Shown: positions 1 through 64,000 of the stretch, in pieces | Position numbering within the stretch: position 1 is the first letter of the stretch | Layout of the letters: each line of letters begins with the position of its first letter | NCBI RefSeq assembly: GCF_007655135.1 | Contig: NC_045132.1 | Location: 20,144,354 to 20,208,353, forward strand | Source of the DNA: Punica granatum | Taxonomy: Eukaryota > Streptophyta > Magnoliopsida > Myrtales > Lythraceae | Length of the DNA: 64,000 nucleotides | Direction: 5' to 3' | Made by a program: the position numbers and the translations under genes | Notes under the pieces: model-generated | Told to the model about the DNA's origin: nothing | Seen by the model: the letters and a program-made list of their open reading frames with translations, nothing else | Database searches by the model: none

Positions 1-3000
1 CTTGTTAATCTTAGCAACATTATTTTAGTATGCCTTTGACCACCTTCCTATTATATGCATACGCACTTTTTTTTTAATGAATATACATATATACGCACTT
101 ATATATTATCAAAATATGAAACAGGATCTCAATCAAAAGTATATTGTTTATTAATCCTTGACATCGCCTATAATTAACCAAATTCAATGAACTTACTCCG
201 TGAAATTTTTTTTATTTAATTAATTAAGGCAGCAGCATTGATTATCTTTTTATAAGGGCCAATGTTTTATTAATTTACAACTAATACCGCTTACAGCAGT
301 GACATTTCGAATCACCAGAGTTAGAATATTCATTTTATACTCGTAAAAAATTAAGCCCCAGGGAGATGTATAGGAACAAATAATACAGAAAAAGAATGCC
401 CAAGGGAAAAGGAAAAAGAGAGTATCAAGTGGCAGCAGGGAGATTGGGGGCACGTTCTATGCTATTTGGAAAATTTTAATATTTAGATTTACACAATGAT
501 AATTACCATTAGGACCTCTTAATTACATATATATATAGATTACAACCCAAATTCTACCGTGCATAATTTTGATTTTTCCACACTGTACAAAACTAATATG
601 AGCCCTTAGATCTCCCATCATTTAATATGGACCGTCCATTTTAAATAATATTTTGTAAGTATTTTCATTCTTTACTTTCTGATTTTCATCCTACAAACCT
701 TTAATAATGTTACAAATTAGCCATCACGTATGGACCGATGAGGAAGTGCCACGTCATCGACCATAAACCACTCGTCGAACCGACTATGTAATTTGTTCTC
801 AAAATCATCTCTTTCACACTCAAGGCTACATTTTTATGATTCGAATTGGAATGATAGCCGGAGATGAGAATTCTGATTAAAAAGGTTGCTTGATTCAACG
901 AATGTATTCAATTGTAACATGGTGACGGATTTGGTTTCGAGATCTGATGTGTCTGTTTGCTATCAATTCTGTGGGTTTTTGTACGAGCTCATCATACATG
1001 AGCTGATGTTTCTTCCCGGCACAATTTAAGCGTTTTAATAATGTTTGTGTGAGCTCAAGATAGAAAGCAACAACCTTTAAGTCAGCTAATTAGCCTTTTT
1101 TTTTGTCTATACATGCATATTTCATATTATTGGCCCTTGATTGAACATTGTAGACAACGAAGTAAAAATAAATTTTTTACAACAACAAAGCTCAGATATC
1201 AACTAAGGTCGACAAGGGCATAGAGGAACATGAGATTGCCGAACCTTGAAGATGGTAGAGAAGAGAACTGGTGGGTGGGGTCAAAGGCAATGAGATGGCT
1301 AAGGTCTACTGTCTCCATTGTTCTCTCCACAGCACGAAGCTCTCCGGATTTGTGACGAGACTGAAGGCTGATGGAAATAATTGTGAATAAAAATAACATT
1401 TTATATAACAAAGGGATCGGAATATGATTTTTCAGGGGTATTTTTGAAAATTTTAAATTTATAAAAATAGACTATCCAAATTAGATTGGGAAGAATTTAA
1501 GGTCGAAATTAGTTACGTATAGTATGGAAAAATTTAAAAGTATGCACCGAAAAAGCAAGATGGATTACAAATATTAAGTTAAGGGCTAGTGGGGGAAGAA
1601 ACTGCAGGCGCATCAGAACAATAAGCCCACTGTATAGAAAATGCGGGAAGCAGAATCAAAACCAGTTTTGATTTGTCTGCTGAAGAAAAAATTAATCAAT
1701 AAAACAAGTAGTTCTCTGTCTTGCTAAATTATATAAAAAATAAATAAAATTGTAGAATTTAAAGATGTACTTACTTTTAGAATTGTATACCCCATTTAAT
1801 ATTTTTCATTAATTTTTTCAATTTTTGCATTGAATTTCCATTTTTATCCTTTTTATTGGGATTTTCATTGATTTTTTTAATTACAAAAAAAAAAATAGTA
1901 TTAAAAACAACGACATGATTAAACATAACATCCGGCATATGAGAGGGAGATGAAATGAAGGAGGAATAAACCACACCTACAGGAGCGACTTCCTGTTCAC
2001 CGGTAAAAAAAGGGGTGATTTTCTTGGACAAGATCTAAGTTTGGATCAACCTGAAGTTAAGTGAGAGAATACTCAATATCGAACTACTAGCATGCTTGTC
2101 TAGCTGATTTGATCTGTTTCGCGGACTTATATTGTATTTAAGGGAATGTGAAAATTAGTCTGACGACGGAAAAATGATGCTGTGGGAATTGGGCAACACA
2201 ACTACTCGTCGGCAATGGTGACTAGTGTTGGGCAGGACAGTGGTGGGTTATCTTTATTTATTTATTTATTCTTTCTTTTTGATTTTTTTTTGTATTTTTT
2301 GATATTTACTTTTAGATATTAATACGTGAACCTGGTACGAGACGACCCAAACTGCTAATTAGCGACTATCGACCCCGGGCAGCCATGGACGCAGGAGAAC
2401 AAAAGATAAGAAGACTTTCTTGTCGTGTTAGAGCGAGACGAAGGGTTATGTGGCGCCACGCGCACGCAGGCTGATGTCCCTTGGGCCTGTGCTGGCCAGG
2501 CGCCCTTCTATTTTTAATATCTTGAATTTTCTCTTTCTGGTTTTTATTATTAAAATTTTGTCCCTGGAATTTTCCGCTGTTTCTTTTCCTTCCCCGTTGA
2601 AACCGTGTTTTTCTAATTTTGGCGATTCTTTTCTTCTCCTTTTATAAGAAAATTCTTCTTTTTTTTCAAGGATTTTCTTCACACGTTAACATTCTCTTTG
2701 CAAATCTCGCATATATCCTTCTTCCATCATTTCCTCCCTCATATTAATATGTAATTTCTATTACATTACTTTCGATATTCTTTTCTACATTTTAAATCAT
2801 CTATATATATATATATATATATGCTAGTGCTACATATTGCTCACCAACAGTAAACATTATTTTCTTGGGAAGATAATTAAGATGACCATTCTTCTTGACT
2901 ATGAAAGTTCAAGAGGATAGTTTACTCGATCAAGGCGACGTCCTTCGAAATGAAAGAACTATAGTTTTTAATCAGTAGACAAAAACAACGAGCTGATTAT

Positions 3001-4584
3001 GCAATGCGTAACTAGCAATCCAAAATCCAATTATGGATTCATCGGTAAGAAAAGAAAGTAGAAAAAGCTCCTTGACAGACAAGAAAAAGTCCCGCTTTAG
3101 TACTCTATCAATAAGGAGGATGGAATCCTAGAGTGAGATCACTATTTGTTACGACTTATTAATTTAAATCGTTAAATTATAATTATTGGTAAGAGTACAT
3201 AAATAAATAATTTGATCATTTAAGGAAAAAAAAAGTAATGGTATCACGTAATAATCACGTAGTAGAATTTCTCCCAAATAAATGGAAATAAAGTTCTTTC
3301 ATTTCAATTTCGAGCAACACCTAGTGGCGGTCAATGGCGATTGTCGCAAGCACGTATTCCCACGGAAATTGAAATGAGACTGAAGGGAACTGTCCAATGA
3401 GACTGAAGGGAACTTTCTTCCAACTTACCGGAGCAAAAGAAGAAAAGGAAGGCCGTGTCTTAACAACGAAGCATAACGCTTGACAAACGGTACCGTGAGG
3501 GAATAGCTTTTACCTTCAATATAGAGATTTAAGATTTATTAGAAATACCTGTGACTAAAGTCAAACTGAGACGTCTGTAACTAGAGCCAAGCTGAGAGAT
3601 TTGATTGTGAATTAGTATCAATTATTATTATATTGGGGATAATATTTCGTGTTTTCGTCAAGATAAAAAGAATAGGAACGCTCTCCTATTGCTTAGTCCT
3701 TTTTCATTTGTCCTGCTCTCCAACTTGCGTTTTGATCAACGTCGTCATTTCCTTTACTAGTTCCACGAATCTGACCCAAAAAATAAATAATTTCATTAGG
3801 AAAAAATAGATTTTTAGAGCGAGAAAGGGGTATAATATTATGCCCACACTGTCTCGTGGTATTGAAGAAATTTCAGATTTGTTAATCGTGATGGGATTAC
3901 CTGTGCATGTTTATAATTAGGTTTTTTATTTTCTTATATTAGACTCTTTCATCTCCCTTATAACCAGCAAAAGGAAATAGTCTATATTTATCACATACGA
4001 AAATAAACCTTTAAAATTTAACAAAAAAATATAAAAATAAGAAGCTTTAACCAGTCCAATGATTCGTTCTAAAAAAAAATGTTGTACAGTGAACATAAAA
4101 ATTAAGAAATTTTACGTTCAAATTCTCTAATTATGAAACCACTGAAATTTTCCATCTCGCATCTCTGATCACTAAGCTCACAAGCTTTTCTTAATTATAA
4201 CCAAAAATAGTCCTCTAGATCTTTCTTTTTTTAATAGTCATGTCTCCCCCTTCTAATTAATTTGTTTGATAATCCATATATTTGTATTCTTTTTTTTTTT
4301 GGGTAAACCAAGACAATTTATTCAACCAAAAAAATTCTTAGTATCCTTTTTGGTGGATATAATTTTGTATACTACATATATACGTAGGAAAATGGGTGAA
4401 ACTGCTAGGAAAATGAAGAACAGTTTCGCCGAATAACCATTCAGCATTTCATACGCCAAAACATAACGGAATCTCTTAATTTCGCGTCATAGGACCACTC
4501 TAATTAATTGATCTTTTCTTTTTTTGGCATGCACCATGTGATATTTGAAGATATAGTGCCCCTAAATATTCAAATTATAATTTC
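1..4584. other. Intergenic stretch without a recognisable gene
   Basis: AT-rich DNA with only short chance ORFs and no recognised domain. It contains a (TA)n run near 2800-2822, a 19-base phrase repeated directly at about 3373-3412, and a degenerate repeat around 3545-3600. A slightly GC-richer patch lies at about 2440-2520 but shows no protein similarity I recognise. The last few hundred bases should include the distal promoter of the downstream LOB-domain gene. Confidence 0.5.
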
Positions 4585-4690
4585 TCAGCTAATCCACTGA
4601 AGAGTAAAACTGCTCTCTCAATTGTAAATTTTTTCTATTTACAAATTCGAACCTAAACTTTACTTAAGTAAAATGGATGCTGAATTACCT
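4585..4690 (-). repeat. SINE-like family B, diverged fragment
   Basis: On the minus strand it carries the family B order: a box-B-like region around a tttacttaagtaaa core, then the A/T-rich 'mini-exon-like' phrase and a lysine-poor tail. Both ends are blurred and no target duplication is visible. It lies just upstream of the LOB-domain gene promoter. Confidence 0.35.
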
Positions 4691-4746
4691 AAATCAACTC
4701 AAGAGGATAATTAAACTTTTCTTTGGGAGAAGTCGACCTCTCTATG

Positions 4747-4753
4747 TATAAAT
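4747..4753 (+). promoter_or_regulatory. Probable TATA box of the LOB-domain gene
   Basis: A tataaat motif lies about 185 bp upstream of the chosen start codon, followed by a pyrimidine-rich leader. Position and composition fit a plant core promoter. No transcript evidence was available. Confidence 0.5.
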
Positions 4754-4809
4754 GCACCAGTCCATATAACCCGCATCAAGAGTCCGTACTATTTTGCCGG
4801 CCAAACACA

Positions 4810-4887
4810 GGCAAACTCCTCTTTCCCTCTCACTCCCTCCCTCCCTCCCTCTCTGAGCTCTCCCTCTCTCTCTCTCTCTCTCTCTCA
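4810..4887 (+). repeat. CT-rich leader with (CT)12 microsatellite
   Basis: A pyrimidine tract with ccct repeats followed by an uninterrupted (CT)n run (about 4862-4886) ends 50 bp before the LOB-domain gene start codon. Such Y-patches are common in plant 5' leaders. Length variation here could alter expression, which is inference. Confidence 0.7.
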
Positions 4888-4936
4888 AAGTTGAAGGTCT
4901 TTCTTCGGTGATCAGCTGGTGGATATAACGACGAGA

Positions 4937-5956
4937 ATGAGCTGCAATGGTTGCAGGGTGCTGAGGAAAGGGTGTAGCGACGACTGCGCGATTAGGCCGT
5001 GCCTACAGTGGATAAGCTCCCCTGATTCTCAGGCCAATGCCACCATGTTCCTCGCCAAGTTCTATGGCCGAGCCGGCCTCGTCAACCTCATCAGTGCTGG
5101 CTCCGAACATGTCCGCCCAGGTAATTAATTTGTAGTTGCACAGACATTGCATTGAGATATTTCACGTAATTACCTGATCATGAGCTAGAAGTATCTCGAG
5201 ATGCTGAAGAGCTTATGCTCAAACTGATTTTTAGTTTCAAATTGCATGAAAATCAGACCCTAATTTGTGAAAGTTTTGCTTTTAGCCTCAGCTCTTGATA
5301 TTTTATTTATAAAATATATATTTATTGCTAATATATGTATGATTGAAAGTTGTTCAATGGGGTTTGCAGCCATATTCAGGTCACTACTTTACGAGGCCTG
5401 TGGGCGGATCATAAACCCAATCTACGGTTCAGTCGGACTATTCTGGTCCGGAAACTGGAGCCAGTGCCACTCCGCTGTCAATTCGGTCCTCAAGGGTTCC
5501 ACTCACTTCATGCGACACGTGACCCTCATCAACTCGGCCCAGCCCTTCCCCGCCCTCAAAACATATGATATCCGCCACAACCACAGGGCCACCAGTCCCG
5601 CCACCTCCTATGACATCCACAAGGTCCGGACAAGTCGTCCCCGCTTCAAACAGTCCATCCTTAGACCAACCGAATCCAAGCCGGCCAGCAGCCAGTGGCT
5701 TTACGACCCAACGAGCTGCGATTCCATTCAGGCTAGCCGGCTAGGCCCCAAAAGGGACAGCCTCGAAGGTATAGACAGCTTGTTATTTGCTGAGACCGTA
5801 GAGGCATTCCTAGTGAGCCGGTCTGGGCCTGACCGAGTTCTGAGATTCGACGGTCCAAAGAGTAGTACGGAGAATCATGTCGTGAAATTGGATCTGACCC
5901 TAGGAATCGGGGCACATGCCGACGCGTGCATGGCTGAGTTAGCGGATCATCACTGA
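4937..5956 (+). CDS. LBD41: Class II LOB domain-containing protein (LBD41/42 type), two exons
   Basis: Exons 4937-5120 and 5370-5956, joined at a GT-AG intron in phase 1, give 256 residues. The start is the first in-frame ATG directly before the SCNGC motif; the open frame extends upstream only through a GTG. The N-terminal zinc-finger-like block has C3, C6, C13 and C17 in the CX2CX6CX3C spacing. The GAS block follows (FYGRAGL near 42-48), then the class II second-exon block with LLYEACGR and [10 protein letters not shown]-terminal LDLTL (about 235-239) matches an EAR-type repression motif. LOB-domain proteins are plant-specific nuclear DNA-binding regulators; class II members (LBD37-42) repress anthocyanin or nitrogen-response genes or act in hypoxia and metabolism. 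Assignment to the LBD41/42 branch comes from the first-exon and [10 protein letters not shown] phrases and is not backed by a tree. The part between the domain and the EAR motif is poorly conserved. Confidence 0.93.
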
Positions 5957-6577
5957 GCGGTTTCAATGGATTATGAGAATTGATTAATGAACTCGGTTTA
6001 ATTCATCATCTGACTCGATCTTCACTTTCCTAGGGTAGTCGGAGAGTTTATTTAATTATGGCCTTTTCTCGTCTTTTTCATTTTTTGTTTTTTTCTCTCA
6101 GTTTTCTTCTAATTTCTTCTTTCGTTCATTTCCAATTTTCCACCCTAGATTATTTTTGCTCTTTCTGTTGGTCTTAATCCCATACATGTTCTTATTAAGT
6201 TGGGCTTGAGGGAGTTTCCGTGGGTATATATAGCAATAGCATTCGCAAAGCACCGATGGCTTATAGTGGAAGACTGGAACTGATTGCCTATATATATAGT
6301 TTTTCGAGTAATCAGATTGCCTATACTTACACAAACTACAACAATTTATTGAGTAATTTATGTAAATATTTGTCGAGTGCTTTCGGCTGAGCTTAGCCTT
6401 AATTTTCATGGTTCTTTTGATATTGCGCCACAATTTAATAGCAGATTATAATTATGATTTCGGGATCAAAATTGTAAAGCAAGTCAATTAACTATGAAAG
6501 TGGCCACTATGTAAGCAATTTAATTAGTACCGAATTCGTGTATTAATTATCACAATTCACACTACATGAAATCGTGT
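5957..6577. other. 3' flank of the LOB-domain gene
   Basis: AT-rich DNA directly after the stop codon, expected to hold the 3' UTR and polyadenylation site. No second gene is visible. A short minus-strand ORF here (6098-6433) has no recognisable domain and looks random. The stretch ends at the target duplication of the TRIM element. Confidence 0.5.
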
Positions 6578-6719
6578 TGTTAAATTTCTATCGGACTTAC
6601 ATGAGATTGGACTCAACTTTAACTCAAAAGTTCGAACTATTAAGTTGTGAGACTCAGTTCCATATAAACCCTCTATTTTCCTTTTCTTTGCCTTGTGGGG
6701 GATTTCTCTGTTCTCAACA
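6578..6719 (-). repeat. TRIM 3' terminal repeat (left)
   Basis: A 142-bp repeat, TG...CA bounded, matching 7203-7343 with scattered substitutions. It is the 3' LTR for the minus-strand orientation. Confidence 0.85.
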
Positions 6720-7091
6720 CCCGCCCTCATGTGGTATTTTTTCCCTCTCTTTGCCTACACATGCCACACGAACCTTAACTACCGGCCCTCAACAACTTAC
6801 TTCAAGTCAGGCTCTTCTCTCTACTGGACTCGGGCCTTTAACTACCTCGAGGTGGGCTTTTCTCTTTCACATTGGGCGAGGGGAGTCAACGGGATTTCTC
6901 CGTTCTCAATACCCGCCCTCATGTAGCACCGTGTGGTCATTTTTACTCTCTTTGCCTATACATGCCACGTGAACCTTAACTACTATCCCTCAACAACTTA
7001 CCTCAAGCCGGACTTTTCTCTCTATTGGACTTGGGCTTTTAACTACCTCGAGGTGGGCTTTTTTCGTTCATACTCGGGCGAGGGGGGTCAA
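6701..7091 (-). repeat. 192-bp tandem duplication inside the TRIM
   Basis: Two diverged copies (about 6701-6890 and 6892-7091) share the same order of phrases, from gatttctc.gttctcaa to gcgagggg.gtcaac. The unit begins with the last bases of the LTR, so the duplication spans the LTR/interior junction. Confidence 0.8.
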
Positions 7092-7202
7092 CTACTACGA
7101 GGCGGACTTCCACTTTTGGATCGCACTTCATCGGCGTAGTGCGACTCCTCACACATAGGTGCGTGCATGCCCCTAAGATCGTTATCATGGGTTTTGATAT
7201 CA

Positions 7203-7343
7203 TGCTAAATTTCTACCTGACTCACATGGGCTTGAGCTCAATTTCAATTCAAAAGTTCGAGCTATCAAGTTGTAAGACTCAATTCCATATAAACTCTCTA
7301 TTTTTCCTTTCTTTGCTCACGTGGGATTTCTTTGTTTTCAACA
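7203..7343 (-). repeat. TRIM 5' terminal repeat (right)
   Basis: A 141-bp partner of 6578-6719. The degenerate primer-binding site abuts its inner edge, which marks it as the 5' LTR for the minus strand. Confidence 0.85.
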
Positions 7344-7348
7344 CGTGT

Positions 7349-8204
7349 GATTTCTGATGGCCATAGGGGACGAGAAGTGATCAAAAGATTGTCGTAAAAT
7401 CAAATTTTCAGACGAACTTCCCTTAGATTTTTGACGGACAAGATTACATCGAAAAAACCTTAGTCGAAACGGTTTGCGATAGCTTACCAACAATAATTTT
7501 CATCGTTAATTATCGACGACTGGGACAAAGCCACATGTCCCTTTAGGGAGCAATTGTTCCCCCCCCTGATTTTGCAAAAGTTTAATGAACTGATTATAAA
7601 GATTTTGGAATTATAAGATTTGCTCCATAAAAAGTACCAAAGCATACCCGAGTTATGTGCAGAATTAAAAATAAGTTTATATTGAAAATCGTAAACACCC
7701 AAATAAAATATTGTATAAATAATTTTTCGTTATTCGCATTACATACGAATTTTTATTTTCCACTTTTGTTGTAAGTATTACAAAAAATGATGAAAAATTA
7801 TTTTAAAATTGTGTCGCTTAAGTTATGAGAAAAAGCGAAGAGAAATATTTAAGGTGAGAAAGATGTGAAAGAGATATGGAATGAGAGAATAGTAAGTGGT
7901 GGGACAAAATTGTGAAAAAAAATGGGAGAGAATATTTTATACAATGACTAAAATATCAAAAATTAGTTTCTTTCTAATTGTATTATTACTTTTTAAAAGG
8001 GTGATTGAGTAATTTCATCATATTTATTTTTTGTATTTTTATGAGTAACATTACAAAACACAATTTTCCCTTAAATATATAGTATGGATACATGCTCCCA
8101 AAAAAAAATTCACCACTTTATTTTGCCTTCATAATTATCTTACAACTCCTTAAAAAGTTAAAATTTTTAGCTCACTTCTACCTAATTGAGAGCGAATTAA
8201 CCTA
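7349..8204. other. Intergenic stretch, no gene seen
   Basis: AT-rich DNA with short random ORFs only. A moderately GC-balanced patch at 7365-7530 has cgacg-type phrases like those of decayed DNA-transposon ends, but no matching partner was found. Confidence 0.4.
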
Positions 8205-8345
8205 CCTTTTTTTTTTGCCATGTGTACCTTAGTGTCCGAAACTCTAATAGGCCCGAGTAATTCAGTTCAGTTTAGGTCGACTCACTAAATAGTAAATTCT
8301 CTCATTCAAAGATTTTTTTTCTATTTACAAGAAAATCTTGATTAT
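8205..8345 (-). repeat. SINE-like family B copy
   Basis: Reverse orientation: a poly-T tail complement at the left, then the family phrase gtgtccgaaactctaatagg and a decayed tRNA-like head ending near 8345. No clear target duplication was found. Confidence 0.5.
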
Positions 8346-9282
8346 AAGCTTAAGAAGTTTCATAGATCAATAAAAAATTTACTTTATTAATATAGAAAAT
8401 CCTCCTTATATAACTCCTTGAAAATATTTGTAGATGTTTCTTCTAAATATAATAAGTTTTGATCTGTCTTCACAATTTTTATACGATAATTGTAGTTGTA
8501 TATATAAAGATTGCCCTTCCTGTAAAAATAAAAATAAAAAGTAAAAATTCCAGCTGTAAGAGAAGGGGACAGAGCACGAAAATTTAAGCTCCGAGTGGTG
8601 ATGGGAGATGGGGAAACACATACTGGTCAGATTCCCTTTCTTCAGAAAACTGAATCTTATTCTATGATTTCTATTTTTCAGTCATAGTCCTCAACTTATT
8701 TTAATGAGGAGTTCAGGCTAATGCTTGTTTATCTGCGATTATTGAACCCACAAGTATCGTTTGTGGTGTTTAGTTTTTCTTATTTGCTGGTTTAGATGCA
8801 TGATGCTTCTCCTATTTTTGCTCCTATTGTTGGTAAACCGCTATTTTTAACTCCTTAGATTTATTAAGTAAAGAATGATGCTTTACTCTACATTGTTTGT
8901 TTTGTTATTCAGTTCAGGGAAGTCCGTGTCGTATTGTTCTTGTATTGTAGGGAGTGTTCGAGTAGTTTAAATTTCTCATGTGGCCTAAACAGTGCATATG
9001 TTATCTGTGTGCACTAGGTCAAAAGCGTGGGAGCAAATTAAGGTAACTGTAGTGTATAATTAAATGTCACAAAAGGCCCAAAGTCCAATCCCAAGTTGAG
9101 CTTTTTTTATTGAATTATATCTTCAACCTCGGCTATTAAATATTGAGTTTCAATTGGATTAAGGCCCAAAAAATTCAAGTTGATAAGTGGTAATACCAAA
9201 ATCTCATATAAACGAATATTTATTCGTTTATATTTTACATGTGAGATTAATATTCTCAACATTAAAACTGTTACTTGATATA
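8346..9282. other. Intergenic stretch, no gene seen
   Basis: No domain-bearing ORF. aggccca/tggcct-type motifs at about 9074-9080 and 9162-9170 resemble site II promoter elements, but no gene follows. Confidence 0.4.
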
Positions 9283-9422
9283 AAAGTTTTATTATCCTGG
9301 TCTCTTACTTGTGTTAGTATATTTGTCTATCTCACAGTTATATATATGATCTAAAGTTTTATTATCCCGGTCTCTTACTCCTGTTAGGATATTTGTCTAT
9401 CTCACAGCTCTATATATAATCT
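9283..9422. repeat. 70-bp tandem duplication
   Basis: Two copies (about 9283-9352 and 9353-9422) share aaagttttattatcc.gg, tctcttact, tatttgtctatctcacag and a TA-rich end. About six differences are visible. Confidence 0.85.
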
Positions 9423-9440
9423 GTCAATCATTTCTTCCCA

Positions 9441-9465
9441 GCTATATATATATATATATATATAT
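9441..9465. repeat. (TA)n microsatellite
   Basis: About eleven TA units beside the left end of TIR element D1. Confidence 0.8.
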
Positions 9466-9490
9466 TCTATAAAGTGCTTTTATTTAGGAT

Positions 9491-9771
9491 CTTTCTAGCA
9501 TGACATCGAATCACCGTAACACAATTGGTACATTCAGTTCAAGCGTTAGCACTTCAGTTCTAGTGATTAATACTTTTAATGATCGTGATTAGTACAAGTC
9601 TTTTTTCACTTGTAATTTCAATTTAAATGTTTAATATTACGGTTGATGTGTTTAATATTTTGTATAATCCATCACAAATAATAAAAGTACTAAATACTTT
9701 AACTGAAATATCAAACATTTAACTTAAAATACTAAGCGTGTCATCGTAACTCGGTATCATGTTAGAATTTT
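9491..9771. mobile_element. TIR element, family D (MITE-like), copy 1
   Basis: The left end ttctagcatgacatcg and the reverse complement of the right end (attctaacatgataccg) form an imperfect terminal inverted repeat of about 30 bp. A second copy lies at 15466-15711. There is no coding content, and the superfamily is not assignable without a clear target duplication. Confidence 0.6.
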
Positions 9772-10640
9772 CTTAGTTAACTTTCAAACATTCACAATCA
9801 TGTTTGCTGTTATGTGTAAAGCTAAGTATTGGATTGATGTCTCAATTTACCTTTTCAGCCCAACTGTCAGGTTTTTACTCCAGAAAAGTTGGATCCTGCT
9901 TTCAGTCGGATATGCACTTGTGTGGTTTTGTAACTATTTATTTGCATGCCATTGAGATCCTCTACTTAATCGGAGTTTAAAGATTATGATCAGAAGAGGT
10001 TTGTGAAAGGAACCTTACGGTGCGGATGGACATATATTACTTTTATATGATATCAATACACGTGCTATTCCACTAGTGTATGTATATATATATAAATAAG
10101 AAGCAGAGACATGGTGGACCCATTTTGATGGTCTCAAATACTTGAACTGTTGAATGAAATTGTCTTTTTTACCTAGTTTTAATTATTTGAAATTTAATTT
10201 TGTAAATAGATATAACTGATCAAATGAGACAATCTATAAAATATGTTAATCATTAGTATAATCTAATAAGATGCAGATATTATGGGATATTTTTTGTTTT
10301 ACTTTTTTTAAATATATTTTAAACGTACGAAAGCTTTTGTCTAGAACTTTTTATTTTATAATATTATTTGATAATTATGATTTTTTTAAAATTTAATCTA
10401 GAATAAGTACTGAGAAAATTTAGTTATGTATAAAATAATTTTATAATATTTTTATATGAATCTTGGACGATTTTTGAATGATTAATATTCAAAATTGAAT
10501 AACAATATCGTCTAATCGAGATCATCTATATTCCAAATGGGCAAAGAAAAGTGGTTGGGATAACTTTCCTTCTCCCATATTACGTATAAGAAAATAATAC
10601 GATTAACTAATAGCTGCTAGATTAGAAAGAAGTTACGGTA
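9772..10640. other. AT-rich spacer with a dispersed repeat
   Basis: No gene. The part from about 10185 to 10470 matches 19180-19632 in phrase order (aatttaattttgtaaata, caatctataaaatatgtt, then a later tta.gta.aaa.aattttta block), so it is a dispersed AT-rich repeat of unknown class. Confidence 0.5.
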
Positions 10641-10649
10641 AATTAGCAA

Positions 10650-11396
10650 TTTCACGCCTTACCTTTAACTCCCTCCCTTGATGAACGCCCTCACTGTTGC
10701 CTCAGTGACACGATGACTTGCCAACTCATCAGACTTTTCCAAGTGGATTGGAACCTTCAGCTCATGATTATTTACTAGCACCAATCGATGCCAAGAGCCG
10801 ATCATCTGGAAACGGGTGGGCTTGTTTCTGAGCCCATGAGAATGTCTGGAGAGCCCTGTCAGGAAGACCCATATAACATAATTCCCGCGCAGTCGATGAC
10901 AGGGAACCCTTTCTCAGAAAAGGAGCGCACTTGTCAAGAACTGCCGAGACTTTTTCCTCCAAAGGGAGGTCTCTAATCTCCCTTGCAAGCTCAATAAGGA
11001 AACCCGGGTTCTGGCAAACTTGCTCAGACACAGATGCACGAGGGGAAACCGGACCGAAGACACCAGCTTCATATGCTTTTATGAGGCAGGGAGCCCCAAA
11101 GGCCTGAGCTTGCATGGTAATGGGAGTGACAAAGGCCTCTCTCGTTGCAACTTCCCGGGCTTCTGCGGAACTCTTCCCTGGAAAAGGGACGATATTGCTT
11201 CAACCTCATCCAGTTCCCAAACAGCACCAGCTTCTTCCGTTTTGCCGTCTTTGGATTCTACAAAACTCGCATGTGGTTCCTCCTCGTCAGCTGTGGATCA
11301 GTTAGGGAGGGTTCACGGTCAGTGGTTTTCTTCTCAATGAACAAGTTAGTCCCGAATTCCGAGGGCAGCTTGGAATTGGATCGCCGAGGATACTGA
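10650..11396 (-). pseudogene. Decayed pentatricopeptide-repeat (PPR) protein gene fragment
   Basis: Read on the minus strand from 11396 down, four consecutive stretches in different frames look like one protein. They are an N-terminal part ending in a stop near 11263; a part with EVEAISSLFQGR and KPGKLQRERPL; a longer part (about 11046-10775) with GLPDRALQTFSWAQ; and a final part with NHELKVPI and FIKGGS. The helix-turn-helix phrase GLPDRALQTFSWAQ is typical of a PPR unit. The order resembles a chloroplast-type PPR protein of the Arabidopsis At2g01860 kind (from memory, not searched). At least three frame changes and two stops separate the pieces and the remaining repeats are missing, so no functional product is expected. 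Confidence 0.65.
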
Positions 11397-11577
11397 TGGG
11401 GCGTTTGGTTTCAGAGTTAAAGTAATTTTGATTTAGATTTTGATTTTGATTGTGAAAAAAACAAATGAGATAGTATTATAAATTTGACTTGTGAAACATG
11501 TGTTTTTATTATGTAGTGGGTAGAGTTAAAATCAAAATCATGATTCAAAAATCATTTCATCAAATCAAACGGGCCCT
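11397..11577. mobile_element. Small TIR element (MITE-like)
   Basis: The left end ggggcgtttggttt and the reverse complement of the right end (gggcccgtttgattt) are inverted copies, with inner ttttgattttgatt blocks also mirrored. It abuts the PPR fragment. Termini of this type occur in Tourist/Harbinger or hAT MITEs, but no convincing target duplication was seen. Confidence 0.55.
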
Positions 11578-11754
11578 GGAGCTGATCGTCATTCCTCTTA
11601 TATACTCAGAATTTTCTTTTTATTTTTCTTCAACGTGAGGCAACGACTCCATCAGTTTTAAACCTATAATGGTTCTTGGATGGCCTTTCATGCTAGAGCG
11701 CCCAAAATCGAAACTAATCGGGATCTAACTCAACACGACTTTATATTCATAATA

Positions 11755-12228
11755 TCTTTACTATATCTCTATTATTATATATGCCAAAGAAAAAACTGTC
11801 ATCTCACTTTTATTTCCAAAAGCACCTTTAGAAAAATAAAATCAACCAATAACAACTACTTAATTAAGGTCATAGTTGTAACTTTACTAAAATAACAATC
11901 CAACTTTTGATATTTTCTCTCACCCACACACCCTCCCTCTCCTCCTCAGTCCTCTCCACCTTTCTCCTCTTTCTAACGTCCATCTTTTTTGTCCCCATAT
12001 TTTTTCATTTTAAATAGTATTTCAAATTCACCTAAATAAAAAATTAATATCACCAAATTAACTCTCAATTTGAAAAATCAATTTCGAATTTTAATTAGAA
12101 ATTTTAAATTTCCTATCAATTTAATTTGTTTTTTAAGTGCATAGATTTAATCTTCATGCGACCATGTATATTGTATTTGCAGTTTTTTTATATTCGTCAC
12201 CGCACGTGGCGCAAGTACGTCGCTCTAG
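11755..12228 (+). mobile_element. Possible non-autonomous Helitron
   Basis: It begins with TC in an A|TC context (tctttactatatctctatt) and ends with ctctag followed by T. This is the Helitron rule of 5'-TC, 3'-CTRR and insertion between A and T. A weak acgt...acgt dyad lies just before the end. There is no coding capacity, and the subterminal hairpin is poor, so the call is tentative. Confidence 0.4.
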
Positions 12229-12562
12229 TATTTTCATAATTGACAATTTTAGTTTTACGCTGTCTATCTTAGTATTATGTCTTTGGGTATTCAATGTGTT
12301 TTCAATTAGTTAATTGACATGAAAATCGTTCATTTTGATGTCATGTTTCTATCTTATATTTAGATTTTATGTTAAACGTAATGACATGTACACTCGTTCT
12401 TGTTAGGTTTTTTAAAATCTTTTCAGGATATTGCTTAAAACTTAATCATTCATGCTTTCCAAAGTTGGAAACGGATAATTGGAAATATATACTTCAGAAA
12501 CTATTTTGATATAACTTCTTAAAATTCAGTTTCTTTTACGAAGGTTCATTGAACTATAATTT

Positions 12563-12942
12563 TTTTCGATGTGCATCAGGGTATTTGAAAATCTAATGGG
12601 CTTTCGACTAATTCAGTCGAGCCAAGTCGGCATACTAGAAAGTAAAACTCTTACAGTATTTTCTCCGTTCACAAGACTCGATATCCGAGACCTTACTTAA
12701 GGAAAACAAACACCGGTCCACTTGAACACCCACGTTGATATTGAACCGTAAATTTCGCCTGGAGATTTCTTATAAGCATTGCAATATATATATAGAAATT
12801 CTAGCACTCTCTTCCAGTATTTTCTCTATTCACAGGGCTCGAAACTCGAGACCTTACTTAAGGAAAACAAACACCGAACCGCTTGAACCAGCCCACGTTG
12901 ATATTGAACTGTAAATTTCACCTGGAGATTTCTTATAAGCAT

Positions 12943-12975
<33 letters not shown>
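12563..12975 (-). repeat. SINE-like family B copy caught in a 161-bp tandem duplication
   Basis: A reverse-oriented family B copy occupies about 12563-12735, with the gagaccttacttaagg tRNA-like core. Its head part plus about 80 bp of flank is then repeated in tandem (12654-12814 and 12815-12975). The second copy keeps the head with better family identity. The repeats end in a (TA)n tract at about 12943-12978. Confidence 0.65.
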
Positions 12976-12981
<6 letters not shown>

Positions 12982-12982
12982 T

Positions 12983-15057
12983 CTAGCATGGCACACTAAA
13001 TATTGTTCCATGGTGGGACACATAATTTTTTCATCCTTTAGGTATTAAAACTCTCATTTTAACCCACAATTTTTTTAATCTCATTACAATGTCATTAGAC
13101 CACATTCCAAAATAATCAAATATGCTAAATTAATGATGTCTCGTAACTAGAGGCCGACATGTGTCACAATTAATACCCGACCCATTAACTACTCCTACCA
13201 AACTCGACCCGACTTTATTGAAACGAACGATTTTTGTCAAGAAAACTAGTTTAATATGAGGTGTTTCATGATAAAATCGATTTGATTCGTACACTTGGTT
13301 TAAAATTTTAATTATTCTTCTGAAACACCATCATCGGCTATGGCTTTCATCATTGCCATAGAAAAGAAAGACGAACTTAGGTTTTCATCGGAGAATTACA
13401 ACCGAATGAGGCAATACATGATCAAGTGAATCAAATGAATGAATTTGGTCATCTTATGATTAAATTTCATGAACGGTTTATGTCCGGCCGTGCTCCTATG
13501 TCCTTATGACAGCCATTGTCAGTTGTCTTGTTGTGCAGTTGGGTGAAAATCGAAATTGGACGAACACAACATAGTGGGACGCAAATTTATTAAACAACAA
13601 CAAAGATTGTGGAAAGAAAACGAGATTGTTGCAACAAGGGTTGACATATTTTAAAGATGATGAACATCGTTGTAGATGGCGGCTTTTGGTGAATAAACGA
13701 CTGCCTTTTTTTCAATTGTTCAGCAAAAAAAAAGGAAAAATTAACTTTTCAAATTTAACTTCCGTAAAATATGGAATGTTAGTTTTTTTATGGGTATCAC
13801 TATCCCTAAATTTATGGAATTAAAATAGTGAAAGAAATCTAGGGAAAAAGGTAAAAAACTAAAAAACATGAATCCTGTAATCGCCATTTTAGAATTACTC
13901 GACGTGATCTCTTTAGTTAAATTTGCCTAAGCAGATTATAGAATTAGCCCAGGCCAATATATCAATATACAAACTTATTAGTTTTTTATCATGGTTCTCT
14001 TTTCTAATGCTTCTGTTTTTCATCCTAAAGAAATTGATAACTCTAATACTGTTTATAGCACAAATGAACTCTGGCAGATTTTACAATTAGCTTGAGCCAA
14101 TAAAAATAAACAAAATAAAAGTTAGTTTTATTTCAAATATTTATATCTATCAAATGGTCGTCATCATTGTTGCATTCATTAACAACTGAGACTATAAACA
14201 GGACTAGAATATGAAGGCCGGCTTTGGCAAGTCATTCTATCAGCCAACACTAGTCTTGCTCGAAGTCTTTAATAGCTACTCATTATTATCCTTTTAGTCA
14301 GATTTGCTTAAGCGAATTAAAAAATTGGCCTAGGCCAATATATAAATATACAAACTCATTAGTTTTTTTTTATCAAGGTCTTATTCACTGATACTTTTGT
14401 TTTCCCTTCTAAAGAAATTCATGTTCTAAGACTGTGTATAACACAAATGAGTTGTGGCAGACATGGTAATTAGCTTGAACCAATAATACAAAACAGTTTT
14501 AGAAAAAAAAAATTAACTCAATTAACAAACGAAATATCCTTGGAAAATATCAACTCACTTAGGAAAATTTGCAAAATATCCCTTAATATTAGGGAATAAA
14601 ATAAGGAAATTATCATTGCCAAAAAGAAAAATTGATCGAAGACTGAAAAAAAATGAACAGACGAAAAACCTGATAAAAACCTAAAAAAACTGATTAAAAG
14701 AAAGATAAAATGAACCAATGGAAGGCCGAATAAATCGAATTAATAAATAATACCAAACCGACATAATGATCTACCGGTTCGGTTTTAGTACGATTAATTA
14801 GGGTCGGGTTAAGCCCATTACCCGATTACATGTCGCCCCGTGTGCTGACACGTGTGACGATTTGATTAGGCCACATGTTAGATGAGTGAAGGACTAGTAT
14901 AAATTATTGTGGACAAAATCCGCTAAATGAATAGTTGAAGGCCTACAATATATGAGGGATAAAATATGTAAATTATGAATGACCAAAATTTCATGTTGAA
15001 ATATCTAATGAATAGGATTAATGTCCCACCATGAGACATTATTTAGTGTCTCGCTCT
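12983..15057. mobile_element. 2-kb TIR element, non-coding, with an internal direct repeat
   Basis: The left end (cacactaaatattgt..catggtgggaca) is mirrored at the right end (tgtcccaccatgagacatta followed by tttagtgtctc). This gives an imperfect inverted repeat of about 50 bp around 2 kb. Inside, a block of about 200 bp occurs twice in direct order (about 13915-14118 and 14300-14490). It shares gcccaggccaatata-type and aaagaaatt phrases and ends in agcttga.ccaat. No transposase remnant was recognised, so it is most likely a non-autonomous DNA transposon of unknown superfamily. Confidence 0.55.
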
Positions 15058-15465
15058 ATAATGACTTATATATATATATATGTATATGAGAAATTAGGAT
15101 CCGAAGGTCAAATGCATTAAAAACAAGATATTACGATATCTTGTATTATATTTTTTTTAAGCATAGAGACATTCAACGGAAGTTGAACCGCCCGCCAATG
15201 TGTCATATCCATGCTAAACCCCCTTGTGAGTAATTTCATCGGTCTCTTAGATGTCATATATATTTTCCGTTTCTGAGCCAGGTCGAATACAGGCTTGATC
15301 TACTATGCCTTTCGAATGACTTCCATTAGTACAAGAAGTGGTTCTGGACATATACCCGTTTGCATGATGCTAATAGCCGTTAACTATATTTCGTTCCACC
15401 GCGAATTCATATATATATATATATACTAAAACTTCCACGCATAGGTCATGAATTTGTCAATAAGG

Positions 15466-15711
15466 TCTTTCTAGCATAACTTAAAGTTACGGTAACACGT
15501 ATTAATACTTTCGCTTTAAGTATTTAGTACTTTTAGTACTCATGATTAATATAAGTATTTATTACTTTTACATGTTAATATTTTAATTCAAATATTTAAT
15601 ATTTAGTATAATTCATTAAAAATAATAAAATTAGTAAACACTTGAGCTGAAATACTAAATACTTAAACTGATATACTGCGTTATCATAACTCGAAATCAT
15701 ATTAGAATTTC
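15466..15711. mobile_element. TIR element, family D, copy 2
   Basis: Same layout as 9491-9771. The left end is ttctagcataac, and the right end reads as its inverted copy (cataactcgaaatcatattagaattt). Interior phrases such as ttaatatttt and aataataaaa..agta match copy 1 in order. Confidence 0.6.
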
Positions 15712-16129
15712 TCATTTCAATAAATAGTGTACTATTCATTATATCCATTTTGGGCGGAAACATTGGAAAGTACATGCCCTGCAATTCAATCACCTAAACA
15801 AAGAAATTATGATGGAATATTACTTCCCTAAAAGGAAGAAAAAAAAATAATGATCAAGGAGATATATCAGAGATCAACTGAGAGAGACGATAAATGGACA
15901 CATTCGCGCTCTCTACATATATATAACAGGTGTCTGCTGGACTTGGCATTTTTTGCACCGTTGTTATAATCAGAACGAACATAATAAATTTGACAAGAAA
16001 ATGGCGTCTATTCATAAATTACTGAATCTATGACAAGTTTAAATAAATGCAATTTTTACTCCGTTGATGATGACATATCGTTTTTCCTAATTTTATCAGT
16101 ATAGCGGGTAAAGGCGTAAAACATATATA

Positions 16130-16384
16130 TTGGATTCATAATTGAATTTTAAAATCTTATTTTAACTTAATTTTACCCACAACAAAACAAAATTATACCA
16201 ACAACAAAACAAAATAATTCATACAAAGTCAAAGGGTGGGCCCTATTTATACCACTATTTTTCAAAATTAAAATTACATAACTCATACAAAGTTAAAGAG
16301 TGAGCCCCATACATAACCATTTATACCAATCTTTTTTAAAATCAAAATATAATTTTAAAATATTACTTACAAACCAAACGCAGC
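16130..16384. mobile_element. TIR element, family E, copy 1
   Basis: The interior has two tandem blocks of the phrase ctcatacaaagt.aaag.gtg.gccc. The right end (ttacttacaaaccaaacgca) matches the right end of the copy at 51870-52108. The left terminus is eroded. The terminal gcgtttggtttgtaag type is common in plant MITEs. Confidence 0.55.
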
Positions 16385-17024
16385 ATAGATAATCAATACA
16401 TGATAATTTTTTTTAAAGAAAAAATTAATTGACAGAGGGAACTTTTAAGTTTTACGAGCGGAAAATTTTTTCTCTTCCTATCAGCGACGTGATGCAGTGA
16501 ACAAATATCAATTAAATTCTTAAGATTAACAAAAATTTTGCGCTCCATTGGTTGTGTATTTTTCATCCTAGGATCTGGTTTTGCTTAAACTCTACTGACA
16601 TTTCTGTGTATCGTGTGATCCAATAGTATGACAAAACATAATAATTTCTCAAGTTAATCGCATTCTATTTAATTCCTACCACAATAATTTTTGATAATGA
16701 CAATTAGAAAATACTCGATCAACCGATCAGGATAGATTTTTTGGCATCCACCTCAGCTGTTAATTCTTTGTTGCCATCAGAATGAATTGTCTCCGAAAGA
16801 AAGTTACGGCCTTGAATAAAGTTATTGTCACATTGAACTGTTCAGTAGATGGCTATGGTGGTAGGTGATTGGTCTCCCTCTTATATGTCGAAATTGGCTG
16901 AGTACAACTGTATATGTCGTATTCACAAAGACGTTTGAGTCATAATTACCATTTTCTCTCGATTTATCTAATTATTCAATCATCACTGATTAAAAAAATC
17001 ATCCACTGCATATCAACAATGATT

Positions 17025-17175
17025 CATTCAAGCGGTTTGATTTATGTACACATTAAGTAAGTTTTCAAGTTCAAGTCTTATTAATGGAGAAAGTTCTTAA
17101 TTGGGATAGATTTACTCGGTAGTGGGCCTACCCGGCTTGAACTGAGTCGCGGTCCATTGGGATTTCGGATATAGG
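17025..17175 (+). repeat. SINE-like family B copy
   Basis: Forward orientation: tcattcaagcggtttg head, aagtaagttttcaagttcaag box-B region, then the actcggtagtgggcctaccc body and the ggatttcggatataggat end. It is diverged, with no clear target duplication. Confidence 0.55.
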
Positions 17176-17439
17176 ATACATACTGACATTCTTCGTTGTT
17201 GTTTTTCTTTGCTTCTTTTTCAGTTACAAAAGGAATTCATAAGTCTCGTAAGGAATAAATGAGAAGAAATAAAGAAATATGTGAATAAGCTCAAATTATA
17301 TTTTAAAATTTTTAGTTTTGATTTGACGCGAGTATCGCTATGCTGAATCTCCTTGGTTGCTATTGTATTTAGTATCACCTTGTGTATAAGCAACACCGCA
17401 TGAACCAACTATATACCAAAATAACTTCTTCTTTTTTAA

Positions 17440-17595
17440 TAAAAGATGTCTGTGGGTCTAATAAAATGAAAAAAGAAATCATAATAACTACTAAAGAAAC
17501 AGGAGTAGTCCTACTATAAGTATTGAGCTTGAAACCTCTTGATTACCAAATGATAGATTGTGCCACTGCAATACATCATTTTTAATACCAAAGTA
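17440..17595 (-). repeat. SINE-like family A copy
   Basis: Reverse orientation: tail side at the left, then the body with agtagtcctact, and a tRNA-like head gcttgaaacctcttgattac..gtgccactgcaa. It is moderately diverged. Confidence 0.55.
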
Positions 17596-17742
17596 TGTAA
17601 CTTTTTTTTATGTAAATGAAGTAATTTAAATTTCGGCCGAAGCGAAGCCTCTTGAAATTAACCCGTAAACAGCAACAAACGCCTCAAATATATGGCCTCT
17701 TCTTTTGGGTTATATGAAGTAGAATTTATACACTAAGCATTT

Positions 17743-17763
17743 ACATATATATATATATATATA
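17743..17763. repeat. (TA)n microsatellite
   Basis: About ten TA units immediately before a family A copy. Confidence 0.7.
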
Positions 17764-17771
17764 TTTTATTA

Positions 17772-17925
17772 TGAGAAAGGTTCATGAAATTAATATATTA
17801 AAATAAAAATCTTAAATAACTAATAAATGGGTATAAATTGTCTTAGCACGAGTATTGAACCTAGAAACTCTTGTTAGTAGATGAGAACACGTGTTATTGT
17901 GTTACATCTTCTTTAATTGCATTTA
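17772..17925 (-). repeat. SINE-like family A copy
   Basis: Reverse orientation with the same layout as the copy 330 bp upstream (body aataaatgggtataa, head ttgaacctagaaactcttgtta). It is diverged. Confidence 0.5.
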
Positions 17926-18424
17926 TATACTTTTTATTCTAAAAAACTCTCATAAATGTGGAAAAAAAAGTCTGTAATTAATCGTTCAAACAACAAGAGT
18001 ACATTTTTTTTATTTAATTTGATAAAAGAAATTTGCTGGAGAAACATGCATTAAGTATATATGTTCAAGTGTTTAGTGTTTTTTAAAAATTGAAACTATA
18101 TATATTATAAAATTTCCATTGTTGCAAGATTTCAGATTCATTATGTAGTTTTTTTTTTATGTAATACAGGTGTTGTTATGATTCTCGTGTAGAAATTTTC
18201 GATAAAATTTATACATAATTTTCAATATCAAAGAGGATACTTTTCACGAAAAAGTAAAAATTGAAAAATGAAAAGTAATATCGGTGGGACAGAGCACTAC
18301 AAAAAGGAAGAGAAAAGCCAAATGTTAGAAAGTCATGTTATGGGCCATTCTGCCCTATCACTATCATCATCCGCAAACTTTTTCCCTGAATATAGAGGAG
18401 AAAAGGGCACGCTTAGAGGAAGGT

Positions 18425-18565
18425 AGTTTGATGCAAATGGCATATGTATGTTGTTGATTTACATATGAGGTTCTAAGTTCGATCATCTTCAGTTAGTAAG
18501 ACTTTTATATCCTTTATTTAAATTTTACACTAGCTCATGAGCCTTTTAATTATCAAAAAAATGGA
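18425..18565 (+). repeat. SINE-like family A copy, diverged
   Basis: Forward orientation: a degenerate head with gaggttctaagttcgatc (box B), then the body and a ctcatgagcctt..aattatcaaaaaa tail. Confidence 0.4.
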
Positions 18566-21356
18566 AAACTGCTGGTACTACTGGGCTCTCAATACTGAGA
18601 ATAATCACCTCCTCTCTCAAAAACTTAATGAAAAGATGTGTGTGTATATATATATATGTGTGTATGTATACATACACATCGATCTGAGAATTTTTGTCTT
18701 GCATGAAGAATGAACCATACAGAAAGAAGCTTAGATTGGATTTATTCAAACTCTGTACATACTATTATCAGAAGAGCGGTCCAAGTAAGGCGTAATATAT
18801 TTATACATCAACAATTTCTTAATGGAATTTGAACTCAAAACGATAAGGAAATTAGTGAGCAGTAGTAGCAACAACAATAACTATAATATAGTAATATATC
18901 ATTATTAGTATTTTTGTTGTTGTTATTATTATCTTTATTTAAATAATGTAAAAGCAATCTTCTATGTAATAATTTTTTTTACAGCTATTTCGATTATTTG
19001 AGTTTTATATAGCTATATAGATATATATATATATATATATATATGAAAATGGAGCCATGAAAGTCCAGCCTAATGGAAAAAGAATGGCCGGATGGCTACA
19101 TGGAATTTCTCCCTTTGTTGACAATATTTATTTTTTACAAATATATATAAATTATAATTATGTTATCATCTTCTGAATATTTTTTGAAATTTAAATTATC
19201 AAATAAATATAATTTGGTTAGATACGATTGTCTATAAAATATGTGAAATTATGGAAATTTCCAATTTTTTTAAATTTAATTTTGTAAATAAATATAATTA
19301 ATATAATAAGATGTGGCAATCTATAAAATATGTTCCAAACTTTTAATTATTCAAGTAAATAGAAGCCTATAAGATTCATCTATCTACTGAATATTGTTAT
19401 TCACTTACTTCAAATTATTTATTCCAAAATTTTATTTAAATATTTTAAACACGTGCAAGCATTTCATCAATAATTTTTTTCAAATTTTTTAGTTTTTCAT
19501 AAATAAATCTTTATTTATTTTTCTCTAATTCTTGTAATAAAATTTTGCTGATTATAAACTTTTAATATTGAATAAGTATTTCCTCAGAAATTCAATTATG
19601 TACAAATTATTTTTATGATATAATTTTTCAATTTTCAATATATTGAACAATATTATGATAGATATGATATCTATTTTTTGTAGGATTTATTAACTATGTT
19701 TATGACTTCATTATGAATTAAAATTGAGTTGTTTACTTTTAGTATTTTTAACTGATAAATGTTCAATATACTTTTTAACATGTTTTTTTTTTGTTGCCAA
19801 ACAGTAATTGACATGTTATACTTTTTATTTTGGGGGCACGTCTCATAATTTATTGGGAGACCTAACAAAAACCAAGGCTTTAATTAATGTAGATGTCATT
19901 CTTTCCGTTGAAGAAGTAAAAGGAACTTTTCTTCACTTATTTTACTTATTTTAATGAATAAATAAAATAAATAATATTTTCCAGTTTCATATTACTATTC
20001 TTTAACTTAATGACAGAAAATGTTCTTATATTTTTATTTTAGTATAATAACTTACATTATGCAAGTGCTATGAAAAAAATGAAGTGATTAACACGGGTTA
20101 TTTGTAAATTACTTGTAAAAGTCAAATTTATTAGTTTTAAAATTTTCTATAATACTATTCAATAAATTTTAAACTTTTATAGTTTTTATTTTAAATAAAT
20201 CATTCTAATAAGATATGATTTTTACATGATATGTTTAAAAATTTTCAACTTCTCATGGTTATACATAATTTATATTGAAATTGTCAAATTTTAAAATCAT
20301 ATATATATTTTTTTGTTGCTTATGATTTTTCAAACAAATGTATTGCGTGCTATTCGACACAACCTAGTGTGTGTGTATATATATATATATAAATTCAGCC
20401 TACTAACATGAAATTCTTTTGTTCATGCAACAGGAGCCTTTCACGTACACATTTAGAACAAACTATTAGTTCATGGTTTTTCATCTTTGCAAGTCTTCCA
20501 AAATTTTTTCCTATACTGTTTTCAAATTTTTTTTCAGATTTTCATAATGTTGTTATAATTTTATTGGATGTTCCTAAGAAAACTTTATAATATATTTAAA
20601 TATATTAATTAATGAAATAACTCTCAATAATTTTATTTATCATTTTCTTTTTGCAGTATAAATTTCATAAATTCAACAATATCAACTAAAAAAAAATGTA
20701 ATCAAACTAGTGTAATCATTAATTCATCCCTACTACTAGTGAAAGCAAACAAAGGGAAAAACCAAGAACTTGTTTAACTTGATCTTTTTTCTGGGCGATG
20801 ATGGGGAAACAAAGAACTTTTATGTACTTGTTACATGTACAGACACTTGGATTAATTATAATTATATAAAAAGTATATAGTATGCGTATGTAGACAGACG
20901 ATTACTCTCTCTGTCCACACATATATATCTTGAACTGACAAAATATTGTATTTACTACGAACAAACACAATTCAAGCAATTTCCCTTTGTAATTAATTAG
21001 CGTTTCCCTACAATGCAATGTCCTATATACGTTCGAAGAGGCAAAAGCAATGAAAGATCATAAGAAGAGCATATACATATGTTATATGCTAATGAAGAAT
21101 TTATTATCATAAAACTCCTAAGGATTTTTCCACTTAATATATGATCGAGCAACTCGGCAGATATACTAGGCGTGTCATTATACACAGGCCAAACTGCTAT
21201 ACAATAACACCTATTTTACAAGTGTGTGCCGAGTGCTGATCTTCCTCGAAGCATTGAAGCTTCGCAAGTAAGACCTTAACATTAACGATCTTGGAGACGA
21301 GAGAACTGGGGATTTATTCGAACGTGCTGAGAAGGTATTTGGTACCAGCTCCAGTT
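18566..21356. other. AT-rich intergenic stretch, no gene
   Basis: Very AT-rich with (TA)n runs at about 19020-19044 and 20375-20391. The part 19180-19632 matches 10185-10470, and within it a block of about 70 bp occurs twice (19183-19255 and 19267-19340). The ORFs here are short and rich in Phe, Ile and Lys and look random. Confidence 0.5.
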
Positions 21357-23116
21357 CTACTTGCTGAGTAAAGGAAAAGATGTAGGTCCTGTAAAAGGAA
21401 CCCTCTTCACGAACCTCCCCTTCATCCTTGGCCTCTTCTCTGCATTGAGCTTTCGGACCTCGTACCTTATTTTCTTAGAGAACAGCCTTGTCCTCCTCTT
21501 CTCTCTGTACCTCGAAACTTTGGCTTCTCTCCCTGCTGTGCTGCCCACCCCCATGTGTCCCCCATACCCTCCTCCTCCTCCTACGAGCTCCCCGTGATGG
21601 TTATGAACTTCTCCTCCATAAAGTCCCTGCACACCACAAAAAAGAAAAAGAAAGAATCAGTGCTGATAAAATATGAGATTGATGATAAAAGGGTTCCAAC
21701 GAGATTGGCAATAAATGTCCGATCGATGTCTCCAGCCGACCTAGAAAAAGACTTTAACTGCTCATATTATTCGTCCGCATGAATATGCATTAATGACAAT
21801 CTTATGGAGTGCCGCCAACAATATAGGCAAAAGCAATAGGACATGTCATTTGATTGAAGGGGACTGACACTATAATGGAAACACATACTGCTATAAGAAA
21901 TCATAGGTTTCGTCTTTTCGATGAACTATATGGTCGGATTAGTGAGGACTATCTAAGCAAGAGTAGTCTGAGTTGCCTTTAATATAAATCTCTTAGACTT
22001 TTACCTTTTGCCCTATAAGCATGACGGATTCAATAGCAAGTACCATAAAGACCAAGAGAGAGAAAATATAATGTGCGAAGAGAAATGGAATACCAAGCAG
22101 TCAGGCCAGTAGTCATCGGAGTTGAGATCGGGCCGATCACCGGAGGTCCAGGGTGAGCCTTGGCTTGACCAAGATTCGAGTACCGATTCGTAGTCGAGCT
22201 TCAAGAAAATCTTCCGCCTCTTCTTCGCTGCATCTTTGACTGGATTCTCTACATTTGCGTGAGCCTCCGGTTCGGCTACCTTCTCATCCTCCTCCTCTCC
22301 GCAAGTCGTTGGAGAACAATAGTCGTCAAAGTTCAATTCGAATGTTTCCTTCGAAATATCAATCTCTGCATCGACTTGGTTGTCTTGGCCCACATCTGGG
22401 GCCAGTACGCCCTCATCTTCAGTCTTTACTAATTTTTCGCTCCCAAAGGAGCAATCCTGAGAATTCTCCCTCTCCTTATCACAATCCATCAGCCCTAGTC
22501 CTTCCATTCCAAAAGACTCATTCTCGAGCCCCTTACCCAGCAAGCTCTCGACATCGGCTGCAAACTCTGCAAGGTCCGTGTCAGATGGAAGAAAACCATG
22601 CATACGCTCCGCCCCAGTCCCGTACCTAACAGGAACCCCTTTAGTTTCGTTGAAGTCAAAGGGTGCAACAATCTCCGTTTCCTTCGATGAGCAGAGTTCG
22701 GAAGCAAAAGGATCGTAAGCGGGAACCCGATAAAGCAGTTGCTCCTCGTTCTCTTCATTCGAAGTTTCATCTCCCCCGAATTCAGGGACAAGAGGTATTG
22801 GGTTCCGCACCGACAGTACGGCCTTTCCATGCCTCGGGGTCCGTGCCTTCTTAGTGAACCCTCGGTGCCACGACGGCGCGGAATCCTTATTCTCCTTAGG
22901 GAATTCATTGAGGTTCCTCAGGGACGCAGTCTTCAGCCGAACCCGCTCGTGCCTCCGAGCCAGGGGATTGGCGGAGTGCACCGACGCGTCGCACGACTGG
23001 CAAAGGAAGGCGTCATCCGCAGCGCAGTACCATCGAGCCCGCTTCTGGATGCAGCTGTCGCAGGCTCTGGCAGTCTTGCCACTGACAGCGCTCGCAGCGT
23101 TCTTGTGAGAAATCAT
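21357..23116 (-). CDS. COL16: CONSTANS-like zinc-finger protein, one B-box plus CCT (COL16/COL6 type), two exons
   Basis: Exon 1 runs from 23116 to 22094 and exon 2 from 21626 to 21357, joined in phase 0 by a 467-bp GT-AG intron; the product is 430 residues. The start is the first ATG in the frame (MISHKN). The N-terminal B-box keeps all zinc ligands at C19, C22, C31, D34, C39, C42, H47 and H56. The middle is acidic. Exon 2 encodes a Gly/His-rich linker and a CCT domain at about 374-416 ([20 protein letters not shown] through FVKR) that carries the nuclear-localisation and NF-Y-contact region. A single B-box with an intron before the CCT domain is the group II COL layout (COL6-8, COL16). Such proteins are nuclear transcriptional regulators in light, flowering and pigment control; the exact role is inferred from family only. 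The exact orthologue was not determined. Confidence 0.93.
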
Positions 23117-23540
23117 CGAACAACGCAATCTAACCGGAAGATCAAATCGGCGGAAAGGTCGATGAAAAAAGAAAGAAACCTCAAAACAGTTTCTGACCGA
23201 ATCTCGCCCGTACACGGGACCGCCTTTTCGCTACAGTGTGTGTTGGGACTGTGGACGGATTTTTTCGAAAAAGCGATGCAATTGTCAGTGTATTTCAAAG
23301 AGAGGGCCAGAGGGTGGGTCCCCCCCGGGAGTGAGGGCCCACCGGAATGCTCTTTTTACGGTCTAATTCCTACGTGGAAGCACTTTTTTGGGGGACGAAA
23401 ATGGGAAGGGAAAAAGGATGGCACTTTTGGGCCCACCGGGAGGCCTTATCTGGTCTTCTATTGGCCAGAGCCAAAGAGTTCATCCTTATCTCTGGCTTCT
23501 TATTGGCTGCCCCTCCGATCGAGGGATTTCCAGTGGGGCC
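23117..23540 (-). promoter_or_regulatory. Probable promoter and leader of the COL gene
   Basis: This GC-richer segment directly upstream of the COL start codon has an acgtgg core near 23371, two attgg (CCAAT-box) motifs near 23459 and 23503, and several ttatct (GATA-type) motifs. These are common light-response and core elements in plants. The regulatory role is inference, and no clear TATA box was chosen. Confidence 0.4.
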
Positions 23541-25014
23541 CATCTTGCCATGGATGAGACCCTTGAGTCATTGATCCCATCTCTAAGGAAAATTAGTACA
23601 CTGCACAGTCATAATATAATAGATCAGATCTATCATCTCATACACAGTCCGTCGATTATAAGCTAAACATCCCAAGAAGCCCGAACCCTAGCATCGGAAA
23701 TTAGAAGGGAGGAGTGCACAAACTCTAAAAGATCAGAAATTGAACCTTAATTATGGTTACCTTAGAATCGTGACCTATGCCAATAATCTACCACGTCATG
23801 CATGATTTAATACAAAATTATCAATAATTCTGGGCTCCTTCGCTTTCCTTTTCTTGCTAAAACTGCGAAGATGACCCTTTTGTTAGTATGTGTCCTCCCC
23901 CGCATTCCTCCTCTGTCTCCTGTCAAAAGGGATCTGACTCTATGTTTGCGGTCCCCTAACGACAGATATCGATTGCTCTCTCGGTTGAATTTTTAGCTCT
24001 TCTGTAATAAATTGATTCCTCCATGAAGGAGAGATGCTGATCAATGGCCAATGGAATGATACCATGTATGAGATGCCATAGCTGTAGTTTTCATCATTTA
24101 CAGATCACATCTACATGAAAATCCACAGCCCATGATGGTTCCATCTCTTCATATATACTCGTTGGAGAAAGAACAAAAGAATTTCACCTGCAGGGACAAA
24201 TATCTTCTTCTTTTTTCTTTTTTTTTGGATAAGTGTTGGGATAAATATATTTTATTCTTTGGATAATCCTATAAAGTACTGATTCATTATCTTATCTTTT
24301 TTTTTTCTGGAAGTTTATTTATGGTTGCAACGTGCAATAGGGTTGAAAGGTTGCTGGTAGGATAAGGTGTTGAGATTATATGAAGCTGATGAAGGTCAAC
24401 TGCATTTTTTGCTTTTAACCCCTTTAAAGTACTTACTGCGCAAGGTTAATTTGACTATCAGAATCCTAAAAAAGATCTTCTTTCATGAGATTGCGAGGTT
24501 GTTGTGCGGCATACATACCGAGAAGGAAGCTCTTATGCTGATTGACTTGGTAGAAGGGCCTCCTCTCTTACTTTGGGTATGTGCTTCCTTACGTTGTAAT
24601 TTTGGTTTCGGCCTGTCCAGACCGAAAAAAGAAAAACAAAGGAAAAAAAGTTTGAACGGGAAAATATAGTTTAGTAAGATACCATCAAGATGGAACTTGA
24701 AAATATGGGGCTCTGAGTTCTCATTTGTAGGTTCCATTCTAGATAGAAGGGACTTCTCGAATATTTGTGCACAATACGTGAATGTTAAGCACATGCTAGC
24801 TGCACATGTTATCTCCAGCTAAAGCTCGATTGTGAACTCCAGTTATTCGAATTCTCAAATTGATCATTAATCACATGTTGGCACAAGTTTTTCTCAAGAT
24901 GAATTTTTGTGGTCAGTTTGTTGTTCGGATCTAATTTTAAGTGGAGCTTTGTTTTCTACCACACTGTTCACGAAAACTCGCACCTATATCAGATCTAGAT
25001 TCGATCACCGAGAG
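23541..25014. other. Intergenic stretch, no gene seen
   Basis: Short ORFs only, the longest 100 codons at 24367-24669 with no recognised domain. No transposon end was resolved. Confidence 0.4.
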
Positions 25015-25125
25015 TATTTAATTTGATAATCCAATATAAAAGAGTACAGGTAGTCACATTAGGTATCGAACCTGAGACCTCTTAATCACCGATGCACTAC
25101 TGTGTTATTTCCTCTCTTGATGATA
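25015..25125 (-). repeat. SINE-like family A copy, tail-truncated
   Basis: Reverse orientation: ggtatcgaacctgagacctc (box B complement) followed by a head with gatgcactactgtgtta. The tail side is shortened. Confidence 0.6.
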
Positions 25126-25449
25126 ATCCAATAATATTTTAACTGCTCTGCATATTTGATGAAAAATAATTGATTAATCTATCTGTGAAGGTCATATAGT
25201 CCTTTAGTAAATTCTAAAAAACTTAGTGTGTGTATATGTGCGTACATATTTTTTCGATAAATACTACAGCTTCCCTTGGAAATATGAAGTTGGATTTGAG
25301 AAGGAAAAAAATTAAAAGAACAGCATATATCTTGGAGATCATTCCAAACGATTCATCAATATACTCTTCTTCTTCTTCTTTTTCCTATCCTCGTTATAAT
25401 TCATGACCTTTTTCATTTATTATTGAAAGCATGGAGGAATTCTACGAAA

Positions 25450-25502
25450 ATAGAGGAAAAGGTTGTGGTGGCACTAGAGGTAAGAGGTTTCGAGTTCATT
25501 CC
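25450..25502 (+). repeat. Fragment of a SINE-like family A head
   Basis: A forward copy of only the tRNA-like head (ggtggcactagaggtaagag followed by gtttcgagttcattcc), immediately left of a full reverse copy. The two heads face in opposite orientations. Confidence 0.4.
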
Positions 25503-25519
25503 ATATCCTCTTTGTATAA

Positions 25520-25675
25520 ATTTTCGGTTATAAGGGAGGTCCATGTTCCTAGTAAATTGAAATAAAAATCATAAATATCTAATAAAGGGGTATGAGTAGT
25601 CTCACTGGGTATCGAACCTGAGACCTCTTGGTCAACAAGCTAGAAGTGCACCACTATGCTATTCTCTCTCTTGAT
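25520..25675 (-). mobile_element. SINE-like family A, complete copy with 14-bp target duplication
   Basis: This is the reference copy. On the minus strand it has a tRNA-like head with box A (agcatagtggtgcac) and box B (ggttcgatacc, matching GGTTCGANNCC), then a body with gagactactcatacccc and a cttataaccgaaaa tail. Identical 14-bp sequences (tcctctttgtataa) flank it at 25506-25519 and 25676-25689. Internal polymerase III boxes, an A-rich tail and a long target duplication define a SINE mobilised by a LINE machinery. Confidence 0.85.
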
Positions 25676-26211
25676 TCCTCTTTGTATAACTTTTCTCTTT
25701 CCTTTTACTCTTACAATCGGAATAAAGAAAATTCTAAAAGATTATTAGATTTGCCTTGAGTGAATAATAATATCACTAGTGTATTGCACTCACAAGATGC
25801 CGCGGGTCAGGAAATTTTTTCGACAACTTGTTGATTTGTCATAGTAATTTGCGTAATATCTAATATATGTTTTAAGTGACTAAAAATAATGATAAAATTG
25901 CTTATGTGTAAAATTATGAATACTTGATGAGGGATGGATCTTGGAATTTTGCCCAAGGGAGGTGACGTTCAAAGAAACTTTATATTATAAAGTTAAGGGG
26001 GCGAGTACGATAATTTCATTGAAAAATTGATAAACTCGATACACTCTAATAGAAATTTAGTAATTTTTGTCTTGCCCAAGGGGGACAACCCATCCCCCCG
26101 CTTGATTGATAGTAAAGGTTCAAGATTTTTCAAAAGATTGTACTAATTAATATTTCATATGGTATAAAAACTAATATTTCTTTTCAATATTAGTTCGAAT
26201 TTTCAATATAT

Positions 26212-26370
26212 CTTTTTTCGGATACAAGAGAGATCCATGAGCTTAGTACAATGAAATATAAATCCTAATAGCTAATAAAGGGGTACCGGTAGTCCCACTA
26301 AATATCGAACTTGTAACATCTTGATTGTCAGGCGAGGAACTGTGCCACTGCGTTGACACCATCTTTAATG
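26212..26370 (-). repeat. SINE-like family A copy
   Basis: Reverse orientation: tttcggatacaagagagatcc tail side (split as seen), body ataaaggggtac, head atcgaacttgtaacatc and gtgccactgcgtt. Full length, moderately diverged. Confidence 0.65.
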
Positions 26371-26584
26371 AATTTTCAATATTTCAAATTACACTATCAA
26401 GATCGCAATATAATAGGTCTTAAGTGGTTCACTAATTTTAAGTGGACAATTTTTTTTACAATAAGTTCGATATTTGTTAAAAGCATATCGTGGCCAAGGC
26501 CAAGTTAATACCCAAACAAGAATTGGTTTCATCCAATATGTTAGTCTAATATTGTGTTTCACGGTTAAAAAAGAGCATTTTTAG

Positions 26585-27062
26585 CGTCACAAATTAAAAG
26601 AATCTAATTAAATTGGTGAATTATAATATATTTTTTGATCTACATAGGTTGGTTCTAGGTGACTCGATGCTTGTATCCTTAGGTAAGCCCTCGGGAATGA
26701 GTCTTGTGATTGGAGAAAATTCACAATCAGCAGAAGCTCATCTCATAGTAGGTAGAATTTGCTCGAACGAAGATTAGTTTGACCTAGAGAACTTTCAAAT
26801 ATCAAGTGATACACATAAAGAACAAAATCACAAATAAAAAGAGACTATTTGAGTTGGTGACAAATTCAAAATAGGTTTTTGATCAATGTTGGATGGTTTT
26901 AAGTGAGTTTGCGCTTGTTATCTTTAGTTTTGACATTTGGTGCAAGTCTTGTGATTGGAGAAAATTCAAAATCGCGAAAGGTTTACCCCTTAGTTGGTTG
27001 AGTTCGCTCGAATCTAGATTAGTCGGATTATTGGACTTCCAAATATCAAATGGTACACAGTC
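26585..27062 (+). repeat. Tandem duplication of about 243 bp, each unit carrying a SINE-like family B copy
   Basis: Units start with cacaaatta.aag / cacaaataaaaag and run through ttttttgatc.a, a family B head and the shared cttgtgattggagaaaattc phrase. They end with tcaaatatcaa.tg.tacaca. Both B copies (about 26640-26820 and 26875-27062) are forward. The insertion sits at the same place in each unit, so it predates the duplication. Confidence 0.55.
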
Positions 27063-28726
27063 GAGAAAAGATATTTATATACTTAATTTAATAAAAATTG
27101 AAAATTTTAAAAAAGAAAAAGTAAAAGAAAAGTTGCTAATTTATTTTTTAGAAGAAAAATAAAAAAGCTATTTCCATTCTTTTCATATTTATGGCAATCA
27201 ATAATAAAAAAAATAAGAAAGGAAAAATCATGAGAATGACACATGCCTTCTATAAACAAGAGATTTACTTTATTAGTATGATACTAATAGTGGTGGTCCA
27301 AGAAAGTTTGTGGCCTGAAACCAAATTTTATTACGGGCCTTTGATTTGTTAAATAAAATCAATATAATTTTTTTTATTTCAAATCAATTATTCTAAACTT
27401 TTAGATTCACAATTATAAATTCAATCATTATTATCCATCTGTCCAAAATTAGGTGGCTTTTCTTTTTCTTTTTTGCCAGAATTAGGTTGCTAATTCATTT
27501 AATCTTTATGAAGAGAATAGCAGAGCTTAGGTAAATTAAGTTAGATGTATACAACTCCTTCCAGACGAAGCAAAGTTACAGATAAATACATTGAATTTTT
27601 GAAAGAAGAGAAAATTGAATATAGGAAAGAAAAGGAAAATAAAAATAGTAATTCATTTGAAATAAAAAAAAATAGTGACCATATAGTAAATTGCAATTGA
27701 TAGAGGCCAGGAAAAATAATTAGAAATTTCGGGAAAAATGGGAAATAATTTCTTTTAAAGAGAAAAATAGGGATTGGTTGGAAACTAATTTAATAGAAGG
27801 TGACCAGTCACTGCACATGAGAAAGAATTGTTGGCTAATTTAAAATTATCTCTATTTTTATTTCATTAAAAATTTATTAACTAATGATAAGATTACTTAA
27901 TGGATTCATCATTACTTACTAATGATTGTTTATTAATTCAATTTGAATAATCGTACTCTATAAATGGCATTTAGTAGGATTTGTAGATGTGTGGAATTGA
28001 AGCCACAAAGACAAAAGCTTGAAAGTAAGAGAAGTTTAATAGATAAGAGAATATTCTGAGCATTCATATAAACGAGTACGGTGTACTTGGTTCCTATTGG
28101 TTAGTGCAAGACCGTTAGGAATGGATCCCGTCCAAGCTACGTTGAATCCAAGGGATAGTGTTGCACAGCTCCCTTGCGCATTGTGGGAGGCATCAACTGT
28201 TTTCAAGAAGCGATATTGTGCTTTTTAGCTTGAATTTGAGATATTATATTTTGGTTTATTTTTACAAACAAGAATAAGTTGAATTATCCTATTAATTGTG
28301 TTATTTGGGGATCTTAATTTATTAAACATAAATAGCGTAATTAAATAAATTATAAATTTGACATTATTAAATTTGGGAAGGGGTGGCCTCAAGCAAGGCT
28401 TTAGTAGCCTTATGCTTGGCCATTCCTGCATATGAGGAGAAATGGAACGTAATATAAGGATACTTTGGACAGTTAACAGTAAAAATCAGTCCCATATAAA
28501 AAATTTGAAAAGAATTCTTAAATTTATAAAAAAAAATTAAGTAACATAATTTATCAGTTCGAACTCTTAGTCAATAGCCATGTGATAATATATGTATGTT
28601 TTGGGAATATTCGCTCTTGTTTTATGAGGACTTGTTATTTCAAAATATCCAATATACCATGAAATAAATGATCAAATATTCAAGAAACAGAAAAGGAAAT
28701 GTAAGAACAAATTACTTTCCTTAACA
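27063..28726. other. AT-rich intergenic stretch, no gene
   Basis: No coding signal recognised. A more balanced patch lies at 28070-28210, but no domain, hairpin or transposon end could be assigned. Confidence 0.4.
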
Positions 28727-28741
28727 AAGGCGAGGGCGACA

Positions 28742-28902
28742 GACCAAGAGAGGAAATAGTACAGTGATGTACTTTTCGTCTAATGACCAAAAGATCCCAG
28801 GTTTCATATTCAGTGGAACTACCCGTGCCCATTTATTAGATATTTAGAATTTCTATTTTAATATAATAGTCTCGTAAGCCTCTCTTATAATAAAAAAAAA
28901 AA
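28742..28902 (+). mobile_element. SINE-like family A, complete copy with 15-bp target duplication
   Basis: Forward copy: head with atagtacagtgatgtac, box-B-like cccaggtttcatattc, body with gtgcccatttattagatatt, and a tail of 13 A. Flanks 28727-28741 and 28903-28917 match at 13 of 15 positions. The duplication is GC-rich (ggcga.cgcgac), so the match is unlikely by chance. Confidence 0.85.
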
Positions 28903-28917
28903 AAGGCGACCGCGACA

Positions 28918-30306
28918 ATCCGGGGTCAAGTTTTGTATATGAGGGCCATGCACTGGGTAGTGCATAATATTCAAAGATCACTTTCAATGTTCCTTCAACT
29001 TCACATGCAATTTCTACATATGTACATAACATTGCTTGTTGACGTGTGGAATGTTCCGACGAAGTGACCATTGGCGAGGGGTCCATTCATTATTGTGCAT
29101 TATCCTATCCGGCCTTACATGCGGTGTGGCTTGGGTAATATTTGATTGTGCATTGATTACGTGGAGATCTTAAAATCATAACTTCCGTCCCTGCGCAATT
29201 GGAAAGATAACCATGAAAACGAGCGGGTGCGAATTGACACTTACAGTGTATCCTTTACAGGTAATCCAGCCACTGGGAATCCATGAGGTCTCTATTGGCT
29301 GTGGTTAATTTCCTATGGATAGGATCTTAAGAATTTTTGGATAATCAATAATGTAGATATTGTTGAGGTGAAACATTATGATGGTTGATTCAGTTCAGGT
29401 ATACACGAACATACTTTTGTTTGTTGGATTATACACGAATATACCGTTAATAATTAACAACCGGAGGATTGCCTAATCAGATGTCTAATCACGCGGGAAG
29501 TGATGATTATGACGTATTATGTACTTTTTATCAGTATTCGTAAAAAAGGTACTTTTTATTGGTCTATGGTACAACTTGGTATATGCACAAACACATTAGT
29601 GATTAGACATAAGATACTTTCTTTAACGGATGATATATATATATATATATATATATATCTAATGAAATTATGAGATATTTTCAGTTTATTTGTCAAATTA
29701 ATTAATTTTTTATGTTAAAAATGAGTATAGTATAAACCTAGATTTTTTTTTCGTCACAAACTTAGAATATAGTTGGTTCTCTCTCCCTGTTACTAAATGA
29801 GGCTCCCTTTACGGTTACTTCTTTTGTTCAGTAATTGTATTTCTCGGCAACTTTTAAATCTAAATCTTATATATAATTGGAAAATGAAGAGGGAGGATTA
29901 ATGACGCCGCTTCAATCTTTAAATTCTCAACAACCTCATAGCTCAACCCTTCATATATCTCATGACTTTAATTAAACACTTTTATTTATTACATGATTGA
30001 CATATATTAATCCACCACATTAATTAAAATGTGAAAATTCTCAAAAAAAATAATATTAATTAATTACATGCTTAATATAATTGAATTATTATCTAATGAT
30101 CTATATATAAAATAATATAAAATATATAGTCAAATTATAATCTCGCTCAAGCGCTGGTGCAATGGCTAATTTAAATTTAACTCATCAACATGAGACTGAG
30201 AACCATAACTTATTTGACATCACACAGTGCGACATGATGAATGAGAAATGGCCACATTTATCATTAATTACTCCTTTTATTTGTACTCGAAGCTAGTGGG
30301 CACTTA
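28918..30306. other. Intergenic stretch, no gene seen
   Basis: It contains a (TA)n run at about 29632-29658 and otherwise AT-rich DNA with short random ORFs. Confidence 0.4.
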
Positions 30307-30690
30307 GGGCAACTCCAGCGAAAGTGACTCCCACACACGTGGCACTTGAGGGCACCCACCCCGGCACTTCTGCCCATTGGAAGATGCCTTTTGGAGGCAC
30401 TCCCTCGGGCGAGTACCCGGCCAATGAGAGCAGGCCGTGCAGCCTGCTGCTGGTCCATGCGGTCTACCCTTTGACTTTTTCTTTTTATTAAAAAAAAAGG
30501 TAAAAAAAAGAAAGGGAGAGAAAAATAAAGTGTGGGTCCTTATAGACAATCAAATGAGTGCCTTCCCATTTGAGTGATTTTCTAGATGAGTGTCTTCATG
30601 TGATGGGTGTCTTCCTTTTTAATGTGGCGCTGATATGGTATCGGGTAAGGACCTCTTGGCACCCAAGAGTCACTCCCATTGTACTTGCCC
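30307..30690. mobile_element. PIF/Harbinger-like MITE (Tourist type), 384 bp
   Basis: Starts gggcaactccagcgaaagtg; the reverse complement of the end is gggcaagtacaatgggagtg, so the terminal inverted repeats are about 25-35 bp. TTA lies immediately outside both ends (30304-30306 and 30691-30693). A 3-bp TTA/TWA duplication is diagnostic of PIF/Harbinger insertion. The interior is GC-rich and non-coding. Confidence 0.75.
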
Positions 30691-31059
30691 TTAACCAGTT
30701 GGCGAGGCACTAGCAAGGGAATGATTGATTGGGTTCAAATTTTTTCAAACTTGAGGATTTACAACGAAAATTGTATGTTAAATGTGTCAAAACAAAAAAA
30801 GAGCAAAGAGAACAAAAAAATGCCGGTGAGATATTTATGATGGGTGCTATCCCCTGACCTATTTAAAAGTGTAATGACTATTAACCACGACGACATATGC
30901 AGGCAGGAACAAAGCCAAAAATTATGTTCAAGGGGCAATACACAAATACCAACTATATATTTCTAATATATATTTTTAATTATAAAAAAAAGCTCACCAG
31001 CTTAAACTAGTGAAATAAAAATTTTAATAACTAATAGTACAATTTAAGTTTTAAAATTT

Positions 31060-31165
31060 TTTTTCAGTGTGAACCCTAGTATCCGAAAGTCCAATTAGGC
31101 CCCGATTAATCCAGTCGAGTCGGGTCAGCAAACTAGCCGAGTTTTTGTGAATGTAGAAAATCCAA
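31060..31165 (-). repeat. SINE-like family B, truncated copy
   Basis: Reverse orientation: tttttcagtgtgaaccctag tail side and body gtccaattaggccccgatta and cgagtcgggtcag. The tRNA-like head is missing beyond about 31165. Confidence 0.6.
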
Positions 31166-31571
31166 GCTGATAACTTTTTGGAAGTGATTTTGTTTTATTC
31201 TAAGAAAGGATGAATTATTACTATAGTCCTTGAGATTTTTAAATCTCAATATATAAGTACAAATTTCTTCCTTCTCTCTTAAATGAACAGTTAAAACTTT
31301 TAGATTTTCAGCAGGACTTAATTTTAAAGAATTCCCAGGCAATAAGCTAGATAGTAAAAATTTTAAGTGATCAAAATTAGAGGGAGTAAGCAACCTCAAC
31401 CCCTAGGAAGAGAATACGAGTTTGAATTTCAGGAGATGCACTTATTGGAAATGAGAGTAATCTTTAATACTTTATCTCCGAAATTGCAAGAGCAATGTCT
31501 TCCACAATTTTTTTGTATTAAGTTCATGAGCCTCCCTTGTAACCGTAAAAAAAAAAGGAAGAAATAAAAAA

Positions 31572-31738
31572 GAGGACAGTGCAGCGGCGCACGCTTTCAT
31601 TTAATAATCAAAAGGTTCCAGATTCGGTGCTCGTAGTGGAATTATATGTGTGCATTTATCAGCTATTATATTATGATATTACGATTTCTATTGTCAATGT
31701 ATTAGGGTCACAGGGCTTTCTTGTTACCGGAAAAAAAG
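31572..31738 (+). repeat. SINE-like family A copy
   Basis: Forward: head gacagtgcagcggcgcacgc, box B gttccagattcggtgctc, tail cttgttaccggaaaaaaa. The flanks are A-rich, so the target duplication is unclear. Confidence 0.65.
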
Positions 31739-32790
31739 GTGGGGATTTACAATTTTTTGGGGTAAAACTTGAATAATTGAATTTTTATGTATATATATAT
31801 ATATAGAAATTTGCAAATGAAAGGGGAGCAAATTGACCCCACCTTGGAGTGGCTCCGTCCCTGTATGTAGGGATGGACCAAGGAGAGGGAATGATGAAGG
31901 AACGATCGCTCCCCTTAGAATTTTGATGTTTTAAGAAAATTTATTCATTATTCTTTATTTTTTTATATAAAATTTCTTGTATTTAACCCTTAATTCGAAA
32001 AAAGTACCTTCTTATTTGCCCTCGACCCCTAAATCCAAATTATGGCTCGTCCCGGACATATTAGTTTGAGATAAATGTAGTTTGGGATGAATAATTAAAT
32101 ATGAGATCTATATATATATAGTCCTGGCTATTTTTTCTAAGATCTATTGAGCATCTTTGCCATGCCACATAGTAGCGCACTATCTGCCTATGGTTGTTGA
32201 TCATCAATCTATGACTACTCCTCGCAAAGGCATGCCTCAGTCGCTAGTCGGGTCCCAACAAGTCTCATTTAAAAATTCAGTTTTTCTTTTTTAACAGACA
32301 AGATTTAACCTAGATTACCGAAATCCGATTTTTTTCCTTTGATATTATTCACCAGAACAGACGAGCTTGTTAGTATAAGCGGTCGTACTATAGTTGTTGC
32401 CATGATTGTCGTTGACATACTATAAGAAGATTTCTGCTATATTATCATGTTGGGTGATGAATATTACTATATTATCCCCAAAAAAGACCGATATTTAATC
32501 ATGGAAATAAGTTATTTCAAAGCATTAAGCAGATAACTTCGCAAAATTGGAGATCCCTAATTCAATTACATTATTATCATGAAGATACAATAATTTAGTT
32601 GGACATGAAATGTAAATAATTGCCTAAAGATAAATGTGAATTCATAATTAACTGATGCTTTCTCTATATATGAAACTCTTCCAATTGATTTTTTTTCTTT
32701 TTAATTTCGAAACCTATTCCTAACAAAATGTGCAAATCTTAATCCCCGCAAATAAAGGAAAATCTTTACCTTTAACTATATCTATATGTT
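31739..32790. other. Intergenic stretch and distal SAUR upstream region
   Basis: No gene. (TA)n at about 31789-31804 and near 32110. The last few hundred bases probably include the SAUR promoter. Confidence 0.4.
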
Positions 32791-32800
32791 GTATATATAG
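32791..32800 (+). promoter_or_regulatory. Probable TATA box of the SAUR gene
   Basis: gtatatatag lies 104 bp upstream of the start codon. A tgtctc motif, the core of the auxin-response element, occurs in the leader at 32881-32886; its use in this position is inference. Confidence 0.5.
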
Positions 32801-32903
32801 TGAACCCCGTTATTCCTCTCGGACCTCAATTCGACTCTCCAACCTAAGAATATAATCGCTTTTCAATTTCGACGCCACATTGTCTCTTTCTCTTCACATA
32901 TTC

Positions 32904-33284
32904 ATGCACGATTCGAAGCCGAAGTATCCGACAATGATCGGGAGACTCTTAAAGAAGTTCGGCAGTAACCGCTCCAACAATGTCTACACACGGCTCTCGG
33001 GTACCGATAAGCCAGTTCGGGCTAGGAAGGGTTACATAGTGATATATGTGGGTCCTGAAGCCGAAAGGTATGAAATTCCCGTGATGTATCTGTCGTTCCC
33101 AGAATTCAAAGAGCTGATCACCAGGGAATCGGCCGAAGAAGATGCGCTCGATATCAAGATCACTGGACCTCTTCATCTTAAGTGCAGCCCCATGGTGTTC
33201 AAGGGTGTGGTGCAGCATATAAAGGACGTCTGTGCACTTTTTGGCCCGCGAGTAGTTGTTCCGTATTATACGTATATGCAGTGA
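32904..33284 (+). CDS. Small auxin-up RNA (SAUR) family protein, intronless
   Basis: The product is 126 residues from the first ATG, or 116 from the second (32934), where MIGRLLKKFG looks like a more typical SAUR start. The SAUR domain spans about residues 39-107: RKGYIVIYVG, then ERYEIPVMYLSFPEFKELI, and the C-terminal PMVFKGVVQHIKD. The absence of an intron, small size and basic N-terminus fit the family. SAUR proteins respond rapidly to auxin and other signals. Many inhibit PP2C-D phosphatases at the plasma membrane, raising H+-ATPase activity and cell expansion; this is family knowledge, not shown here. The usual hydrophobic FEHLL-like motif is replaced by SFPEFKELI, placing it in a divergent SAUR branch. 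It is a single gene, not a cluster. Confidence 0.9.
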   Translation: MHDSKPKYPTMIGRLLKKFGSNRSNNVYTRLSGTDKPVRARKGYIVIYVGPEAERYEIPVMYLSFPEFKELITRESAEEDALDIKITGPLHLKCSPMVFKGVVQHIKDVCALFGPRVVVPYYTYMQ

Positions 33285-33829
33285 AAAAATGATCGGTTTT
33301 CTGCTGTGTCTATATAATCTTGAAGAATCTTATCAAGGGATGAACTTTTTATGTTGAGTCCCGTTATGAGCCCAGGATCGTAGATTGGAGTCATTCCAAG
33401 TTCCAACTCACATACAGTTTAATACGACTCATATGCGGCAACTTTGTACATTTGGTCGTTTCAATCGATTATTCATACGTGTTGTGTCCTTTCTCCTTTT
33501 CCTTCACTCTCGTGCAGGACCTATTGATCTTATTATACTCATATTTGCAGGAGAGATAATTCAAAGATTCTCAATGTCAATAAATACATTTAATTTTGAT
33601 AGAACTCTTGTTTTCTTTTATCTTTTCAGGCGAATAGACTATGTTATGTATTGTGTGCATGTATTAAACTGACAAGTTCTCTAGCCTTGGTTTCAATAAA
33701 GATTCCTCGATGAGCTATACCCTATGCAAGTATTAGACTTTCCCCGATCATCAGCTAACTGATTAGAAAGGGGTAATATAATTATGCTTTTGTCGTTAGA
33801 CATCCTCAGTCAATCGATACAATCACGAA
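33285..33829. other. 3' flank of the SAUR gene
   Basis: No second SAUR or other gene seen. Short ORFs here are unstructured. Confidence 0.4.
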
Positions 33830-33930
33830 ATTTTTTACTTTTTGGGTCATAAGAGAGGCCGTAACCCGAGTACAATGAAATAAAAAGTCTAATAGTTAAA
33901 GGGGCACGGCTATTATTCCCACCACCAATC
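33830..33930 (-). repeat. SINE-like family A, head-truncated copy
   Basis: Reverse: gggtcataagagaggccgta tail side and body aaaggggcacgg..tattcccacca. The tRNA-like head is lost. Confidence 0.5.
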
Positions 33931-34164
33931 ACGAAAGACTTATTTCACTCTCATACTAGCGTAAGTGGCCGCCATGACATTCTGAATTTTAACAAACGAC
34001 GCAATTGTAGCTGAGGAAAAGGAAAAAGAACCAAGTTGCGACCTAGCTAGCCAGTGATTAAGACCGTAAGCGAAGATAAAACCATAGTCACCCCAAGCAC
34101 CACGCGCCTTTCCCGATTCAAGTCCTAGGTCCACCCCCGAGGCTATGTATATATAGTAGACTTC

Positions 34165-34495
34165 ATTATCTTTAAATGCAATGTATGGGTGCATAATAAA
34201 TGCAATAGGATGTCTTAATAATTACAATTAAATATTATGAAAAAAAGAAAATAACGAAGAATAATTATAAAAATTATAAAATATAGACACCTAAATTTAA
34301 GTATTTTAAATGAGAACATCACAATATACTACTAGAAAATATAATAATAATAATTTTCAAGCTTAGGTCTCTATATTTGAAACTAATATATATAACGATC
34401 TCGAATATTATTAACACAAATATATAAACACAAACAAATTAAATATAAGAATCAGTCATAGAATCATTGTCACTAAATTGATTAAATCACTCTAA
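34165..34495. repeat. AT-rich tandem repeat, copy 1, left part (split by the Ty3 element)
   Basis: The order of phrases (atgcaataggatgtctta, tagacacctaaat, gaacatcacaatata, ataagaatcagtcat) recurs in copy 2 at about 40746-41830. The retrotransposon sits inside copy 1, which resumes at 40445. Confidence 0.8.
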
Positions 34496-34901
34496 TGTCA
34501 CGGGCTTGCTATTTTATCTTGCGTTCCCTACCTGTGCGGCCCTAGAATCGCTATTCTAGGCAGCCTTTCCCTTTACAGAACTTCTAAAGAGAGAAACTAG
34601 AGAGAGAAGCTCTGGAGAATGATACTTGTATTGCTTTTTCAAGTGTGTGTACAAATGAGAAGGTGATGCCCCCTTATATAGGCACTCGGTATTTAATATA
34701 CATTCAACTACTTCTACCATCTACCGGTATAAATGCAATTATCCCAACTACCGATATTAATTACAGAAGACTCGGGAAACTTCTAGAAGGTTCGGGGACC
34801 GAGCCTCTCTAGTAGACTCCATCGCACGCATTCCCTAGCAAACCTCAACAACTTCGGGCTCCCTCGATCATCTTCGATGTTAAGAAGGTCCGTTCGTAAC
34901 A
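34496..34901 (-). repeat. Ty3 element 3' LTR
   Basis: 406 bp, about 5% different from the partner. It contains a perfect 7-bp inverted repeat (cctagaa...ttctagg, 34541-34560) and a tatataa motif on the minus strand. Confidence 0.95.
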
Positions 34902-34910
34902 TTCTCCCCT
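34902..34910 (-). other. Polypurine tract of the Ty3 element
   Basis: On the minus strand aggggagaa immediately precedes the 3' LTR. This is the expected primer for plus-strand DNA synthesis. Confidence 0.8.
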
Positions 34911-34960
34911 ACCTATTTTGGCGACGCCCTCGTCGCATCCTCTGCATAAAAAGCCTCGAT

Positions 34961-35282
34961 CTACTTTGTAAACTGCCACAAGTCTTCGGCAGGTTCCCAA
35001 CTTGCCTCACTCTCGGATAACCCCTTCCATTTGATGAGGTACTCATGCTTCAGCTTGCACCAACGTTTCCTCACGACCCGATCAGCCAAGATTTGCTCGA
35101 CATCCTGGTCGTATGCCGCCTTTGCCCCAATTGGTGTATGCGAGGACTCGGCCATGCTTGGATCTTCCTTGTCCTCTTGGAACAGCTTTAGCATACTCAC
35201 GTGGAATACCGGGTGGAGCTTTAATTTCTTAGGGAGTTCCACCTTATACGCCACGTTACCTACGCGTTGGAGGACTTGGAAT
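34961..35282 (-). pseudogene. Ty3 pol C-terminus: end of integrase and chromodomain
   Basis: The ORF carries the conserved post-integrase phrase LHPVFHVSMLK, then a chromodomain with YLIKWKG and ATWEP-like ASWEP. It ends at a stop 60 bp before the LTR. The usual first aromatic-cage region is variable. Chromodomains steer integration toward particular chromatin. This part is separated from the rest of integrase by the nested hAT-type element. Confidence 0.9.
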
Positions 35283-35838
35283 CATTGTTATCAGAACCGG
35301 ACCGGACCGGCCGGTTCGACCGGTCGGACAGGGAACCGGCACCAAGTCCGGTCCGGTTCGCCTAAAAATCGAAATGGCAGCTTTGAACCGCCGGACCCAT
35401 TGAACCGGCCGATTTTAAGCAAAATTTCATTAAACCGGTCGGTTCTATGGGTTTTTATGGGTTTCCTATTTAATGTAAAAATTGGTTGGTTGTGTAAAGA
35501 TTTGAACTCATGACCTCTTACTTTTCATATTAGCATACTACCAACCAAGCCACCACCACTTTTTTGTTCTTTTAACTCTACTTTTAAGTACTTATTAAAA
35601 TAAAATATTTATTTTGAAGTAAGAAATATTAAATATAGATACTTTCTTATACTATTGTTATATTTCTTTAAAATCATCATACTTTTATCTTAATTATCAT
35701 AATTTTTTTAATAATATGAATATTTATTTTATTTTAAATAAACGAGCGGTCCGACCCATCGAACCCCCGGTTGGACCCATAAACCCATGACCCCGTACCC
35801 CTTCCGGTTCATCATCCGGTCCGGTTCTGATAACACTG
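35283..35838. mobile_element. Nested hAT-type MITE, 556 bp, with 8-bp target duplication
   Basis: Termini are cattgttatcagaaccgg and, inverted, cagtgttatcagaaccgg; the inverted repeats are about 22 bp. cttggaat is duplicated exactly at 35275-35282 and 35839-35846; 8 bp is the hAT value. There is no transposase. The ends are rich in accgg phrases. A tRNA-like segment lies inside (about 35490-35580). It interrupts integrase of the Ty3 element and is therefore younger than it. Confidence 0.85.
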
Positions 35839-35846
35839 CTTGGAAT

Positions 35847-37205
35847 GGGCCCTCGTATCTCCGTGTAAGGCCCTTGTGCACGTCCTTGTGTCGGAGAATG
35901 TTGTGTAGCTTCACCAACACAAGGTCGCTCACACTATACTCGACGTGGCAATGCTTCTTATCGGCCCACTTCTTCATTCGCTTCGTCGCCCTGTTGAGGC
36001 AAGACCATGCCAAGTCCGCCTCTTCTTGCAAACTCTTGGCGAGCTTATACGCCGCTGGGCTATTCCCCTTGTAGCCCGATGCCACCATACTCGAGGTTGA
36101 TGACTGCTGGCCTGTCACAATCTCGAAAGGGACTTTTGCCGGTGGACTCGTTCCTTTGTAGGTTATAGGAGAATTGGGCTGCATCGATCATCATCGCCCA
36201 ATCCTTTTGTGTTGTGCTCAAGTAATGTCGTAGGTACAACTCCAAGAGTGCATTCACCCTCTCCGTTTGGCCGTCGGTTTAAGGATGGAGACTTGTAGAG
36301 AAGTTTAAGCTCGTGCCCAAAAGCTTGAAGAGCTCAGTCCAGAATCGCCCCGTGAATCGAGGATCATGATCACTCACTATCGTGGTCAGCACGACCCAGT
36401 ACTTGACCACGTGCTTCATGAAGAGTCGGGCTGCCTCTTTCGCTGGGCAGTCCTTCTTGGCCGGGATGAACGTCGCATACTTCGAGAATCGATCAACCAC
36501 GACCATCAACGTTTGACATCCCTCCGACTTCGGAAGGTTGACTATGAAATCCATCGAAACACTCTCCCAAGGACGCTCTGGAATGGGGAGAGGTTCGAGG
36601 AGTCCTACAGGCGACTTCTGCTCTATCTTGTCCTGTTGGCACACAAGACAAGTCTTCACGAAAGTCTCCACATCATCCCGCAGTTGGGGCCAATAGTACC
36701 GCTCTTCGACGAGTGCCAAAGTGCGGTGAATCCCCGAGTGACCAGCCCACTTTGAATCATGGCACTCCCGTAGAATCTCCCGCCTAAGGTTGTCATAGAG
36801 CGGCACGTAGACTCGACGACCCTTGGTGTAAACAAGGTCATCCTCGCACCAAAATTGCCGTGACTTCCCTTCGCGAGTGAGCTCCAAAAGAATGCGAACT
36901 TTAGCGCCATGCTGCAGCCCTTCTTTGATCCAACCCAATAATGGACTCTCAAGTCGACTGATCGCGGCGAGTTCCACCTGTCGACTCAGTGCATCAGCCA
37001 CAGCATTGGTCTTCCCTGGCTTATACTCCATCATGAAATCGAACTCGGCCAAGAAATCTTGCCAACGAGCTTGCTTCGGGGATAACTTCTTTTGCGTCTG
37101 GAAGTAACTCGTGGCAATATTGTCCGTCCTTACAACGAACTTTGAGCCCAAGAGATAGTGCCTCCAAGTCCGGAGACAATGCACCACCGCCGTCATTTCC
37201 TTCTC
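35847..37205 (-). pseudogene. Ty3 integrase with end of RNase H, broken
   Basis: The HHCC zinc-binding region is visible (HDSKWAGHSG through CLVCQQDK), then the catalytic core with an SMDFIVNLP Asp and an SDHDPRF Asp. The third acidic residue lies in the damaged part. A stop at 36279-36281 falls where the family normally has a Gln codon. A frame change occurs between about 36120 and 36140. The piece ends at the nested MITE. Confidence 0.9.
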
Positions 37206-38624
37206 TTAGACAGTATACCGCCGCTCCACGTCACTAAGCTTCCGGGACTCAAACACGATGGGGTGGCCATCTTGCATCAGCACCCCGCCGATAGCGAAAT
37301 CCGAGGCATCCGTCTCCACCTCAAACGACTTCTCATAACAAGGCAACGCGAGAACGGGCTCATCCATGACAACCCGCTTCAAGCGATCAAAAGCTGCTTG
37401 ACATTCGTTTGTCCACTCCCAGGCTCGAGCCTTCTTCAAGAGGTCCGTGAGTGGCACGGTGATGCTTGAGTAGCCCTAGATGAACCGTCGATAATAGTTG
37501 GCGAGACCAAGGAACGAACGCAACTCTGTCACCTTGGTTGGCGATTTGCACTCCATGATCGAGGCCACCTTCGATGGATCCATTCAGACCCAACCTCCAC
37601 CAACGATGTGGCCGAGGAAAGGGACTTCCCTCTTAGCGAATGCACACTTCTCCCTCTTCACGTACAAGGAGTTCTCCCGAAGCACCTCGAACACCTGTCT
37701 CAAGTGCTCGACGTGGTCCTCGAGTGACCGGCTATACACAACGATATCGTCAAGATAAACCACCACATATCGATCAAGGAACGGGTGGAGTACCTTATTC
37801 ATGAGGGTGCAAAAAGTGGCTGGTGCATTAGTCAGCCCAAAGGGCATGACGAGGAACTCGTAGGAACCGTATCGCGTTACGCATGCGGTCTCAGGCTCGT
37901 CCCCTTCCGCGATCCGCACTTGGTAGTACCCCGACCGCAGATCCAACTTAGAGAACCACTGAGCTTCCCCAAGCTGGTCAAAGAGATCCGCAATCAATGG
38001 TATAGGGTACTTGTTCTTGACCGTTAGCTTGTTCAGTGGCCAGTAGTCTATACACATCCGTAGCGATCCGTCGTGCTTCTTTTGGAAGAGCACCGGGGCA
38101 CCGAACGGGGCCTTCGAAGGTCCGACATAGCCAGCATCAAGCAACTCCTTGAACTGCCTCCTCAATTCCGCCAACTCTGGCGGTGCCATCCGGTAAGGAG
38201 CCATGGCGGGTGGCTTAGCATCGGGCACCAACTCGATCCGGTGATCCACCTCCCTCTTAGGTGGAAGCTTCTTCGGAAGTTCCGTCGGCATCACATCCTT
38301 GAAGGAATCGAGGACTTGGGCGACCTCCGCTAGTATGTTGTCTCCCGAGCCCGCATCCTCATCTACCTTCAAGGTCGCAAGGTACGTGACTTCTCCTTTC
38401 TGGATCCCTCGCTTCAGTTGCATGGCCGACAAGGTCTTTTGCCCATTTCCCCTCGACTGCTTGACTGGCACTACGCATTGACACTTAGCATCCAACACAC
38501 AGATGCAATCCGCAAATGGGACGAGTAGTGCTTCGATCCTGTCGAGGAAATCCATCCCAATAACAAAGTCGTAGTCATCAAGAGGGATTACCTCAATAGT
38601 TTCCTTTCCGCTCCACTGTCGGAT
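37206..38624 (-). pseudogene. Ty3 reverse transcriptase and RNase H, broken
   Basis: The reverse transcriptase contains [12 protein letters not shown] and the catalytic YLDD box ([11 protein letters not shown]). The RNase H start has the TDASDFAIGG Asp. In-frame stops lie at 37584-37586, 37476-37478 and 37206-37208. All segments stay in one frame, so the damage here is by substitution only. Confidence 0.93.
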
Positions 38625-40010
38625 TCAGATATCCACATCCTTAGCAACACCGCATGTCGGGACTTCTTCGAAATTCACCATCTTGAGCTGCCCCCTTGTC
38701 CTTTCAACACGAAGTCCCAGCTTCTTCGCGCCTTCTTCAGAGAGGAAGAGGTCCGATGCTCCTGTGTCAACGAGAGCACTAAGTGCCTTCCCAGCAATTT
38801 CAACATCCGCGAACATGAGCCCCTTCGACCGATTGGCCTTCCTGGTCGTAATGGAGCTAAGAATACGCAGCAAGCCCAACCGCGTCTCCTCTTCCTTTTC
38901 CTCATCGGCTTTCACCAACGCCGCGAGCTTGGCTTTGGTAGGGCATTCTTGAGCCATGTGCGGACCATCGCATAAGAAACACTTGAGCATCCGCTCATCC
39001 TTCCCCTTTGGCTTGCTCGACCCCGCCTTGTCCTTGAAAGTTGACTTGGTCGTCTTGCCGCCATCGGATCGGTGGGACTTCTCTTTATCTCCTCCACCTT
39101 TGGGCTTGCCCTTCCCTTTCGAGTCAGACTTACTTGATGAGCGGAATTCCACCAGCGACTCCGCCGTCGACATAGCCTTGTGCAGATCTTGCACACCGCG
39201 GCGTTGCAGCTCTTGCTTAGCCCACGGTTTCAGCCCATCCATGAACTGGAAGAAGGCTTCTTTGTCAGTCAGCGACGGAATCTGAAACATGAGTTCCGTG
39301 AACTGCCGTACATACTCCCGAAGTTCACCCTTATGCTCCAAGCGTCGAAGCTTGGCGCGAGCTTCATCCTCCGCATACTCAGGGTAGAACTGTTGGCGGA
39401 ATTCAGCCTTAAACTCCTCCCAAGTGTTGACCGTGTTGCCACTTCGGTCGTCGCACCTCCGACGCCACCATAGTAAAGCGACATCCACAAGGTACATGGA
39501 AACCATCCCCACACGGACAGCTTCGTCCTCTACTCCCGTCGCGCGGAAGTAGGTCTCCATACTCCATATGAAGTTGTCCGCGTCCTTGGCCACCCTAGTT
39601 CCCTTGAACTCCTTGGGCCTCGGGACATCTGGACGCGCGCTAAACTGACCCATGCCACCCTCATTTACACGAGTCCTCCGCACTTGCACGAGCTCGGCCC
39701 TGAGCTCATCGATCTGAGCACGCATGGCCTAGACAAGGGCTTCCAGCATCTCGTCCCGCTTGGTCAGCTCGTCCACTGCAATGTTCAAGGCGCCTTGCAT
39801 ACCCTCTTGAAGCTCCTCCAAGTCCGAGCGGAGCTCTTCCATGCCCTTGGACGCGTCCTCGGTCTTGCCTTGGATGTCCGCCATGACAGCCTCCATCTTT
39901 GTCATGCGGCCCTCAAACGAACTTAGTGGATCCCTCGAGCTTTCCCGCTGCTTCTTGGACTTTGCCCTCGTCTCATCGATCACCACCTTCGATCGGTTAG
40001 AGGTTGCCAT
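38625..40010 (-). pseudogene. Ty3 gag and aspartic protease, broken
   Basis: Starts at the MATSNRSK methionine (40010). Gag includes the typical retrotransposon gag block (EEFKAEFRQQFYPE), a CX2CX4HX4C zinc knuckle and a protease with the DTGAS active-site motif. A stop interrupts it at 39729-39731, and it ends at 38625-38627. Single-frame gag-pol organisation is evident. Confidence 0.92.
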
Positions 40011-40024
40011 CACCTTAGACCTTC

Positions 40025-40036
40025 GCTCTGATACCA
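40025..40036 (-). other. Primer-binding site of the Ty3 element (initiator Met tRNA)
   Basis: Minus-strand tggtatcagagc, two bases from the 5' LTR, complements the 3' end of plant initiator methionine tRNA. Confidence 0.9.
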
Positions 40037-40038
40037 CT

Positions 40039-40444
40039 TGTCACGGGCTTGCTATTTTATCTAGCGTTCCCTACCCCTGCGACCCTAGAATCGCTATTCT
40101 AGGCAGCCATTCCCTTCACAGAACTTCTAGAGAGAGAAATTAGAGAGATAAGCTCTGGAGAATGATACTTGTATTGCTTTTTCAAGTGTGTATACAAATG
40201 AGAAGGTGAGGCCCCCTTATATAGGCACTCGGTATTTAATGTACATCCAACTACTTCTACCATCTATCGGTATAAATGCAATTATCTCAACTACCGATAT
40301 TAATTACAGAAGACTCGGGAAACTTCTCGAAGGTTCGGGGACCGAGGCTCTCTAGTAGACTTCATCGCACGCATTCCCTAGCAAACCTCAACAACTTCGG
40401 GCTCCCTCGATCATCTTCGATGTTAGGAAGGTCTGTTCGTAACA
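40039..40444 (-). repeat. Ty3 element 5' LTR
   Basis: 406 bp. A minus-strand tatataa (40218-40224) is the likely core promoter, and the 7-bp inverted repeat (40084-40103) is conserved. Confidence 0.95.
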
Positions 40445-40745
40445 CTAAGCTCTAACATATTAGAAATTATCTATTCAAAAATAGATATTAATTATTGACA
40501 ATTCTTACAGTTCATAACAAAGTAATTCATCTTTAGATATTGTGAATAATTGTCATATTTTACCAAAAAAAGCATAATTACTATTTTTAAATAAAACCCA
40601 TGCAACGCACTTGATTGAAAATCTATATGTAAGTAAAAAATAGCAAACCAAACAACGAATATGAAAAAAATTCATAAATTAAATATTATAGTGAATAATT
40701 TATACTAAATAAAAAAATAGTGAAACAACTACAATTGTAAATGCA
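40445..40745. repeat. AT-rich tandem repeat, copy 1, right part
   Basis: It continues copy 1 after the Ty3 insertion. Phrases such as ctctaacatattagaaatta and gattgaaaatctat.tgtaag recur at 41585-41830 in copy 2. Confidence 0.8.
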
Positions 40746-41830
40746 TAATAAATGCAATGCAATGTATGGGTGCATAAGTGGTACATAATAAATGCAATAG
40801 AATGTCTTACTAACTACAATTAAAAATTATGGAAAAAAGAAAATTTAAAAACAAAGAATAATAATAATAATTATATAATATAGACACCTAAATATCTTAC
40901 TAACTATAGATAGAAATTATAGAATACTAAAATTACAAAATAATATAATTTGAAACATTGAAATACTAATATAATACCATGATTTTATCAAAAGTAAGTA
41001 AAAATTAATCATGAAAGTTAATGAAAATTTTACCGAAAATGCTTTTAATATTAATAAATTCTCACTATGAATGAAAAAAAAAATTGTATTGGACAATTTC
41101 AATATAAATAGAACAATATATGCATTTTATATATGAAATTGATGATCACGTTTGAATATCAAAATTCATAATACATCACTTATTATGTTAGACAGTATAA
41201 AAACTTAAATACAATAAAAAAATCTATATATCTATATATTTATAGTAAAACAAACTACACAAAATAATAAAAAATTCGCATATTATTGTAATTAATTTAT
41301 ATTAATAAAAGTAAGTATATCATGCAACAAAATTTGTATATTACGTATATACAAGTCCATATTTAGAATTGAAATATGAACTATTAAAAGTCACTTTTAT
41401 ATAAAAAAAATTGGCAAAAGATTTAAATTAAGTATTTTAAATTAGAACATCGCGATATACAATTAGAAAATATTATAATAAAAAAATTATAAAATTAGGT
41501 TTCCATATTTGAAACAATATGTATAATGATCTCGAATAATATTAACACAAACTAAATTAAATATAAGAATCAGCCATTACTCTAAACTCTAACATATTAG
41601 AAATTATTTCTTCAAAAATTGAAATTAATTATTTAGAATCCTTACGGTTCATAAGAAGGTAATTTATTTTTAGAGATTATGAATAATTACCATATGTAAA
41701 TAAAACTCGTACAACATACGGGATTGAAAATCTATTTGTAAGTAAAATTAGTAAACCAAACTGCGACCATAAAAAGATAAATTTCATAAATTAAATAATA
41801 TATTGAATATGTAATACTAAATAAATAATA
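40746..41830. repeat. AT-rich tandem repeat, copy 2, with a 540-bp internal insertion
   Basis: It matches copy 1 in order. Its continuity at the Ty3 site (actctaaactctaac) shows the uninserted state. A segment of about 540 bp (about 40888-41427), between tagacacctaaat and ttaagtattttaaa, is absent from copy 1; no ends could be assigned to it. Confidence 0.75.
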
Positions 41831-42504
41831 ATAAAATAACAACAATTGTAATAAATGTTTGTAATAAATGTTCTCAATATCGTAACTGAATTAAATTTCA
41901 TAATTTAATTATTTATACCGGAAAATAGATTGCTATTGTAATAAATGTTCCTGATATTGTAAGAAATTTCATAATTTAATTTGAAATTTCATTTTAATAA
42001 AATTAATAAATTAATAATTAATAATATAACCATGACTTACTAAATGTACATCAAATCAATCATATTATCAATCTCCCAATAAAAACTGGACGGAAAACAT
42101 TAAAAAATTGTAAAAATGATTTTTTTTATTCTTTAATGAAGTATTATACGATTTAATATAATATGAAAAATTTAAAAACAAAACAAAAAAAAACTCTTCT
42201 ACAAATGAGGACAGAGAGAAGAGGGGCGGGGGAAGTGGGCTTAAGAGAAGCTAACGGTGGGGTATCGCCGTCCACACGGACTTGATGAGACATCTCACGC
42301 CTCCGGCGATGTCACTCTGGGGGACGATGGATGGCGAGGTTAGCCCCACCGCAGATCTGTGACCTCCCCGTCTCTCTTCATTTCAAAATCGAAGAGAAAG
42401 AGGGAGAAGGGTAGATCGACAATAGGAGCACACCTGCCAGCCACCTATCCCCCAAGCAACTTTGCCAGATGCTTTATATGCGTCCGGTGAGGTCACCTGG
42501 AAAG

Positions 42505-42545
<41 letters not shown>

Positions 42546-44059
42546 CACAGGTTCAAAGGTCAGCTTGACATCGTCACGATCTCGACCCCAGCTCTTCCAC
42601 CAGTTGTTCGAGAGGGGGGAGAAGGAGGTGAAGATGGACTTGATCGTTGGGGAGGACCTTGACGGGGCAGCCGTAGAGCCCATGCACGGTGCTGTGTGGA
42701 GGCTGAGGAGGGGCTGGGGGATGGCGGAGTTAGGGTCAACAGAGGAGGCCGAAGGTAGGAGAGTGAGGTAATTGCAGTCGTGTCCATTTTAATGAGACAA
42801 ACCTTGTACCCTTCTTTAATTAGGCTTTTGGATTTGGGGGCATATTCAATACCTAGGAAGTTAGGAAGCTGGGAAGCTAGGGATTTAAGGGTTAGTTGGG
42901 GGGCTAAAGAAGGTTTCAAAACCTCCACCAATGATTTATGCATTTAAATAAGATGAAAAAAGGAAAGAAAATAAATATATAATGTGAGAAAAATGTGAAT
43001 GGGCAATATGATGAAAAAACAATCAAATAATGTCATATGTTTACGTCGACTTTTTGACGATAGGCAAACGGAATGGACAATTTGATTTACATTTAATCTG
43101 TCAATATTAAAATTAATGTAAAAAAATTTTTGAGCTCAGATTTGATGTAACATCGATCTCTCAATGAACAAATTGTTAGTTTACTGAAAAATAAAAAAGA
43201 AAATGTAATAACTTGACACGGCTCCATAGATGTGAGAACTTTTTTTTCCATTAGATTGACTAATGGTCCTAGTACAAGAATATGAATTATTAAGGCAAAT
43301 AAAGGAATACATAAATCCCATTAATGATGGTCAAACCCAGAATTTCATGATCTAAATCTGCACCTTGTGCCACTCACTAAAACCTCTTCTTTAATTCACT
43401 TTTTTTCTACTCATATTTGCAGCACTAAAATCTAAATGTTTTTTTATTGTCAAAAAGTATTTTTTATTTGATGGAACATAGGTTGCACTTTTCCTTTCGA
43501 GAATATTTACTTTTTTTTTTTTGAAATGTAATTTGAAGTAGAAAAATACCCACTGAATTTGTTGTTTGTGACTTTAGTTATTAGTCATATGCATCATACA
43601 ATAAAATTCAATCCTGATTAATGCTACATTTTCTAGATAACGCATCAGTTTTATAAAATAATAATCAATACTACCATTTTCTTAAGTTGTATTAAAATTT
43701 TATTTATATAGAGGGAATTTTTTAACCAGAGATTATTCAAATACCCTTAAACCCCATCCTCAGCATTATTTAGTCCTAACCTGTCCTCGAATAAATAACT
43801 GCTTATATGCATCCTATGTCGCACTTGAAAATTAATGACGTCATAGAATAGGAAAAGACGGGAGACGAGGACCAAAGAATTTTCCACTTTAAAGCAGAAC
43901 TGCCTCTGCTTTCTCAGCTTCCTAAGCTCCCCAGAATTTGAAGGGGATACCAAAGCACTTGTAAATATGAATACAAACTCGTGAGACTACAAAGAATTAC
44001 CCGAGCTAAGTAATAATCACACCTGACATCGAATACGAGCTACAACTTTCAACTTGGCG
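41831..44059. other. Intergenic stretch, no gene seen
   Basis: AT-rich to 42190, then a GC-rich low-complexity patch (42210-42760) split by a 37-bp (TA)n tract (42507-42543). ORFs in this patch (for example 42560-42943 minus) are Ser/Pro-rich and unsupported. A diverged family-A-like segment may lie at 43250-43395. Confidence 0.4.
42507..42543. repeat. (TA)18 microsatellite
   Basis: An uninterrupted TA tract, the longest in the window, inside otherwise GC-rich DNA. Confidence 0.9.
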
Positions 44060-46512
44060 TCACAGATCATCAATTTTCTCAACTTTCCTCAGAGCTTGCG
44101 AAATTGCACGAATTGTTGAAGGGGTTGTTCTACAGCAGCCCCCAATAAGCTGTGCCCCGACGTCTCGCCATCTTGTTGCAAAGAGCTCAAACTTGTCATC
44201 GCCAAAGCACTTCGATGGCTGCAAACCAAAAGGCAAAAGTTCGATTGACACAGGCAGAAGCTGATAAGTATACATTACACAGAGGAAAAGAGAGAGACAT
44301 GTCGATTCAGAGAAGAGTTGTAGTAGAATGGATGACTCACCAGCCATTTCTTTGCTCTGCCATCCCATACCTCGCCGCTATTCGGGTAAACAACTATTGG
44401 CTTGCTTGTTAACTGCACAATCTGGAGATTTTCAATTAAACAATTGATGGTCGATTGCTACATCAGTATATTTGCTTTGTTGGGAAGTTTTTCACCTTCC
44501 TAATTTTGCAGATGAGGCTTTCGATGAAGTGAGGTGGAGCACAGTTTATCCCAACCGCGGACACTCTATCTCTTTGATTTAGGATGTCAAGGCATTCCTC
44601 AAAGCTCTCTCCAGATGGAGCATTGTCGCCATCTACAGAGCTGAAGCAGATCCACGATGGAATCTCGACATTTTCTTCTTCAAGCAACTCCGCACAGGCC
44701 TGCGTATCATCAAATAGAACCATTCTACGTAAATATATAAACAACTTCTAGATCAAGAAAAACAACTCGAACAAAAAAGGTTCTTTTCCCGTTAAGAGCA
44801 TATCACATAGTTCGCCCGAGTAGAGAGTGAGATTGGGGGCAAGAAATATAGACCTGAGCTTCAAGCTTGTTGGGAATGGTCTCGAAGGCGAGTAAATCAG
44901 CACCGGCCTTAACAAGCAGTTGCAATCTCCGTCTATGAAAATCCTTCAATTTAGCCAAGTCGATATCCGCTCCATAGGATCCACTGCAAGCAGAAAGTTT
45001 CGTTACATCTATCCATCAGACCATTTGTTATTTATATATGATGTATGAGAAACTGAAGGAGCGCACCTGTACTCTGAACCATCCGCAAGATAAGCTCCGT
45101 AGCTTCCGATTGAAGCTGCGACAAGAGCCCGATTGTAAGAATTCTCTGGGATCTCTTTCACATTATCCCAGAATTTATCACGGGTTTCAACAGCCAACTT
45201 GACGCTTTTTTCAAGTAATGTTTCCCCTTCTTCAATGGACAATCCCCTAGACAGAAATCCTGGGATAGTCGCCTGCATAGATATTTTGAAACCTGATTAT
45301 TCACAAGAAATTTTCTCTCCAAGTCTATTCATCAGCTTATAAGGATGGAATACACATATGCACCACAATAAAATGTTTAAGAGGAAATATATGCATGAAC
45401 AGAAGTGGCAGAACAGAGGACGTATTACTAATCCACTAGCGCATCAAAGTGACATGTTATTAGATGAATATTTTTCATTTCCATGAACGATACTTGTTTG
45501 GAGAGAATAGCTTTTTTAACTGATTGCTTACTTCTTGTATCCTCATATGAAGTATGATGCACTTTACATCTATCCATGGGTAAAAGTTAAATTCTTAGAT
45601 GAACATAGAGGAAAAGCAAAAGAATCACTTTACTGGTCATGATTGACCTCTCAATGAAGAAAGGCATCAAGAGCAATCGCCGAGTTACAGTGGGAACTCG
45701 ATTCAAGAATGTCAGTTTGCTCTCCATCTGAGAGTAAAAATTTTAAGCGGGTAAATAAATGGTTCCCAGTTCCCATTGTGTCTGTCTTTATGAGATAACA
45801 ATACCAGCTCCCACATTATAGAATGTCAATGAACAATATCCAATCGAGCCCTTTATATTTTGCAGAAAATTTCATCTCTCAGCTCACGCTTATTATCCTA
45901 AAATGGCATTTCATTCTCCCTCACTTCCCCTCCATGTTGCACAGCTTTAACAGAGCCAATGCAAGGTGCCAAACAACTTATTAAGTCTCAGACATGTTCG
46001 GTCTGCATGTGACAAGAAACAAGAACAACAGCAAGTTCCTCCTATACACTATCACACAAGAGACAAGATCTAACATTTTTTTGTTTTCCCTTTCTATGGG
46101 CAAAAAACTTTCCTACCAGAAAATAAAACGATTACGAAAAGCGACGTGGGCACGAAAGGGATCGTCGAACCTGATAGGAAGAAGTGACCAACACATCCGC
46201 ACCAGCCTCCAGGTATTCCCAGTGAACCTGCACAGGTCAAAAAGATGAAAACTTTCCGTCAAGAATGTCCAAAAATTGGAACGGTAAGAGCAAATACAGA
46301 GGAGACGGAGGAGTTGGGAGAGGGGGTGAGCGTACGAGTTTGATGAGGGCAGGGTCCTTGATCAAGCAGAGGGCGCTCCAGAGGGGGTCGTTGATGGAGG
46401 CGCCGTGCTTCTCGAGCTGGGTGGCGAAACCGCCGTCGATCACCGCACAGCCACCGGCCTTCTCCAACAGATCAGCCAGCATTCCTGCCCCTCTCCTCTC
46501 CCCAAACCCCAT
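44060..46512 (-). CDS. HMT3: Homocysteine S-methyltransferase (HMT3 type), seven exons
   Basis: Exons, in order: 46512-46336, 46227-46171, 45272-45067, 44983-44854, 44699-44496, 44412-44341 and 44218-44060. All have GT-AG borders and compatible phases, giving 334 residues. The start is the first true ATG (MGFGERR). The enzyme transfers a methyl group from S-methylmethionine or AdoMet to homocysteine, forming methionine in the S-methylmethionine cycle. A TIM-barrel signature is present (GGFATQLE near 27-34 and the SSYQATIPGF strand). The zinc/homocysteine ligands are C243 in GINC and C310-C311 in GGCCRTTP, all present. Length and ligand spacing match plant HMTs, and the lack of a transit peptide suggests a cytosolic enzyme. 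HMT3 rather than HMT1 or HMT2 is judged from remembered sequence and is less certain. Confidence 0.95.
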
Positions 46513-46604
46513 TTTCTTCAAAGCTCCTCTGTTTCGTTTCGTCCTCTGTTCCTTGGCCACCGAGAACTAGAAATGTGCTGCGGGAGCCGGAGGAGGAGAG
46601 GGTA

Positions 46605-46676
46605 GATGATGATGATGATGATGATGAGAGGGAGAGAAGCAGAGATGGTTTTATATGGTTATGGGGGACCGAGCCG

Positions 46677-46709
<33 letters not shown>
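46605..46709 (-). repeat. GAT, GT and GA microsatellites in the HMT leader/promoter
   Basis: (GAT)n at 46605-46626 lies in the probable 5' leader. A compound (GT)n(GA)n tract at about 46677-46709 lies just upstream of the TATA motif. Confidence 0.8.
46649..46656 (-). promoter_or_regulatory. Probable TATA box of the HMT gene
   Basis: Minus-strand atataaaa lies about 140 bp upstream of the start codon, with the GAT repeat downstream in the leader. Confidence 0.5.
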
Positions 46710-49700
46710 GGAGGGAGGAGCTTGCGTCGTGCTATTTGTCGAGAGACGTGGTTACGTTCCAATGGGGACTGAACGTGACCGGCATTTCTGTTCAGGTTCA
46801 CTTTGTCAAATTAAAAAGAACAAAAATAACTAATCAATAAAATGATGAAAAATGAAAATTCCAAAAGCTTTTCATTTTCCGTTATGATGAAAATTTACGA
46901 GTTTAATATAATAAAATAAAATTCCTAAAAGTTAATGAAGGAATACGGACAATTCTATATTAAAAATCAAATTTGCAACTTATTGATTGACGGACAAGAG
47001 TGTCCGCCATTAGGGGGTGATCTTAAACCCTTTGCTTGGTCATGGTTTTATTTTATGAGTGTTGGTCCTAAAGCGGTGTTTACCTAATTAATTGCATTTC
47101 AACCGTTTGAGTGGTAAGAATTGACCAACCACCACTCAGATGAAATACTTTTTTCTTGGACTCGGTTTTTCATTTATATTTTTTCATCAAGATGTTCTTT
47201 GGATATGAGAAGATACATTGCCCATGTAGATGAGTGCTTGAAGAAATTGTATAATTCGATTAATTAAATGATTTAAACAGTCAGTCGAGCTTATTGGACT
47301 ACCAACATGGCCTGAATGATCGGATCGGAGTGGTCTACTATGTCGCTTACAGGGTGTTTATTTAAAGTGGTTGAGCATATCTTTCCCTCAAATATGGCTT
47401 CAAATTGTCCTATGAGTGGATATAATTAATAATTATGAAAGTTTTACTTTTTAGTAGACAAAATTAGGTCAAATCTAGTTGATCTAAAAATTAATAGCAA
47501 ATAGTGCATAAAAAAAAACACACAAATAGTCCATGGGTTTTTGCTTGATCAGCCTTCGAAAAGTCCAGACAAACCACCACAGAAAGCTACGGTGTGTTTG
47601 GTAGGGAAAAAGAAAATATAGGGTTACTTCGAAGCTTCCAATGGGGGTAGGTTTTCAACAGGACAAGTCATATGGAATTGGACAAGAATGTTGGTAAGAG
47701 TGCGAACACAGCGGGAAAACAGATAGCGCGAGATTGACCAAATTATATTATATGTCGTTACTTATAAGTAGAGCATGATATGTAAGATTTTGTCGTTGAG
47801 GGTGCATGACTTTGTGCCACAAAAGCATACAAAACATTGATGTCAAAGACGAAAGAGGTGCCCCGAGAGAAGTAGTCAATTAACCCGTTGTGTTGCATGG
47901 CTCACGGAAAAGGAAAAAACTGTGACCGTATTACAAAGAGTACAGAAAAGAAAAGAAAAAATGTGACTGTATCATAAAGAGTAGGGGACATAATGAAATG
48001 ATCCGAGGGATGCATAAGATCAATATTTGAAGATATATTTTTATAATAATTTTATCAATTTATAGAAATAATTTTCGTAATCTAATTAATTCTTCTTCAT
48101 TTCATGCAATATTAAGTATCAAAATATGTTAATTGAATAATTGTTGGATAATTAGTAAACATCTTTGCACTTGGATAGTGCAAAATTTAAACTACAATAA
48201 TTTAGATGAAAAAATTCAACATGTAATCAAGAAGATAAGATGGATAATTTATTTATCTTTATTCATTCATTTGCATTTAAAGGGAATATTCCTTTTATTC
48301 AAAGTGAAAATAATTCCCCCGTCTCGTCTCTTTAGCCACTTCCATAATAATTAATGATCAGAGAAGACAATTCTTTTATTTCCCCTATCAATATTTGACA
48401 CGAGGCACTAACAGAGGAGAGCTCTCCTTTAATTTACATAATAATAAAAGATATTATATGTATGATTTGGACTAATAGGGCATAGTTAAAAATTAAAATA
48501 ATCAATGATACCCCACCGAAAAAAAAAAAAGCTCAATGAGCGAGTTTCATCAGAAAATAGGTACAATAGACGAGAGAGTTCCTACGGAAGGTCGACCATG
48601 CACTCCTTAATGTAAAAAAAAAAAAAAAAAAAAAAACAGAGAGAGAGAGAGATTAGAAAAGGCGTGTGTCAATTACTAAATAAAAAAGGATTTATAAGTA
48701 TACTATAACAAGAGAATAAAGTATTTTATGTATCCATTATAAGCATCGTGTATTGTCATATGGTACAGCAGACACATAACATATACATGAACGGAGTTTG
48801 GGGCCCGGGTTGGCAGCAGAACTCTAGGGACGGAATGGCGTTTGACTTATGAATTGATGTGTTCTCTCACCCAATCAAACCAACCACGCACGCACCGAGT
48901 CTCCACCAAAGGGGCAAACATTTTCTTTTTTCCGATTATGAGGTAGACACATATGCATATAATATAATAAAATAGAACGGATGAAACTTTTTAGATGGGT
49001 AATACATAACCCAAAAAATGCTAAAAAGTGAATGATTATTTCTGATTTTTCCTTTTTTAATTAATCTAAAAAAATAATTATATGGATTTTAAATCTATAT
49101 GGATTGGCACTGACCTAATAAATAGATCTTCTGACAAGATCTGCGGGGCCTGACACAGATCTAAGAGCATGCATGAAATATCCTTTTCTTTTTCTTTTTC
49201 TTTTTCTTTTTCTCTCGAAAGAATGCATAAGATTATACTATGATCATATTAACATATATAAAGTCATATATGGTTTTTATAATGGATGTTATAAATTTAG
49301 CTATGAATTATATATGATTTCTTTTAATAATTGTCGGAACCATAAATGACGAGGCAGAAATTAGTATGTTCAATGTCTGTGCGGGTGTAACCTGGAAGGA
49401 GTGGAGGCTAGTGAATTGGTCCTGAGAAGACAAATTTATAACAGGACGGCATGGGTCGGTATGGTACTCTTCATCAGTGAGGTAGTTTTTGATATTTCCA
49501 TAATTGCTTTTACTAAAAATGAAGGTCGTAAAATTTCCACTTGATCTATAAGTGACGGGATCAATTTTTAATTCAACAAAATTCAAGTTGATAAATTGAA
49601 AGTTTACGCCCTAAGCTATTGACAGAAAGGATAAATCGAAGTTCTTGACTTCCCTCCCATGATTTAATCGACTCCGCCAATAGATATTTGATTTTTTTTA

Positions 49701-50041
49701 AAATAAAAAATCTATTTCAGCCATAAAAAATCTTTAAAAAAAAAAAAGAAAAGCCAGAAAAGGAAATCATGCAATGGGCAGCTGGCATCTCATCTCCACT
49801 TGGACTTCGGGAGATGAGATGTCGAACATTAACCCCGAAACGCGTGCTAGCTGTGCTCTTCCAATGTCTTGACCTCTATGTTTAATCTCATAAAACCTAA
49901 TTAATTAAACTCCAAAATTATAATTCTCTAATTCACCGGCACCTAAATGTTATTTGAAACAGGAGGATGAGATTTGAATATTTTTAAAAGTTGATATTCT
50001 TGATCGAATAAGAACGAAGTAAAGATAAAAAAAAAATTCAA
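46710..50041. other. Intergenic stretch, no gene seen
   Basis: Short ORFs only. It includes an A23 run followed by (GA)n at 48614-48650 and a (ctttt)n run at 49182-49212. No transposon ends were resolved, though the A-run may be the tail of an old retroposon. Confidence 0.4.
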
Positions 50042-50195
50042 GAGAAGGTATAGTACAGTGGTAAACATCTTGCCTAGTAACCAAGGGATCCTCGAATCGA
50101 TACCCAGTGGGACTACCCGTCCCCCTCTATTAGATATTTATTATTTTTATTTCAATGTGCTACATCCAAGAACCTACCTTATAACTGAAAAAAAA
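50042..50195 (+). repeat. SINE-like family A copy
   Basis: Forward: head gtatagtacagtggtaaaca, box B ctcgaatcgatacccagtgg, body gggactacccgtccccctct, tail ccttataactgaaaaaaa. Well preserved. The flanks are poly-A-rich, so the duplication cannot be read. Confidence 0.75.
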
Positions 50196-50204
50196 ATAAA
50201 AAAA

Positions 50205-50380
50205 AAAACTTGGCTGGATTCAGATAATTTATGCTTGTACCACTTAAATAGGGCATTGACTTCAAATCTTATAAATAGATAAAGATGTACAATTGGAAAA
50301 GATTTGCTCTCATTAGGACGACTTGACTCAATTTAAATTAGTCAGGCCATATATAGGACTTTTGAATACCAGATAATACT
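50205..50380 (+). repeat. SINE-like family B, diverged copy
   Basis: Forward: the head is degenerate, but aattggaaaagatttg, ctcaatttaaattagtcagg and ggacttttgaatacca follow the family order. It directly follows a family A copy. Confidence 0.45.
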
Positions 50381-50490
50381 GATCGAAATATATAGAACTT
50401 TTGAATACCATGTAAGAGGGGGAAAAAAGGAAAACGAGGATAACATACTATTATAAAGTTCATTGAGCATTTATTAATGCAAAATATATG

Positions 50491-51126
50491 GGGTTAATAA
50501 CACCATACATCATGATTTCAGAAATAATTTTACCACACATCATATTTTCAATAATTTACACGGCACATCACGAATCTGTTTTAGAATTTTCACATCTTAA
50601 CATCACTTTCCCATCCAAATTTGGATTGAATGGTAATGCTAAGACATTTTCGGGGACAATTTTGCACAAAAGAAAGTTTGAGGAATTTAAAAAGAAATAA
50701 AATGAAATTGGGGGTGGGGCTAATCGAAAGGGGAGGTTGGCCCCCAATTTGGGGGATCCTAGCGATGGGATCCCCAAATTTTTTTATTTTTTGGGGGGTT
50801 GGTCAGGGGCGTCTCCACCCTGGGGGGGTTGGCGGCCGAGCCCCCCCAACCTCCCCTCCCGATCAGCTCCTTCCTCTTGCATTTTTTTTTTCAATTTTAT
50901 ATTTTTTTTTATTTTATTTCATTTTAAATCTCTCAAGTTTTCTTTTGTGAAAAATTATCTCTGAAAAAGTCGTAACGTTACTATTCGATCCAATTTTGGA
51001 CGGAAAATTAACTATGTGATGTGCGGTGAAAATTAAAAAAAAAATATGATGTGTCGTGAAAATTATTTAAAATATTATATGTGATGAAATTATTTTAAAA
51101 ACCATGATGTATGGTGTTATTTACCC
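50491..51126. mobile_element. Long-TIR foldback or MULE-like element, 636 bp
   Basis: The left arm begins gggttaataacaccatacat; the right arm, inverted, begins gggtaaataacaccatacat. The similarity runs over 100 bp. Each arm is itself a ladder of units of about 30 bp containing ca.acatca. The flanks aaatatatg / aaatatg may be a decayed 9-bp duplication, as for Mutator-like elements. The loop is GC-rich with inverted ggggaggttgg blocks and a ggggatcc palindrome. It is non-coding. Confidence 0.65.
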
Positions 51127-51869
51127 AAATATGTAAGATGCAGCACAGGCAGCCATTTCTCAGAAAACGTTTTACTTCAGGGCCACCATTGCGGCCCAAG
51201 AGCGACCACTGAACGCAAAAAAGCTCCCACGGCCCAGTAGAATTAGTCATATAGAAACACTCGCAATCCGAAAGGGTTCTGCAGTTGAAAGACGAAATCC
51301 TGATAATGCTTGTTGATGCTAAATACGTATTAAAGACTGCAATTGTTCCTGTAGAAAGAGAAGACAGACAACGACCCGGAATTGGGCCTTAGAAGATCCA
51401 CGGGGTTAAGCTCCCAGTACACTTAATTGGGCCTTTTAAATGAAACCTGATTTTAGCCCATTAAAATAGGCCCATGACAGTTGCCTAATGAAGAGTCATC
51501 ACGTCGAGGTCCACGTTCTAAATATACTGCAATTCTTTGAAAGGGGTTTAATGCAATGCCATCCACTCTCGATTCAATCCAAATCAAGGGCGAATTCACA
51601 ATGTATTGTGGTCAATTGACCCTATAAAATTTGTGAACTTTTCCTCGAGTATATTTGTAAATAACTTTTTCACTTTAGTGTAATGGGTTATGATAAAACA
51701 CCAAAAACATTGTAGGGTAAAATGTAAATTGAACATACTTTATTCATTCATTCTATCAAGAAGTATACATTTGGGTATATCCCCAAAAAAGAAAAAAAAA
51801 AGAATTCCACATATATCTTTTGGAGTGAACAATTATAAGATGCTTTAATATATTAGATTTTAAAGAGTG
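51127..51869. other. Intergenic stretch with site II-like promoter motifs
   Basis: Three ttgggcc/aggccca motifs (about 51383, 51429 and 51470) sit within 100 bp, as in promoters of housekeeping genes, but no gene is recognisable in the following kilobase. Confidence 0.35.
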
Positions 51870-52108
51870 GCTTTGTTTGGTTTGTTAGTGTGATTTAAAA
51901 ATCACACTTTAACTTAATTATATCCACAATAAAACATAATAACTCATACAAAGTCAAAGGATGGGTCTCATTTATACCACTTTTTTTCCACAACAAAACA
52001 AAATAACTCATACAAAGTCAAAGGGTGGGCCCCATACATAACCATTTATATAATTATTTTTCAAAATCAAAATCTTATTTTAAAATGTTACTTACAAATC
52101 AAATGCAG
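51870..52108. mobile_element. TIR element, family E, copy 2
   Basis: Left end ctttgtttggtttgttag; the right end, inverted, is ctgcatttgatttgtaag. The interior has two tandem blocks with ataactcatacaaagtcaaa and ggtggg.c.cat. Better preserved than the copy at 16130-16384. Confidence 0.65.
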
Positions 52109-52339
52109 TATTAATTTTTCCATGAACATCTTATTTTCAGTATTCTCTCCAACAAATTATGAAAATAGATTTAAAGTTACGATCGAAAATTTCAAGAAAA
52201 CTTAAAGAAAAACGAATTCTTACAAATGGAATTCCATTGGAACTTTTTTTTAAAATAAGAGTAAAGAATTTTAAAATAAAAACAAATATAAACTAAAAAC
52301 AAAAATTTTAGAATAGTATAATAAAGTTGTAAGTTTAGA

Positions 52340-52487
52340 ATTAAAAGGAGGTGTAGCACAAGCTCTCACCTGATAATCAAGAGGTTTTAGATTTGATACT
52401 CAGTAGGACCATCCGCACTTACTTATTAGCTATTAAGATTTATATTTCATTATATTAATCCAACGTGTCTCCCTTGTAACTGAAAAA
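52340..52487 (+). mobile_element. SINE-like family A copy with 15-bp target duplication, later split by a B insertion
   Basis: Forward copy with tail cccttgtaactgaaaaaa. Left duplication agttgtaagtttaga lies at 52325-52339. Its right copy begins at 52488 but is cut by family B and resumes after it (agttgtaagtttaga from 52687). Confidence 0.85.
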
Positions 52488-52496
52488 AGTTGTAAG

Positions 52497-52686
52497 GTTT
52501 TTTTTCGGTATAAACCCTGGTATCTGAAAATCCAATAAATTCTAATTAATCCAGTCAGGTCGGATCAGCCCATTAAGGGGCAAAGGTCTTCAGTGTAATT
52601 TTTCTCTATCCACAAAAGTCGAACCTAAGACATTATTTAGGGAGAACAAATACTAAATCGCTTGCACCAATCCCCGTCGGTAAAAC
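52497..52686 (-). mobile_element. SINE-like family B, full copy with 9-bp duplication, nested in a family A target duplication
   Basis: Reverse copy: poly-T tail complement at the left, body ctggtatctgaaaatccaat, head gcttgcaccaatccccg. agttgtaag lies at both ends (52488-52496 and 52687-52695). It landed inside the right target duplication of the neighbouring A copy, so it is younger. Confidence 0.85.
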
Positions 52687-53359
52687 AGTTGTAAGTTTAG
52701 ATCAGTAAACTTCGAGCATGATTTTGGTATGATAGTGAGAGGTCAATGATTTATGATCACACCTCAAATTTGATTATGCAAAATCTGCTTTTGTTTTAAA
52801 AATATAATTTTCGATACGCAAAAAGAGCCCTCGGAAAGCTCTTAGAGATTTTTATTAGACAAAAGTAATCCGGTGTTTGCAATCACCGATCATGGTTCCT
52901 AAATCCGCTACTGAATCAAACGCTGGTTCGATTTTGATCAAAAACTTTATATATATCTATTTATTGCCCACTGTCTTAAGGACAAGACGAGCTATATCGC
53001 TACTAAAAGATTATGATTCAGCGAGGGGCAAGTCCGTCGCTAAACAAGTATATCGACGGATTAACGATGGAAAAAGTTAGCCACTAAAATCCTCCTCGCT
53101 ATATTCAAGGACAGACTAGAGGCGGATATTTCCCTTCCTAAATTTAGCGACAAAAGTTCCGCTGCTATTATATCACTATTAGCAGTGAAAAATCCTCGCC
53201 GTTGCTAATTATAGATGAATTAGCGAAAACAATTCCCTCGATAATTGCATGGGATTAGTGACGGATCAGCCTCGCTAATCCTTCGCTAAATTTAGCAAGG
53301 AATTAGCAACAGATTATCCCTCACTAACCCCTCGCTAAATTTAGCGAGGGAATTTCTGT

Positions 53360-53850
53360 CGCTAAATAATTGAAAACATATAACGTTTTTAATAATTACC
53401 ATCCAATTAGCGGCGAAAATTCCCTCGCTAATTCTGCCGCTAAAGTGACAGAAAAAAATTTAAACTCTTCCATCGATCCGAGGCCGCCTTCCACTCTTCC
53501 TCTCACCTCCGCCGCTCCTCTTCTTTTTCTACATTTTTCGGGTTTCGAACCCAAGACCACCCACAATAACGAAGGACTGGCAAGAGATAATCCACTGCTA
53601 AATAATTGAAAAGGTATAACCTTTTTAATAAATTCCATCCATTTAGTGGCGAGAATTCCCACGTAAATTATGCTGCTAAAGTGGCGGAAAAAAAATTAAA
53701 TTGTTCCCTGCCCCGAGCCCGCCTTCTACTCTTCCTCTCACCTCCGCCCCCTCCAGATTTTTCTACATTCTCAAGTTTCGAACCCAAGACCACCCACACC
53801 CCGCCCCCTCCATATTTTTTCTACATTTTCCGCATTTCGAATCCAAGGCC
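53360..53850. repeat. Tandem duplication of about 236 bp in the CACTA-like element
   Basis: Unit 1 (about 53360-53597) and unit 2 (about 53598-53850) share tttttaata..taccatcca, ccgccttc.actcttcctctc and tttcgaacccaagaccaccc. In unit 2 the last 60 bp is repeated once more. Confidence 0.75.
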
Positions 53851-53864
53851 ACCCACATTAGCGA

Positions 53865-54030
53865 AGGATTGGCGGGGCGGGAGGTTGGGAGCTCGAGCGG
53901 GATGACCACCGGGGGGCGAGGAAGGGGCGGCACCGGGGGAGGGGGGGGGGCACCAGCAGGAGGCATGGGGGGCAGCGGTATATCGAGAGAGATGGAGAGC
54001 TTAGAGAGAGAGAGAGAGAGAGATAAAGTG
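53865..54030 (+). repeat. G-rich tract followed by (GA)n
   Basis: Many runs of three or more G on the plus strand (about 53870-53965), then (GA)n at about 54000-54022. Potential for G-quadruplex formation. Confidence 0.7.
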
Positions 54031-54201
54031 AGAGCTTATAGAGAGAGAGGGCTAGCTAATCTGATGACATGTGGATCGAGCTTCATTCGAAGAAGAAGAT
54101 TAGCAACGAAATCTTTTCGCCGTTAATTTGTTTGCGGCGGATTAGTGACGGAATCTTAATGGTAGAAAGTTCTGCCGCTAAATCAGGGTGTTTAAGTAGT
54201 G

Positions 54202-55737
54202 TATATATCTCAATTACTCTTCTTATTCATTATTTGCTCTTCTCGAGGTGGTTGGAAAATGTTTTCTTATTCCAAGTTGAATATAATTCAACACGGCAGG
54301 ACCGTGGACTAGTATATACATATATTAATATTCGACACAGTTAAACCGTCTATATCTAACATAAATGAGAAATAAACCAACGTGAAGGTTCAGATAATTT
54401 CAGTACTTTTTTTTCCATAATTAAGTCTTCGGATTCCAATTTTATGTATGAAAAAAATTCATTATTAGAAGAGTTTTACCTTTATTGGACTAACCAGCTC
54501 AAAGCCAAATTAATCATATCCATAGAATTTTCGGACATGGTGCACAACACAAAAAAAAAAAAAGGAAAAGAATAGGGGTTGCGGCATTTATGAGAAAATG
54601 GGCCTTCTACTTAGACTGTCCAATTGGGGCTACAGCTTTCCATTATTTCGTGAAACATAGAGATTGTTCTACCTCACAAACAATTGGAACATGAGATGTT
54701 CAAAGTTGACTTCCCCATCAACTTACATTACCAATATCTTCATTCTAAACTAGTCTGTACGAGGGACATATATACAGACCCGGCATGTAAACTACACCAG
54801 GATTAGTCGGTTCGTGAGATCGACTGTTCATTATGCTATGCATGTACTGACTGATATAGTGGATTACACACATTTGTTGTATGTCGATCCACTTAATATT
54901 GAGTTCGGCGAAGTACGTACATTAACCCTTCAGAAAAATCAAAAGAAGGTTATGTATCTCTTTTTAGGAAAGATTGACTGTAATACGTTTAGCATATGTA
55001 TTTGTTTTTTCGGGCAACATAGTATATGTATTTTCATCTTCCTACATGTTTTTTTTTTCCGTTTTGAATAACACTAAATTTCCTAGGTTTATTTGAGACG
55101 AGTCTAATCTTCCCCGGTTCGATTCAAACAAGTTAGCTACTTCATACCTAACATTTATGGCAATTATTTCTCACAGCTGCTAATAAACTCCGATGCGTCT
55201 AGCCGGCCACTTCTCAAAGTCCTGCCTTCAACGTCCAATGCGTTAACAGATACTAAAAGCACATTCCTACCGGAAAATACTAAAAGTACGTAGTATACCG
55301 TATAAAAAAAACTAAAAGTACGTAAATTTATAACTATTGAAAAAACAAAAACATGATAGGACTTTCTCTTGAGGTAAAAAAAAAAAAAACACTTGTTTGG
55401 TTAGCTAGCATTTGGTTGGTTTGACCATATTACATAGTAATTATGTCCGAGCTCCAGAAGCAAAAGCACGTACGATTTCACCAAGACATCAAGACCGAGA
55501 GAGGAAATGCTGAGGCCAATTTCACAGATCGAAAGAATTTAAAAAATTAGCCTACTAAAATAGCACACTCTCGTATTAAACATCTTAAAATTAAATAAGC
55601 TGAAGGCGTGCACGCTAATGGATTGTCCATATTTTAAATAAGTTCCTCCATCACTATGTGGACTACCACGACACTGATTCCATAGCAAATTAGTAGGTGA
55701 AATTCCCATGGAAAACTTGTGCATTAACCCAGAAATT
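54202..55737. other. Intergenic stretch, no gene seen
   Basis: Short unstructured ORFs only (longest 85 codons at 54814-55071). Confidence 0.4.
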
Positions 55738-55752
55738 AAAATTTCCATGCAA

Positions 55753-55933
55753 CCAACATGATTGGTTCAAATGATTAGGCGCTGACTTTCCTTAAGTAAG
55801 GTCTCGGGTTCGAGTCTTATAAATAGAGAAAATCCATACTAAAAGAGTTTTACATCATTAGTAGATTGACCTGGCTTGAACTGAATTAGTCAAGACTAAA
55901 TAGGTTTCCGGATACCAGAATATACACACACAA
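55753..55933 (+). mobile_element. SINE-like family B, complete copy with 15-bp target duplication
   Basis: Reference copy for B. Forward: head gattggttcaaatgattagg (box A region), gtctcgggttcgagtctta (box B GGTTCGANNC), body with gtagattgacctggcttgaa, and tail ggataccag..acacacacaaa. The 15 bases aaaatttccatgcaa flank it exactly (55738-55752 and 55934-55948). Confidence 0.88.
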
Positions 55934-55948
55934 AAAATTTCCATGCAA

Positions 55949-56097
55949 AAAGGATGTAGCGCACGCTCTCATTTAGTGACCAAAAGGTCTCAGGTTTAAT
56001 ACTCATGTGTGGCTACCCATATCCATTTATTAGATATTTAAGATTTTCATTTCATTATTGTACTTGATCAATGGGTTTCCATTGTAATAAAAAAAAA
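55949..56097 (+). repeat. SINE-like family A copy abutting the family B target duplication
   Basis: Forward: head gatgtagcgcacgctctcat, box B ctcaggtttaatactcat, tail ccattgtaataaaaaaaaa. It starts right after the downstream duplication of the B copy. Confidence 0.75.
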
Positions 56098-56104
56098 TTA
56101 AGGT

Positions 56105-56275
56105 AGGTACTGATATGGATTGATTTAGGTGGTTTGAAACTTCTTTTTCTATAAATAAAATTTTGGATCCAAAATTTGTGAATGGAGAAAATTAATGATT
56201 CAAAGAGTTTTATCTTTTAGTGGATTGATCCGATTTTGATTTGAATTAGGTGGAACTCATTAAAATTCTGAAGGT
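56105..56275 (+). repeat. SINE-like family B, diverged copy
   Basis: Forward: gtgaatggagaaaattaatg, agagttttatcttttagtgg and the gatttgaattagg segment follow the family B order. It is the third SINE in a row. Confidence 0.45.
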
Positions 56276-56461
56276 CGGGTGTTACAAAATCAAAAAAGAA
56301 AAAAGTAATATTAAAATTTTATGATAACACGGAGGATATAGAGAAGATGTTTGTGTATTTCGGGAACTTCCAAGTTAGACATACTTTTTTAAAACAAGTA
56401 TATATAGACGTAGACATACGTTCTATGAATGCATAAAACCTTTTCATCGATCTTCCACCTG

Positions 56462-56790
56462 CTAACGAATGTGACCTAGAGACATTTTGAACGGGTCATA
56501 TGAAATCAAGCTGTAAGGACTATCTGTGTAAATGTGTTGGTTTAATGAATTCACCTTTCCCACCAGAAACAATGAGAACTCCATGGATGCATTAACTGAA
56601 AAGGGGATTGCATGCCACCTGGCTCCATTTATGTCCAAACCAGACGCTAATAAATAACATAAATACATAGAAAAACAAAGAAAATCACAACTAAGGATCG
56701 CACCTGTGAATTCAATATGCTTCTCTGAAACCGAACAGATCAAACCAATGGGGTCTGTCAGGGGTTGGTTCCTGCATAGCCAGTCAACCC
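56462..56790 (-). pseudogene. Possible exon remnant of unknown gene
   Basis: A minus-strand frame reads PLTDPIGLICSVSEKHIEFT and, after a 57-bp GT..AG-bounded gap (56647-56703), SGLDINGARWHAIPFSVNA. The composition is protein-like and unlike the surrounding random ORFs, and the gap would be a short intron. I do not recognise the family. It could also be chance, since the frame is open through the gap. Confidence 0.25.
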
Positions 56791-56900
56791 TTTTCCAGCC
56801 AACTAGCCATCATCTTCTTCCATCAAAATTGGCCAAATTCGACGTTTCCATATAAATTTCCCTTTGTTTTTTTTTTTGGTAAATTATAAATTTACTTTTT

Positions 56901-57036
56901 TTTTTCCGGTTATAAGAAAAGTCCATAAGTCTAGTATAAATCTAAGGCACGAATAATCTCATAACGTATATCGAACTTAAAACCTCTTAGTTACCAGTCG
57001 AAAACATGCATCACTGTATCGTATCCTCTTTGATGG
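56901..57036 (-). mobile_element. SINE-like family A copy with 11-bp target duplication
   Basis: Reverse: ttttccggttataag tail side, body aggcacgaataatctc, head aaaacctcttagttacc and atgcatcactgta. atttacttttt flanks it at 56890-56900 and 57037-57047. Confidence 0.8.
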
Positions 57037-57047
57037 ATTTACTTTTT

Positions 57048-58413
57048 AGATTCCGTTGTACTGTCTATTAGGCCATTGGCCACTTTATTACCAAGAAATT
57101 AATATTGTTGCTCCACAGTTTTCTTTTTTGTTTTTTTGTATGCACCACCATTAACAAATTCAGACAATTAATTCAAGTTTGAACTTGATAGGCCCATTAA
57201 AAGATAAATTATTTTGATCATAAATTTATTCAATTCACAATACTTAAACTCGAGATTTTACTAAAAAAAGAAAAAAAGACATGGAACCACATAAACTAAA
57301 TTACATTGGTTGCTACCGTTTCTTTTCCGTTACCACTTTAATGTTACTTCACTCAACTTTTTTTCCTTCTTTTTTACTTGGCAGGTAAATTTACATACAC
57401 GAAAGCATTCGGACTCGTACATACATCTTGGATCTGTTATGTATCCGTATCCCTTATGAAACAGAAAATGAAAACTCGGAGATATTATGGTGATAGCTAG
57501 GACCAATATATATGTTTACATATGGGTGCCCACTTGGCTTAGTGGGCGACCCTTCATTCAATGTAAGAGTATATATACACATCAACATAATTGTAGTCGT
57601 ACTTGATTTCACGAAATGAAATCCCTTCCTATATCATGATCCATAATGTTAATTGTACATTTCATGCTGAACTGACGTTGGAGCTTTACCTTGTAAGATT
57701 CTTTGTTTCTTTTTATTTTTCAAAAAGTCCATATATAAGTCAACTAGATCAGTGAAAAAAGGGTCATAGCACCAAAACGAATATTGAAATTACGACCTCC
57801 TTATGTTTCTGATATTGCTAACGTAGGTGTCACTGCACCGACTCAATTCACATCCAATAAGCAACTGCCTTACCTCAAGAGATGCGACTCACAATTTCTT
57901 GTAGTTATTATGAGCTCCCTACGATTTTGTTAAACCAAAAAAAAAGTGCAACTTATTGTCTCTTTTTGGTAGGCAAATTAAAATACAACTCGTATGCTGC
58001 AAATAATTTTATCCAGCTAAAAATTAATCATAGGACATCAATGAGGTTCGACAAGGTGTATATTCTACATATATATATATATATATATATATAGTTTGCC
58101 CATTCCCTTCTCTCCAAAAAAGAAAAATTATGAGAAAGAGGTGATAGTGCAGTAATATTTGCTCTGTTTGATAAATTTGATTCTTGTTAATGGATTACTT
58201 ATGCCACTATATTTAACTTTCCATTTTTTTACTAAACTCGTGACCTTCTGTGCAGCAAAAAAAGAAAGAAAGGAAAAAGTTATAATTAATTGTAACTCAA
58301 AAAGAGACCGATTAAAAGCTAATGAACAGCCCTTAAGAAAAAAAGAAAAGAACAAAGGAAAAATCATAAATTAACTAGAGTAATTGTGAGAAAGAGAACT
58401 ATCATATACTAAG
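57048..58413. other. Intergenic stretch, no gene seen
   Basis: It contains a decayed family B fragment (about 57170-57260), a decayed family A copy (about 57722-57840) and a (TA)n run at 58067-58092. A very diverged forward family A-like segment may lie at 58128-58265. Confidence 0.4.
57722..57840 (-). repeat. SINE-like family A, diverged copy
   Basis: Reverse: aaaaagtccatatataagtc tail side, aaagggtcatagc body, head gaaattacgacctccttatg and gtcactgcaccgac. Confidence 0.4.
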
Positions 58414-60790
58414 TTAGTAAACCCGTGCTTTGCACAATTTTTGTGAAAAAATTTGTAATAAGAAATTAAATATGAAAATAATAAACAATATGAATTTATA
58501 ATTTTTATTGATATATGCAAAAAATTAATTTTTTTATTCAATTCGTAAATAAGAAGTTATGCAATAAATTCATATACACCATTTCAATCATCAATCTTAT
58601 ATCTACGAAAGAAATTTAAATACCTAAAAATTCAAAATTTTTAGTTTATATTTGATGGAAGAATAATAATTATAGAATAAATTTTATAATTTTAGTATTT
58701 GCGTGTACTTTATTTGTCTAACATTACATAAATTTAATTTCCCGAATTTAAATATTTTAGATGAAATGATCCAATCACTTTGATGGATGATTTACATTAT
58801 TAATATTTAATAAAAGTAGCTACACAATACATCTGAAATTTTTTAATATAATCCAAATTAAGAATAATATACCTTTAATAATATTAATATATATAATTGG
58901 TTATATATATACTTATCTTCATAAAATAATTTGCATTAAGTTTATTTATCAAAATAGAAATTATCACTGTAAAATTTTATTATTGTGTAGAATTAGTATA
59001 TTTATAATTAATTGTGTACTTATTGAAAATGATGCAATTATGTTTATATGAAGTAATTATATAAATATTTACATTAAATTAATTTCAAATATTTCATAAT
59101 TTGACAATAACATATTACTTATTTTATGATTCTACCTATATTTATTAGCTTCAAGTGAAACGACACGATTCACTTTGTTGCTTGGAATCTTGATTAAGAT
59201 GAATTTGATAATATGCTCCATTTTTTGTAGGCTCTAGTGGAACATGCCAATTGACCCGTACTTAAAAAGAGATTTTAATTTAAAATTATAAATAATTTTA
59301 ACAAACTAATTACCTTGTAAATATTTTGTCCATTTGATAGGAATACTCGAATCAAGAGTTTATATTGTCCTTCACAAAACAACCACATCACTTGCATATG
59401 AGCTTCAAAACCAACTTATGAACATTTTGGGTCCAATGATTTTTTTTTATTAATTTTTAACACCGTGCTATGTAATATGCCACGTCAGATTTTCGTCAAT
59501 TACATTCAAAGTTTGACTATTTTGATAGATAGAATAGAACTTCATGTATTAAATTGATGGCAAAGTTTCTTTGTATACCAAACTGATGGTAAAAGGCAAC
59601 TTCATGTATCAAAATGATAGTTTTCTCATATATTTATGCAATTAAAATAATTCAAAATAATAATAATACCATTCCTCTTAATTGTCACTAAATTTATGTT
59701 TTCCTTTTAGAGCATTGCTATTTGTGCCGAACATTTCTGCCGAAATTTAGTGCTACAAGACAGAATGGCATCTCCGTAATTTTGCGTAAAAATGATGTAC
59801 TATTTATATCAGTGAGGGAGTTGGCATCCTCCGAATCGGCATTTTCATTTCCTTTATCAATTGATGGAATTGGCGGTTAAATTTAGATTATGACATTGAT
59901 GGTGAAATAATATAGAGCCCATTTAATGGAAATAATTAATGGAGTTTATCATTCATAATAGATTTATTACTATTGAGAGGTAGAAATTAAAATTTTTTAA
60001 ATTTTACTATATGTGATTTGCTATTAAAATGATGATATGCTATTTGAAATCTTCTTAGTATTGCTTTGAATATCATTTTCATCATGCTATTACTAATTAC
60101 TATTATATATCTTATTATTTAATTTTTATTTATATAATTATATGAGTATTCGTAATATGCTATTACTAATTATAGTAATATGTGTTATTATTTAATTTGT
60201 ATTTATATAATTATAAATATTCATAATTTTCTTGTAAAGTGATCTGAATTAGTAGTTTCTTCATTTCATAATTGCTATTACACCCCCATTTATTATGGCG
60301 TTGTCAACTTGATATAATATATATATAGATTTTCTTATAAAGTGATATGAATTAGTAGCTTCTTCATGTCATAATTGCTATTATTAATTACAATAATATG
60401 TATTATGATTTAAGTGTTGTATAACATATTAATCTATGTATTAGTAAGAGATTTGCTGTTATACCCTATTTATACCCTATTTATTATGGCGTTGTCAAAT
60501 TTATATAATATATATAGATTAATAGCTTCTTCATTTCATAATTGATATTATTAATTGCAATAATATGTACTATTACTTAATTTTTACATAGCATATTAAT
60601 CTACGTATTAGTAATAGATTTACTATTACACCTCCATTTTTATGGCGTTGTTCATGTAATGTCTAGATTAATTACAATAATATGTTTTATTATTTAATTT
60701 TTACATAACATACTAATATATGTATTAGTAAAAGATTTACTTTCATACCCCTACTTATTATGGCATTGCCAAATTTATATAATATAGAGA
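58414..60790 (-). mobile_element. Possible non-autonomous Helitron, minus strand
   Basis: The minus-strand 3' end has a gtgcaaagcac hairpin followed 10 bp later by ctaa (the CTRR type). The 5' end at 60790 starts TCTCTATATTATATAAATT in an A|TC context. No Rep/helicase is present. The 3' flank does not give a clean T, so the 3' boundary is uncertain. Confidence 0.35.
60060..60790. repeat. Tandem repeats containing the Helitron-like 5' end
   Basis: The phrase tttattatggcgttgtcaa followed by tataatatatatagatt recurs at about 60284, 60475, 60640 (degenerate) and 60757. It is separated by repeated tcttcatttcataattg and tattagtaa.agatttac blocks with unequal spacing of about 115-190 bp. Confidence 0.75.
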
Positions 60791-60881
60791 TAGTGGTGAG
60801 GATTGGTTGCCCTTTATCTCCTGCTAGCAATAAATGATCGACCAAAAATGTTTGTATCTATATATCTATCTAACATATATA

Positions 60882-60935
60882 GGAGGGGTGGTTTGGTGGG
60901 GGGTGGTGGCGGGAGATGTGGGGGGAGGGGGGAAT
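60882..60935 (+). repeat. G-rich tract with G-quadruplex potential
   Basis: At least six runs of three or more G within 54 bp (aggaggggtgg, gtggggggtgg, cgggag, gtggggggagggggg). A tatataaat motif lies 80 bp further on (61011-61019), but no gene follows. Confidence 0.75.
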
Positions 60936-62099
60936 TGGAAATGTGCTGCGCATCGAAATACAACCACATGTCAAAGAAATAATTAATGGCAGATGAGGAG
61001 GAGAGGAGGATATATAAATGACAACTGTTTGATGGTCCTTACCCACACACACACAACATAAACATTATATGTATTCGTAGAGAATTGAAGTGTGTACAGG
61101 TTAGTGCCAGATTTCTGGGAGACGCGGTCGTTCGGACTTGTTATAAATGCCATACGGATGTAGCCAATTCTCCATTGTTGTTTCCGGTTAATTATACATT
61201 TCTTACAAACAATTCAGTTTTGAAAATAGACTAGAAATGGAAAAAGGGAAAAGGTTTACGAACTTCAATCCCGATTGGGAGGGATCTCTAGAGATTTCCA
61301 ATGACTTATCGAGGCACAATTTCTTTTAGATTTTAGTGTTTATAAACTTTTGGCTCGAGAAAAGAGTTAACGCATCTGCACTCTAATTACATACAAAACT
61401 TTAAGGTTTTGAATTCGATTATTTTTTTTTTGGATTTTCGTCACACATCTATATATAATATATAATGTTAATACGAAGAGAGAGAATGATTGTGGTTTCG
61501 ATAAGTGTTACTCTTGTCTTCATCAGAATCTGCCATGTGTTACCTTTGATTTCTCTAAATCCCACAACGTGGCATCTTCTCAACCCTTATTAATGCAAAC
61601 AAATTGATCTCCATATGGCATCTTCTATACCCTCTTTACTACAAGAATTGGTGGATTTCAAAATTAGTGCGATACATGAATAAATATAATTTTGTAAATT
61701 CAATTTATTAATTAATTCCACTTTTTAATATTTGGTTCAACAAGTAAATCGATACTGACTAGAATATCTAAAAAAAATTTGCCAACATCAAATAAACTCA
61801 AAGATTAAAAAAATATAATACAAATAAATTGATTGAAGAATTTGCTTAATTTAGAAATAAATGTAATCTTTTCAAATTCAATTAATTAAATTATTTTCTT
61901 TTCCAATTTCCAATGTTACAAATGCTTGATTACATTCTTAAAACTATAATTGGAATATTTAAAGGCTATTACAAGTTCTATGTTAATATTAAATCCACTT
62001 AGAAGTTCAAAGTGATGCTTATGAATTTATTTATTAAAAAAAGATATTGAAATATTTTTAAAAAAAGTATATTGAAATATTCTTGTAATCAAATTTAAT
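60936..62099. other. Intergenic stretch, no gene seen
   Basis: AT-rich. From about 61640 on it resembles the tandem units that follow (ttccaatgttacaaatgctt phrase near 61908), so an older, shorter repeat unit may be present. Confidence 0.4.
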
Positions 62100-62506
62100 T
62101 TTTCAATTTAAAAAGGGGTATTGAAATATTTTTCAAAAAATTTCATGCAAGTAATTTTACTTACATTATTGAAATCGCAAGGACCTTAGAAAAAAATAGT
62201 ACAATTAAATTAATCTAAGAATTTGTACCATTTAAAAATAAATATGTCTTTTCAAATTTGATTAATTAGGATTGGTTTCTTTTCTCATTTTCCATTTCTA
62301 CAATGCTTAATTATACTCTTGAAATTGTAGTTGGATTATTTAGTTCAAAAATGATGTTGAAATACATATTGAAAATTTTTCATACAAGTAATTACTTACA
62401 AAATTAAAATTATAGGGAGTTTTGGAACACTCAATAACCATTACACGTTATGTATTAATATTAATTACACTTAGAAATAAAAATGATGCTAAAAAGAATC
62501 GATTTA

Positions 62507-62605
62507 TTTTTCGATGTGAACCCTCGTATCTGGAAGCCCAATTGGGCCCAAACTAATTTAGCCAAGGCAGGTCAGTCCACTAAAGGGTAAAACTCCCCCA
62601 TTATG
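62507..62605 (-). repeat. SINE-like family B, truncated copy in tandem unit 1
   Basis: Reverse: tcgatgtgaaccctcgtatc, cccaattgggcccaaacta, then a break after actccccca. The tRNA-like head is deleted. Confidence 0.75.
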
Positions 62606-63218
62606 GATTAAAATTGATTTATTTAAAAGTTCATAAAACGAATGGAATAAATTTAGTTTCTATGTTTATCAAATTTACTTAAATTTGAAACTTCAATTCT
62701 ATGAGTGGTTTACTTTTCAGTGAGCTACAAGTGACTTATTTTTATTTTTATTTTTATTTCTAATTTTCAATTCCACGAGCTTAAACATATTCTTGAAATT
62801 AAATTAAATTTTTCAATTTAAAAAGGATATTGAAATATTTTTTAAAAATTTCCAAGCAAGTAATTATACTTACATTATTGAAATCGCAAGGATCTTGGAA
62901 AAAAATCATACAAGTAAATTACTCTAAGAATTCATACGATTTAGAAATATCTATATCTTTTCAAATTCGATTAATTAGAAATAGTTTCTTTTTCCATTTT
63001 CCAATTCTACAAATGCTTAATTATACTCTTCAAATCGTAATTGGATTATTTAGTTTAAAAGGGATGTTGAAATACTTTTTAAAACTTTTCACGTAAGTAA
63101 TTACTTACAAAATTAATTGTAATTGTAAGGATTTTTGGAATATTAAATAACCATTACATGTTTTGTATCAATATTTATTGCACTTAGAAATAAAAATGAT
63201 GTTATGAGAATTGATTTC

Positions 63219-63406
63219 CATTTTTTCGGTGTTAACCCTAGTATCTGAAAGCTCAATTAGGCCTGCCTAATCCAGTAAAGCCGGATCGGCCCATTACGGG
63301 GTAAAGCTCTCCTACGTAAATTTTCTACATTCACAAAGAATAGAATCAGAGACCTTATTTAAAAAGAACGAGTATCGAACCGCTTAAATCAATCCATGAT
63401 GGTTAA
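63219..63406 (-). mobile_element. SINE-like family B, complete copy in tandem unit 2, with 13-bp target duplication
   Basis: Reverse: tttttcggtgttaacccta, gcctgcctaatccag, head with gagaccttatttaaa and cgaaccgcttaaatc. gagaattgatttc lies at 63206-63218 and 63407-63419. Same location as the truncated copy in unit 1. Confidence 0.85.
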
Positions 63407-63570
63407 GAGAATTGATTTCTTTAGAAGTTCGTAAAACGAATCGAATAAATTTACTTTTTATTTTTATTAGATTTACTTAAAGTTGAAACATTTAAATTCT
63501 ATGAGTGATTTACTTTTCAGTGAGTTACGAGTGATTTATTTTTATACAAAAGATATATATTCAAATATTT

Positions 63571-64000
63571 TTTACGATATCGATAATGAAAATTAAGATT
63601 CTTTTTAGAAACTAAAAGGTTTAACTATTACCTTAATTTTAATCAAATAATGTTGTTCATGCTTTTACTAATCTTATCTATAAAATATATAAATTAATAC
63701 TTTTTAAATAAATGATATAGTTTCTAATGTATATATGATAAATTTAACAATTTTATTTATTATTATTTTGAAAATTATGAAAGAGTTAATTCTATAACTT
63801 AAGCTAATTAATATTTTTAAAAACACTTTATAATAAAGATATATAATTTCTACTATGATGAATAATCATGCGCAAATGAGCGGGTGAAATGGCTAGTATC
63901 CTAATCTCAAGATAACTTATTGCAGAATCTCGTGAAACACGAGTTGAGCCCGAAGCCATTTGTTTGAGGGAACGCTTGTCTCAGTGTCCCATGTCATGTC
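63571..64000. other. Right edge of the window, no gene seen
   Basis: AT-rich to 63870. The last 120 bp becomes GC-balanced (gagttgagcccgaagcc, gagggaacgcttgtctcag), which may be the edge of a transposon or gene cut by the window end; it cannot be assigned. Confidence 0.35.

Follow-up and report, generated by a model that had tools for sequence, protein, structure and literature searches.

The element at positions 55738-55948 of the window, the whole 64,000-nucleotide stretch of pomegranate DNA analysed here, raises the question of what kind of mobile sequence it is, how it came to lie between two copies of one short direct repeat, and whether the family to which it belongs is still moving. 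A preliminary description, made from the letters of the window, had called it one of at least ten copies of a second tRNA-derived SINE family (family B), with a good box B, an exact 15-bp duplication and a body unlike that of another SINE family (family A) active in the same neighbourhoods. We used profile searches of the window and genome, comparisons with tRNA genes and shuffled controls to investigate these claims. We find that 55738-55948 is a complete SINE insertion with an exact 15-nt target-site duplication (TSD), RNA polymerase III (Pol III) boxes and a short A-tail. The copy is a fossil, unexceptional and well preserved, of a plant SINE of the tRNA type that ends in an A-tail.

Anatomy of the insertion

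The range given in the preliminary description encloses exactly both copies of the TSD, and the duplication is, as had been claimed, exact and situated at both ends of the element (Table 1). The two copies constitute the sole direct repeat of at least 12 nt detected in 55700-56110. The borders of the element overlap slightly with the duplication: the last A of the 5' copy (55752) could equally be base 1 of the element, and the last four A of the tail run are also part of the 3' copy. The TSD within the range of about 8-20 nt, the simple-repeat tail and the lack of terminal inverted repeats are all as in tRNA-type plant SINEs.

Table 1. Features of the family B copy and of the elements adjoining it, in window coordinates
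Feature	Position	Strand	Remarks
5' TSD copy AAAATTTCCATGCAA, 15 nt	55738-55752	+	preceded by TT (TT/AAAA)
SINE body of family B (model positions 1-176), about 176 nt	55752-55927	+	family B profile match
Box A TGGTTCAAATG	55763-55773	+	fits TRGYNNARNNG
Box B GGTTCGAGTC, intact	55807-55816	+	starts 44 nt after box A start
3' block of body, 46 nt	55873-55918	+	putatively Angio-domain-like
Tail	55928-55937	+	ACAC, then six A at 55932-55937
3' TSD copy, 15 nt	55934-55948	+	exact
Copy from another SINE-like family, assumed to be family A	55949-56103	+	adjoins 3' TSD of the family B copy
Another family B copy, more decayed, model positions 6-164	56114-56275	+	just past the family A copy; profile match

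The head and its source

Box A was sought with the pattern TRGYNNARNNG, which is present in the family B consensus; the short form RVTGG is absent from it. In the consensus, box A (TGGTTCAAGCG) stands at position 13 and box B at position 57, so that their starts are 44 nt apart, and both boxes at such a spacing arose in only 4 of 20,000 shuffles of the consensus. This bears out a head with a tRNA-type promoter and a good box B. Among the 70 near full-length copies, box A is intact in 38 and the GTTCRA core in 37. The AnnoSINE criterion, as worded in the available part of its description (PMC8825457), asks for a box A and a box B separated by 25-50 nt, and the 44 nt of both the consensus and the window copy falls in that range.

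An alternative is that a head of this kind came from another Pol III gene, or arose by convergence, rather than from a tRNA. It draws on the failure of direct tRNA detection: Rfam searches of nine family B copies at E<=10 gave five weak matches, none of them to a tRNA. Across the whole window, ARAGORN and Rfam at its gathering threshold likewise returned no match. Folding of the consensus head gives hairpins rather than a cloverleaf, and their stability exceeds that of shuffled heads only slightly, 15 of 200 shuffles being at least as stable. Against this alternative stand the two boxes at their 44-nt spacing and a comparison of the head with 20 and then 32 tRNA genes (28 distinct; Arg, Asn, Cys, Ile, Leu, Lys, Ser and Thr), in which Ile-TAT was the best of the 32, with a score that none of 300 shuffled heads equaled (z 5.9). 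Furthermore, some SINEs have no detectable homology to their source RNA, according to the AnnoSINE authors (PMC8825457, in the part available). We therefore regard a non-tRNA origin as unlikely, even though no single tRNA stands decisively apart, and favor the tRNA-type reading.

The naming of the source tRNA, which the preliminary description had proposed as a check, yielded a candidate: the head aligns best with Ile-TAT, and the next genes, Arg-TCG (z 5.0) and Lys-TTT (z 4.8), follow with no decisive margin among the eight amino acids compared, so that Ile-TAT may serve as a lead on the source rather than as the answer. The two Ile genes align to the head differently, each with several gaps. 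Class II tRNAs, suspected from the D-arm, are unlikely sources, with ten Leu and two Ser genes reaching z of only 0.3 to 2.0.

Target-site duplications and the mode of insertion

The window and the fetched loci together yielded 92 family B matches, of which the 70 near full-length ones were used and the other 22 excluded from the counts. The preliminary description had made its case depend in part on duplications at copies elsewhere, and these are present: a TSD score of at least 10 was reached by 38 of the 70 true flank pairs versus 18 of 1050 mispaired flanks serving as control, with the share in the whole family probably lower, as most of the 70 are the genome's best matches. The remaining 32 show no TSD at this score. 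At a score of at least 15, the counts are 15 of 70 true pairs, including the window copy, versus 2 of 1050. The duplications tend to begin in A-rich sequence: 24 of the 38 start at Y/AA, versus 5.0% of 3218 flank positions, a count biased upward by matches that can extend into the A-tail, even though the As in question are the target's own 5' copy; 22 of the 38 start with AAA, versus 4.8% of the same positions. Starts of the Y/AA type are what L1-type target-primed reverse transcription would be expected to leave. Runs of A follow the body in most of the family B flanks inspected.

The clearest single case is a locus that shows its site both before and after insertion (L094:1-341, minus strand). 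Here, a young family B copy interrupts an old one at its box B region, the same 16-nt TSD, AAAGTCTCAGCTTCAA, lies on both sides of the young copy, and the old copy continues across the insert (model positions 2-61, then 48-121).

Two further explanations of the repeat at 55738-55948 fare far worse than a non-tRNA head. That its 15 nt match by chance, with the element having been brought in by segmental duplication, has some precedent in the window, where several stretches of duplicated DNA carry family B copies; for instance, 62077-62598 and 62787-63312 are 83% alike in direct order, with a family B copy on each side of the duplication. However, the repeat sits exactly at both ends of the element, its score was equaled by only the two mispairings noted above, and a genome search with 55738-55948 listed 41 other matches at 73-88% identity, none reaching both ends of the query, all of which makes this explanation very improbable. 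Equally remote is a MITE, or another small transposon of the DNA type, with a duplication made by transposase. Such an element would share the small size, the dispersal and the flanking direct repeat, but is opposed by the A-tail and Pol III boxes, by the total absence of inverted repeat pairs in 55700-56110 and by TSDs whose length is not fixed but ranges over 10-22 nt in the 38 copies.

We are thus highly confident that this is the fossil of a tRNA-type SINE, equipped with an A-tail and with boxes A and B for Pol III, that was inserted, most likely in the L1-type manner, with a 15-nt duplication and subsequently decayed mainly by C>T and G>A changes. The anatomy, the duplication, the dispersal, the empty site of the sister copy at L094 and the A-rich TSD starts are direct observations. 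The steps linking them would be as follows. Family B RNA would have been made by Pol III and copied into DNA where an A-rich target, TT/AAAA, had been nicked, by a machinery most likely borrowed from a poly(A)-recognising LINE of the L1 clade. On insertion, 15 nt of the target would have been duplicated, and the copy would then have decayed mainly through C>T and G>A changes, with cytosine methylation as the putative cause. A partnership with L1-clade LINEs has been proposed for poly(A)-ending plant SINEs (PMC3747384, in the part available).

Age and decay

The window copy differs from the 70-copy consensus at 35 of 175 sites (20%), with C>T or G>A accounting for 28 of the 35. The same asymmetry pervades the 70 copies, in which 1766 of 6471 C/G sites (27%) differ versus 537 of 5715 A/T sites (9.4%); transitions affect 19-27% of C/G sites, alike in CG, CHG and CHH contexts, versus 5.7% of A/T sites. 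Judged from these substitutions, the decay of C/G sites would fit heavy cytosine methylation, with the qualification that a general AT-ward mutation would leave the same pattern. At A/T sites the window copy is only 4.8% off the consensus, and since such sites dominate the TSD, an exact TSD on a copy that is 20% diverged is unsurprising. The case shows, more generally, that a SINE of this kind is younger than its overall divergence suggests where C/G decay dominates.

A small young subfamily comprises 11 sequences at 10 loci, with a mean distance of 3.7% from their own consensus; one of its members (L088) has at least 11 further places at 91% identity or more among the 40 candidates scored, giving a subfamily of about 12 places. 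The window copy falls outside it, being 26% from its consensus. Hence the description of the family as active does not hold for the window copy, with its 20% divergence, the young subfamily lying elsewhere. An early idea that the family is uniformly ancient, to which the nearest copy, at 78% identity, had given rise, is contradicted by the same subfamily.

Copy number and distribution

A family B profile made from 40 copies, the window copy among them, gave 17 matches in the 64-kb window at E<1e-6, in agreement with the at least ten copies first noted, 18 at E<1e-3 and one further at 0.0068. Against a genome sample of 20 stretches of 10 kb (200 kb) from contigs C1 and C2, it gave 7 matches at E<1e-3, which fall in 4 of the 20 stretches, one of these holding four; the same 200 kb with letters reversed gave none at E<1. 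Scaling up yields about 11,000 matches genome-wide, a figure with a wide error as the sample is small, clustered and drawn from two chromosomes, and the genome probably holds thousands of family B copies. The window is about 8 times richer in family B than the sample. A genome search with the consensus gave 3755 first-look candidates, of which 40 were scored, and the family is dispersed over contigs C1 to C8.

Some copies are found in local clusters. Three family B matches follow one another on one strand within less than 600 bases at L064:2697-3286, in the otherwise sparse random sample. At L033:248-554 (minus strand), tandem copies have in common an A-run and a 5' flank, CTCAT...TTAGCAACATT, and this unit seems to have been duplicated together with its flank.

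A different arrangement is seen at L090:59-460, where two young copies that are 95.9% alike stand in a row, the first devoid of an A-tail. The pair is flanked by one 21-nt repeat, at positions 59 and 440, and the monomers taken singly have no good TSD (scores 5 and 7); the whole has the appearance of a fused transcript inserted in one step. A search with the junction gave 62 matches from 40 scored candidates, among which only the L090 locus spans it. As far as can be seen among these candidates, the dimer is a single event that founded no family, and the notion of a dimeric family B was accordingly rejected. A literature search for dimeric plant SINEs gave nothing relevant among the best matches listed.

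Family A and its adjacency to family B

The repeat at 55949-56103, whose family we assume to be the family A of the preliminary description, starts right after the 3' TSD of the window copy, has a box-B-like stretch and ends in TTGTAATAAAAAA; a genome search lists it at at least 39 other places. A family A model built from seven window copies gave 17 matches in the window and 3 in the 200-kb sample. With A so defined, the two families are indeed distinct in body: no A match overlaps a B match in the window at E<=1e-3, and no A-B pair was seen among the window self-matches at E<=1e-6.

That the two occupy the same neighbourhoods is also upheld, as 5 of the 18 window B matches lie at most 30 nt from an A match, versus means of 0.26 and 0.31 when placed at random anywhere or within 5 kb, with none of 5000 trials reaching five in either scheme. 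One A copy is counted in two of these five pairs. Four of the pairs have the same orientation, and the one at 52.5 kb is tail to tail. An A match is also present in the short flanks of 3 of the 59 fetched B loci, always in the orientation of B. The simplest reading of the abutting copies is that A-tails are good L1-type targets. However, tails cannot explain every pair, because B lies 5' of A at 55.95 kb. A broader proposal, namely that each of the two unrelated families inserts preferentially into the A-tails of the other, building composite chains and offering a route to fused dimeric SINEs like that at L090, is tentative and in our estimate probably incorrect.

Relationship to known plant SINEs

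The 3' block of the body presumably resembles the Angio-domain of AngioSINEs, and family B further shares with these elements an angiosperm host, a tRNA-type head and an A-tail. The Angio-domain is a 37-bp 3' domain found in many angiosperm SINEs, those of the AngioSINE superfamily (Seibt, Schmidt and Heitkam 2020, as cited in the available part of PMC9033089); a search for its letters in literature text gave only unrelated matches among those listed. Family B also resembles the poly(A)-ending, L1-mobilised plant SINEs, as the accessible text of PMC3747384 describes them, in its Pol III boxes, A-tail and variable TSDs in A-rich sites, and differs from them in that its own L1 partner is a putative one. 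Au and p-SINE are, like family B, plant SINEs of the Pol III type; in contrast to family B, which ends in A, these finish with poly(T) or with a short run of T (PMC3747384, same text).

No named pomegranate SINE family was found in the literature within reach, which excludes most subscription papers, and nothing was found there for Myrtales and SINE. The paper on the 'Tunisia' genome (PMC7061868) uses neither 'SINE' nor 'short interspersed' in its main text, and the element tally in the accessible part of the 'Sanbai' genome paper gives only LTR and DNA types. Family B represents a broadly familiar class of plant repeats, and is apparently without a name. Naming and masking it would improve annotation of this crop genome, and the young subfamily could supply insertion markers.

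Other elements of the window include 406-bp direct repeats at 34496-34901 and 40039-40444, which are 95% alike and enclose matches to gag, reverse transcriptase and integrase of the Ty3 type on the minus strand; 34496-40444 is probably an LTR retrotransposon. A minus-strand open frame at 22016-23230 matches a B-box zinc finger, and further pieces of the window match plant LOB families.
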